Notes under the pieces: model-generated | What the model was told of the DNA's origin: nothing | The model's database searches: none | What the model saw: the letters and a program-made list of their open reading frames with translations, nothing else | From: an uncultured Bacteroidales bacterium | GTDB lineage: Bacteria; Bacteroidota; Bacteroidia; Bacteroidales; UBA932 | DNA: 42,338 bases | NCBI GenBank assembly: GCA_900319375.1 | Contig: ONOI01000019.1 | Coordinates: 1-42,338, forward strand | Direction: 5' to 3' | Made by a program: the position numbers and the translations under genes | Shown: in pieces, positions 1 through 42,338 of the stretch | Layout of the letters: the number at the start of each line of letters is the position of its first letter | Position numbering within the stretch: position 1 is the stretch's first letter

Positions 1-388
1 CGTCCGTGTGCAGCAGGGCCTGGGACTTTTCCTCCTTCAGCAGAGCCTTTGCAAGCTCCTCCATTTCAACTATCTCGTGGAAATAATCGTTGATGGGCTG
101 GAGCGCCTTGAATATTTCAATAGCGTGATCGGCTATTTTATGCAGTCCCGTATTCAGGACTGCATTCAGAGGAACGCTTTTGATAAAAAACTTACCGTCG
201 ATGTCGGTGGTGACTGCAATTTTGAGCTTACGGTTCATGACGACAACACCGGGGAAAGGCTCCCCCGCCTCATCATAGACGGTTCCCTGGACCTGACGGG
301 TATTCTGCGCCCGCCCGAGTGGGACAAAGAGCACAAACAAGAACACGACGGCCAGAACCTTCGATATAGTTATCTTGGAAAAGGACAT
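1..388 (-). CDS. Partial secreted protein, carboxypeptidase-regulatory-like N-terminus
   Basis: The minus-strand frame is open from an ATG at 388 to the window edge (129 residues, C-terminus missing). Residues 1-27 form a signal peptide: a basic start, a hydrophobic core (VLAVVFLFVLFV) and a small-residue end at GRAQ. Residues 32-70 read VQGTVYDEAGEPFPGVVV and then TDIDGKFFIKSVP, matching the start of CarboxypepD_reg-like domains that open SusC/TonB-dependent receptors and related outer-membrane proteins. The expected last strand of that domain (usually ending in a SxxGY-like motif) is absent. From about residue 75 the chain becomes helical and charged (HKIADHAIEIFKAL, DYFHEIVEMEEL), unlike a TonB plug. 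It could be a non-SusC protein with this small domain, or a join of two genes. The signal peptide is certain; the function is not assigned. Confidence 0.6.
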   Translation of the reverse strand, partial: MSFSKITISKVLAVVFLFVLFVPLGRAQNTRQVQGTVYDEAGEPFPGVVVMNRKLKIAVTTDIDGKFFIKSVPLNAVLNTGLHKIADHAIEIFKALQPINDYFHEIVEMEELAKALLKEEKSQALLHTD

Positions 389-413
389 AACCAACACTAC
401 TGTTTTTTCGGTT

Positions 414-444
414 TAAAGTTAACTTCTAAATATGAAAAATCAAA
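414..444 (-). promoter_or_regulatory. Putative sigma-ABfr promoter for the partial gene ending at 1
   Basis: On the minus strand, TTTG (plus positions 441-444) is followed 19 bases later by TAACTTTA (414-421). This matches the Bacteroidetes -33/-7 pattern TTTG-N19-TAnnTTTG with one mismatch at the last base. It lies 26 bases upstream of the ATG at 388. Confidence 0.5.
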
Positions 445-469
445 GTCTGCAAGTGACTAATTAACACGC

Positions 470-506
470 CATTCGCCCCTCATATTAACCAGACAAGGGG
501 CGAATG
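470..506 (-). terminator. Hairpin downstream of the WYL regulator gene
   Basis: A perfect 11-bp inverted repeat, CATTCGCCCCT (470-480) and AGGGGCGAATG (496-506), encloses a 15-base loop. It starts 20 bases past the stop codon at 526. No clear T-run follows on the minus strand, so it may be a weak terminator, an mRNA 3'-end stabiliser or an operator. Confidence 0.45.
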
Positions 507-525
507 CGTTAAAATTGTTGTTATT

Positions 526-1431
526 CTACTGTTTCAGCAGATATTTCGAAACATAATCAGAGACATATTTCTCAAAATCATTAGATTCGAGAATTTGCGC
601 ATCTGATGCGGCACCAACATAAAACCTGCAAATTCCGGCATAGTTATACACTTGCGTGTCGAGTATCCAACTCCCCTTCTCTTCCGTAAGGTCGTTTTCT
701 GCGAGCGGATGCTCTTCAAGCAGGAGGTTTTTGGCCATGACGCCAAGGCGGAGCCGGACGCGGCAAGGAGTCCTCCCCGACATTCCGAACACGTCCAGGC
801 CCTGCTTTTCGTGTTTGTCTTCGTTTGTCCACGATTCGTCTTCGAGAAGCATTGCTTCCTGCATTCTGGAGACCTTGAAGAGTTTGCTGCGGCCATCCTG
901 AAGATCGAAGCCCCAGACGTCTATGTAGTTGGTAGTAAAGCCGAAGGGTTCGATATAACGGTCGCGGACGGTGTGTGAGTTACCGGACTCATAATTCTTC
1001 AGAACAACTTTCTTTTTCTCGCGTATTCCGTGGGCCAGGGTCTCTACGATATTTCTGAGCGAACGGCCGTCTACCAGATCTGCGATACCGGTACTGTCGT
1101 AGATAATAGCCAGTTTCTTCTGAAGATTTGCTTTAAGAGCGTTGGTCGGGTCGAGCCTGTCGATAAGGTTATTGACAAGATGAGCCTCTTCGTCGGAGAA
1201 GTAGACGAGATTCTGGAACTCCGGGTAGTCCTCCGGCATACTCTTGAGCTTGTACACGTTGGGTGCAAGCTTCTCGACCACGAATCCACACTCCTTGAAG
1301 GTATCGATATACCTGTAGATGGACCTGTATGAGGTTTCCAGTTGCCGGGCGAGTTCGTCAACCGTATAATCGACACTCCCCGACATCAGCGCCATCAAAC
1401 GCAAAAGTCTTTCTACTTTTGGCTGGTCCAT
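526..1431 (-). CDS. HTH and WYL-domain transcriptional regulator
   Basis: This 301-residue protein has the YafY/PafBC-type layout. Residues 1-55 form a winged helix-turn-helix of the HTH_11 kind (YTVDELARQLETSYRSIYRY, where DELA...S.RSIYRYI is the recognition part). A linker follows. A WYL-type effector domain runs from about 135 to 205, with the KNYESGNSHTVRDRYIEPFG and NYIDVWGFDLQDGRSKLFKV stretches. A WCX-like C-terminal domain completes it. The literal W-Y-L triad is not conserved as such. WYL proteins are DNA-binding repressors or activators whose effector domain is thought to sense a nucleic-acid or nucleotide ligand. The gene follows a 32-residue ORF by 9 bases. A palindrome at the shared promoter (1581-1605) makes self-regulation likely, but this is inference. 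Confidence 0.85.
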   Translation of the reverse strand: MDQPKVERLLRLMALMSGSVDYTVDELARQLETSYRSIYRYIDTFKECGFVVEKLAPNVYKLKSMPEDYPEFQNLVYFSDEEAHLVNNLIDRLDPTNALKANLQKKLAIIYDSTGIADLVDGRSLRNIVETLAHGIREKKKVVLKNYESGNSHTVRDRYIEPFGFTTNYIDVWGFDLQDGRSKLFKVSRMQEAMLLEDESWTNEDKHEKQGLDVFGMSGRTPCRVRLRLGVMAKNLLLEEHPLAENDLTEEKGSWILDTQVYNYAGICRFYVGAASDAQILESNDFEKYVSDYVSKYLLKQ

Positions 1432-1440
1432 ACTATTATA

Positions 1441-1539
1441 TTACTGCTCGTCAGCTTCTACGAATTCAAGATCGAGGTCTTCGATAAACATTGCCACCTC
1501 TGCGCTGTTGCTGATCCAATCAATCATTTCTTTACTCAT
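1441..1539 (-). CDS. 32-residue acidic small protein, unknown function
   Basis: An ATG at 1539 opens a 32-codon frame ending TAA at 1441, and only 9 bases separate it from the WYL regulator start. The product begins MSKEMIDWISNSAEVAMFIE and ends LDLEFVEADEQ. It is strongly acidic (about 9 D/E against 1 K), with one amphipathic helix likely and no signal or membrane segment. The frame lies immediately downstream of a good -7 box (TACCTTTG) and uses an A-rich leader (GAAAGAACAACAGTT), as expected for a translated Bacteroidales start. It could be a real microprotein, for example a ligand or anti-regulator of the WYL protein, or a translated leader peptide. No family is recognised. Confidence 0.5.
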   Translation of the reverse strand: MSKEMIDWISNSAEVAMFIEDLDLEFVEADEQ

Positions 1540-1566
1540 AACTGTTGTTCTTTCTATTCAACAATG

Positions 1567-1605
1567 CAAAGGTATGCCCCATTTTTGACAGTTCTTGTCA
1601 AAAAT
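1567..1605 (-). promoter_or_regulatory. Promoter and palindromic operator for small ORF plus WYL regulator
   Basis: A perfect inverted repeat has arms ATTTTTGACA (1581-1590) and TGTCAAAAAT (1596-1605) around a 5-base spacer. Reading on the minus strand, it is followed by TACCTTTG (1567-1574), an exact TAnnTTTG -7 box, and the small ORF starts 27 bases further on. The palindrome occupies the place of the -33 region, so a dimer bound there would block or reposition RNA polymerase. The 10-5-10 geometry is typical of a dimeric HTH operator. Confidence 0.65.
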
Positions 1606-1626
1606 ATAAAATTTTGAAAAAAAGAC

Positions 1627-1653
1627 AAAAAAAAGCCCGGAACTTCCGGGCTT
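1627..1653 (-). terminator. Intrinsic terminator of the operon ending with the esterase
   Basis: AAGCCCGG and CCGGGCTT form an 8-bp stem with a 5-base loop (1633-1653). On the minus strand this is followed by eight T residues (plus-strand A-run 1627-1634). It sits 4 bases after the stop codon at 1657. Confidence 0.85.
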
Positions 1654-1656
1654 ACT

Positions 1657-2478
1657 CTATTTTTTCTTCTGAGTGAACATCCATGGTAGGAAGTCCGGTT
1701 CGGATACCGCCGGATTCCAGGCATTGTGGCCCACTCCGGGATACTCTTTATACTCAACCGGAACTCCGCTGGAAAGAAGTTTCCAATACGCTACGCGCGA
1801 GCAGAACAGAGGAACCACAGGGTCTGCGTCGCCGTGGTAAATACGGATATGGGTCTTGATATCGCCGGTAAGACGGTCGGGATTGATGGCGCCGCAAATA
1901 GGGACGGCAGCCGCGAACTTGTCCGGATGGCGTGCGATGATGTCGAAGGTGGCCATTCCGCCCATCGAGAGACCCATCACATAGAGTCTGCGGGTATCTA
2001 CCGGATACTTCTCGGCAAAGCTGTCTACAAGGTCCAGTACGGCCTTCATAATGTCCGTTTCAGGAGAATCCGCGGGCATATTGTCAAGGGTAAAGGAGTT
2101 ACGGAACTGATAGGCCCAGAAATCCTTTTCAGGACACTGAGGAAAGATAGCATAGCAAGGGAAATCCAGGCGGTTGACCGGGTTTGTAAATACCCTGGAG
2201 CAGTGGACCAACTGCAGCTCATTATCGCTTCCCCGCTCTCCGGCTCCATGAAGGAACAAAACAAGCGGATACTTCTTGCCTTTTTCCAGAGTCAAAGGCT
2301 CGATATAACGGTAACGGAGAGTGTCTGCGCCGTCGTTGTAGACGGAACAGCCCGAAAGATATTCGGCCGAAGCCGGACCGAAAGCAGATGCGGGCAAAGT
2401 GTCGGGGGCTTTGCGAACGCCGCAGTTGCAGGAAACCGCCATCAGCAGACCTGCCAGGAGAATTACGGGATATTTCAT
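1657..2478 (-). CDS. Lipoprotein alpha/beta-hydrolase (esterase/peptidase-like)
   Basis: A 273-residue protein with a lipoprotein signal (LLAGLLMAVSC, Cys about 17), so it is probably anchored in the periplasm or outer membrane. The alpha/beta-hydrolase fold is clear: the oxyanion region YPLVLFLHGAGERGSDN, the nucleophile elbow GLSMGG (Ser about 172), the acid in HGDADPVVP, and the base in GVGHNAW. This resembles the predicted phospholipase/dienelactone-hydrolase/polyhydroxybutyrate-depolymerase-like group common in Bacteroidetes, which often releases ester-linked groups from polysaccharides. The substrate cannot be told. It is the last gene of the minus-strand run that begins with the C1 peptidase, 12 bases after the rRNA methyltransferase gene, and is followed directly by a strong terminator. 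Confidence 0.82.
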   Translation of the reverse strand: MKYPVILLAGLLMAVSCNCGVRKAPDTLPASAFGPASAEYLSGCSVYNDGADTLRYRYIEPLTLEKGKKYPLVLFLHGAGERGSDNELQLVHCSRVFTNPVNRLDFPCYAIFPQCPEKDFWAYQFRNSFTLDNMPADSPETDIMKAVLDLVDSFAEKYPVDTRRLYVMGLSMGGMATFDIIARHPDKFAAAVPICGAINPDRLTGDIKTHIRIYHGDADPVVPLFCSRVAYWKLLSSGVPVEYKEYPGVGHNAWNPAVSEPDFLPWMFTQKKK

Positions 2479-2490
2479 ATTATTAAAGAT

Positions 2491-3678
2491 TTATTCTACG
2501 TACAGCAACAGACCCTTCAGATACTCTCCTTCAGGGTGATAGATATTGACGGCGTGATCCGCGGGCTGGCAGAGACGGTCGACGATACGCACCCTGCGGC
2601 CTACCTGAGCCGCTGCGCTGAACACAGCCAGCGCGAAAGCCTCTTTGTCTACTACCTGCGAACAGGAGAAGGTAAAGATGAGGCCGCCGGGCGCTACCTT
2701 CGCAATCGCGGCGGCGTTCAGCCGCTGATAAGCGCGAAGCGCGTTTCTCAGCACGCCGCGATGCTTGGCAAAGGCCGGCGGGTCTACTATCATAAGGTCG
2801 TACTTCCCTCCCTCACACTGACCGAGGAACTCGATAGCATCCGCCGTGTATGATGTATGGTTCTTAAGGCCATTAAGAGCGACATTTCTGTCTACCATAG
2901 CCATCGCGCGCGCGGACGAATCGACCGAGTCGACATGGGCCGCGCCGGCGGCAAGGGCGTAGATTGAAAAACCGCCAGTGTAGCAGAACAGGTTCAGGAC
3001 ATTTCTTCCGGCCGCATAGCGGGCGACGAGCGCGCGGTTCTCCCTCTGATCGAGGAAGAAGCCCGTTTTCTGGCCCTCGTCCCAGTTGACATAGAATTTG
3101 TGGCCGTTCTCGAGAACGACGGACTCTGAGCCGGTAAAGCCGGGAGCGGTATAGATGTAGCCGTCGATAAGGTCCAGTCCGGCCTTGAAGGGCGCGGTCC
3201 CCGAACTCTTGTCGTATACGGCCTTCAAGCGCTCGCCATAGACCGCCTGCAGCGCTTCGGTAATCTGGCGTTTGGCCCTGAACATGCCGGCGCTGTGGGC
3301 CTGCATGACGCAGACGCCGTCGTACCAGTCGATGATAAGGCCGGGAAGGCTGTCGCCTTCGCCATGGACCAGGCGGTAGCAGTTAGTAAGCGGGGAGTCG
3401 ACCAGCCCGAAGGCCTTACGGGCCTCGTAGGCCGCCCGGATAGAGTCGGTCCAGAAAGACTGGTCGAGGTTGTCCATCTCGAACGAGAGCATACGGACTG
3501 CGATCGACCCGATCTGATAGTGTCCGCAACCGAGCACAGAACCGTCGGAGGCCTGGACAGTCACGACATCACCCTCGGCGGGCTTGCCGACTACCTGAGC
3601 GATAGCCCCGGAAAACACCCATGGGTGGAACCTCAGCAGGCTCCCTTCCCTATCTTTCTTTAATATTACCTTGCTCAT
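2491..3678 (-). CDS. rlmI: RlmI-type 23S rRNA (cytosine-C5) methyltransferase
   Basis: A 395-residue protein of the usual length for RlmI/RlmK-like SAM-dependent enzymes. An N-terminal PUA domain (about 1-75, with RFHPWVFSGAI) is followed by a central fold with DQRENRALVARYAAGRNVLNLF, which is the hallmark FxDQR motif plus SAM motif I (NLFCYTGGFSIYA). The catalytic region VDPPAFAKHR and a later FTFSCSQVV complete the fold. RlmI makes m5C1962 in E. coli 23S rRNA; the exact target base here is inferred from family membership. Its start overlaps the end of the exonuclease gene by 29 bases, so the two are probably translationally coupled. Confidence 0.88.
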   Translation of the reverse strand: MSKVILKKDREGSLLRFHPWVFSGAIAQVVGKPAEGDVVTVQASDGSVLGCGHYQIGSIAVRMLSFEMDNLDQSFWTDSIRAAYEARKAFGLVDSPLTNCYRLVHGEGDSLPGLIIDWYDGVCVMQAHSAGMFRAKRQITEALQAVYGERLKAVYDKSSGTAPFKAGLDLIDGYIYTAPGFTGSESVVLENGHKFYVNWDEGQKTGFFLDQRENRALVARYAAGRNVLNLFCYTGGFSIYALAAGAAHVDSVDSSARAMAMVDRNVALNGLKNHTSYTADAIEFLGQCEGGKYDLMIVDPPAFAKHRGVLRNALRAYQRLNAAAIAKVAPGGLIFTFSCSQVVDKEAFALAVFSAAAQVGRRVRIVDRLCQPADHAVNIYHPEGEYLKGLLLYVE

Positions 3679-4288
3679 CCAATTTAAGCGGATTCTTAGC
3701 CGTTTGCAGAAGTTTCAGATACATCTCCCTGCATACCCAGGCATCAGTAGCAGCGTAGAGTTGCTGGGCTGGAGACAGTTTGTCGGCCTCCCAATTTGAG
3801 AGCTGCTGGGTCTTGGAGATTCTGATCCCAAGGATAAGGCCGGCCATTTTCTTGACACTTTTGTCTTTGATACCCCACTCCCAACCTATTTTCTGAAGGT
3901 CTACGAAGTTTTTCCCCTCAAACGGGGCAAGCCTCTGAAGGCAACGGACGTCATCTCCGGACGCAGCTCCGACCTTCATTATGCCGGGATCCGAAAGGAT
4001 ATAACGCAGACGGCGCCTGAGGCCCATCTTACATACTCTGAAGAGGTAAGCTTTATCGGGCCCGGAGAGCTGAAGCAGCGCAACACCGCGATGGGGGTGA
4101 TGGGGCTCGAAAACAGGGCGTGTTTCAGTATCGAAACCCAGTATCTTCTGTTTTCTAAGGTACTGGATAGCTTTATAATATTCGATTCCGGGGGCTTCGA
4201 CAACTATAATATCTCCCTTGAATGCTTCCAGCGGGAGTTTTTCCAATTCCTCCGGAGTAATAGACGGTATAAATGAGTTATCTGTCAT
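3650..4288 (-). CDS. RNase D-like 3'-5' exonuclease (DEDDy)
   Basis: A 212-residue single-domain exonuclease. The DEDD motifs are visible: ExoI ILGFDTETRP (Asp and Glu), ExoII around NFVDLQKIGW/GASGDDVRCL, and ExoIII YAATDAWVCREMY (the Y-x3-D form, so DEDDy). It lacks the HRDC domains of full RNase D, as is normal for the short Bacteroidetes proteins. Likely role: RNA 3'-end processing or decay in the cytoplasm. It overlaps the upstream lipoprotein gene by 11 bases and the downstream rRNA methyltransferase gene by 29. That linkage to an rRNA-modifying enzyme fits an RNA-maturation role. Confidence 0.85.
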   Translation of the reverse strand: MTDNSFIPSITPEELEKLPLEAFKGDIIVVEAPGIEYYKAIQYLRKQKILGFDTETRPVFEPHHPHRGVALLQLSGPDKAYLFRVCKMGLRRRLRYILSDPGIMKVGAASGDDVRCLQRLAPFEGKNFVDLQKIGWEWGIKDKSVKKMAGLILGIRISKTQQLSNWEADKLSPAQQLYAATDAWVCREMYLKLLQTAKNPLKLDEQGNIKER

Positions 4289-5267
4289 CTGAATCGGTCA
4301 GAATAAACTCTGAATCTTCGTTAAGGATAGCGCTGAAGCCCTCCCATTTAGGATAAGCCACACGATGTGTAAAAATATTGCGACGGCGCATCGCCTTGAA
4401 GCAGGCTTCGTTTACCACTTTGCCCGGATCGAGAACCTGAATCTTAGGAAAACGGGCCCTAAGAGTATCCGCCCGGACCGAATAATCATCCAGAAGGAGG
4501 ACGTCGAGAGCCATCGTATCAACTACACTTACACTGTCCAGGACTATTTCCTTCGGATATACTCCGATCAGGCTCCCTTCAAAATCGGGCTGGTACTTGA
4601 AAAACTCCTCATACAGTTTCTTCGGTTTGGATGAGACTATACCGACTCTGGTATCTTCATCTCCCGCCACTTTTTCCGCCATAAGCTCGAGCGGGAAGAA
4701 TACGACATCCTGGATATTGAATACACGAAGCAGCGAATCGAGGTCGTACTTACCATAAGCGGCCATAGCTGAAGAGCTGAGTACCAGGACCTTACCCTTC
4801 GCTTTATGAGAGTATGAGCTCATATCCGAGAGGGTACGGTAACTGAGGGTATCAAGACAGGCAAGCGCCGCTTTTACGGTAAGCTCGCGCAGCCGCTCCG
4901 CCCCTTCCTCAGTCTCAAAAGTATTCAACGGGCCTTCGTCTTTAATGACAACGCGGCTTATCACTTCCCCGCTGAAATCGAGCAGGGAGTCGCGTACCGG
5001 TCTTGCATCGACATTGTCGAAATTATCGGAAAGAAACAGAGAAAAAGCGAGTGAACTCACCTCTTCCTGAGGGCCGCAGATTACTATATTGCCGCCGGGG
5101 TCCTTCTGCTTGAAAGAGTCCAGAAGCTGATGTCCGGCACTGGACCTGTCCTGGATAAGATCCGATACAAACTGGATTACGGGCCTTTCCGACTCTACCT
5201 TAGGCTGACACCCACAAAGGCAGAAAAGCGTAGCGAGAAGGATTATGGAAGATATTCTGATTTTCAT
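4278..5267 (-). CDS. Hypothetical lipoprotein
   Basis: A 329-residue protein with a clear lipoprotein signal (IILLATLFCLCGC, Cys about 20). The mature part has alternating hydrophobic strands and helices: GNIVICGPQEEV, KGKVLVLSSS, RVGIVSSKPKKLYEEFF, TMALDVLLLDDYSV and FPKIQVLDPG. This pattern looks like a type 1 periplasmic-binding-protein-like Rossmann fold, but no signature motif was recognised, so the function stays unassigned. It starts on the base after the pssA stop codon and overlaps the exonuclease gene by 11 bases, so it is surely in the same transcript. Confidence 0.75.
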   Translation of the reverse strand: MKIRISSIILLATLFCLCGCQPKVESERPVIQFVSDLIQDRSSAGHQLLDSFKQKDPGGNIVICGPQEEVSSLAFSLFLSDNFDNVDARPVRDSLLDFSGEVISRVVIKDEGPLNTFETEEGAERLRELTVKAALACLDTLSYRTLSDMSSYSHKAKGKVLVLSSSAMAAYGKYDLDSLLRVFNIQDVVFFPLELMAEKVAGDEDTRVGIVSSKPKKLYEEFFKYQPDFEGSLIGVYPKEIVLDSVSVVDTMALDVLLLDDYSVRADTLRARFPKIQVLDPGKVVNEACFKAMRRRNIFTHRVAYPKWEGFSAILNEDSEFILTDSDDR

Positions 5268-5987
5268 CTATACTTTGAAAACTGCGTATACGAGATTTTT
5301 GAGAATATAAAGCACACACGAGAGGGTTACGGCGAGGGCCCAGTTGTGGCCTAGAAGGATTACAACCGCAACAATAACAGCTATCTCCACTATGAAGGAT
5401 ATCCTCTTCAGCAAAATGGTTTTAGTGTCGTCCGCCGCTATTTTCATCGAGAACATAGGCACCTCACAGACCAGAAGAGCGCAGAGAACTACCGTCAAGA
5501 CCGGCACAAACACCAGCCCGCCGCAGAGGGTCGCGAGCAGCGATGCGGGCTCATAAGCCACGAACCAGCACAGCGAGCCGCAGAGCAGCGCAGCGACCGG
5601 GGTCGGCAGGCCTACGAAACTTCTGTGTTGACGGGGATCGACGTTGAACTTCGCAAGCCTGAGGCCTGAAAACACCGCCAGAAGCAGCGGTACCAGACAC
5701 CACGCGCTCGAGGAGAATGTACAGGTCTTCATCAGGTTATAGAGCATAACCGAAGCAAGCACGCCGAAACTGACCATATCGCTGAGCGAATCGAGCTCCT
5801 TTCCAAGCTCGGAATAGGCGTCCAGCGCACGCGCCGCAAGGCCGTCGCAGAAATCGAAGACGGATGCGGCGATCATAAGCGGAAACGCCAGACGGATATT
5901 GCCCTCAAGGGCGAAGACGACTCCCAGCAGGCCCGAGGCGAGCCCGAGGGATGTAATGAAATTAGGAATAGACTTCTTCAGGGACAT
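5268..5987 (-). CDS. pssA: CDP-diacylglycerol-serine O-phosphatidyltransferase
   Basis: A 239-residue integral membrane enzyme that makes phosphatidylserine from CDP-DAG and serine, the precursor of phosphatidylethanolamine. The CDP-alcohol phosphotransferase signature DG-x2-AR-x8-G-x3-D-x3-D is complete in CDGLAARALDAYSELGKEL followed by DSLSD, at about residues 48-70. Several hydrophobic segments follow (LVPLLLAVFSGL, VFVPVLTVVLCALLVC, IAVIVAVVILLG). The length fits the bacterial class II Pss family. The gene starts 2 bases after the C1 peptidase stop and abuts the lipoprotein gene. Confidence 0.92.
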   Translation of the reverse strand: MSLKKSIPNFITSLGLASGLLGVVFALEGNIRLAFPLMIAASVFDFCDGLAARALDAYSELGKELDSLSDMVSFGVLASVMLYNLMKTCTFSSSAWCLVPLLLAVFSGLRLAKFNVDPRQHRSFVGLPTPVAALLCGSLCWFVAYEPASLLATLCGGLVFVPVLTVVLCALLVCEVPMFSMKIAADDTKTILLKRISFIVEIAVIVAVVILLGHNWALAVTLSCVLYILKNLVYAVFKV

Positions 5988-5989
5988 CT

Positions 5990-7193
5990 TTATCTCTTGG
6001 CATTCGGATGCTTCTCAAAGAAGCCTTCCGGAAGAGCACTCTTATGGATCATTATATCGAGGGTCTGGGCCTTGACGAATTTCTCGCTGGCATACCAGAT
6101 TCCATCGTACTTGCCGGTCTCGCCCCAGGAATTCTTGACGAGATAATATTTGGCGCCCCACTGGTCCTCGGCGGTACCGAAGATATGCATACCGTGGTCG
6201 TCTGTCATGGTCTTGTTTTCGAACTCGATCTGACGCTGTTCCTGGGAAACTTCCTTCTCGACTACGTTGTTTGTCTTGGATCCGTTCTTGGGCTTCTTGA
6301 CGCTGTCTTTCGCTTCGCCGTAACCGACCCAGTGGGCCTGGTCTGAACCGGCATTGGTAAGCTCTACGTCTGCAAGGATCGCAAGACCGTCGCGGGTGAA
6401 ACCGGGCTCGCTGACATCAGCGCCCCAGCAGACCGTATAGCCGTTTTCGAGGGCATGGTCAAGTATCTCCATCATTTCGTCGATGGGGACGTTGTAGTAT
6501 TCGTCCCAACGCCAGTTGTCGCAGACCTCCAGCGGGAACCAGGTATAGAACGGGTGATGTGTAAAGGAAGTAATGGTAATATAGTCGTCCGGATTGAAAC
6601 CGAGGGCATCACGGTAGCTTTCGGGAGTATACTCAACTCCGTCTACGGTAAACTTCTCGGGATATGCTCCGAAATACTCGCGAAGAATCGCATCAAGACC
6701 GCGCTTCCAGGCTGTAGTAAGAGTCTTGTTCGGGTTCTTCACTACTGCGTCCATATAGGCCTTGAGGACTGCGTCCAGCTCGGCCTGCTTCGGCAGATCT
6801 GTACCGTAGTTCATTCCTGTCATCTCTACATTGGGAACGATACCCCAGTCCCTGACTACATGGAGGACGTCTTCCGCCTGGCTTCCTACGCGGAAAGCGA
6901 GGGCTCCGTCAAGCATCACATATTTGTCTGCACGCTCCGAGTAGGAATGGCTCACTACGAAAAACTCTGAAAGGTCAGGGTACTTCTCAGGGTCTTTGAT
7001 ATCCTTGATACGGATAATCTCGGACTCGATGAAGCTGATCGTAGAGAAGGACCAGCAGGTTCCGCTGCTCTTCTGATTCTTCACTGAAGTAACGGGCAAC
7101 TCCTTGATTGTAGTGAATTTGTACTCGGGGAAATTAACCTTCGGTTTCTGGGCCTGCGCGGCGGCGCTCAGGGAAAGGACGAAAATGTTTCAT
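5990..7193 (-). CDS. C1-family cysteine peptidase (aminopeptidase C-like), apparent start frameshift
   Basis: The catalytic protein runs from 7099 to 5990 in one frame. It has the papain-like nucleophile motif NQKSSGTCWSFSTISF, the histidine in DDHGMHI and the asparagine in VKNSWGETG, i.e. Cys-His-Asn as in bleomycin hydrolase/PepC-type C1 enzymes of Bacteroidetes. Upstream of residue PVTSV the same frame continues through FVLSLSAAAQAQKPKVNFPE, the end of a signal peptide, but then meets a TGA at 7190-7192. The only suitable ATG (7193) is one base out of phase. A single extra A after ATG, or loss of some bases inside the signal sequence, would explain this. Start here is therefore the likely original ATG; as written the product would have no proper start. 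It is probably secreted to the periplasm and heads the pssA operon. Confidence 0.8.
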
Positions 7194-7218
7194 ACTGTTT
7201 ACTAATCTATACAAGCTT

Positions 7219-7226
7219 CAAATTTA
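7219..7226 (-). promoter_or_regulatory. -7 box for the C1 peptidase operon
   Basis: TAAATTTG on the minus strand matches TAnnTTTG and lies 25 bases upstream of the ATG at 7193. No convincing TTTG is seen at the -33 position. Confidence 0.45.
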
Positions 7227-7248
7227 ATAAGAATATCCAAAAAATCAC

Positions 7249-7256
7249 TAACTTTG
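7249..7256 (+). promoter_or_regulatory. -7 box for the fimbrillin-like/C10 protease operon
   Basis: TAACTTTG matches TAnnTTTG exactly and ends only 4 bases before the ATG at 7261. Transcription would start at or next to the start codon, giving a leaderless message. Confidence 0.55.
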
Positions 7257-7260
7257 GGCC

Positions 7261-8451
7261 ATGAAAAACATCATACCTTTTGTCGCGCTTGCGATTCTCG
7301 TTCTGAGCTGCAAACGCGAAACCGATGTAAGGGTCAAACACGGAGAACAACTTTCTTTTACTACAGAGAGTTCTATACTCCGTGACGGAGATCTTGTTGG
7401 AGTGTCGATGGACTCTCCCCTCTCATACATAAATGTAAAAATGACTTATGGCTCAGGGAATTTGACCCCTGGCAATAAGCTTTACTGGCCGGTCAACATG
7501 CCGGACAGCGCAGTAACATTCCTTGCTTATCATCCCTATTCAGCCAGCTACAACGAGGGCGGCGTAGTAGTCTTCTCCGCCGAGCCGGATCAGAGGTCGG
7601 ATGAAGCGTTCAGAGCCTCGAGGCTGCTCGTAGCCCAGACCAAGGCCTCAGTGAACGAGCCCTCCGTCAAATTCGATTTTGAGCATAAGATGTCTAAACT
7701 CATCTTCTACGTGCGCAACGATTCCGGCAGTAAGCTGGAAGACGTCTACCTTACAGCCTACCCGTCCCTGCAGTTCAATATGGACAAGGTAGATTTCAGG
7801 GTTTGCGGAGAGAAGGTGGATATCCACGCCCACAATACGGCTACCTCAAGCGACGGAGTAGACGCATATGAGGCTATCATTGCTCCTCAGAAAACTACCC
7901 TTACACTTACCCTTAAGACCGCATCTGCAGAGTACACCGCAATGGTGGATACGAAGGTCGAATTCAAGAGCGGCAAGCAGTACTCCAACTACAGACTTGC
8001 CACCCTGGATCCCAACAAAGCAAGCAGGCCGATCAGCTTTACTCTGGTAGAAGCCGACTGGAAGGAATTGCCGGACTATTCCTATCTGGAACCCATCTCC
8101 GGCGGTACACTGGAGGAGTTTACAGACCTCGGAGTCTACAGGATGCAGAATGGATCTGCCGTACCTATCCGTACCTATGCGGCTGGTAGCGACCAGTACA
8201 GCCTCATTTCAGGAACTACCTCTGCGGGCTGGAGACTTATGAACCCGGCTTTGGGAGAAATGTTCGAATTCACGACTCCCATGACTTATAATCAGGAAGG
8301 CAACAGCTACACTATCAATATCCGAAGCTTCGGTCTTTCAGGCTTTGAAGCCGACTACTCCTCAACAGCCAGCACCATAAAGACAGAAAACGGGCTCGTT
8401 TGGGCTGTAGACGAGAACAAGGATTATGGTTACATTATCGCAACTGAGTAA
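7261..8451 (+). CDS. Fimbrillin-like lipoprotein
   Basis: A 396-residue protein with a lipoprotein signal (FVALAILVLSC, Cys 17). The mature part has the Mfa1/FimA-like (fimbrillin family) pattern. An N-terminal domain contains GDLVGVSM, LYWPVNMPDSAVTFLAYHPY and VKFDFEHKMSKLIFYV, where the HKMSKL-type stretch at about residue 142 is characteristic of Bacteroidales fimbrillins. The second part (about 260-396) differs and may be a tip-type adhesin domain. Members are exported as lipoproteins and can be polymerised into fimbriae after protease cleavage. It is followed after 1 base by a secreted cysteine protease gene, so the two are co-transcribed. The exact subfamily is not certain. Confidence 0.72.
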   Translation: MKNIIPFVALAILVLSCKRETDVRVKHGEQLSFTTESSILRDGDLVGVSMDSPLSYINVKMTYGSGNLTPGNKLYWPVNMPDSAVTFLAYHPYSASYNEGGVVVFSAEPDQRSDEAFRASRLLVAQTKASVNEPSVKFDFEHKMSKLIFYVRNDSGSKLEDVYLTAYPSLQFNMDKVDFRVCGEKVDIHAHNTATSSDGVDAYEAIIAPQKTTLTLTLKTASAEYTAMVDTKVEFKSGKQYSNYRLATLDPNKASRPISFTLVEADWKELPDYSYLEPISGGTLEEFTDLGVYRMQNGSAVPIRTYAAGSDQYSLISGTTSAGWRLMNPALGEMFEFTTPMTYNQEGNSYTINIRSFGLSGFEADYSSTASTIKTENGLVWAVDENKDYGYIIATE

Positions 8452-8452
8452 G

Positions 8453-10198
8453 ATGAAAAAGATACTTATTACACTTGCCGGGCTGGTTGCAGCCGCGATC
8501 ATTTCTTTCGCAGAAACTGTTGACAGAGATCAGGCCCGCACTATCGCTTTCAGATGGCTCGGCGCTGAAGTTACAGAATCCGAATACGTTTCAGACGCAT
8601 TCTATATATTCAATGGAAAGGACGGAGGTTGGATTATGATCTCCGCCGAAGACGCTGCCGTCCCGGTACTCGCCTACAGCGACAAAGGCAGTTTCAAGAC
8701 CGAAAGTATTCCCCTCAACCTGAAAAACTGGCTGGGCGGTTACGAAAACGAAATCCTTACTGCCCGCCGGCAAAAGCAGAGAGCCTCTACCGAGGTCACT
8801 GCCCTCTGGAAAACAGCAGGCTACAGGACCAAGGCCGCCGGCCAGAAAGTACTTGAGACTCCCAACTGGGGTCAGGACTCCCCTTTCAATGATCAGTGTC
8901 CCAAGGTCACCGAAAACGGCAGGACAAACAGAGCCGTCACCGGCTGTGTCGCTACCGCTATCGCCGAGGTGATAAGGTATCACCAGTGGCCTGCCCACGG
9001 AACAGGAACTATCGGAGGATATACCTATAGGAGCGATTACAACGTCAACGTTACGATAGACAGCTACAGCATCGACTCACACAATTATGACTACAGCCTG
9101 ATGCCGATGGAATACAAGGGCTCGGAGAACAGCGCTCAGAAAACCGCAGTAGCCCAACTGATGCACGACTGCGGAGTGATGGTGGAAGCTATGTACAACT
9201 ACAACACCGGAACTGGAGCTTACTCGGAGAACATAGCCAATGCCCTCTTCAACCATATGTCTTATGCGCCTACCGCTAAGCTTCTTTACAGGAGCGCCTA
9301 TACAGATGCAGAATGGACAAGATTAGTCGAGAAGGAAATTGACTCAAACAGGCCCATCATCTACTCAGGAAATGACGCCAAGGAAGGTGGACACCAGTTT
9401 GTCTGCGACGGTTACGATACGAGAGACTATATCCGTATCAATTGGGGCTGGGACGGAGAGAACAACGGCTTCTTCACTCTCTCCCTCAAGATTCCCGGAA
9501 AATACACCTTCTCCTACGGACAGAGTATGGTTATCGGCGTCGAGCCCAACAAGAGCGGCAGTACTACCCGAAATGGCGGTCCTCTCATTTACGACCTGTC
9601 GAGCGAGACCAGCCAGGGTCTTTCGCTCAAATCAGGCTCAATAATGAGCAAGATCTTTACCCTCAAGGCGGACGCTATCTTCAATACCGAATACTACGTA
9701 GCTTACTCCGGCGCCGTCAGGGCCGGACTGATCGACTGGAAAGGCAATCTTAAGGAATTTGTATGTCCTGAATCCAGTCTTGAATTGGGCGGATACAATC
9801 TCGTAAAACTCGACGACATTCAGTGTACCATAACCAGAGACGTTACCTTCGGAGACCGCGTCGTACTCTTCTATAAGACCGTATCCGGACAGTGGGATAT
9901 GATTCGTGGAAAAGAAGCCTACGACAACAATGACAAGACTTACTACCTCAGCTCTTCGATTCCCGCGGTCGATGCAGCCTTTATTCTCATACCCGAGAAT
10001 CTTAAGGCCGGAGACACCTTGTTCTTCGAACTGATCCCCGGCTCCTCCCCCATCAAAACCGTCAGCTGGTATTATGATGGCGACAAACAGGGTGGCATTA
10101 CAGCCAATCTTACGGCCGGAACACACACCCTCAGAGCCGAAGTTACTTTCAAGAGCGGCTCTCAGGAAACGCTGACTGCAAAATTGCTGGTTAAATAA
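8453..10198 (+). CDS. Secreted C10-family (streptopain-like) cysteine protease
   Basis: A 581-residue preproprotein. The chosen start is the ATG at 8453, one base after the preceding stop; it opens a signal peptide (KKILITLAGLVAAAIISFAE). A propeptide of the Spi/C10 type covers about residues 20-120 (DQARTIAFRWLG, GGWIMISAEDAAVPVLAYSD). The catalytic domain follows, with the nucleophile in AVTGCVATAIAEVIRYHQWP, the histidine in EGGHQFVCDGYD and the INWGWDGENNGFF block. The last 200 residues are beta-rich and Ig-like. No type IX secretion C-terminal domain was recognised. The homologues are streptopain, PrtT and Bacteroides Bfp proteases. Its 3' end overlaps the convergent lpxB by 8 bases. Confidence 0.88.
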   Translation: MKKILITLAGLVAAAIISFAETVDRDQARTIAFRWLGAEVTESEYVSDAFYIFNGKDGGWIMISAEDAAVPVLAYSDKGSFKTESIPLNLKNWLGGYENEILTARRQKQRASTEVTALWKTAGYRTKAAGQKVLETPNWGQDSPFNDQCPKVTENGRTNRAVTGCVATAIAEVIRYHQWPAHGTGTIGGYTYRSDYNVNVTIDSYSIDSHNYDYSLMPMEYKGSENSAQKTAVAQLMHDCGVMVEAMYNYNTGTGAYSENIANALFNHMSYAPTAKLLYRSAYTDAEWTRLVEKEIDSNRPIIYSGNDAKEGGHQFVCDGYDTRDYIRINWGWDGENNGFFTLSLKIPGKYTFSYGQSMVIGVEPNKSGSTTRNGGPLIYDLSSETSQGLSLKSGSIMSKIFTLKADAIFNTEYYVAYSGAVRAGLIDWKGNLKEFVCPESSLELGGYNLVKLDDIQCTITRDVTFGDRVVLFYKTVSGQWDMIRGKEAYDNNDKTYYLSSSIPAVDAAFILIPENLKAGDTLFFELIPGSSPIKTVSWYYDGDKQGGITANLTAGTHTLRAEVTFKSGSQETLTAKLLVK

Positions 10199-11306
10199 GG
10201 GAGATCATCTCCCGAGCGACAGCCCTCGAAGCGCCACCGCCTCCGAGGGCTTTCTTTATCTCGGAGTATTCGGAAAGCATCTTCTCTCTGTAGGCGGAGT
10301 CTTCGATCAGTCTTCTGACTTCTGCAAGGACGGCATCTGCCGTAAAATCTTCCTGGACAAGCTCGCGGAAAGCGAGACGGCCGACTATGAGATTACCCAG
10401 GCTGATGTATTTGATATGGTCCATCACCCTCAATACCTTACGTGCAAGAAAAGCGGTAAGGGGCGATGTAGACCAGCAGACTACCTGAGGAGTACCGATC
10501 AGGGCCGCCTCAAGAGATGCGGTACCGGAATTGATAATTGCCGCCCTGGCTCCCTTCAGGACACTGTACGTCTGGCCGAAGACAAGTTTGATATAAGGTC
10601 TGCCCTCAAGCCATTTGGAATAGTCTTCCTCGCTGCGGGCCGGAGCCCCGGCCAGAACTATCTGATAATCCTTGTACTCAGGAAGAGAATGGAGCCTGTC
10701 GGCCACCTCTGAACAGATAGGCATCATGCGGCTGATTTCTCCCTTTCTGGAGCCCGCAAGAAGGGCAATATAGGGCTTGTCACAGACAGTTGAGAACTCC
10801 GCGGCCTCGATTGCATCTACCAGCGGGTTGCCCTTGTAGACAAAGGGTATTCCCTTTTCGGTGAAATACGGAATCTCGAAGGGGAAAACGATAAAGAGCT
10901 TGTCTACGTACTTTTTGAGCTTTCTGTTTCGGCTTTCGCGCGAAGCCCAGGTCTTTGGAGCGATGTAATAAAACACCTTGATTCCATTTTCATGGGCAAA
11001 GCGGGCTATTCTCATATTGAAACCGGGATAGTCTATAAGAATCACCACGTCCGGCTTCCACTCAAGTATGTCTTTCTTAGTCGATTTAAGCGCTCCAAGT
11101 ATAACTCCGGCTTTCCTGGCGACATCAGTAAGGCCCATCGCCGCCCCCTCCTTATAATGACGCACCAATTCTCCCCCGACGGACTTCATAAGGTCGCCTC
11201 CCACAAAGCGGAACTGCGCCTGCGGATCTTCGGCCTTGAGGCCTTTCATCAGGTTTGAAGCATGGAGGTCTCCCGATGCTTCTCCAGCGATCAGGTAGTA
11301 CTTCAT
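10191..11306 (-). CDS. lpxB: Lipid-A-disaccharide synthase
   Basis: A 371-residue GT19 glycosyltransferase that joins UDP-2,3-diacylglucosamine and lipid X to form the lipid A disaccharide at the inner face of the cytoplasmic membrane. Recognisable blocks are the N-terminal YYLIAGEASGDLHASNLM, the loop VVILIDYPGFNMRIARFA, the conserved IAPKTWASRESR and the C-terminal INSGTASLEAALIGTPQVV. The length is normal. The gene begins on the base after the surE stop codon, so the two form an operon. Confidence 0.93.
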   Translation of the reverse strand: MKYYLIAGEASGDLHASNLMKGLKAEDPQAQFRFVGGDLMKSVGGELVRHYKEGAAMGLTDVARKAGVILGALKSTKKDILEWKPDVVILIDYPGFNMRIARFAHENGIKVFYYIAPKTWASRESRNRKLKKYVDKLFIVFPFEIPYFTEKGIPFVYKGNPLVDAIEAAEFSTVCDKPYIALLAGSRKGEISRMMPICSEVADRLHSLPEYKDYQIVLAGAPARSEEDYSKWLEGRPYIKLVFGQTYSVLKGARAAIINSGTASLEAALIGTPQVVCWSTSPLTAFLARKVLRVMDHIKYISLGNLIVGRLAFRELVQEDFTADAVLAEVRRLIEDSAYREKMLSEYSEIKKALGGGGASRAVAREMISLI

Positions 11307-12080
11307 TTAAAAGATTTCTAAAAGTCTGCGATACTCGTCCATATCGGTATTGTCCAGACTCTGAGGGGTTATTGATATATAGCCGTTGTCTTCCGCCCAG
11401 TTATCCGAGTTCTCAGGGTTGTCATCCAGAGGAACTACATCTCCTGCCATCACATAATAAGCCTCGCCTTCCTGGCGGTCGGAGGGCGCGACTGGGACAA
11501 ATTCGTTGACCCACTTCTCCCTTCCCTGGGTCGTAGAACGGACCCCGCGTATCTGATCTGCGGGGAGGTCGGGGAAATTGACATTGTAGACCAATATCTT
11601 ATCCTTGGGGAGATTTGCCATCAGTTTTTCGAAAATTGCGGGGAACAACTGCTCCACTACCGAGAAATCAGCGTCTTCGTGGAGATTGTTCAGCGACACG
11701 GCAATTGAGGGGACTCCCCCAAGGGCTCCTTCCCTGGCAGCGCCTATAGTACCGCTATACCACATAGCGGTAGAGGCATTCGAGCCGTGATTGATACCGC
11801 TCAGGATTACATCCGGAAGGCCGTCTTTGAAGACTTCATCGATTGCAAATTTGGCGCAGCTGGCAGGAGTCCCGTCAAGATAATACCACTGAGTACCGTC
11901 GATTATTCCCAGATCCCTGAACCCAAGAGGCCTCAGTCCCAGGGAAATCGCCATCGACATACCGGAGTGGTGTGTTTTAGGGGCTACTACGGTTACCTCA
12001 CCGAATCTCTTCATGATATGGGCAAGGGCGTGGATTCCTTTGGCCTGATATCCGTCGTCATTTGTAATCAAAATCTTCAT
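11307..12080 (-). CDS. surE: 5'/3'-nucleotidase SurE
   Basis: A 257-residue metal-dependent nucleotidase that dephosphorylates nucleoside 5'- and 3'-monophosphates. The N-terminus MKILITNDDGYQAKGIHAL carries the metal-binding Asp-Asp pair. SGMSMAI supplies the family's serine, and LSGINHGSNAS the asparagine and GxNxG motif. The ATG at 12080 is preferred over a TTG seven codons upstream because it gives the canonical N-terminus and lies just downstream of a -7 box. It is co-transcribed with lpxB. Confidence 0.93.
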   Translation of the reverse strand: MKILITNDDGYQAKGIHALAHIMKRFGEVTVVAPKTHHSGMSMAISLGLRPLGFRDLGIIDGTQWYYLDGTPASCAKFAIDEVFKDGLPDVILSGINHGSNASTAMWYSGTIGAAREGALGGVPSIAVSLNNLHEDADFSVVEQLFPAIFEKLMANLPKDKILVYNVNFPDLPADQIRGVRSTTQGREKWVNEFVPVAPSDRQEGEAYYVMAGDVVPLDDNPENSDNWAEDNGYISITPQSLDNTDMDEYRRLLEIF

Positions 12081-12098
12081 CCGCATTCGTATTTTGCA

Positions 12099-12106
12099 CA
12101 AAGTTA
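12099..12106 (-). promoter_or_regulatory. -7 box for surE-lpxB
   Basis: TAACTTTG on the minus strand matches TAnnTTTG. It lies 18 bases upstream of the surE ATG at 12080 in the divergent surE/gapA region. Confidence 0.5.
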
Positions 12107-12127
12107 TGGTTTTTCGCTATTTTTTCT

Positions 12128-12135
12128 TACCTTTG
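12128..12135 (+). promoter_or_regulatory. -7 box for gapA
   Basis: TACCTTTG matches TAnnTTTG exactly and gives a leader of about 50 bases before the gapA ATG at 12191. The leader is A/T-rich with no Shine-Dalgarno sequence. Confidence 0.55.
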
Positions 12136-12172
12136 GGTCGCAATTTTTAGCAGATATATTACAAACACTTAA

Positions 12173-13189
<1,017 letters not shown>

Positions 13190-13205
13190 TTACCTCAATG
13201 TTAAT

Positions 13206-13236
13206 AAAAAAGGCGACCGAAAGGCCGCCTTTTTTT
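13206..13236. terminator. Bidirectional terminator between gapA and the ABC ATPase gene
   Basis: The stem AGGCGACC/GGCCGCCT has one mismatch and a GAAA tetraloop (13211-13230). It is flanked by an A-run on the left and a T-run on the right, so it can act on both strands. The ABC gene's stop codon (13235-13237) lies inside the T-run. Confidence 0.85.
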
Positions 13237-14311
13237 ATATTATCAGTTTGATTCTGAAACCTCTTGCCGTAGGTTCTTCTACTATTTGCTTAACCTTGGC
13301 TTTGATCTCATCAATGGAACTGTCCTCCCTGGAGAGCGGAGATTCGCTCAGCCCTTCTACCATAAAGTCGAGAGCGGTTTCTCCGGAGAGTTCCGCAAGA
13401 GTAAGCCTTAGCGTAAGCGGCCTGTAGTCGCTCATCTGTTCGAACAGCATCTTCTTAACCAGGTCATATGCCAGTTCGATCTTGTCTGCAATATTGTATT
13501 TGATACAGAACTGATTGATGCCGGTTTTGATCTGAAGGAAATCGAAATCATCGTTCTCGATTTCGTAGACCAGTTTCTGGATGCGGTTCACGAAGGCTTT
13601 CGTAGCGCTGCGGACAGGATGTTCGAAAATCTGAGCCGGAGTTCCGTCTTCGTAGATAACGCCCTCCTTCATGAAGAAGATGCGGGTACTGACATCGCGG
13701 GCGAAACGCATTTCGTGGGTCACGATAAGCATCGTAAGGCCGTCTTTCGCCAGTTGGCGGATGACGCTGAGGACCTCGCCCACCATCGTAGGATCCAGGG
13801 CCGAGGTAGGCTCGTCGAACAGAATTACCTCCGGGTCCATGGCCAGGGCCCGGGCGATCGCGACTCGCTGCTTCTGCCCGCCGGACAGGGAGTCCGGGTA
13901 GACGCCCGCTTTCTGGGACATGCCTACCTTTTTGAGCAGTTCCATCGCCACCTCCTTAGCCTCGTCTTCGGAGAGTCCGCGAAGACGCACGGGCGCAAAT
14001 GTGACGTTTTCAAGTACGGTCAGATGGCTGAAGAGGTTGAAGCTCTGGAAGACCATCCCCACCTTGCGGCGCAGCTGATCAAGCGGATAGCCTTTAGTCA
14101 TTATGTTCTGTCCGTCTACCCATATTTCTCCCCCGGTAGGAGGCTCGAGCATATTGATTGCCCTGAGGAAGGTACTTTTACCGCAACCGGAGGGGCCGAT
14201 GATGCTGATGACCTCACCCTTTTCTATATCGCAGTTAACATCCTTAAGAACGGTGATAACACTGCCGTCCGGATTCTTGAAGGATTTGCTTAAATGCTTG
14301 ATACTAATCAT
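13235..14311 (-). CDS. Polar amino-acid-type ABC transporter ATPase with extra C-terminal domain
   Basis: A 358-residue protein. Residues 1-243 are a complete GlnQ/HisP-type ATPase: Walker [10 protein letters not shown] (39-47), Q-loop VFQSFNLF, signature LSGGQKQR, Walker [13 protein letters not shown], and switch histidine in IVTHEM. The normal family length is about 240-250. About 110 more residues follow: a helical stretch ([33 protein letters not shown]), two long strands ([20 protein letters not shown]) and a final RGFRIKLII. The pattern recalls a degenerate GHKL (RsbW-like) fold without its Asn-box, but this is tentative. It is the last gene of the minus-strand run, one base after the permease gene. 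Confidence 0.88.
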
Positions 14312-14312
14312 A

Positions 14313-15576
14313 TTACTTCTTTATTAGGAGGAGGTTGAGAAGGGACCTTACAATCCAGGCCAACACAAAATATGTAATCGTAATGATGAGCAGAGGGATA
14401 AGCGCATCGAATGTGCGGCTCCTTATAAGATCGCTCGCGCGCGTAAGGTCTACTATAGCGATATATCCCACTATTGAAGTACTCTTAAGCAGGGAGACAC
14501 ACTCTCCCGCATACATAGGAAGTCCCCTCTTGAGAGCCTGAGGAAACACTATGCCGGTAAAAGTTTTGAAGGGTGTGAAACCCAGGCTGAGACCAGCTTC
14601 AGTCTGGCCTTTCGGGACATAAGAGATAGAGTTGTCGAAGATGTTTCCCGAAGACCACGCGAAGAAGAGAGCGAAGGTAAAGATGGCGACTACAGTACCG
14701 CTGAGTCCTGAGTGGGCGAAGATTACGTAGAACATAATCAGCAGCACGACAAGGACCGGAGTACCCTGTATGAAAGCCCCGTACCCCTTGATCAGGGAGC
14801 GGACCCATCTGCGGCGGCTGCGCTTCATCGCGCACACGCCGGCTCCAAGGACAGTTCCGAGAAGGATGGAGAAAAGAGTGATAACCAGCGTCTTAACCAG
14901 ACCGCCAGTAATAAGTTTCCAGCGCTGTTCGGTTACAAGGCTCATCTTGAGTCTGTCCCAAACGGTCATTCTCACCGCCGCTGCAGCGTCTTTTGTGAAG
15001 AAGCCCGGATGGCAGAGATAATAATTGTCTGAAAAGTCTATGGATTTTTTGCGCTCTTCAGTAGCGTACAGACACGCGGCCATAATATCTACCATTCCCG
15101 CCTGCAGGGAAATATTGGCAGAGCCTACATCCTGGTAGATGAATTCTACCGGACGCCCTATCGAAGCTGCAAATCGCCTTACAATTTCGGGATCCATTCC
15201 ATCCCATCTTCCCCCATCTCCCACAAAGGATACCGGAGCGACGTTGACACACAGCGCACAACGGACTGGATTGGATTTGTCGAGGTTCTTGGGCTCTTCG
15301 AAAGGAACGGCCGGACCGCCCTTAATCCAGTGGGTGATGACAGCATCAAGAGTCCCGTCTTCCTTGGATGAGGCTATGAACTTGTTCAACTCGGCCCTGA
15401 ATGCATCGTTGCCCGGAGTATTTCCGCTCATAGTAGTTTCCCGCTGTACAGCTGACGGTAAGGCCGCTCAGATCGTCTTCGGACTTAAGTTCAATAATCG
15501 TTGAGTTCTGATGCCTACAGGAACTCAAGCCCAAAACGGCAACGGCCAATAATAATAGCAGTCGTCTAGTATTCAT
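14313..15576 (-). pseudogene. Substrate-binding/permease fusion of an amino-acid ABC transporter, frameshifted
   Basis: Two frames are needed. From the ATG at 15576 a lipoprotein signal (LLLLLAVAVLGLSSC) leads into SEDDLSGLTVSCTAGNYYE, the middle of an SBP_bac_3 domain, and then the frame goes astray. From about 15431 a second frame carries NDAFRAELNKFI and DGTLDAVITHWIKGG (the end of that domain), then a second SBP domain (PVSFVGDGGRWDGMDPEIV, ATEERKKSIDFSDNYY), then a five-helix His/Glu-type permease with the EAA loop EAGLSLGFTPFKTF. Between the frames about 60-90 residues expected in an SBP_bac_3 domain are missing. A deletion that also shifted the frame is the simplest explanation. The permease part alone is intact and sits one base before the ATPase gene. 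Confidence 0.75.
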
Positions 15577-15580
15577 TAAT

Positions 15581-16264
15581 TTAATTTCTGTTTCCAAATA
15601 TTGCTGTTCCTATACGAACCATAGTTGCGCCATGGCGGACCGCAATCTGCCAGTCGTCTGACATCCCGATAGAGAGTTGGTTGAAGTCTGTAAGTTCGGG
15701 AAAAAGATCTACGAGATAAGCCATCAAGCCGTCTACCCTCTCGAAATCAGCGTCTATGACGCTTTCGTCGTCGGTGTGGGAGGCCATCGCCATCAGGCCG
15801 CAGAAGCGGATATTGGGATATTTCTCAGAATCGAAAAGAAGGTCTATCACCTCTTCTTCATGGAAGCCCTGCTTAGTCTCTTCCGCCCCTATATGGACTT
15901 CGAGAAGGACGCTTACGGTCTTGTCGTTTGCTTTCCCCCACTTCTGAATCTCCTGCAGGAGGTGGACCGAGTCAACAGACTGAACAAGAGAGACATAGGG
16001 CAGGACCATTTTCAACTTATTAGTCTGAAGATGGCCTATGAAATGCCACTCCAGACCGGGGTATTTCGCAGCTTCTATCCTGCTGACTTTTTCTGCCAAC
16101 TCCTGAGGGCGGCTTTCTCCAAATATGCGCTGCCCGGCCTCGTAGGCTTCGAGTATGTTTTCCAGCGGATGGAACTTTGATACTGCTACCAGTTCGACTC
16201 CCTGCGGGATGCGGGCCTTAAGAGCTTTCAGATTCTCAGCTATCATTTCGCAAGTCTTCTGCAA
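15581..16264 (-). CDS. yggS: YggS-type PLP homeostasis protein
   Basis: A 227-residue single-domain alanine-racemase-fold protein that binds pyridoxal 5'-phosphate and controls cytoplasmic PLP and amino-acid/keto-acid balance. The PLP lysine is in VELVAVSKFHP. Further family blocks are IFGESRPQELAEK, WHFIGHLQTNKLK and the phosphate-binding end LSIGMSDDW with VRIGTAIFG. The usual K-T/K after VSK is replaced by F-H, as in many Bacteroidetes. Its start overlaps the GH89 gene by 22 bases. Confidence 0.92.
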   Translation of the reverse strand: MQKTCEMIAENLKALKARIPQGVELVAVSKFHPLENILEAYEAGQRIFGESRPQELAEKVSRIEAAKYPGLEWHFIGHLQTNKLKMVLPYVSLVQSVDSVHLLQEIQKWGKANDKTVSVLLEVHIGAEETKQGFHEEEVIDLLFDSEKYPNIRFCGLMAMASHTDDESVIDADFERVDGLMAYLVDLFPELTDFNQLSIGMSDDWQIAVRHGATMVRIGTAIFGNRN

Positions 16265-18411
16265 AGTTCATAAGTATCGGACTTACGGGCGGCGGGCAGC
16301 GGTTCTACCGAGTTTCCGAACGCGAGCTCGAACTCGCGCACCTGGGCAGCGAAAGCCTTTTCGTCGACCGCCTCGCCCTTTTCGACCGCCTCAAACACCT
16401 TGTCCATAAACAATTCCCAGCGACCTCTGTAATAGCCGCCGAAAAGTCCGCTCCACTGGCGCGCGGCGTAGTCCGTAAGCTGGCCTGCCCCGCCCCACGA
16501 AGCGAGCAGGGTTCTGCCGCAACGCTCGTAATAGTCTTTCTCTTCCCGGGTATTTCCCATCGCCCGGGAATCATTTATCCACTCCTGAAGCCTGAATCTA
16601 GGATCCGAATCCAGCAGAGACTCCAGATCGTCCATAAGATCTTCTGCCTCTTCCCATATCGCCCTCATCGCCGTTATATCCTTGCGCTTGTATGCCTTAC
16701 GCAAAGACTCCAGCAGAGTCTCGAAACGATTCTCAAGGACCTTGGAGCCTATCGCGACCAGATCGAAGCGGATTGCATCGCCCTGGCAGCCGCTGCCCGC
16801 CAGAAGCGAGAAAGCGCGCTCGAGGACCTCGGGATCGCAGGGCGAATATGCCCATGTCGGGAAGCTGGAGGCCGGATTGAGCGACGGGCGGTTACAAAGG
16901 CGCGAGCCGGCACTGGAGACGGCCGGGGTTACATAGGCCTCGTGTAAGAGGATGTCCCATGCTTTGCGGACGTCGGCATTTCCCCGGCCGTCTCTACGAT
17001 CGGCGAGCTTCTCCACCCACTGCTCATCGCTTATCGGCGCCGCCCATGCCTGATCGAGAACGTATTCGTAGAGGAACGGGGATATTCCCAGGCCTTCGAG
17101 GGTACACCCAAGTCCGGTCGGGCTGCCCTCGGCAAGGGTCCTGCGTATACGGGGACCGATATCGTCGAAGTTGCCTTCGATCAGCGTGTTGCCTCCGAAA
17201 TTGCCGAGGAAGCAAAGGTAGTACGGCTGGCCGTAGAAGCCGTCCGTATAATCCCATATCATCGATTTTTCGAGGAAATAGTCAAGCATTACGACCTTGC
17301 CCTGCGGGACGCTGCCCAGGTAGGCCTTGATAATCTCGGGAGTCCAGTGGGCCTGGTCATAGTACATCATCCACCCCATCTGCAGCCACACTGCCTCGGG
17401 ATCGGAAGCCGCCAGCGTCTCGTAGACGTGGTGGGAGATTCGCGAAAGCTCCTCCGGGTCCCAGGGACCATGGTCGAAGAAATCGACCTCGTTGAAGATG
17501 TCCAGGCCGTAGATATGGTCTGTACCGAACATCTCGGTCTGCTTTTCGAGGAAAAGCTCCTGAATACGGGCGAAGTTGGGGTCGTCCGGATGAAGCATAT
17601 AGGTCCGGCACTCATCTCCAAAGCCGTCCCATAGGCTCACGGGGCGGATGTCGGCGCCGGGCAGCAGGTCCTTCATGTCTGCCGGGATATGGCCGCTGAA
17701 TGCCGTAAGAACCGGTTTCATCCCGAGCTGACGCTCGCGTTCGAGTATGCGTTTCTGAAGACTGGCCTGGGAGTCGATCCAACTCTGAGGGAGCGGTCCC
17801 ATCCAGCGGTCGATGTTCATCATCCTCTGCCAGGGGAGAAAGGGCGGAGCCGTAAAGTAAGCGCGGATCTGTTCGTCGCTCATTCCGAGCTCGCGCCAGA
17901 CCTCCTGCCATACGGCTTCCTGGCCGGTGATGGCGAGCGGCCGGTTGACGCCGTTAAGGGCCATCCAGTCGATAAGTCTCTCCCAGTCTTTCCAGTCCCA
18001 CCACACCAGCGAATAGCCGAAGGTACAATAGTTAAGGAAGAAACGCTCGGGGACAAGGGCCTCCACCCGTACCGGCTCCTCTGGGAGAGGAAGCACTTCG
18101 GGCATCTCCACCTTATCTGCAGCGTACCAGGACACGGTTACGTCACACCAGTTCTTAAGGTAGTAATTCAGACCTACCGCCATCGTCCCGGCGTCCGGGG
18201 CGGCGATAACTACTTTACCCTTATCCGAAGAGACGGTGAAAGCCTGGATAGTATCGTCCGTATGTATAAAAGTGAATTGCGAGGCATCCGAGGGCATCAG
18301 GCGAGCCGCGAGATCGCGAGCTGCGCCGACCTCTTTATCGGCTGTACAAGAGCCTGCAATAACGATAAGTACGGCCGCTGAGATCAGCGACAGGATATAT
18401 CTACTTCTCAT
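16243..18411 (-). CDS. GH89 alpha-N-acetylglucosaminidase, lipoprotein
   Basis: A 722-residue homologue of human NAGLU and clostridial AgnC-type enzymes. These release terminal alpha-linked GlcNAc, for example from alpha-GlcNAc-capped mucin or heparan chains. A lipoprotein signal (VLIVIAGSC) is followed by the NAGLU N-terminal domain (about 25-115). The TIM barrel follows, with NYCTFGYSLVWWDWKDWERL, WMALNGVNRPLAITGQEAVW and PFLPWQRMMNIDRW. The two likely catalytic glutamates are in GLDIFNEVDFF and CTLEGLGISP. The helical C-terminal domain completes it. Length is near the family norm. It lies 12 bases after apbE and two genes after a phosphodiester glycosidase. Confidence 0.93.
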   Translation of the reverse strand: MRSRYILSLISAAVLIVIAGSCTADKEVGAARDLAARLMPSDASQFTFIHTDDTIQAFTVSSDKGKVVIAAPDAGTMAVGLNYYLKNWCDVTVSWYAADKVEMPEVLPLPEEPVRVEALVPERFFLNYCTFGYSLVWWDWKDWERLIDWMALNGVNRPLAITGQEAVWQEVWRELGMSDEQIRAYFTAPPFLPWQRMMNIDRWMGPLPQSWIDSQASLQKRILERERQLGMKPVLTAFSGHIPADMKDLLPGADIRPVSLWDGFGDECRTYMLHPDDPNFARIQELFLEKQTEMFGTDHIYGLDIFNEVDFFDHGPWDPEELSRISHHVYETLAASDPEAVWLQMGWMMYYDQAHWTPEIIKAYLGSVPQGKVVMLDYFLEKSMIWDYTDGFYGQPYYLCFLGNFGGNTLIEGNFDDIGPRIRRTLAEGSPTGLGCTLEGLGISPFLYEYVLDQAWAAPISDEQWVEKLADRRDGRGNADVRKAWDILLHEAYVTPAVSSAGSRLCNRPSLNPASSFPTWAYSPCDPEVLERAFSLLAGSGCQGDAIRFDLVAIGSKVLENRFETLLESLRKAYKRKDITAMRAIWEEAEDLMDDLESLLDSDPRFRLQEWINDSRAMGNTREEKDYYERCGRTLLASWGGAGQLTDYAARQWSGLFGGYYRGRWELFMDKVFEAVEKGEAVDEKAFAAQVREFELAFGNSVEPLPAARKSDTYELCRRLAK

Positions 18412-18423
18412 TTACGCTCACAA

Positions 18424-19173
18424 TTAAAGATCGAATAACTCAGACTCGAATCCCTTGAAGTTATAGGACATCTCCTTAAGCTGCCTGTCGTCTGCGATAA
18501 GCAGGACCATACTCAGGATTTCAGCTTCCAGAGGGTCTTTAGACTTTACGACTGACAGTTTTTCAGACTCGAAGACTTTATGAGTGATAGGATTGACTAT
18601 ATGTCCATTGTATTCGGAGGTATTGCCGGAAATACTCAGACACTCCCCTCTCAACTCGAACTCCTTGAGTTCATCTTCAGTCTCGGGGTTCTCAAGGGTA
18701 AAGGTCCAGCAGTCTCCATAAGGGTGCTTTCCGAGGGCCATCATCGAGGTCCCACCAAAATTGATGAAAGCGTCCTTTACCTTTCCAGCCTTAAGGATGA
18801 GAGCTATCCTTCTGAGCGCATAACCTTTCAGGAAACCGTCGAAATCTATGTCCTTATCCTCACCCTTCGATATATCGAAAAGGCCTTTGGTCTGTATCAG
18901 GTAGGACTCACATAGATTCAACGCCTCCTTCATCATCTCACTGGTCTCGATATCAACCTTGGATGCATTCAGGAGCGACACTTCGCTCTGAGGATTAAAC
19001 CTGTTGAAGGTTTTGTCCAGGGTGGAAAGTTCTTTGGTAATCTCAGACCAGACGGTATACACCTTTTTCTCTGGAAGGCCGGCGATCTGAACTTTCAGGT
19101 CAGTCCCGAAAATATCGGCTGCAGAGCCCTGGAAAAGAGATGCGCTGGAAGAATATGAACTTTGAGTCCTCAT
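18424..19173 (-). CDS. apbE: FAD:protein FMN transferase, ApbE family (short)
   Basis: A 249-residue protein; the ATG at 19173 is preferred to a TTG four codons earlier. It shows ApbE blocks: STLDKTFNRFNPQSEVSLLN (N-terminal motif), ESYLIQTKGLFDIS, the DFDGFLKGYALRRI core and NFGGTSMMALG, then a C-terminal GHIVNPITHKVFE. ApbE transfers FMN from FAD to a threonine of exported flavoproteins. It lacks the lipoprotein signal of typical periplasmic ApbE (about 330 residues), so it may act in the cytoplasm, or export may rely on something not seen. No flavinylation target motif was found in the neighbouring genes. Confidence 0.85.
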   Translation of the reverse strand: MRTQSSYSSSASLFQGSAADIFGTDLKVQIAGLPEKKVYTVWSEITKELSTLDKTFNRFNPQSEVSLLNASKVDIETSEMMKEALNLCESYLIQTKGLFDISKGEDKDIDFDGFLKGYALRRIALILKAGKVKDAFINFGGTSMMALGKHPYGDCWTFTLENPETEDELKEFELRGECLSISGNTSEYNGHIVNPITHKVFESEKLSVVKSKDPLEAEILSMVLLIADDRQLKEMSYNFKGFESELFDL

Positions 19174-19174
19174 T

Positions 19175-20770
19175 TTACTTAACAAGATAGAAGCCCATAA
19201 CTGTACCTACCGAACGGTTTTCGGTACCGCCGGACATATTAGATTCAAGAGAATTCTGGCGCACTCCCTTGACTGTCATAGCGGTAGATCCGCCTCCGTC
19301 GAAGTTGCAGGCTCCCTCGCAGCCAAGTCCAAGCATTATCTGAGCCAGTTCAACTATAGAAGCGCCCTTGCTGGAAGGGATACGGCCGTCGCAGACATAA
19401 AGGATAATCTTGCCGTCCTTTGTATAACCTACTGCAGTACGGTCAGGGGTCGTTGAACTATTGGTAAAGATATCGAGCGCAATCTGCTCGTAATTACGGA
19501 CAAAGTCTGAACCGTCCTTGGTCACGTCTGTAACCACCTTGCCGTTCTTGACGAGGAGCGGTCCTGCACACATCGCATAGTATGGTTCGAAAACGAAATT
19601 GTCTGAAGGGTAGTTCTCCTTTACAGTTCCGTATTCAGTGACATTCAGGATATTAGGCTCCGGCTCGTTGAAGAAATACGAGACGCCGTCTGTTCCTTTT
19701 GCCGTCCAGAAAGCATACGGTTTCTGGCTTCTGTCCACCGCAAATGCTCCGTGGGGCACTCCTGCATACCTACAAGGAGTGATGACACCCTTGTCGGCAG
19801 AAAAGTCTCCCGTCTCGTGTGTAGTCATATTGAAGTAACCGGCATTGGTCATCACTAAGTTGCCTTCATCCTTACTGCCCTGGCTATACCACTTCTCGAG
19901 GGTAAGGAACTTTCCGAATTCAAAGCGGAATTCGACCTTACCGGTAGTTACGTCAGCTATTGCGTACCAGGAGTTGACTGTTCTTCCATTGACCTGACCA
20001 GTAGTCTTATAGACCTTCACCTCTGAGGGGAAATCGCTGGGAGTAATCTCCGTCCAGTCGAAGGTAATAGGCTCCACAGGGTTACCAAGCCTTACGAGGA
20101 TAGGATCGGAATAGGAAACGCCAATCTCGGTCTCTACATATCCGCGGACGTTGTAAACCTTGTCGTAGTCCAGCGAAGCGGAGGTGATTGCCTGGGTAAT
20201 GTTCTTACCGGAAGCGGTCTTCGGGCCGTGTTGATGTCCGTCCTCTACGGTAGGATCCTTAGACTGATTAATGGCGTTCCAACAAAGTCCGTAACGGATG
20301 ATATCGTACTTAGACCGGAAGTTCTCAATAGAATATTTGATAGCTACCGAAGTAGGGGTCGCTGTCCAATCCTGCTCCAGTTTGATTCTGGGCAGAACGC
20401 TGTAATCGAAGAGTTCGATGTTTTTGTAAATGATCTGAGAGCTGAGTTTAAGCTCCGGTCCCTTTGCCTGAACACCCAGATTGTACTTCATTCCTGCCTC
20501 AAGGCCGTCAATGGAATACTCGGTAGTGTTCGGATCCAGGGTAGCTATCTCAGTCTGCTCATATCCGTCTCTTTTCCAGATAACATAACCTAGTTCTTTG
20601 TCGCTGTTGTCTTGCCAGGAAACATCTACAATGTTTGTGAAGGGTCTCTGGGTAAGAGTTACCTTAGTAGGGTTGTCCAGAGGTTTCTCATAGACTTCGC
20701 CTGTCGGCTTGTCTGTGCACCCCGCTAAACTTGCGAGAGCACACGCTAGAAAAAGAACAGTGGTTTTCAT
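19175..20770 (-). CDS. FN3 plus phosphodiester glycosidase (NAGPA-like) lipoprotein
   Basis: A 531-residue lipoprotein (FLACALASLAGC). Residues about 35-120 form a fibronectin type III domain (TNIVDVSWQDNSDKELGYVI). A second beta domain covers about 125-230. The C-terminal part (about 240-531) is the phosphodiester glycosidase domain (formerly DUF2233) related to the lysosomal uncovering enzyme. Blocks seen are VMTNAGYFNM, GPLLVKNGKVV, RTAVGYTKDGKIILYVCDGR and the signature GACNFDGGGSTAMTV. Such enzymes remove GlcNAc, or another sugar, from phosphodiesters. It is followed by apbE after 1 base and sits with GH89 in one run. Confidence 0.88.
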   Translation of the reverse strand: MKTTVLFLACALASLAGCTDKPTGEVYEKPLDNPTKVTLTQRPFTNIVDVSWQDNSDKELGYVIWKRDGYEQTEIATLDPNTTEYSIDGLEAGMKYNLGVQAKGPELKLSSQIIYKNIELFDYSVLPRIKLEQDWTATPTSVAIKYSIENFRSKYDIIRYGLCWNAINQSKDPTVEDGHQHGPKTASGKNITQAITSASLDYDKVYNVRGYVETEIGVSYSDPILVRLGNPVEPITFDWTEITPSDFPSEVKVYKTTGQVNGRTVNSWYAIADVTTGKVEFRFEFGKFLTLEKWYSQGSKDEGNLVMTNAGYFNMTTHETGDFSADKGVITPCRYAGVPHGAFAVDRSQKPYAFWTAKGTDGVSYFFNEPEPNILNVTEYGTVKENYPSDNFVFEPYYAMCAGPLLVKNGKVVTDVTKDGSDFVRNYEQIALDIFTNSSTTPDRTAVGYTKDGKIILYVCDGRIPSSKGASIVELAQIMLGLGCEGACNFDGGGSTAMTVKGVRQNSLESNMSGGTENRSVGTVMGFYLVK

Positions 20771-20774
20771 TGTG

Positions 20775-22631
20775 TTATCTTCTGTTGCGGTTTTTCATCT
20801 GCTGTTCCTGAAGCTTCTGGGCCTCTTCGAGCCTCTGCTGCCACTTGCTCTTAGGCAGCGGCTTGCCCTTGCTGGCTTCAACCTTAGCCCTTACTGCATC
20901 GGGATTCACAACCCACTTGCGGATTACGAAGGTCTCGATGATAGCTATGAGCTGGGAAAGGAGGTAGTAGTAGCTAAGACCGGATGAGAGGCTGTTACAG
21001 ATGAAGAACATCATGATAGGCATCATCCAGACGCTCATGAACTGCATAGACTTCGCACTCGGATCGTTTCCTGCGCTCTGCTGCGACATGGTCAGCTTGC
21101 TGTAGCCCCACATAACGACTGCCATCAGAAGGGCGAAGAGGCTGAGGTGGTCTCCGATAAGCGGGACGCGGGTTCCGAAATCTACTATAGAGTCATATGC
21201 ACTGAGGTCCTCGGCCCAGAGGAAGCTTTGCTGACGAAGCTCGATAGAGGCCGGGAAGAAACGGAACATAGCCCAAAGTACCGGGAAGGTAAGAAGAGTA
21301 GGCAGACAGCCGCCGAGAGTATTTACTCCCGCCCGTTTATACAGGTCCATCGTCGCCTGCTGCTTCTTCATCTGGTCTGCTTCTCCAGCGTACTTCTTGT
21401 TGATTTCCTCAATGTAAGGCTTCAGAGCCGCCATCTTAGCGGAGGAAGCAAAGGATTTGTAGGTAAGAGGAAGGGTAACAAGCTTGATGACGAGGGTCAT
21501 GATAAGGATGATCAGACCGAAGTTCGCGATGTATTTGTGGAGCCAGTCGAACATAGGGATGATGAAGTAGCGGGTAAACCAGCCTACCAGCCATCCTCCC
21601 AGAGGGATGATCTTCTCGTATTTGTGGTCAAGGGCCTTCAGTGTGTTGAAGTGATTGGGACCGAAATAGTACTCCAGAGGAATCGCTATATCCTGACCGG
21701 GAAGGATATCAACCCTCATCGCAGCCTGGCAGGCCATCAGATTGTGTTCCGGATCTGCCTCTCCCTGATAGGTAACCGAGATGTCTCCTGAAGAGAACTC
21801 TTTCGGAGCCCTGACTATCATCGAGAAGAACTGCTGCTGGAATGCAAACCACTCGAGCTTCGAGTTGATCTTCTTGCTCTGGTTGCGTCCGCGGCCCATC
21901 TCCTCGGGCTTTTTGTCGCCGTTGAAGTAGTAATTAACCTTGGAATACTGAGATTCGTTCTTGTAGCCCTTCTCCATTCGAGGGATCATGGTACTGAAGT
22001 CGATATCTACAGAGCCTACGTTGCGCGGGATCTGAACTCCCACGAACGAAAGCATGTTGTCTACAGTATAAGAACCGGTCTTTATCGAATAAGACTGCTC
22101 AATAAAGCCACCGTTCTCAAAGGGAAGCCTCATTACAAGGCTTGTATCAGTCTTTTCAGCGACCTCGAAGAAGAAATCAGTAGACTTTATCTGCTCACCT
22201 ACATAGGCATTGAGCTCGAACTTGTTTTGACCTTCCTTGAAAATATAGAGGTCTGAGCCGCCGTAGTTAGTAAAATCGAAAAGGCGGACGGACGCTATCT
22301 GGGCGCCCTTGGTCGTAAAGTTTACTTCGAAAAGATCATTCGAGAGGGTCAGGATCTGTTCCTCTCCTTTTCTTGCAGCATCCAGACCGGCGTCTTTGTA
22401 GATGCGGGCCTGCTGCGGCCTGGGGGCCGGAGCTGCCGACTGGGGCTGAGGCTCCTCAGCCTGAAGGTCGGCCTGGAGCTCGGCCTGCGCCGCCGCAGCT
22501 TCTGCGCGTGCTATAGAATCTTGCTGCTGATTGAGTGCGTACTGTTTTCTAGCCTGACTGTTCTGATAAAAGGTGAATCCGAAAAGGACCGCCGCCATCA
22601 GAATGAAACCGATGATAGATTTTTTATCCAT
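20775..22631 (-). CDS. yidC: Membrane protein insertase YidC
   Basis: A 618-residue YidC of the large Gram-negative type. It has an N-terminal anchor (SIIGFILMAAVLFGFTFY), a charged and proline-rich linker, and a periplasmic beta-supersandwich domain (about 90-350). The Oxa1 core follows with five membrane segments (FGLIILIMTLVIKLVTLPLT, LLTFPVLWAMFRFF, MMPIMMFFICNSLSSGLSYY). A basic C-terminal tail (QQMKNRNRR) likely contacts the ribosome. It inserts and folds inner-membrane proteins with or without SecYEG. It starts on the base after the DUF349 stop codon. Confidence 0.95.
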   Translation of the reverse strand: MDKKSIIGFILMAAVLFGFTFYQNSQARKQYALNQQQDSIARAEAAAAQAELQADLQAEEPQPQSAAPAPRPQQARIYKDAGLDAARKGEEQILTLSNDLFEVNFTTKGAQIASVRLFDFTNYGGSDLYIFKEGQNKFELNAYVGEQIKSTDFFFEVAEKTDTSLVMRLPFENGGFIEQSYSIKTGSYTVDNMLSFVGVQIPRNVGSVDIDFSTMIPRMEKGYKNESQYSKVNYYFNGDKKPEEMGRGRNQSKKINSKLEWFAFQQQFFSMIVRAPKEFSSGDISVTYQGEADPEHNLMACQAAMRVDILPGQDIAIPLEYYFGPNHFNTLKALDHKYEKIIPLGGWLVGWFTRYFIIPMFDWLHKYIANFGLIILIMTLVIKLVTLPLTYKSFASSAKMAALKPYIEEINKKYAGEADQMKKQQATMDLYKRAGVNTLGGCLPTLLTFPVLWAMFRFFPASIELRQQSFLWAEDLSAYDSIVDFGTRVPLIGDHLSLFALLMAVVMWGYSKLTMSQQSAGNDPSAKSMQFMSVWMMPIMMFFICNSLSSGLSYYYLLSQLIAIIETFVIRKWVVNPDAVRAKVEASKGKPLPKSKWQQRLEEAQKLQEQQMKNRNRR

Positions 22632-24248
22632 TTATGATTCTGCTTCTTCTTTGCGTATTTGTTCCTCTATTTCCTTCAACTCTGCCTTCGCTGCCTCTAT
22701 TCTTTCCTCCATCTGGCGGATCAGAGGCTCCGAATTCTTGGAATTCGAGAAGAAACCGATATTATTTTCGTAGGTAACGATGTCCTGCTGGAGGGCATTG
22801 TAGCGACGGATGAGATCCGTCTTGCGGGAGTGTTCCTTCTGAGGGAAAGCCTCGCTCATAGCCTCTTTGTAGGCTTTTGCGATAGCATCCTTTTCCTTAA
22901 AAGGAACGAAGCCGATAGCCTTGTAACGCTCTTCGAACTCGGCGCGGGCCTTTGCGGGATTCTCTCCCTCGGCGGGCTTATAGGCCTTGATCTCGGCGAT
23001 AAGGGCCTTCTTAGCCTTAAGATTAGCGTAGAAGTCGTTCTCAGGCTTACCGTTTTTATCCCTCTCGGCGAAGAATTCGTCGCAGGCGGCGCGGAAGCGC
23101 TTCCAGAGCTGTTCTGCCTTCTTGCGAGGGACTGCGGGAAGTTCCTTCCACTGCTTCTGCAGGGAGATGAACTGATCTGTAGTTTTCTTCCACTCGGTAC
23201 TGGTCTTCAGGGCCTCTGCCTGAGCGATAAGATCCTCCCTGGCTGAGACTGCGGCATCAATTCCGCCCTTGATTCCGAGGAAAAACTCTTTCTTACGGTC
23301 GTAGAATTTGTTGCAGGCGGCGCGGAAGCGCTCATAGATCTTCTGGTTATCCTTTCGGGTAGCAAAACCTATCTTCTTCCATTCTGCCTGGATCTGCTCT
23401 ATTTCCTTTGAGAGGGCATTCCACTGGCCGGCATCCTTGATGTCTTCTTTATCTGCTATTTCCTCTACCTTTACGCACAAGGCTTCCTTTGCTTCCAGGT
23501 TAGCGGCAAAAGACTTCTTGATATCTTCAAAGTGGGCCTGATAACGCTTGTTGATAACAGCTGTAGCGGCCTTGAAGCGCTCCCAGATAGACTCGCGGAA
23601 CTCTTTAGCTACCGGGCCAAGCTCCTTCCACTGTTCGTGGAGCTTCTGAAGCTCGGCAAAGGCGCCAACTACATCTTCAGACTCGGCGAGCTTCTCTGCA
23701 TCCTCGCAGAAACGCTCCTTCGCTTCCAGGTTCTTCTTGAAGTCCAGGTCGCGGAGTTCGTGGTTGATCTGGACCATATCGTAGAATTTCTCCACGAGGA
23801 ACTGGTATGTATCGTTGATATCCCTGAAGTCTGATGCAGGAACGGGGCCTATTGCGCGCCACTTGGCCTGAATCTCACGAAGGGCCGGGAAAGCGGTCTG
23901 GACGTCGTTCAGATTCTCGACAAGTTCCTTGAGCTCTGCAAGGACTGCCTTCTTCTTCTCCAGATTCTCCGTACGCAGGGCATCCTGTTCGCGATTGTAA
24001 ACGGCCTTTTCCTTTTTATAGTCGGAATAGACCATCTTGAACGCTTCTTCCTGGGCAGAGAATTTCTCTTCTACATTCTCCCCTGCAGCTTCCGCTTCAG
24101 CCTTCAGTTTTCCTAAAAGCTTGTAAAATGCGGACTTCACCGCTTCAACTTCCTTTCCCCTCTCCATCCTGTCTTCACTGGCGCCAATCTGACGCAGCGA
24201 AACGATGAGTTCGTCCAGCGAAAGGTTCTCAAGTTCTGTACTTGTCAT
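22632..24248 (-). CDS. DUF349 repeat protein
   Basis: A 538-residue, highly charged, helical protein made of repeated DUF349 units. Each unit has the pattern W-K-x-(I/L)-G with a downstream F-R-x-A-(C)-(D/N)-x-F-(F/Y): [55 protein letters not shown] and [15 protein letters not shown]. Long Glu/Lys-rich coiled-coil segments lie at both ends. DUF349 proteins are common in Bacteroidetes and their molecular role is unclear. It heads the long minus-strand run with yidC directly behind it. Confidence 0.9.
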
Positions 24249-24270
24249 ATCAAATGAGTTATAAATCTCA

Positions 24271-24278
24271 CAAATATA
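24271..24278 (-). promoter_or_regulatory. -7 box for the DUF349-yidC run
   Basis: TATATTTG on the minus strand matches TAnnTTTG, 22 bases before the ATG at 24248. No clear -33 TTTG is visible. Confidence 0.5.
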
Positions 24279-24289
24279 ACAAAAATTGG

Positions 24290-24297
24290 TATTTTTG
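24290..24297 (+). promoter_or_regulatory. -7 box for trmD (leaderless)
   Basis: TATTTTTG matches TAnnTTTG and ends 4 bases before the trmD ATG at 24302, so the transcript should begin at the start codon. Confidence 0.55.
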
Positions 24298-24301
24298 CAG
24301 C

Positions 24302-24991
24302 ATGAGAATTGATATCCTTTCTGTTGTTCCTGAACTCCTCGAGAGCCCTCTGAGCCACAGCATAGTTGGCCGGGCCATCAAAAAAGGCCTGGTTGAGATC
24401 CATGTCCACAATCTCCGCAAGTACGGAATCGGTCCGCGAAAGAACGTAGACGACTACTCCTACGGCGGCGACGCCGGGATGGTGATGATGGTTGAGCCCG
24501 TCTTCCGTATGATCGAAGAACTTAAGGCGGAGCGGGAATACGACGAGATTATTTATATGTCTCCAGACGGAGAAATTCTCGACCAGGGCATCGCAAACGC
24601 CCTCTCCCTCAAGGAAAACATCATTATCCTCTGCGGACACTATAAGGGTATCGACCACAGAATCCGCGAGCATCTTATCACCCGCGAGATTTCGGTAGGC
24701 AATTACGTAGTCAGCGGCGGAGAAATTCCTGCAGCGCTGCTTGCGGATGCGCTTGTACGTCTTATCCCTGGCGCCCTTACAGACGAAACTTCCGCTTTGT
24801 CGGACTCGTTCCAGGACGACCTCCTATCCCCTCCCGTCTACACCCGCCCTGCGGAATTCAACGGTTGGAAGGTCCCGGATGTCCTTCTCAGCGGTAATCC
24901 GAGACTTATCCAGGCCTGGCAAGACGAACAGGCACTCGAAAGAACGCGCCTTCTTAGGCCCGAACTATTAGAAAAAACTCCCCGCGGCTAA
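24302..24991 (+). CDS. trmD: tRNA (guanine37-N1)-methyltransferase
   Basis: A 229-residue SPOUT-fold enzyme that makes m1G37 next to the anticodon and prevents frameshifting. The start [13 protein letters not shown] is canonical. An upstream in-frame ATG at 24242 would precede the promoter and is rejected. Typical blocks are [20 protein letters not shown], the trefoil-knot SAM site ([24 protein letters not shown]) and [13 protein letters not shown], with [19 protein letters not shown] in the C-terminal domain. It is monocistronic. Its stop codon lies in the loop of the terminator hairpin. Confidence 0.95.
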
Positions 24992-25005
24992 CGGGGAGTT
25001 TTTTT
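24972..25005. terminator. Bidirectional terminator between trmD and the GH3 gene
   Basis: The arms AACTCCCCG and CGGGGAGTT form a 9-bp stem with a 7-base loop, flanked by A- and T-runs usable on both strands. It extends as A/T pairs to about 13 bp. The trmD TAA (24989-24991) is inside the loop. Confidence 0.9.
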
Positions 25006-25011
25006 GAGATA

Positions 25012-27351
25012 TTATCTTACTGTGATTTCAGAAATCGGAGTCTTAGGCAGAAGAGCTTTGTGGACAGGCCAGGATTTCTCATTTTCCTTGAAGTAAGATT
25101 TAACCCTGATATCTGCCGACGAAGCGCCGAAGCAGGCCCTGTAGACTCCCGGCGCAAGCTCCCATGCGGAAGTCTCCTCATTGAAGGAAGCCAGAGTATA
25201 CGGATCTATCTTCATCGTAACAGTCTCTGACTCGCCCGGCTGGAGTTCCTTAGTCTTTGTGAAGGCCTTGAGCTCGTATTCAGGCTTTACGAGACCTCCG
25301 TCGGGAGCTCCGATATAGAGCTGAACGGCTTCCTTGCCTGCGACATCACCCACATTGGTAACAACTACCGAAGCGGTGATGGCTCCTCCTGCAGCGACCC
25401 TTATTACGGGATCCGAATACTCGAACTGAGTATAGCTGAGTCCGTAGCCAAAAGGATAGGAGACGCGCTTGCCGGAAGTAACGAAATAGCGATAGCCTAC
25501 CCAGATACCCTCCGCATATTCGGTATAGTCTACGCCAGCCTCGGGATTCTCGTTGGCGTTGAGTACCGATGCGAAATCACCCACTGAAGGTTTTCCGTGG
25601 TAATGATGAGGGAAGTTATGGGATGAAGGTATGTCGAAATAAGAGACGGGGAAAGTCATAGGAAGCTTTCCTGAAGGATTTGCAGCGCCGCTAAGGACGT
25701 CTGCAACCGCATAACCGCCTTCCTGACCGGGAGTCCAGGCAAGCAGGATAGCGTCCGGAATATGTTTCCAGGACTGAGTCTCGATAACGCCTCCGATATT
25801 GAGGACCACGACGAGCTTCTTGCCTGCGAGATGATACAGGTCTGCAAGATTCTGGAGGGTGCTGCGCTCAATAGCGCTGAGAGTCCAGTCGCCTTCCTCA
25901 GCCTTTCTGTCGTCTCCTTCGCCCGCATTGCGCGAGATAGTAAAGACAGCCAGATCCGTCTCTTCGACTTTCTTCGCCATGAAATCGCGAGTTATGACCA
26001 TCTCGGGAGCTACCGGGTCTCCGAGAAGGATAGCATTTCCTACAGGGTTGTTCTTAAGGTCTTCCTTGATCTGAGGAATGTAATCGGTATACATCTTCTC
26101 GATGTCAGGATCAAGCTCGAAACCGTTCTCGCGAAGGCCGTCGGCAATGTTCCTGATATAAGCCTTGTTGACATTACCGGAGCCGGTTCCGCCGGCGATG
26201 AAATCGTAGGATCCTACTCCGTAGAGAGCAATCTTTGCGGGAGCCTCGATGGGCAGGACGCCATTGTTTTCGAGAAGGATGAGTCCTTCGGGAGTTGCCT
26301 TGCGGACAAGCTCTGCATGGGCGGCCAGATCAGGCTTGTTTGAATATTTATATCCTGCAAAACGGGGAGTACGTACGATATACTCGAGTATGTGGCGGAC
26401 ATTTCTGTCGAGGTCTTCCTGGGGGATGGTTCCGTCGTTTACTCCGTTTATGATGCGCTCAATTTCAGTATCCATACCGGGCTCCATCAGGTCGTTACCG
26501 GCCCTGACAGCATCCACCGTTCCGTCTTTGAAGCCCCAGTCGGTCATTACGATACCGCGGAAGCCCCACTCGTCGCGAAGGATATCGGTAAGGAGTTCCC
26601 TGCTCTGCTGGGTGAAGACGCCGTTTATTCCATTGTAAGAGCTCATTATAGTCCAGGGATCAGCTTCCCTGACTGTAATCTCAAAGCCCTTCAGATACAG
26701 TTCCCTGATGGCCCTGGGGTTGATTCGTGCATCGTTGAGAAGACGGTTGACTTCCTGGTTATTGAATGCGAAGTGCTTTACGCTCACTCCTACCCCATTG
26801 CTCTGTATTCCCCTCACATAAGCCGCCGATGTCTTTCCGCAGAGGAGAGGATCCTCGGAGAAGTATTCGAAGTTGCGGCCGCAGAGAGGATTGCGGTGGA
26901 GGTTCTGACCGGGAGCAAGAAGAACATCTACTCCATATTCTTTAACCTCCTCGCCCATGGCGGTAGTCAGCTGCTCAACCAGCTCGGTATTCCACATCGA
27001 CGCGAGTACCGTTCCTACCGGGAAACCGGTGCAGAAGAAGGTATCTTCGGTTCCTTCCCTTCTGGGCTCAATCCTGAGGCCGGCAGGGCCGTCGGCAAGG
27101 ACGGTCTGAGGGATGCCGAGACGGGGTATGGCCCTGGTCGTACCGGCTGCGCCGGGCACCAGAACCGCATCAGATGCGGTCAGGGAGCCTGCCATCATCG
27201 AGCCCCAGCCGCCTCCGACACACAGGGCGGCCTTCTCCTCCAGGGTCAATTCCGCGAGGATTTCATCAATATTATCTCTGTTAAGCATAGGTTGGGCAGT
27301 TGCTGCAAGAGCACTTAAAGTTGCCATGGCAAAAAGAATAAAACGCCTCAT
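25012..27351 (-). CDS. GH3 family beta-glycosidase, secreted
   Basis: A 779-residue protein with a Sec signal (FILFAMATLSALAATAQ). The GH3 N-terminal TIM barrel (about 30-330) includes DGPAGLRIEPRREGTEDTFF, QNLHRNPLCGRNFEYFSEDP, SVKHFAFNNQEVNR and the catalytic nucleophile Asp in GIVMTDWGF. The alpha/beta sandwich domain (about 350-590) and a C-terminal fibronectin-III-like domain with SYPFGYGLSYTQFEYSDP follow. The closest types are periplasmic beta-glucosidases (BglX/BoGH3-like); xylosidase or another exo-activity is possible. The gene has its own promoter and a terminator shared with trmD. Confidence 0.93.
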   Translation of the reverse strand: MRRFILFAMATLSALAATAQPMLNRDNIDEILAELTLEEKAALCVGGGWGSMMAGSLTASDAVLVPGAAGTTRAIPRLGIPQTVLADGPAGLRIEPRREGTEDTFFCTGFPVGTVLASMWNTELVEQLTTAMGEEVKEYGVDVLLAPGQNLHRNPLCGRNFEYFSEDPLLCGKTSAAYVRGIQSNGVGVSVKHFAFNNQEVNRLLNDARINPRAIRELYLKGFEITVREADPWTIMSSYNGINGVFTQQSRELLTDILRDEWGFRGIVMTDWGFKDGTVDAVRAGNDLMEPGMDTEIERIINGVNDGTIPQEDLDRNVRHILEYIVRTPRFAGYKYSNKPDLAAHAELVRKATPEGLILLENNGVLPIEAPAKIALYGVGSYDFIAGGTGSGNVNKAYIRNIADGLRENGFELDPDIEKMYTDYIPQIKEDLKNNPVGNAILLGDPVAPEMVITRDFMAKKVEETDLAVFTISRNAGEGDDRKAEEGDWTLSAIERSTLQNLADLYHLAGKKLVVVLNIGGVIETQSWKHIPDAILLAWTPGQEGGYAVADVLSGAANPSGKLPMTFPVSYFDIPSSHNFPHHYHGKPSVGDFASVLNANENPEAGVDYTEYAEGIWVGYRYFVTSGKRVSYPFGYGLSYTQFEYSDPVIRVAAGGAITASVVVTNVGDVAGKEAVQLYIGAPDGGLVKPEYELKAFTKTKELQPGESETVTMKIDPYTLASFNEETSAWELAPGVYRACFGASSADIRVKSYFKENEKSWPVHKALLPKTPISEITVR

Positions 27352-27378
27352 TAATAAAATATTTTAAAAACGAATACA

Positions 27379-27386
27379 CAAAAATA
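27379..27386 (-). promoter_or_regulatory. -7 box for the GH3 gene
   Basis: TATTTTTG on the minus strand matches TAnnTTTG and leaves a 27-base A/T-rich gap to the ATG at 27351. No -33 TTTG is seen at the usual spacing. Confidence 0.4.
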
Positions 27387-27406
27387 CAAACTTTTTGAAA
27401 AAATAT

Positions 27407-27437
27407 TTTGCAGATATGAAAAGTTGACTTATATTTG
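27407..27437 (+). promoter_or_regulatory. Canonical sigma-ABfr promoter facing a gene-free region
   Basis: TTTG (27407-27410), a 19-base spacer and TATATTTG (27430-27437) match the consensus at every conserved base. It equals the L31 and tRNA-Glu promoters of this window in quality. No credible plus-strand protein gene follows, so a non-coding transcript starting near 27442 is predicted. Confidence 0.65.
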
Positions 27438-27441
27438 CACT

Positions 27442-27591
27442 CGGAAATGATAAACAACTCAACTTACTAACGTAAGGATTCTAACCAACAATAATTAACC
27501 TTCTTAAGGTAATACACTACTAACTAATCGTTAAGGCTCGCTGTGAAGCGAGCCTTATACGTTTATACTACGCATAAACGTATAAGGCTCG
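27442..27591 (+). ncRNA. Candidate structured non-coding RNA
   Basis: Downstream of the strong promoter at 27407-27437 lie about 90 A/T-rich bases with two small hairpins, CTTAC-TAAC-GTAAG and ACCTT-CTT-AAGGT. Then comes a G/C-rich hairpin AAGGCTCGCT-GTGA-AGCGAGCCTT (27533-27556). Its right arm is reused as the left arm of a longer 18-bp hairpin ending at 27591. The only ORF is a 7-codon ATG frame at 27447. No known RNA family (tmRNA, 6S, RNase P, SRP) is recognised. It could be an sRNA, or the leader of a gene since lost. The 3' end is not defined by a T-run. Confidence 0.4.
27533..27591 (+). repeat. Overlapping, mutually exclusive inverted repeats
   Basis: Hairpin A: 27533-27542 with 27547-27556, 10 bp plus one more T-A pair, GTGA loop. 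Hairpin B: CGAGCCTTATACGTTTAT (27549-27566) with its exact complement at 27574-27591, 18 bp, 7-base loop. Bases 27549-27556 belong to both, so only one hairpin can be fully formed at a time. Confidence 0.85.
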
Positions 27592-27604
27592 AACCGACTA
27601 CAAT

Positions 27605-27650
27605 CCCCCTGCATCCCCAGGGGACTGTGGGGCGTACCCCCCAGACCCCC
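27605..27650 (-). other. G-run cluster on the minus strand (possible G-quadruplex)
   Basis: The plus strand carries four C-runs: 27605-27609, 27615-27618, 27637-27642 and 27646-27650. The minus strand therefore has four G-runs of 4-6 with loops of 3, 18 and 5 bases, downstream of the DUF1343 stop. The base composition stands out from the A/T-rich surroundings. A short GGTCC-TTC-GGACC hairpin (27659-27671) lies between it and the stop codon. Confidence 0.4.
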
Positions 27651-27677
27651 TGCCTGACGGTCCTTCGGACCTTTAAG

Positions 27678-28742
27678 TTATTTGATACGAACAGGAGCAT
27701 CATCATAGAGGATGAAGCGCTTGGCCTTACGTATCCACTTCTGCTCTTCCGCCTTTACATGTTCCTGGACTATATCGAAGGTAATACCGCCCTTAAGGTA
27801 TTCGCTTATTACAGGGTCGGCTACCTTGACATGGAGCTGAGGAAGCATCTCGAACTGGGAATAGTGTTCGGCGAAGTAGCGCATCAGCTCAAGGGTATGG
27901 AGCAAAGAATGATATCTGGCATCCGGCCTCAGGATAATCTGGTAACCCTGGCAGCGCTCGCCCAGATAACGGCCGGCCGACGGGGTAAACGAACATGGCC
28001 TCATTATCACGCCCTCCGGGCATGGGGGCGCAGCGACCGTAGATGGGCTGAGCCATGGGGCACCGAGGTATTCGTAGGGACGGGCCGTTCCGATCGCGGG
28101 GGTGACGGTAGTGTTGTTCCAGAGGCCTCCGCCGCTATACATGTAGGCCGAGAAAAGGCCGGGCAGATCAGACGAGGGAGCGATAGTCCATGGCATTATC
28201 TCCATCGACGAACGGCTGGCCGCTGCCGAGATGACGTGGAGCGGGAACTTCGCGTCTATCTCGCTTACATACAGGTTACACAGCTCGCCTAGCGTAAGGC
28301 CATGTCTGTGGGCCACCTTCGGAGTCCAGATGTCTGCCTCAATCGCCGGAATCGTCCCCTCGACGCTGCGGCCGGCGGGGTTGAAATGGTCCACTATATA
28401 TATAGAAGGGCCCTCTTCCATCCTGGCGCGGGTACTCAGCAGGCGCATCACATCGCGCGTGAAGTTGAAATAACGCGTACCCACATCCTGAATCTCAACT
28501 ACCAGTGCATCGAGGCCTTCCAGTTCTTCCTGGGAGAACTCTATGTGGTTTGTTCCGGGAGTAAGCTCAGTTCCTTCTGGCTGGAAAACTTTTACCAGAT
28601 TTCCCCTTTCGCGGAAAATATCATAAAGATACTTGCCGGTAGAGGTGTCGAAGCAGTTCTGGGTACAGAAACAACCCACGCGGCCCTGTAAAAGGCCGCG
28701 GTCGAGTTGTTCTTCTATTGGAGTTGTTCTAAAGCTGAACAC
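27678..28742 (-). CDS. DUF1343/NamZ-like protein, short and without signal peptide
   Basis: A 354-residue protein related to DUF1343, the family of the exo-beta-N-acetylmuramidase NamZ (GH171). Supporting blocks are DALVVEIQDVGTRYFNF, YIVDHFNPAGRSVEGTIP, HRHGLTLGELCNLYV and the IGTARPYEYLGAPWL block. Differences from the usual secreted members (about 400 residues) are several. There is no signal peptide, and the HGFRG-type segment near the N-terminus is replaced by VFQPEGTELTPG. The EGTN.S.GRGT motif is replaced by GGGLWNNTTVTPAIGTARP. It is probably cytoplasmic. It starts 2 bases after the glmM stop codon, suggesting a joint role in amino-sugar recycling. Confidence 0.75.
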   Translation of the reverse strand: MFSFRTTPIEEQLDRGLLQGRVGCFCTQNCFDTSTGKYLYDIFRERGNLVKVFQPEGTELTPGTNHIEFSQEELEGLDALVVEIQDVGTRYFNFTRDVMRLLSTRARMEEGPSIYIVDHFNPAGRSVEGTIPAIEADIWTPKVAHRHGLTLGELCNLYVSEIDAKFPLHVISAAASRSSMEIMPWTIAPSSDLPGLFSAYMYSGGGLWNNTTVTPAIGTARPYEYLGAPWLSPSTVAAPPCPEGVIMRPCSFTPSAGRYLGERCQGYQIILRPDARYHSLLHTLELMRYFAEHYSQFEMLPQLHVKVADPVISEYLKGGITFDIVQEHVKAEEQKWIRKAKRFILYDDAPVRIK

Positions 28743-28744
28743 GA

Positions 28745-30166
28745 TTATTTAGCGAGGAGGTCAAGGGCGAACTTTACGATCTGAGCTCCAAGCGCCTCGG
28801 CCTCAGCCTCGGTAGGAGCTTCGCTGTAGACGCGGATGATGGGCTCCGTATTTGACTTGCGGAGGTGGACCCACTTCCTTTCGGCTTCGAAGTCGATCTT
28901 CACACCGTCTATAGTATTGATCTTTTCGTTCTTGAACTTCTCTTTCAGGGCCTCGAGTACCGGGACGACTGCAGAAGCGTCAGGCAGGTCGATCCTGTTC
29001 TTAGCGATGAAGTAAGGAGGAAGGGTCGCCTTGAGCTGGCTTACGGTAATTCCCTTATGGGCAAGATGGCTGAGGAAGAGTGCAACGCCGACCATCGCGT
29101 CGCGGCCGAAGTGGGATGCGGGATAGATGACGCCTCCGTTGCCTTCGCCGCCGATCAGGGCGCCGATTTCGTGCATCTTGGTAGTCACGTTCACCTCGCC
29201 TACCGCCGAAGCGAAGTAGGTTCCGCCATGGGCCTCGGTTACGTCGCGGAGAGCACGGCTGGAGCTGAGGTTGGAGACGGTATAGCGCGGGGTAACTCCG
29301 GCCTTCTCCGCCCTTTCGAGCAGGTAGTCGGCTACGCTTACGAGGGTATATTCCTCTACGAACGGCTGACCGGTCTCGCAGATGAAGGCCAGACGGTCCA
29401 CGTCCGGGTCTACGCTGATTCCGAGGTCTGCCTTCTGCCGCACGACGGTCTCGCGAAGTTCGATAAGGTTCGCGGGAAGAGGCTCGGGGTTATGGGCAAA
29501 ATCGCCGGTAGGCTCGCCGTTGATGGTGATGCATTTGACTCCGAGGCGCTCCAGGAGGCGCGGCATAATGATACCGCCGACACTGTTTACTGCATCCAGG
29601 ACTACCTTAAAGCCGGCCTTCTTGATTGCGGGTACGTCTACTGCCTCGAGGGCGAGGACGGACTCGATATGTTCGTCTGTAAAATCATGTTCGGTGATAG
29701 TTCCAATCTGGTCTACCGGAGCGAAATCAAAGTCCTCGCTGGCGGCAAGATCCAGAATAGCCTGGCCTTCGACCGCTGTAAGGAATTCGCCTTTGTCGTT
29801 AAGGAGCTTGAGGGCGTTCCACTGACGGGGGTTGTGTGACGCTGTAAGGATAATACCGCCGTCTGCTTTCGCGAATGTCACTGCCAGCTCAGTTGTAGGG
29901 GTACTTGCGAAACCGCATTTCACTACGTCTACTCCGCAGGAGATGAGGGTTCCGCAGACGAGCTGCTCAACCATCTGTCCGCTGATACGGGCGTCCCTTC
30001 CGACAACCACCTTGTAGCGCTTGCCGCCATTGGGCGCGGGCTTGCGGCTCGGGAGAGTCGCGCAGTACGCGTAAGTAAACTTCACGATGTCGATAGGAGT
30101 GAGGCCTTCGCCTGCCGGGCCGCCGATTGTTCCGCGGATGCCGGAGATGGATTTAATCAGTGTCAT
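28745..30166 (-). CDS. glmM: Phosphoglucosamine mutase / phosphohexomutase
   Basis: A 473-residue alpha-D-phosphohexomutase. The phosphoserine loop GGIILTASHNPRQWNALK, the Mg2+ loop ISVDPDVDRLAF, the sugar-binding loop LIGGEGNGGVIYP and the C-terminal phosphate-binding RKSNTEPIIRVYSEAP are all present. The start SISGIRGTIGGPAGEGL fits Bacteroidetes GlmM. GlmM converts glucosamine-6-P to glucosamine-1-P for UDP-GlcNAc synthesis. Phosphoglucomutase or phosphomannomutase activity cannot be excluded from motifs alone. It is followed by the DUF1343 gene in the same transcript. Confidence 0.85.
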   Translation of the reverse strand: MTLIKSISGIRGTIGGPAGEGLTPIDIVKFTYAYCATLPSRKPAPNGGKRYKVVVGRDARISGQMVEQLVCGTLISCGVDVVKCGFASTPTTELAVTFAKADGGIILTASHNPRQWNALKLLNDKGEFLTAVEGQAILDLAASEDFDFAPVDQIGTITEHDFTDEHIESVLALEAVDVPAIKKAGFKVVLDAVNSVGGIIMPRLLERLGVKCITINGEPTGDFAHNPEPLPANLIELRETVVRQKADLGISVDPDVDRLAFICETGQPFVEEYTLVSVADYLLERAEKAGVTPRYTVSNLSSSRALRDVTEAHGGTYFASAVGEVNVTTKMHEIGALIGGEGNGGVIYPASHFGRDAMVGVALFLSHLAHKGITVSQLKATLPPYFIAKNRIDLPDASAVVPVLEALKEKFKNEKINTIDGVKIDFEAERKWVHLRKSNTEPIIRVYSEAPTEAEAEALGAQIVKFALDLLAK

Positions 30167-30190
30167 AATACGCGAATTTAATAATAAATT

Positions 30191-30221
30191 TTTGGTTTGA
30201 TGAAATAAAATCCTATATTTG
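30191..30221 (+). promoter_or_regulatory. sigma-ABfr promoter for L31
   Basis: TTTG (30191-30194), a 19-base spacer and TATATTTG (30214-30221) form a full consensus promoter. It lies 26 bases upstream of the rpmE2 ATG. Confidence 0.7.
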
Positions 30222-30247
30222 CACCCGCTTTAAAACACTAGTGTAAA

Positions 30248-30499
30248 ATGAAAAAAGGAATTCATCCCGAAACCTACCGTCTTGTAGCTTTCAAGGATAT
30301 GTCAAACGAAGATGTATTCATCACCCGTTCTTGCGTCAACACTAAGGAGACTATCGAGATCGAAGGCGTTGAGTACCCCCTCGTGAAGGTTGAGATCTCC
30401 AACACTTCTCACCCCTTCTACACCGGCAAAACTAAGATTATCGACACCGCCGGCCGCGTTGACCAGTTCTATCAGAGGTACAAGGCTCGCAAGAAATAA
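30248..30499 (+). CDS. rpmE2: 50S ribosomal protein L31, type B
   Basis: An 83-residue ribosomal protein. The N-terminus [20 protein letters not shown] and the block [20 protein letters not shown] followed by FYQRYK are diagnostic. The CxxC zinc motif of type A L31 is absent, so this is the zinc-independent (B or C-minus) form that Bacteroidetes use as their standard L31. It has its own strong promoter and terminator. Confidence 0.96.
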
Positions 30500-30525
30500 T
30501 TCTCTTCTTGCGCATAGGATACAAA

Positions 30526-30556
30526 AGAGTCGTCACAAGGTGGCGACTCTTTTTTT
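30526..30556 (+). terminator. Intrinsic terminator after L31
   Basis: The arms AGAGTCGTCAC (30526-30536) and GTGGCGACTCT (30540-30550) form an 11-bp stem with one G-U pair and an AAG loop, followed by a run of T to 30556. Confidence 0.92.
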
Positions 30557-30576
30557 GTCCTGCTACGTCAAAAAAA

Positions 30577-30607
30577 TTTGGAGGGTCAGAATTTTTATCT
30601 ATCTTTG
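30577..30607 (+). promoter_or_regulatory. sigma-ABfr promoter for tRNA-Glu
   Basis: TTTG (30577-30580), a 19-base spacer and TATCTTTG (30600-30607) form a full consensus promoter 22 bases before the mature tRNA 5' end. Confidence 0.7.
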
Positions 30608-30629
30608 CAGTCCCAATGAGGGACTAACT

Positions 30630-30701
30630 GCTGGGTTCGTATAACGGTTAGTACTCGAGATTCTCAATCTCGCAATAGGAGTTCGATTCTCCTACCCAGT
30701 A
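30630..30701 (+). tRNA. tRNA-Glu (anticodon CUC)
   Basis: A 72-base cloverleaf. The acceptor GCTGGGT pairs with ACCCAGT (one G-U pair at the end), and the discriminator is A. The anticodon stem is CGAGA/TCTCG with loop TTCTCAA, giving anticodon CTC at 30663-30665, which reads GAG. The T arm is AGGAG-TTCGATT-CTCCT. CCA is not encoded (CAA follows), as is usual in Bacteroidetes. It stands alone with its own promoter and terminator. Confidence 0.95.
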
Positions 30702-30706
30702 CAAAG

Positions 30707-30731
30707 AAGATGGCTGAAAGCCATCTTTTTT
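30707..30731 (+). terminator. Intrinsic terminator after tRNA-Glu
   Basis: AAGATGGCT and AGCCATCTT form a 9-bp stem with a GAA loop (30707-30727) followed by T to 30731. The same hairpin lies just past the convergent priA-like stop codon at 30736 and may help end that transcript too. Confidence 0.88.
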
Positions 30732-30735
30732 CGTT

Positions 30736-32418
30736 TTACAGCGGATCTACGTCAAAAGTATAGAGAGCGCCGTACTGCAGCTTGAGCTCTTTTTTGCGCT
30801 CGGCGAGGCTGGAATCGCGCTGGAGTACCTCACGGCGCACTATCGAAACCTTATCGCGCATATCCACCAGTCTGGTGTAAGGCGGGAGCTTATACTTCTT
30901 TCGCTCAGAGAGCAACTCGGCGATAGCGGCATCCTGAGCAGCACGGTTTCCGGCCAGGGCGCGGTATACCGGATGAGAAGCGGCGCCGCATTGGACTATG
31001 AGCCTGTCGGTATGATTGCGTATGGAGCTGAGCATCTGCAGCGCCTTTTCATCGGCCCTGAAATCAGTCCTGTCGAACAGGGCATCAGCCTGGAGCACAA
31101 GGGTCAGGTCGCTGTGGCAACCGCTCTTTCTGGCGGCGGGAGCGCTCAGAAGCTGGGGATCACGTCCGGGCAGCACCTCGCGAAGCTCGGCCAGAGCGGC
31201 ATCTTCGGTCTGATAGCAGCGCACTATGGTCACCAGCGCGCCATCCGGCAGCGCCGCGATCTCTTCCAGCGCCTTGCGCGAGTAGTTTCCTACCATTCCG
31301 CGCTTATGCCTCTCGGCCGGGATGTCTATTATCTCCACCGCGGGCAGAATCTCGCTTACGGTAACCAACTCATACTTGCCGCTCAGGCAGTTGCTGAGGC
31401 TTTCGAGCGAAGGGCAGGCTGACCCGAGGATGAGGCGGGCGCCATGGATACGTGCGAGCATGGCGGCCACATCACGTCCGTTGTACAGCGGCGCCGTCTC
31501 GTTCTGCTTCAGCGAGGAGTCCTGTTCTTCGTCCACTATCACCAGCCCGAGCTTGCGCCATGGCAGAAAAACCGACGAACGAACGCCGATTACCGCTACC
31601 GGCCGTGAAGCGTCACGCACGGCCGCAAGCACTTCCCTCTTCTCTCTTGGGCTGGTGGTGGCCCCGCAAAACAGCAGGCTCTCCTTAAGTGGGCGTCCAA
31701 GCATATCGCGAAGGTTGAAGCCGAAATCGGTCTCAGGCTCGAGGATTAAGACGTCGCGGCCCGAAGCGAGGGTACGGCGAATTTCGTCCAGATAATACGG
31801 GGCGCGGTCCGTCCCACGCAACAGGATTGGTTTTTCGCCGAAGTCTATCGCCTCCTGGAAGGCCTTGGGCGAAGGAGCAACTGTCAGTTCGGCAAGATCC
31901 CGACGTAGCAGCTCGAGCTGCCCGGCGATCCGGTCACGCTCCTCTTGCAGCCGCTCGGTAATGTCCTGGCGATGCTTGCGCGAGAGCGCGGCCTCCTTGG
32001 CAGCAAGGCGGGACTCCAGCATAGGTATCTTGGTTTCAAGGGCAAGGCGCTGCCTTTCAATGCTTTGGGTAGCGCGGGCTTCGAGTTTGGACGCGAGTTT
32101 TTCAGAGCGAAGTTTACTAATGGGGTACGCCGCCTTGTAGACCTCGCCGAGAGTACACATATAATAGGACGAGACAAATTCCCAGAGCTTCAATTCCTCG
32201 GGGGTAATATCGGCAAGGCCTGTATCTGCTACCTTGACGGGAAGGACAGTCTCTACATCGGGCTCGCCTCCAATACTGACCACAACTCCCACATATGTTC
32301 TGCGGGCGAGAACCACCTCTACCCTCTGACCTATATGAACCTCTTCCGCAGTACTGTACCACGGATTGAAGTCCAGTTTCAGGGGGACGCAGACCTGTAT
32401 GTATTGCTTAGCCGGCAT
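30736..32418 (-). CDS. PriA-like primosomal protein lacking helicase motifs
   Basis: A 560-residue homologue of PriA (normally about 800 in Bacteroidetes). The 3'-DNA-binding domain is intact (KQYIQVCVPLKLDFNPWYST, GQRVEVVLARRTYVGVV). After a Glu/Arg-rich coiled coil (about 112-178) the helicase core follows, but its catalytic motifs are gone. The Walker A site reads ILLRGTDRAPYY with no GKT, the DEEH box is DEEQ (296-299), and SATPS is SACPS. The eight zinc-binding cysteines are missing. The region of motif VI (normally QVAGRAGR) reads QMLSSIRNHTDR. Non-catalytic landmarks remain, such as IGVRSSVFLPWRKLGLVIV and LPPYTRLV. The start is ATG 32418, which lies 6 bases after a -7 box. It probably keeps a structural role, if any; it is unlikely to unwind DNA. 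Confidence 0.85.
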   Translation of the reverse strand: MPAKQYIQVCVPLKLDFNPWYSTAEEVHIGQRVEVVLARRTYVGVVVSIGGEPDVETVLPVKVADTGLADITPEELKLWEFVSSYYMCTLGEVYKAAYPISKLRSEKLASKLEARATQSIERQRLALETKIPMLESRLAAKEAALSRKHRQDITERLQEERDRIAGQLELLRRDLAELTVAPSPKAFQEAIDFGEKPILLRGTDRAPYYLDEIRRTLASGRDVLILEPETDFGFNLRDMLGRPLKESLLFCGATTSPREKREVLAAVRDASRPVAVIGVRSSVFLPWRKLGLVIVDEEQDSSLKQNETAPLYNGRDVAAMLARIHGARLILGSACPSLESLSNCLSGKYELVTVSEILPAVEIIDIPAERHKRGMVGNYSRKALEEIAALPDGALVTIVRCYQTEDAALAELREVLPGRDPQLLSAPAARKSGCHSDLTLVLQADALFDRTDFRADEKALQMLSSIRNHTDRLIVQCGAASHPVYRALAGNRAAQDAAIAELLSERKKYKLPPYTRLVDMRDKVSIVRREVLQRDSSLAERKKELKLQYGALYTFDVDPL

Positions 32419-32424
32419 ATAAAG

Positions 32425-32432
32425 CAAAGATA
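32425..32432 (-). promoter_or_regulatory. -7 box for the priA-like gene (leaderless)
   Basis: TATCTTTG on the minus strand ends 6 bases before the ATG at 32418, giving an essentially leaderless message. Confidence 0.5.
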
Positions 32433-32454
32433 ATGATTTTCGGAGCAGAATTCA

Positions 32455-32462
32455 TATATTTG
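32455..32462 (+). promoter_or_regulatory. -7 box for the S9 peptidase operon (leaderless)
   Basis: TATATTTG ends 6 bases before the ATG at 32469. The earlier in-frame ATG at 32433 would lie upstream of this box. Confidence 0.5.
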
Positions 32463-32468
32463 TATAAT

Positions 32469-34331
32469 ATGATACTGTCTCTTTTGATAGCCCTTGCGCT
32501 GGGCAACGTAATAGAAGTAAGGCCGGAAAGCAATCCGGAAGGCAAGGTCCTGACGATGAGCGAGGCCACCATAGACCGCAGCGTCTTTCCTGTTTTTCCG
32601 AGAATCGATATGCCGGATGTTCAGGAACCCTTTTACAAGGTTTCCCAAGAAAAGGGCGTATTCTTCGTTGAAGAAGACGATACGATTTGGATCGCTCAGA
32701 ATACCGCCGAGATCAAGTACGGAGTTACCGTCAGCCGCAATGAATTCGGAATAGACGGCGGGCTCTTCCCTTCTCCGGACGGCGAGCGTCTCGCTTTCTA
32801 CAGCAAAGACGAATCCCTCGTTCCAGCCTTTCCTCTACTGGACATCAATGCCTGCGCCCTTCTTCCGCTCAAATACCCCATGAATGGAACGGCCTCCGAA
32901 AGGGTCGCTCTCCACGTCTACGACAAATCGAAGAGAAAGTCCATAACCCTGAAAATCAATGACTTCGGACCGGACAGATACATTACTGCAGTCAGTTGGT
33001 TCGGACCCGACAAGATCCTCACCCAGGTCCTCGACCGCAGCCAGCACGATATTCACCTTAACCTCTACGATGCCCTCTCAGGAGACCTCATTAAAACCAT
33101 ACTCGAAGAGAGAAACGATGCCTGGGTAGAGCCCTATGACCCCCAGGTCCGGGTTTCGGATAAACTTTTCCTCTATTTTACAGACAATCGCGACGGCTAC
33201 AAAAGCATCTATCTCGTCGATACAGACGGCGGCCTGAAGCGCCTTACTCCAGTCCCCGCAGACGTTCGTTTCATTACCTATAAAGGCGGATACATCTACT
33301 ACTATTCAGCCGAAGTTTCCCCCGCTGAGCAGCATCTGTTCAGGGTAAAGCTTACCCCCGGAAAGACCGCCGCAAAGTCGAAGGTCGGCAAGCCCGAGCG
33401 CATCACCCGCGAGCGCGGATATCACAACGTCCTTTTCAAGGGCGAGACCATCATCGATTGCTACAGCAGTTTCAGCGTCCCCGGAGTCGTCCAGCGCTAT
33501 AACTCCAAGGGCAGGAAGGTCGAGGCCCCGATAGAGGTCGAGGATCCACTGACCGAATACGCCGTCCCCGAAATCGAGTTCGGCACGGTCCCCAGCGCCG
33601 ACGGCCGCTTCGAAAACTTCTACCGCCTCTACAAGCCCGTGGGCTTCGATCCCGCGAAGAAATACCCCCTCATAGTCTACGTCTACGGCGGGCCCCATTC
33701 CCAGATGGTGCGCGACAGTTGGCTCGGCGGGGTTCGGATGTGGGAGGTCCTGATGGCCCAGAAGGGCTACGTAGTCTATGTCCAGGACAACCGTGGAACC
33801 TCCGGCCATGGCGCAGCCTACGAAAAGGCGATCAACCGCCAGTGTGGCCAGGCCGAAATGGCCGACCAGATGGTCGGGATCGGCAGGCTGCTCGATCAGC
33901 CGTGGATCGACCGCGAGCGCGTCGGCGTCCATGGATGGAGCTACGGCGGCTTCATGACCATCTCGCTGGCCCTCACCTACCCGGACGTCTTCAAGGTCGC
34001 GGTAGCCGGCGGCCCGGTCATCGACTGGAGCTGGTACGAGGTGATGTACGGCGAGCGCTATATGGATACTCCACAGACTAATCCCGATGGCTTCGCCCTT
34101 ACCCGCCTTCAGGACAAGGCGGACAAACTTCAGGCTAAACTCCTTATCTGCCAGGGCGCAATAGACAATACCGTCGTGTGGCAGCACTCCCTGAGTTTCG
34201 TGCAGGCATGCATCAGCGCCGGAAAGCAGGTCGACTACTTCCCCTTCCCTCTCGCCGAGCACAATATGCGCGGAAACGAACGCGTCTACCTTTATCAGAA
34301 AATAACCGACTATTTCGATACAAATCTATGA
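32469..34331 (+). CDS. DPP-IV-like S9 peptidase
   Basis: A 620-residue serine exopeptidase. The chosen start gives a short hydrophobic signal (MILSLLIALALG). A beta-propeller (about 30-370) holds NEFGIDGGLFPSPDG, which matches the DPP-IV glutamate loop in part, with one Glu. The alpha/beta-hydrolase domain has KYPLIVYVYGGPHSQ, VQDNRGTSGHG, the nucleophile GWSYGGFM, the acid in CQGAIDNTVV and the base in AEHNMRG. It removes N-terminal dipeptides, probably X-Pro or X-Ala, in the periplasm. It is slightly shorter than typical (about 700), mostly in the propeller. The stop overlaps the next start (ATGA). Confidence 0.9.
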   Translation: MILSLLIALALGNVIEVRPESNPEGKVLTMSEATIDRSVFPVFPRIDMPDVQEPFYKVSQEKGVFFVEEDDTIWIAQNTAEIKYGVTVSRNEFGIDGGLFPSPDGERLAFYSKDESLVPAFPLLDINACALLPLKYPMNGTASERVALHVYDKSKRKSITLKINDFGPDRYITAVSWFGPDKILTQVLDRSQHDIHLNLYDALSGDLIKTILEERNDAWVEPYDPQVRVSDKLFLYFTDNRDGYKSIYLVDTDGGLKRLTPVPADVRFITYKGGYIYYYSAEVSPAEQHLFRVKLTPGKTAAKSKVGKPERITRERGYHNVLFKGETIIDCYSSFSVPGVVQRYNSKGRKVEAPIEVEDPLTEYAVPEIEFGTVPSADGRFENFYRLYKPVGFDPAKKYPLIVYVYGGPHSQMVRDSWLGGVRMWEVLMAQKGYVVYVQDNRGTSGHGAAYEKAINRQCGQAEMADQMVGIGRLLDQPWIDRERVGVHGWSYGGFMTISLALTYPDVFKVAVAGGPVIDWSWYEVMYGERYMDTPQTNPDGFALTRLQDKADKLQAKLLICQGAIDNTVVWQHSLSFVQACISAGKQVDYFPFPLAEHNMRGNERVYLYQKITDYFDTNL

Positions 34332-35674
34332 AACAGTACATCCAGGAAAACAAACAGCGCTTTTTCGAAGAGCTCTTCAGCCTTCTGAGAATCCCTTCGA
34401 TCAGCGCCAAGGCAGAAAATAAACCTGATATGGTGCGCTGCGCCTCGCGCCTTGCCGAACTGCTGCTCGAGGCCGGCGCCGACAAAGCGGAGGTCTGCCC
34501 CAGCAAGGGTAACCCTGTCGTCTATGGAGAGAAAATAATCGATCCTTCAGCGAAGACCGTTCTGGTCTACGGCCACTACGATGTCCAGCCGCCCGAGCCA
34601 CTCGAAAAATGGCACACAGACCCGTTCGAGCCCGTTATCCACGACGACGCTATCTGGGGGCGCGGAGCCAACGACGACAAAGGCCAGCTTTTCATGCACA
34701 TAAAGGCCTTCGAGTATCAGGTCCGTACCGGCCAGCTTCGTCACAACGTGAAGTTCATCTTCGAGGGTGAGGAGGAAATCGGCAGCCCGAGCCTTCCCGA
34801 CTGGATGCGCGAACATAAAGACTTGCTCAAGGCAGACATCTGCCTCGTTTCCGATACGACCATGATCAGCGAGAAGGTTCCCAGCATCAACTGCGGAATG
34901 CGCGGCCTCAGCTATCTCGAAGTCAAGGTCACAGGGCCCAATAAGGACCTTCACAGCGGCCATTACGGCGGCGCGGTCGCCAACCCTATCACGGTCCTCT
35001 GCGAGATGATCGCCCAGCTCCACGACGCAGACCAGAGGGTTGCTGTCCCGGGCTTCTACGATAAGGTAGTCGAGCTCTCGAAGGCAGACCGTGAGCTTCT
35101 CGCAAAGGCCCCGTTCGACCTCGACGAATACAAGGAGTTCCTCGGAATAGACGAAGTGCGCGGCGAAAAGGGCTATACTACTCTCGAGCGCACCGGCATC
35201 CGCCCGTGTCTGGACGTGTGCGGCATCTGGGGCGGCTATACGGGCGAGGGCGCAAAGACCGTGCTTCCCAGCGAAGCCCATGCGAAGATCTCGATGCGCC
35301 TGGTTCCCAACCAGCTCAGCCGCGAGATTACGCCCCTTTTCCGCAAGTATTTCGAGAGCATCGCCCCGAAGGATGTCCACGTCGAAGTGAAGGAGTGCGA
35401 GGGGGGCGATGGCTTCCTCATCCCCATCGGCTCGGACGCTTACAAAGCCGCCTCGCAGGCCATCGGCGAAGTCTATGGAATCGAACCCGTCCCCAGCCGC
35501 GGCGGCGGCTCTATCGCCGTCCTCGCAGAGGTGCAGCAGATCCTCGGGATTGACCCGCTCCTGATGGGCTTCGGCCTTGAGCGCGACACTATCCACTCCC
35601 CCAACGAGAGCTACCTCCTGAAGCAGTTCTTCGGAGGAATGGAATCGATTGCGCTGTTCTATAAGTACTACTAG
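34328..35674 (+). CDS. M20-family dipeptidase
   Basis: A 448-residue metallopeptidase of the M20/M25/M40 dipeptidase group. Metal ligands and catalytic residues are visible in VYGHYDVQP (His, catalytic Asp), GRGANDDKGQ (bridging Asp), FEGEEEIGSP (catalytic Glu, ligand Glu), CLVSDT (Asp) and FGLERDTIHSPNES (His). The lid/dimer domain starts near KVTGPNKDLHSGHYGG. No signal peptide, so it is cytoplasmic. It overlaps the S9 gene by 4 bases. Together they would take peptides to dipeptides and then to amino acids. Confidence 0.93.
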   Translation: MKQYIQENKQRFFEELFSLLRIPSISAKAENKPDMVRCASRLAELLLEAGADKAEVCPSKGNPVVYGEKIIDPSAKTVLVYGHYDVQPPEPLEKWHTDPFEPVIHDDAIWGRGANDDKGQLFMHIKAFEYQVRTGQLRHNVKFIFEGEEEIGSPSLPDWMREHKDLLKADICLVSDTTMISEKVPSINCGMRGLSYLEVKVTGPNKDLHSGHYGGAVANPITVLCEMIAQLHDADQRVAVPGFYDKVVELSKADRELLAKAPFDLDEYKEFLGIDEVRGEKGYTTLERTGIRPCLDVCGIWGGYTGEGAKTVLPSEAHAKISMRLVPNQLSREITPLFRKYFESIAPKDVHVEVKECEGGDGFLIPIGSDAYKAASQAIGEVYGIEPVPSRGGGSIAVLAEVQQILGIDPLLMGFGLERDTIHSPNESYLLKQFFGGMESIALFYKYY

Positions 35675-36168
35675 TGACTGATTTTGCAGCAATAGATTTC
35701 GAGACGGCGAACGAGCAGCCCTCGAGCGTGTGCAGCGTAGGAGTTGTTATCGTGCGCGGCGGGCAGATCGTCGACTCGTTCTACAGCCTCATCCACCCCG
35801 AGCCGGAGTACTACAAATGGTTCTGCCAGCAGGTCCACGGACTATGCGAAGAAGACACCTGGGATGCTCCGATATTTCCCCATGTCTGGGAAAAGGTCGC
35901 CCCTCTGATTGAAGGCCTGCCTCTGGTCGCCCACAATGCCCGCTTCGACGAAGGCTGCCTCAAGGCCGTCTTCAGGGTCTATCAGATGGATTACCCGGAC
36001 TACCAGTTCTTCGATACCTTGGCCGCCTCCCGGCGCCACTTCGGCTGCGCTCTCCCCAACCACCAGCTCCAGACGGTCTCCGCCGCCTGCGGCTTCGACC
36101 TTGAGAATCATCACCACGCCCTCGCCGACGCCCAGGCCTGCGCGCATATCGCGATTAAAATTCTATAA
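35674..36168 (+). CDS. DnaQ-like 3'-5' exonuclease (DEDDh)
   Basis: A 164-residue exonuclease domain. ExoI is DFAAIDFETANEQ, ExoII is PLVAHNARFDEGCLKAVF, and ExoIII is HHHALADAQACAHIAIKIL (H-x4-D, so DEDDh). The GTG start at 35674 overlaps the last base of the preceding TAG, so translation is coupled to the M20 gene. The family covers DNA polymerase III epsilon-like and stand-alone DNA or RNA exonucleases; no BRCT domain follows here, and the substrate is not known. Confidence 0.85.
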   Translation: MTDFAAIDFETANEQPSSVCSVGVVIVRGGQIVDSFYSLIHPEPEYYKWFCQQVHGLCEEDTWDAPIFPHVWEKVAPLIEGLPLVAHNARFDEGCLKAVFRVYQMDYPDYQFFDTLAASRRHFGCALPNHQLQTVSAACGFDLENHHHALADAQACAHIAIKIL

Positions 36169-36191
36169 GGGATTCTGTTTGGGATCCTAAA

Positions 36192-36851
36192 TTACTCGCC
36201 GGCAAGACCTTCCAAACACCACCCGAACGCCCTGGCGAGACGGCCGTCGTTGTCGGCGAAATGGCCGCCATCTTCCCAGACGAGGGTGCAGTTCTCGGGG
36301 CCGAGCTGGGACTGAAGAAGTTCGTATTGGGCGCGGATGTTGTCGCCCACCCTCGCTATCGCCTGATTCTTAACCAGTTCTTCCCTGTCGCCAAGGCTCA
36401 GATAGACCCTTTTCACGCGAGTGGGATTCTTCTTGGCGAACTGCTGCCAGCCGTGGATCCAGACCGAGGGCGATGCAGCCGCAATCCCCTGAAACACATC
36501 GGTTTGCGATGAAGCCCAGAGGGCGAAAAGTCCCCCGAGCGAGTAGCCCCCAAGAACGACCGGCAGCTCGCCGAAGCGCCGCTTGAGTTCGGGAAGAAGC
36601 TCCATGGTCACGAAATCCAGCGTCTCGCCGGCATGCCCGCCCGCTTCCGGGTCGCGGGAAACGTTCCCGTCCCACCATGGCATCAGGCCCACGGTCCAGT
36701 CCTCCAACTCGACCGCAGCGAGCACGAACGGCCGCGAAGACAGCTCCACGATCTTCGCCACCTCCGACTCGATCGTGGCGTTTTCGTGTCTTGCCGAAAG
36801 CTGAATCAGAATCACCTCCGGCTTCTCTGAACCGTAGAGCTTATAAACCAT
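36192..36851 (-). CDS. Alpha/beta-hydrolase, esterase D/enterochelin esterase-like
   Basis: A 219-residue hydrolase without a signal peptide. The nucleophile elbow GGYSLGGLFALWASSQTDVF, the preceding strand ELPVVLG, VYLSLGDREELV (acid region) and WEDGGHFAD (base) fit the PF00756 esterase group. Its ATG at 36851 shares its A with a TAA that ends the out-of-phase tail of the broken gene upstream. This TAATG coupling is common in the window. The substrate is unknown. Confidence 0.8.
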   Translation of the reverse strand: MVYKLYGSEKPEVILIQLSARHENATIESEVAKIVELSSRPFVLAAVELEDWTVGLMPWWDGNVSRDPEAGGHAGETLDFVTMELLPELKRRFGELPVVLGGYSLGGLFALWASSQTDVFQGIAAASPSVWIHGWQQFAKKNPTRVKRVYLSLGDREELVKNQAIARVGDNIRAQYELLQSQLGPENCTLVWEDGGHFADNDGRLARAFGWCLEGLAGE

Positions 36852-37056
36852 TACTTGCGGATAAAGCGGCTTTCGCTTTCAGGAGTTTCAGCGCTATTGT
36901 ACCGCTCGAGATCATTTCTTCAGCAAATGCCCTCGCGCTTCCGTTAGTACCGGTATACCTAAGATTCACTGTGATAGACATAGCTATTTCCTGTTTAGGG
37001 GCGCACGCCTGCAATGCAAACGCCATCGCCAACAAAAGAATAACGACTCTTTTCAT
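36841..37056 (-). pseudogene. Truncated antibiotic-biosynthesis-monooxygenase-like lipoprotein
   Basis: An ATG at 37056 opens a lipoprotein signal (VVILLLAMAFALQAC). The next part, MSITVNLRYTGTNGSARAF followed by AEEMISSG, is the start of a putative quinol monooxygenase (ABM) domain. The expected rest of the domain is missing. The annotated frame runs on for 19 unrelated residues to 36841, while another frame over the same bases reads ERYNSAETPESESRFIRK and stops at 36851-36853, overlapping the esterase start. That looks like the true C-terminus of this family. About 60 residues and the frame have been lost at about 36899-36910, where TCGAGCGG can belong to both sides. It is probably non-functional unless this is an assembly error. 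Confidence 0.65.
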
Positions 37057-37060
37057 ATAA

Positions 37061-37924
37061 TTACGATCTGCTGACGGTCTTGCTGCCGAGATTAAGGCGG
37101 ATCTTAGCCATCGAGTTGCCCCTGTAATAGATCATCGCAAGGGTTGAATCGTTATCGAAATAGAAGTTCTTAAGATACCACCCGGTACTGCGGTCCCGGC
37201 AAACTGGCAGGGCCCAAACCAGCATATAACTGCCAGTCGAAGTGTTGCGAAGAATAAGGCTGGTATAGCCGCGAACATCGACTGCCGCGCACTCATACTT
37301 TCCGGAGCGCACTTTGCGGGCTTTTCCGAAAGCAGTAACCAGCGAACTCTTAGCAGGAACACTGCCAATCTCGAACCTCTTGGCGGAGGTCATCGCTTTG
37401 GGATTGCGCTCGAGCCACCACTCAAGGGTCTTGTCGGTAATATAATCCTCTTCGGGAAGTACGACCAGACGGGTATCAGCTGCGGCTAATGAAGCCATAT
37501 GCCTTACTGCCGGGGTGTCGTCGAGCACATTCTGATTCGAGATACCCTCGATACGGAACGACCCGTCCGCTGCTCCCGGAAGGTTCTTTCCGATAAAGAT
37601 CAGCGACTCTGCAGTTCCCTGCTCCAGGGCTACCATCGACTGGACATATTCCTTGCCTCCTGAAAAACTGTTCAGATAAGAGAAATAGCAGTACTGCACG
37701 CCTTCCAGAGTAACCAGAGAAAGGCTGTCGACAGGAGTCGTAACAGAGCCTTCCTGACGCTGGAGATAGACAGACATCTGTTTGCCGCGGTTATCCGAGA
37801 CCACGACAGTTGAATCGGTATACTCCAAACTGGCGGAGTATGCCTTAGAAACCTGTTTGGCCGCACCGCATCCGCTGAGGATGAGCACGACCAAACCAAG
37901 AATCGGAAGTAAACCGCGCCTCAT
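37061..37924 (-). CDS. Hypothetical lipoprotein
   Basis: A 287-residue protein with a lipoprotein signal (ILGLVVLILSGC, Cys 19). The mature part is rich in beta strands (VQYCYFSYLNSF, TSLILRNTSTGSYMLVWALP, GWYLKNFYFDNDSTLAMIYY). It has a central region with NPKAMTSAKRFEIGSVP. No family was recognised. The ATG at 37924 overlaps the trigger-factor TAA by one base (TAATG), and the broken ABM-like gene follows after 4 bases, so it belongs to the gyrB-pgpH-tig transcript. Confidence 0.72.
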   Translation of the reverse strand: MRRGLLPILGLVVLILSGCGAAKQVSKAYSASLEYTDSTVVVSDNRGKQMSVYLQRQEGSVTTPVDSLSLVTLEGVQYCYFSYLNSFSGGKEYVQSMVALEQGTAESLIFIGKNLPGAADGSFRIEGISNQNVLDDTPAVRHMASLAAADTRLVVLPEEDYITDKTLEWWLERNPKAMTSAKRFEIGSVPAKSSLVTAFGKARKVRSGKYECAAVDVRGYTSLILRNTSTGSYMLVWALPVCRDRSTGWYLKNFYFDNDSTLAMIYYRGNSMAKIRLNLGSKTVSRS

Positions 37925-38916
37925 TACTTAAGCTCGCGGAACTTCTCGGACGAAATCTTCTTAGCCTTAAGGGTGATGGTCTCCTTGATCTTGGCAAGAA
38001 CTTTCTGGTCCTCAACCTGCTCTGCGAGACGGTCGATCTGCTTGCGATCGTTGAGAACATTCTTTACGGCCTCGGCGATCATATCCTCAGGAACATTACC
38101 GATACCGTACATAGCGTACTGGTAAGTAACGAAAGCCTTGGCGGCCTCCTCGATATCCTGCTGGGTAATCTCGAAGCCGAACTTCTTCATAAGGCTGCCG
38201 CGGACAAGCTGCCACTTGAAGTCCTCGAGGAATGCCGGGAACTCCTTGTCGAGCTGCTCTTCTGTAACCTTACCTTCATTGGCGTGGAGAAGCCAACGGC
38301 GAAGGAAAGCTTCGGGGAGTTCAACTGCTGCCTTATTGACATAGAATTCGCGAAGGTCTTTGTTCAGACGCCATGCAGCCTCATCTTTGTTCGAAGCCTC
38401 AAGACGCTCCTCTACTTCCTTAGAGATCTCCTCGTCTGTCTTCTCCTGCTTCTGGCCTTCGTAGTACTTCTTCATCGAGGCTACCATATCCTCCTTCTCC
38501 TTTGCGGTAGAAGTGATGGTATAGTTAGTAACCGTATCTTCCTTTACGACCTCTACGTTAACCTCGGGAGAGAGGGCGATGTCGAATACGAAAACGAAAT
38601 CGTTTCCGCTCTGCCAGTCGATCTCGGGCTGATTCTCGCTGCCGAGAGGCTCGCCGAGGATGTGGAGTTTCTCATCGTCTATGTACTTGCCAAGGGACTC
38701 TCCTACTACCTGATTTACTGCGTCTGCGAGGACCTGTCCTCCGTAGACCTTCTGGATCAGGGACATAGGTACATTACCCTTACGGAATCCCTTGAAATCG
38801 GCGTTGCGCCTTACTTCTGCAAGTTTTTTCCTTTCAATCTCGGCATAATCTGCCGCTTCAACGTTCATTGTAAGCTCGATGTTGAGCTTGTCTACCTGTT
38901 TCTTTGTAATTTTCAT
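37924..38916 (-). CDS. tig: Trigger factor without PPIase domain
   Basis: A 330-residue chaperone; Bacteroidetes trigger factors are usually about 430-450. The ATG at 38916 gives the normal start MKITKKQVDKLNIELTMNV. The ribosome-binding domain is intact, with the signature FKGFRKGNVPMSLIQK (about residues 42-57, the FRxGxxP loop). The substrate-binding C-terminal domain is present (ELPEAFLRRWLL, FLEDFKWQLVRGSLMKKFG, YGIGNVPEDMIAEAVKNVL). Where the FKBP-type PPIase domain should lie (after about residue 145), only a charged helical linker is seen (YYEGQKQEKTDEEISKEVEE). The frame is clean, so it is a compact functional form rather than a broken gene. It follows pgpH by 13 bases. Confidence 0.9.
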   Translation of the reverse strand: MKITKKQVDKLNIELTMNVEAADYAEIERKKLAEVRRNADFKGFRKGNVPMSLIQKVYGGQVLADAVNQVVGESLGKYIDDEKLHILGEPLGSENQPEIDWQSGNDFVFVFDIALSPEVNVEVVKEDTVTNYTITSTAKEKEDMVASMKKYYEGQKQEKTDEEISKEVEERLEASNKDEAAWRLNKDLREFYVNKAAVELPEAFLRRWLLHANEGKVTEEQLDKEFPAFLEDFKWQLVRGSLMKKFGFEITQQDIEEAAKAFVTYQYAMYGIGNVPEDMIAEAVKNVLNDRKQIDRLAEQVEDQKVLAKIKETITLKAKKISSEKFRELK

Positions 38917-38929
38917 ATATCGTATGTAG

Positions 38930-40957
38930 TTATTTTTTCCTTCTGGTTGGGTATTTGATCCTTTCGTGGTGGATCTGGGCAATGTAGCTCTTTATGACCT
39001 GCTTTGCCGTAGTAAGTTCCTTGACGGTGATATCCGCTTCTTCGAGCTGGCCGTCGTCTATCTTATCCTGGATAAGTCTTTCCACAAGATTGGAGATAGA
39101 TTCAGGAGAGTAATCCCTGAGGGTTCTTGAGGCCGCCTCGATAGTATCGCATATCATCAGGATAACCTGCTCCTTGGTATGGGGTTTACGGCCGGGATAA
39201 CAGAACTCCGATTTCTGAGCGGGATCTCCGCCTTCTTTGAGGAACTTATCGTAGAAATAGGAAACGCAGTTTGTTCCGTGGTGGGTCAGGATAAAATCCG
39301 AGACTACTGTAGGGAGATGGTGGTCATGGGCCAACTCCATACCGTCTGTGACGTGCCTGATAATGTCCTGGGCGCTCTGCAGAGGGCTGAGCTCGGAATG
39401 ATACTTGGCTTCATCCGAGGTAATAAGCGACTCGTTTTCTACGAAGCAGAGCGGATTGTTCATCTTTCCGATGTCGTGGTACAAGGCACCGACCTTGATC
39501 AGAGACTCTTCTGCTCCTATCGCACGAGCTATCGACTGAGCGAGGGCAGAAACCTGCAGGGAGTGTTGGAAAGTTCCGGGAGCCTTTTTCTCAAGTTCGC
39601 GGAGAAGATCGTTTGAGTTCTCTGCAAGCTCCTCCAGACGGGAAGTCGATACCAGATTGAAGATCCTCTCCATCAGATAGATGATGGGATAGGCAGCAAT
39701 CTGGAGGAAAGCTGCAATAAAGAGGAAGATGAAATCTCTCGGGAAGTTCATCGACACCAGTCCGGAAAGGCTGCAAGCGAAGTATACGAGAGCACTTACC
39801 GCGAAGGTTACTATTGCAAGAATGAACTGCTTTACTCCGCGCGAGAAATTGTTGAAAACATAGAGCGTAACGGTTCCGGAGGCGACATACATCAGGAACA
39901 GAGCCTGTCCGCTCGGCGCAAAGAGCAGCAGCGGAAGCAGGGATACGATGTAGACGGGATATATAACCCTGGTTCTGAAGAAAGCCTTCAGATAAAGGGC
40001 AAATACCGGGAACGGGACCAGCAGCAACCATCTGGGCCAGAATCTGATGAATATCATCTGAAGCGCCGCCATGAAGGCGAACAGAGTAAGAATATACAGA
40101 TATCTGTTGTAGTCCTTGAATACCAGAGGGTTAGAGAAATGGATCGCAAAATAGAAGCAGACCAGGATTGCCAGACTCAGGAGGATGTTCGCAAGCCAGA
40201 TCTGCCAGTCGTTTCCGCCGGACAGAACACTGCTTTCATACTCCTTTTTGTAGGAATCCAGAACCTGGGCCAATTCCTCGGTAACGATATCTCCCTTATT
40301 GATAATCACATCGCCGGCACGGACAAAGCCCACCGTCTCCGAAATCCTGTTGTCTGCCTGACTGCCCACAAGCGAAGTCAGTTGCTCGTCAAAAACGAGG
40401 TTCGGGACTATAAGATCGTAGACGCCGCAAGCCGTCAGCGCAGAATCGACCGCTACCTCGGGGAACGAGGCGCTAACCGACGAAAGCAAGGCATCACGGG
40501 CGCCCGCAAGGCCATAGACCTCCGCCGCAGGGACTTTCTGGGCCCGCTTATCGCGCTGGACATAGATAATCTCACGGCCTTCAAGCATCTGCTGCCCCGC
40601 TTCGGAGACGATACCCTTGGAGAAGATGCTCCTGAGCGACGAGACAACTGCATGTTCAAGCTCGGGGTGCTGGAGGTAATCCAGGCCTGAAGCCTTAGCA
40701 AGGTTCTCAGCAGTAAGTTTTTCAGAGAGCTTGAAGTAAGGAACGGTTACGGATGTATTTTTGAGAGCCTCTTCAGCCTTCTGGGCCTCGGTCTTCAAGA
40801 TGGGGAAATCGAGCCTGGCGCGGCAGGTCTCATACTGCCACACCGAACCCTTTCTGTACTCATAACTCCACTTCGCCGTCCTTGGAGCAAAAGCGATCAG
40901 AACGGCAAGAAGGATAATGAGAGGCGAAAAGACCTTGAGTCTGAAGGGAACTTTCAT
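38930..40957 (-). CDS. 7TMR-HD family phosphohydrolase (PgpH-like)
   Basis: A 675-residue membrane protein; the ATG at 40957 is preferred because it puts the first membrane segment (VFSPLIILLAVLIAF) at the N-terminus. An extracytoplasmic 7TMR-HDED domain (about 40-265) is followed by seven membrane segments (WLANILLSLAILVCFYFAI, FILAIVTFAVSALVYFAC). The cytoplasmic HD domain has GALYHDIGKMNNPLCFVEN, AHDHHLPTVVSDFILTHHG and MICDTIEAASRTLRDY. PgpH homologues hydrolyse c-di-AMP; this activity is inferred from the architecture. It starts 7 bases after gyrB. Confidence 0.9.
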   Translation of the reverse strand: MKVPFRLKVFSPLIILLAVLIAFAPRTAKWSYEYRKGSVWQYETCRARLDFPILKTEAQKAEEALKNTSVTVPYFKLSEKLTAENLAKASGLDYLQHPELEHAVVSSLRSIFSKGIVSEAGQQMLEGREIIYVQRDKRAQKVPAAEVYGLAGARDALLSSVSASFPEVAVDSALTACGVYDLIVPNLVFDEQLTSLVGSQADNRISETVGFVRAGDVIINKGDIVTEELAQVLDSYKKEYESSVLSGGNDWQIWLANILLSLAILVCFYFAIHFSNPLVFKDYNRYLYILTLFAFMAALQMIFIRFWPRWLLLVPFPVFALYLKAFFRTRVIYPVYIVSLLPLLLFAPSGQALFLMYVASGTVTLYVFNNFSRGVKQFILAIVTFAVSALVYFACSLSGLVSMNFPRDFIFLFIAAFLQIAAYPIIYLMERIFNLVSTSRLEELAENSNDLLRELEKKAPGTFQHSLQVSALAQSIARAIGAEESLIKVGALYHDIGKMNNPLCFVENESLITSDEAKYHSELSPLQSAQDIIRHVTDGMELAHDHHLPTVVSDFILTHHGTNCVSYFYDKFLKEGGDPAQKSEFCYPGRKPHTKEQVILMICDTIEAASRTLRDYSPESISNLVERLIQDKIDDGQLEEADITVKELTTAKQVIKSYIAQIHHERIKYPTRRKK

Positions 40958-40964
40958 CGGGGTT

Positions 40965-42338
<1,374 letters not shown>

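Follow-up and report, generated by a model that had tools for sequence, protein, structure and literature searches.

The 42,338-nucleotide stretch of DNA analysed here (the window; contig ONOI01000019.1 of an uncultured Bacteroidales bacterium, assembly GCA_900319375.1) encodes a reduced PriA which is the sole PriA found in its cell, and which has probably been cut down to an ATPase-dead, passive restart platform. The reduction itself is real, selected and recurrent, the same state being shared by many species of the gut genus Candidatus Cryptobacteroides (Bacteroidales), a name taken here from one relative, Candidatus Cryptobacteroides avistercoris. Joint loss of motor and zinc domain recurring inside one genus appears to be new, and no report of a zinc-less PriA, or of a PriA from Cryptobacteroides, was found among the titles and abstract openings listed by searches of open-licence papers; a pseudohelicase PriA as such is already known.

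The gene lies on the minus strand (30736-32418) as a single open frame running from a probable ATG at 32418 to a stop at 30736, and its 560 residues confirm the continuous frame described in an earlier, sequence-only reading; an in-frame TTG at 32427, three codons upstream of the ATG, would give 563. Its neighbours are an S9 peptidase, an M20 peptidase, rpmE, phosphoglucomutase and NamZ. The rpmE gene (L31, 30248-30499) adjoins priA, a pairing also present in E. coli K-12, and a tRNA-Glu(ctc) sits between the two at 30630-30702. By homology the product is a PriA orthologue, the likeness running along its whole length in profiles, chain matches and the family-profile alignment. The sole Pfam domain above cut-off is the PriA 3'BD (PF17764, 53 bits vs 22.7), which bears out the earlier claim that the PriA DNA-binding domain is kept and was also matched in 8/8 PriA relatives scanned. 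NCBIfam PriA models match the window protein below their cut-offs (best 2e-49), and the equivalog cut-off of TIGR00595 is missed (141 bits vs 230.35, E-value 4.5e-41). Five solved chains were matched by sequence, all of them PriA, and as several PriA models and five PriA chains match, the resemblance is not due to chance. Most of Klebsiella PriA (chain residues 20-713) is covered by the family profile, large gaps opening at the zinc region and after it. Two features of SF2 helicases, the Walker A GK[T/S] and motif VI, are absent from the window PriA, as is the eight-cysteine zinc region (CRR), and the exchange of Walker lysine for arginine that marks a pseudohelicase is present at Arg205.

From the amino terminus, the 3'BD (residues about 8-99; 32122-32397) is followed by two long helices (residues 100-145 and 151-179 in the AlphaFold2 model; 31882-32121) where the winged-helix region was. 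The sequence-only reading had taken these as an inserted coiled coil, suggestive of selection; they are instead a replacement, variable and absent in the close relative L066, and for that last reason their standing as a conserved new part was also rejected. The stretch from 3'BD to Walker A measures 111 residues here vs a median of 212 in 15 outgroup rows, with medians of 103 in the zinc-bearing PriAs of the genus, where it is thus shortened already, and 85 in 150 zinc-less ones. RecA-like lobe 1 (HD1; residues about 195-355; 31354-31836) lacks a standard ATP site: RGTDRAPYY occupies the place of Walker A, with no GKT, as first reported, and the codon of Arg205 (31804-31806) stands at the lysine position. 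Motif II (31522-31533) is DEEQ and is intact. It had been read as a lesion of DEEH, a view undone by its presence in 7/15 complete outgroup PriAs (a share biased by a scan that used VIVDEEQD among its patterns) and in 4/82 zinc-bearing PriAs of the genus, 73 of which have DEEH; the phrase 'stripped of every helicase motif' was accordingly an overstatement. The remaining losses first listed do hold. Motif III is SACPS in place of SATPS (31408-31422), none of the eight zinc cysteines is found in the alignment, and motif V and the GRxGR motif VI (the earlier GRAGR) are both missing from a lobe 2 (HD2) reduced to a remnant (30994-31341). The stretch from SATPS to DFRA is 120 residues long vs a median of 215 in zinc-bearing PriAs of the genus. 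Within that remnant the DFRADEKALQ segment is kept (31036-31065), as is LPPYTRL (30868-30888), which opens a shortened C-terminal domain; from LPPYTRL onward the tail has 50 residues vs an outgroup median of 100, and it ends in a conserved DVDPL (30739-30753).

A predicted fold agrees with this outline. AlphaFold2, given the window protein and 37 relatives, returned a model with pLDDT 89.7 and pTM 0.82, and PriA accounts for each of the first nine Foldseek matches in the PDB, with 8fak_H the best (TM 0.71 on the query). Of the two RecA folds whose survival the earlier reading had left to structure prediction, the first is kept and the second persists as a remnant. By sequence or by model, then, the 3'BD, the lobe 1 fold, the lobe 2 remnant and a short C-terminal domain persist. 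The losses are those of the zinc domain, the winged-helix region, the lysine of the ATP site and motifs V and VI.

Named relatives come from Bacteroidales metagenome-assembled genomes (MAGs) sampled from red deer, roe deer, yak, water buffalo, goat and horse. Those closest to the window protein, at 92, 79, 64 and (L066, over its best segment) 81% identity, all carry the same reduced PriA, and its neighbours are common to them wholly or in part. A strain-specific or assembly defect, with a full-length PriA at the same locus in relatives, is therefore not what was found: those at 79-92% identity share neighbours and are equally reduced. It is true that the genus sequences all derive from assemblies, nearly all of them MAGs or of uncultured origin, but an artefact of assembly or binning is scarcely credible when 151 distinct proteins, taken from several hosts and projects, share one architecture, and in view of the shared neighbours and the purifying selection described below. 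Zinc-bearing PriAs occur in lineages of the genus other than that of the nearest relatives.

With the window protein as query, a match was obtained in 358/400 genomes of the genus; among the 150 with completeness of 90% or more and contamination of 5% or less, 144 were matched. From 282 frames, merging those with identical last 300 residues left 245, and dropping 12 that were short or truncated left 233 distinct, near-complete PriAs for alignment. Of these 151 are zinc-less and 82 zinc-bearing, a ratio that is not a prevalence, since most of the proteins were taken from the upper end of ranked lists. The zinc-less frames span 485-804 residues; ten of the 233, 2 of them zinc-less and 8 zinc-bearing, extend past the 5' limit of the sequence retrieved. 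One of the 82 zinc-bearing rows has 7/8 cysteines, a likely contaminant (L342, from G369) is counted among them, and L081, a row without a partner among the genus genomes, is assumed to belong to the genus. GK[T/S], motif V and motif VI are kept in 82/82 zinc-bearing PriAs; among the 151 zinc-less ones, GK[T/S] occurs in 7, arginine stands at the Walker lysine column in 122, and the patterns used detect SATPS in 20, motif V in 1 and motif VI in 3. Motif VI often reads FRGRCGR in the zinc-bearing PriAs of the genus (e.g. L016, L156) vs the VSGRAGR usual in other Bacteroidales rows. Two intermediates, L285 and L304, have GKT and no zinc cysteines, and L304, in which no zinc ribbon is found, exceeds the cut-offs of both the DEAD and the Helicase_C model. 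Outside the genus but in the same order, 15/16 genomes were matched, with frames of at least 771 residues, and the eight that were read have GKT and eight cysteines; the longest outgroup frame, in L095 (Alistipes sp. UBA928), extends over 1053 residues stop to stop. MAGs with a short PriA are slightly smaller than those with a zinc-bearing one (median 2.3 vs 2.45 Mb, 40 each, Mann-Whitney p 0.0007, uncorrected for relatedness and completeness).

Coding-sequence comparison places the window PriA under purifying selection. Nei-Gojobori dN/dS against L063, L064, L066 and L065 is 0.22, 0.10, 0.13 and 0.19, with dS near saturation for the last three, and 24 columns are invariant among 23 aligned zinc-less PriAs. 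The gene could alternatively be a pseudogene or one in decay, to which stepwise motif loss across the genus and fast evolution would be suited, as would the 6/150 high-quality genomes in which the short query found no PriA and the family profile gave only weak lobe 1 matches in other frames. Such decay is improbable, however, in view of the dN/dS values (0.10-0.22), the invariant columns and the 151 frames of 485-804 residues, and an absence of 4% is obtainable from MAG incompleteness alone; selection rather than decay, as the sequence-only reading proposed, is what the data favour. Loss of PriA in the 42 unmatched genomes (20 named by the window-protein search, 22 chosen for a weak best match) was rejected for the same reason, the six among the 150 being compatible with incompleteness; across all 42 the family profile found only weak partial lobe 1 matches in frames of 654-1098 residues, or none. 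Divergence within the gene is uneven. Against L063 (92% identical; L063:6001-7683) dS is 1.18 over the first 105 codons (the 3'BD, 32104-32418) and 0.03-0.30 over the remainder, which suggests a mosaic produced by homologous recombination inside priA. Identity to L064 is 79% for PriA, 77-100% for neighbouring genes and 94% for phosphoglucomutase.

Whether this PriA works alone bears directly on its interpretation. The source MAG comprises 1.91 Mb in 80 contigs and is 93.7% complete, and a TIGR00595 search of it found no second PriA, returning only this gene and weaker matches elsewhere. Each of the latter was considered and dismissed: one reads as UvrB, one on C44 sits inside the RecG gene, and one on C69 lies in a 1083-residue frame of Mfd size that scores below the cut-off of the RecG model. 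The PriA zinc-ribbon model PF18319 gave a best E-value of 0.11 in the MAG and nothing at 1e-3, with 8/14 control genomes positive. Neither a separate full PriA nor a split-off zinc domain was thus found in the assembled part of the MAG, a result that is not absolute. Of the two possibilities raised at the outset, the organism's only PriA or a second, repurposed paralogue, the searches favour the former, no other PriA having been found. A full PriA might conceivably exist in the organism and be missing from a MAG of 93.7% completeness in 80 contigs, leaving the window gene as a second copy, and two MAGs of the genus do hold two PriA-like genes. One, G369 (contamination 5), has a zinc-bearing form (L342 / L273, on C77, its frame open at the contig start) beside a zinc-less one (L040, on C74); the other, G249 (contamination 7), has two different zinc-less PriAs, L044 (C60) and L197 (C34), in frames of 541 and 652 residues. 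The zinc-bearing form of G369 is itself probably contamination, as it branches outside the genus's other PriAs and lies at a contig end in a MAG with contamination of 5. Where every candidate was scored, no genome of the genus shows two complete copies, and a hidden full PriA is accordingly very improbable. G002 and G020 carry PriA pieces on two contigs. The wider searches of the genus scored only 2-3 candidates per genome and say less on copy number.

A PriA tree, of the kind suggested as a check in the sequence-only reading, was built from 118 rows on shared columns (82/151 zinc-less, 29/82 zinc-bearing, 7/15 outgroup), by a quick method with SH-aLRT only and with the Walker A columns omitted. 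It calls for at least two changes of the zinc state, and for seven of the GK state. An independent RecG tree with ultrafast bootstrap and SH-aLRT, which is not a species tree, holds 58 of the 60 genes fetched from 80 genomes (G060 and G144, whose PriA class was unread, are omitted), and needs 4 changes of zinc state, 4-5 over bootstrap trees and 3 without G053. Its 23 zinc-bearing rows comprise 15 read from DNA and 8, including G053, classed by an unbroken match to a 697-residue query. One of the four changes may be a regain by gene transfer, in G053, where PriA is classed from that match. The trees indicate parallel loss of the zinc domain on two occasions as a minimum, three or four being the probable number. 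As PriAs with GKT and without zinc exist, and 0/82 zinc-bearing ones lack GK[T/S], the simplest reading suggests that zinc was lost first and Walker A later; the full order of loss probably began with the winged helix, continued with the zinc domain and ended with the Walker lysine.

What might such a protein do? From established knowledge of SF2 helicases, a protein that lacks the ATP-site lysine and the coupling motifs, motif VI among them, is very unlikely to unwind DNA, and the window PriA would be incapable of ATP hydrolysis or unwinding, as the 'non-unwinding loader platform' of the earlier reading supposed. In E. coli, PriA mutants lacking ATPase and helicase are described as keeping primosome assembly on model DNA in strains that live (PMC4504706), and PriA with an inactivated ATP site as still loading DnaB in vitro (PMC10175261). 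DnaB and DciA are both present in the source MAG, and a model search found no match to PriC there, a combination favouring a protein that reads forks passively and brings in DnaB together with DciA. The window PriA is thus probably a platform that helps to reload DnaB. Its 3'BD and helicase-like body would together recognise a fork that has been abandoned, and it would recruit or hold DnaB, with DciA helping the loading, which would take place on lagging strands already single-stranded or made so by a different enzyme (RecG is present). An association of short PriA with missing DciA or RecG was considered and rejected. DciA was matched in 40/40 zinc-less and 39/40 zinc-bearing genomes (over cut-off in 40 and 38), and RecG was over cut-off in 40/40 and 38/40 respectively, the 40 zinc-bearing genomes having been classed from DNA (20), by listed matches (17) or by E-value (3; G060, G122, G144). 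With DciA and RecG alike in both classes, the presence of neither explains the loss of zinc domain or motor.

Certain observations count against a loading platform. Firstly, the E. coli zinc region is reported to dock PriB and to be required for DnaB loading (PMC10175261), and to shift position so that PriA can encircle the lagging strand (PMC13377028), so that its loss here could mean that loading has been lost. Secondly, the fast evolution of this PriA (79% identity to L064) also fits relaxed constraint. The protein may instead have been repurposed, binding branched DNA without loading DnaB, whether by shielding forks or competing with fork enzymes, with restart left to DnaA/DciA or recombination. 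The missing PriB-docking and loading region, the shortened C-terminal domain and the variable helices in place of the winged-helix region would all suit such a change of role. It is nevertheless unlikely: the segments under constraint come from PriA and keep its order, Pfam shows no new domain, and the MAG has no PriC match to take over. A further point against the platform is that Asp17 of the E. coli 3'BD, which PMC4129139 describes as crucial to recognising the 3' end, is absent from the window PriA, though it is absent from the 7 outgroup rows tested as well; in this comparison, which also took in the SSB-tail pocket, rows differ, and the E. coli numbering is one off from that of Klebsiella.

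Several other PriAs bear comparison with this one. The orthologue of D. radiodurans (Lopper et al. 2015) likewise has arginine for the Walker A lysine, matches motifs I and II poorly, and is described as having no measurable ATPase and negligible unwinding yet binding forks and DnaB (PMC4504706). A figure legend of the same source (Fig 1) marks the Cys-rich region on PriAs of 19 species. Beyond the features of the D. radiodurans protein, the window PriA has also lost motifs V and VI, the winged-helix and the zinc region, and within a single genus the change is met repeatedly. Two other members of the Deinococcus-Thermus phylum, Thermus composti and Deinobacterium chartae, have a PriA zinc ribbon over cut-off. 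E. coli PriA (b3935, 732 residues; 8fak, 6dcr), the closest fold, has the remaining parts in the same order but, unlike the window PriA, possesses the winged helix, Walker A, motifs V-VI, the zinc region and the partners PriB and DnaT (PMC10175261). PriAs of Bipolaricaulota (L126, L127, L142), of an uncultured-bacterium MAG (L134) and of Omnitrophota (L135) resemble the window protein in lacking the Walker A GK[T/S] but keep all eight zinc cysteine columns; these are further apparent pseudohelicases, in the reverse of the genus pattern. The window PriA fits general PriA models (2e-49) better than the actinobacterial NCBIfam PRK14873 models (1e-22). Actinobacterial PriA is presumed to be helicase-inactive. 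It is short, as is the window PriA, and has been called 'smaller and very divergent' (PMC1193525). Zinc-less actinobacterial PriAs may exist: no zinc ribbon was found at 1e-3 in Corynebacterium glutamicum, but none was found in Caulobacter vibrioides either.

The zinc region and the motor of PriA are treated as its working parts, and a large lineage of this genus lacks both, while sister species keep a complete motor and zinc domain, giving a graded series in which both are kept, zinc is lost and the ATP site kept, or both are lost. More tentatively, and doubtful as a whole, a minimal restart factor independent of ATP and zinc may have arisen several times in one genus: deletion of the zinc region would have removed a loading gate together with half of the motor, the second, after which decay would have left a favoured arginine in the ATP site, and the 3'BD and dead motor body would reload DnaB directly with DciA. 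Were this true, PriA-type restart would need neither unwinding nor a zinc gate. Whatever the outcome, the natural proteins of the graded series make it possible to test which parts of PriA are needed to reload the replicative helicase in cells that show no PriC and in which loading probably falls to DciA.
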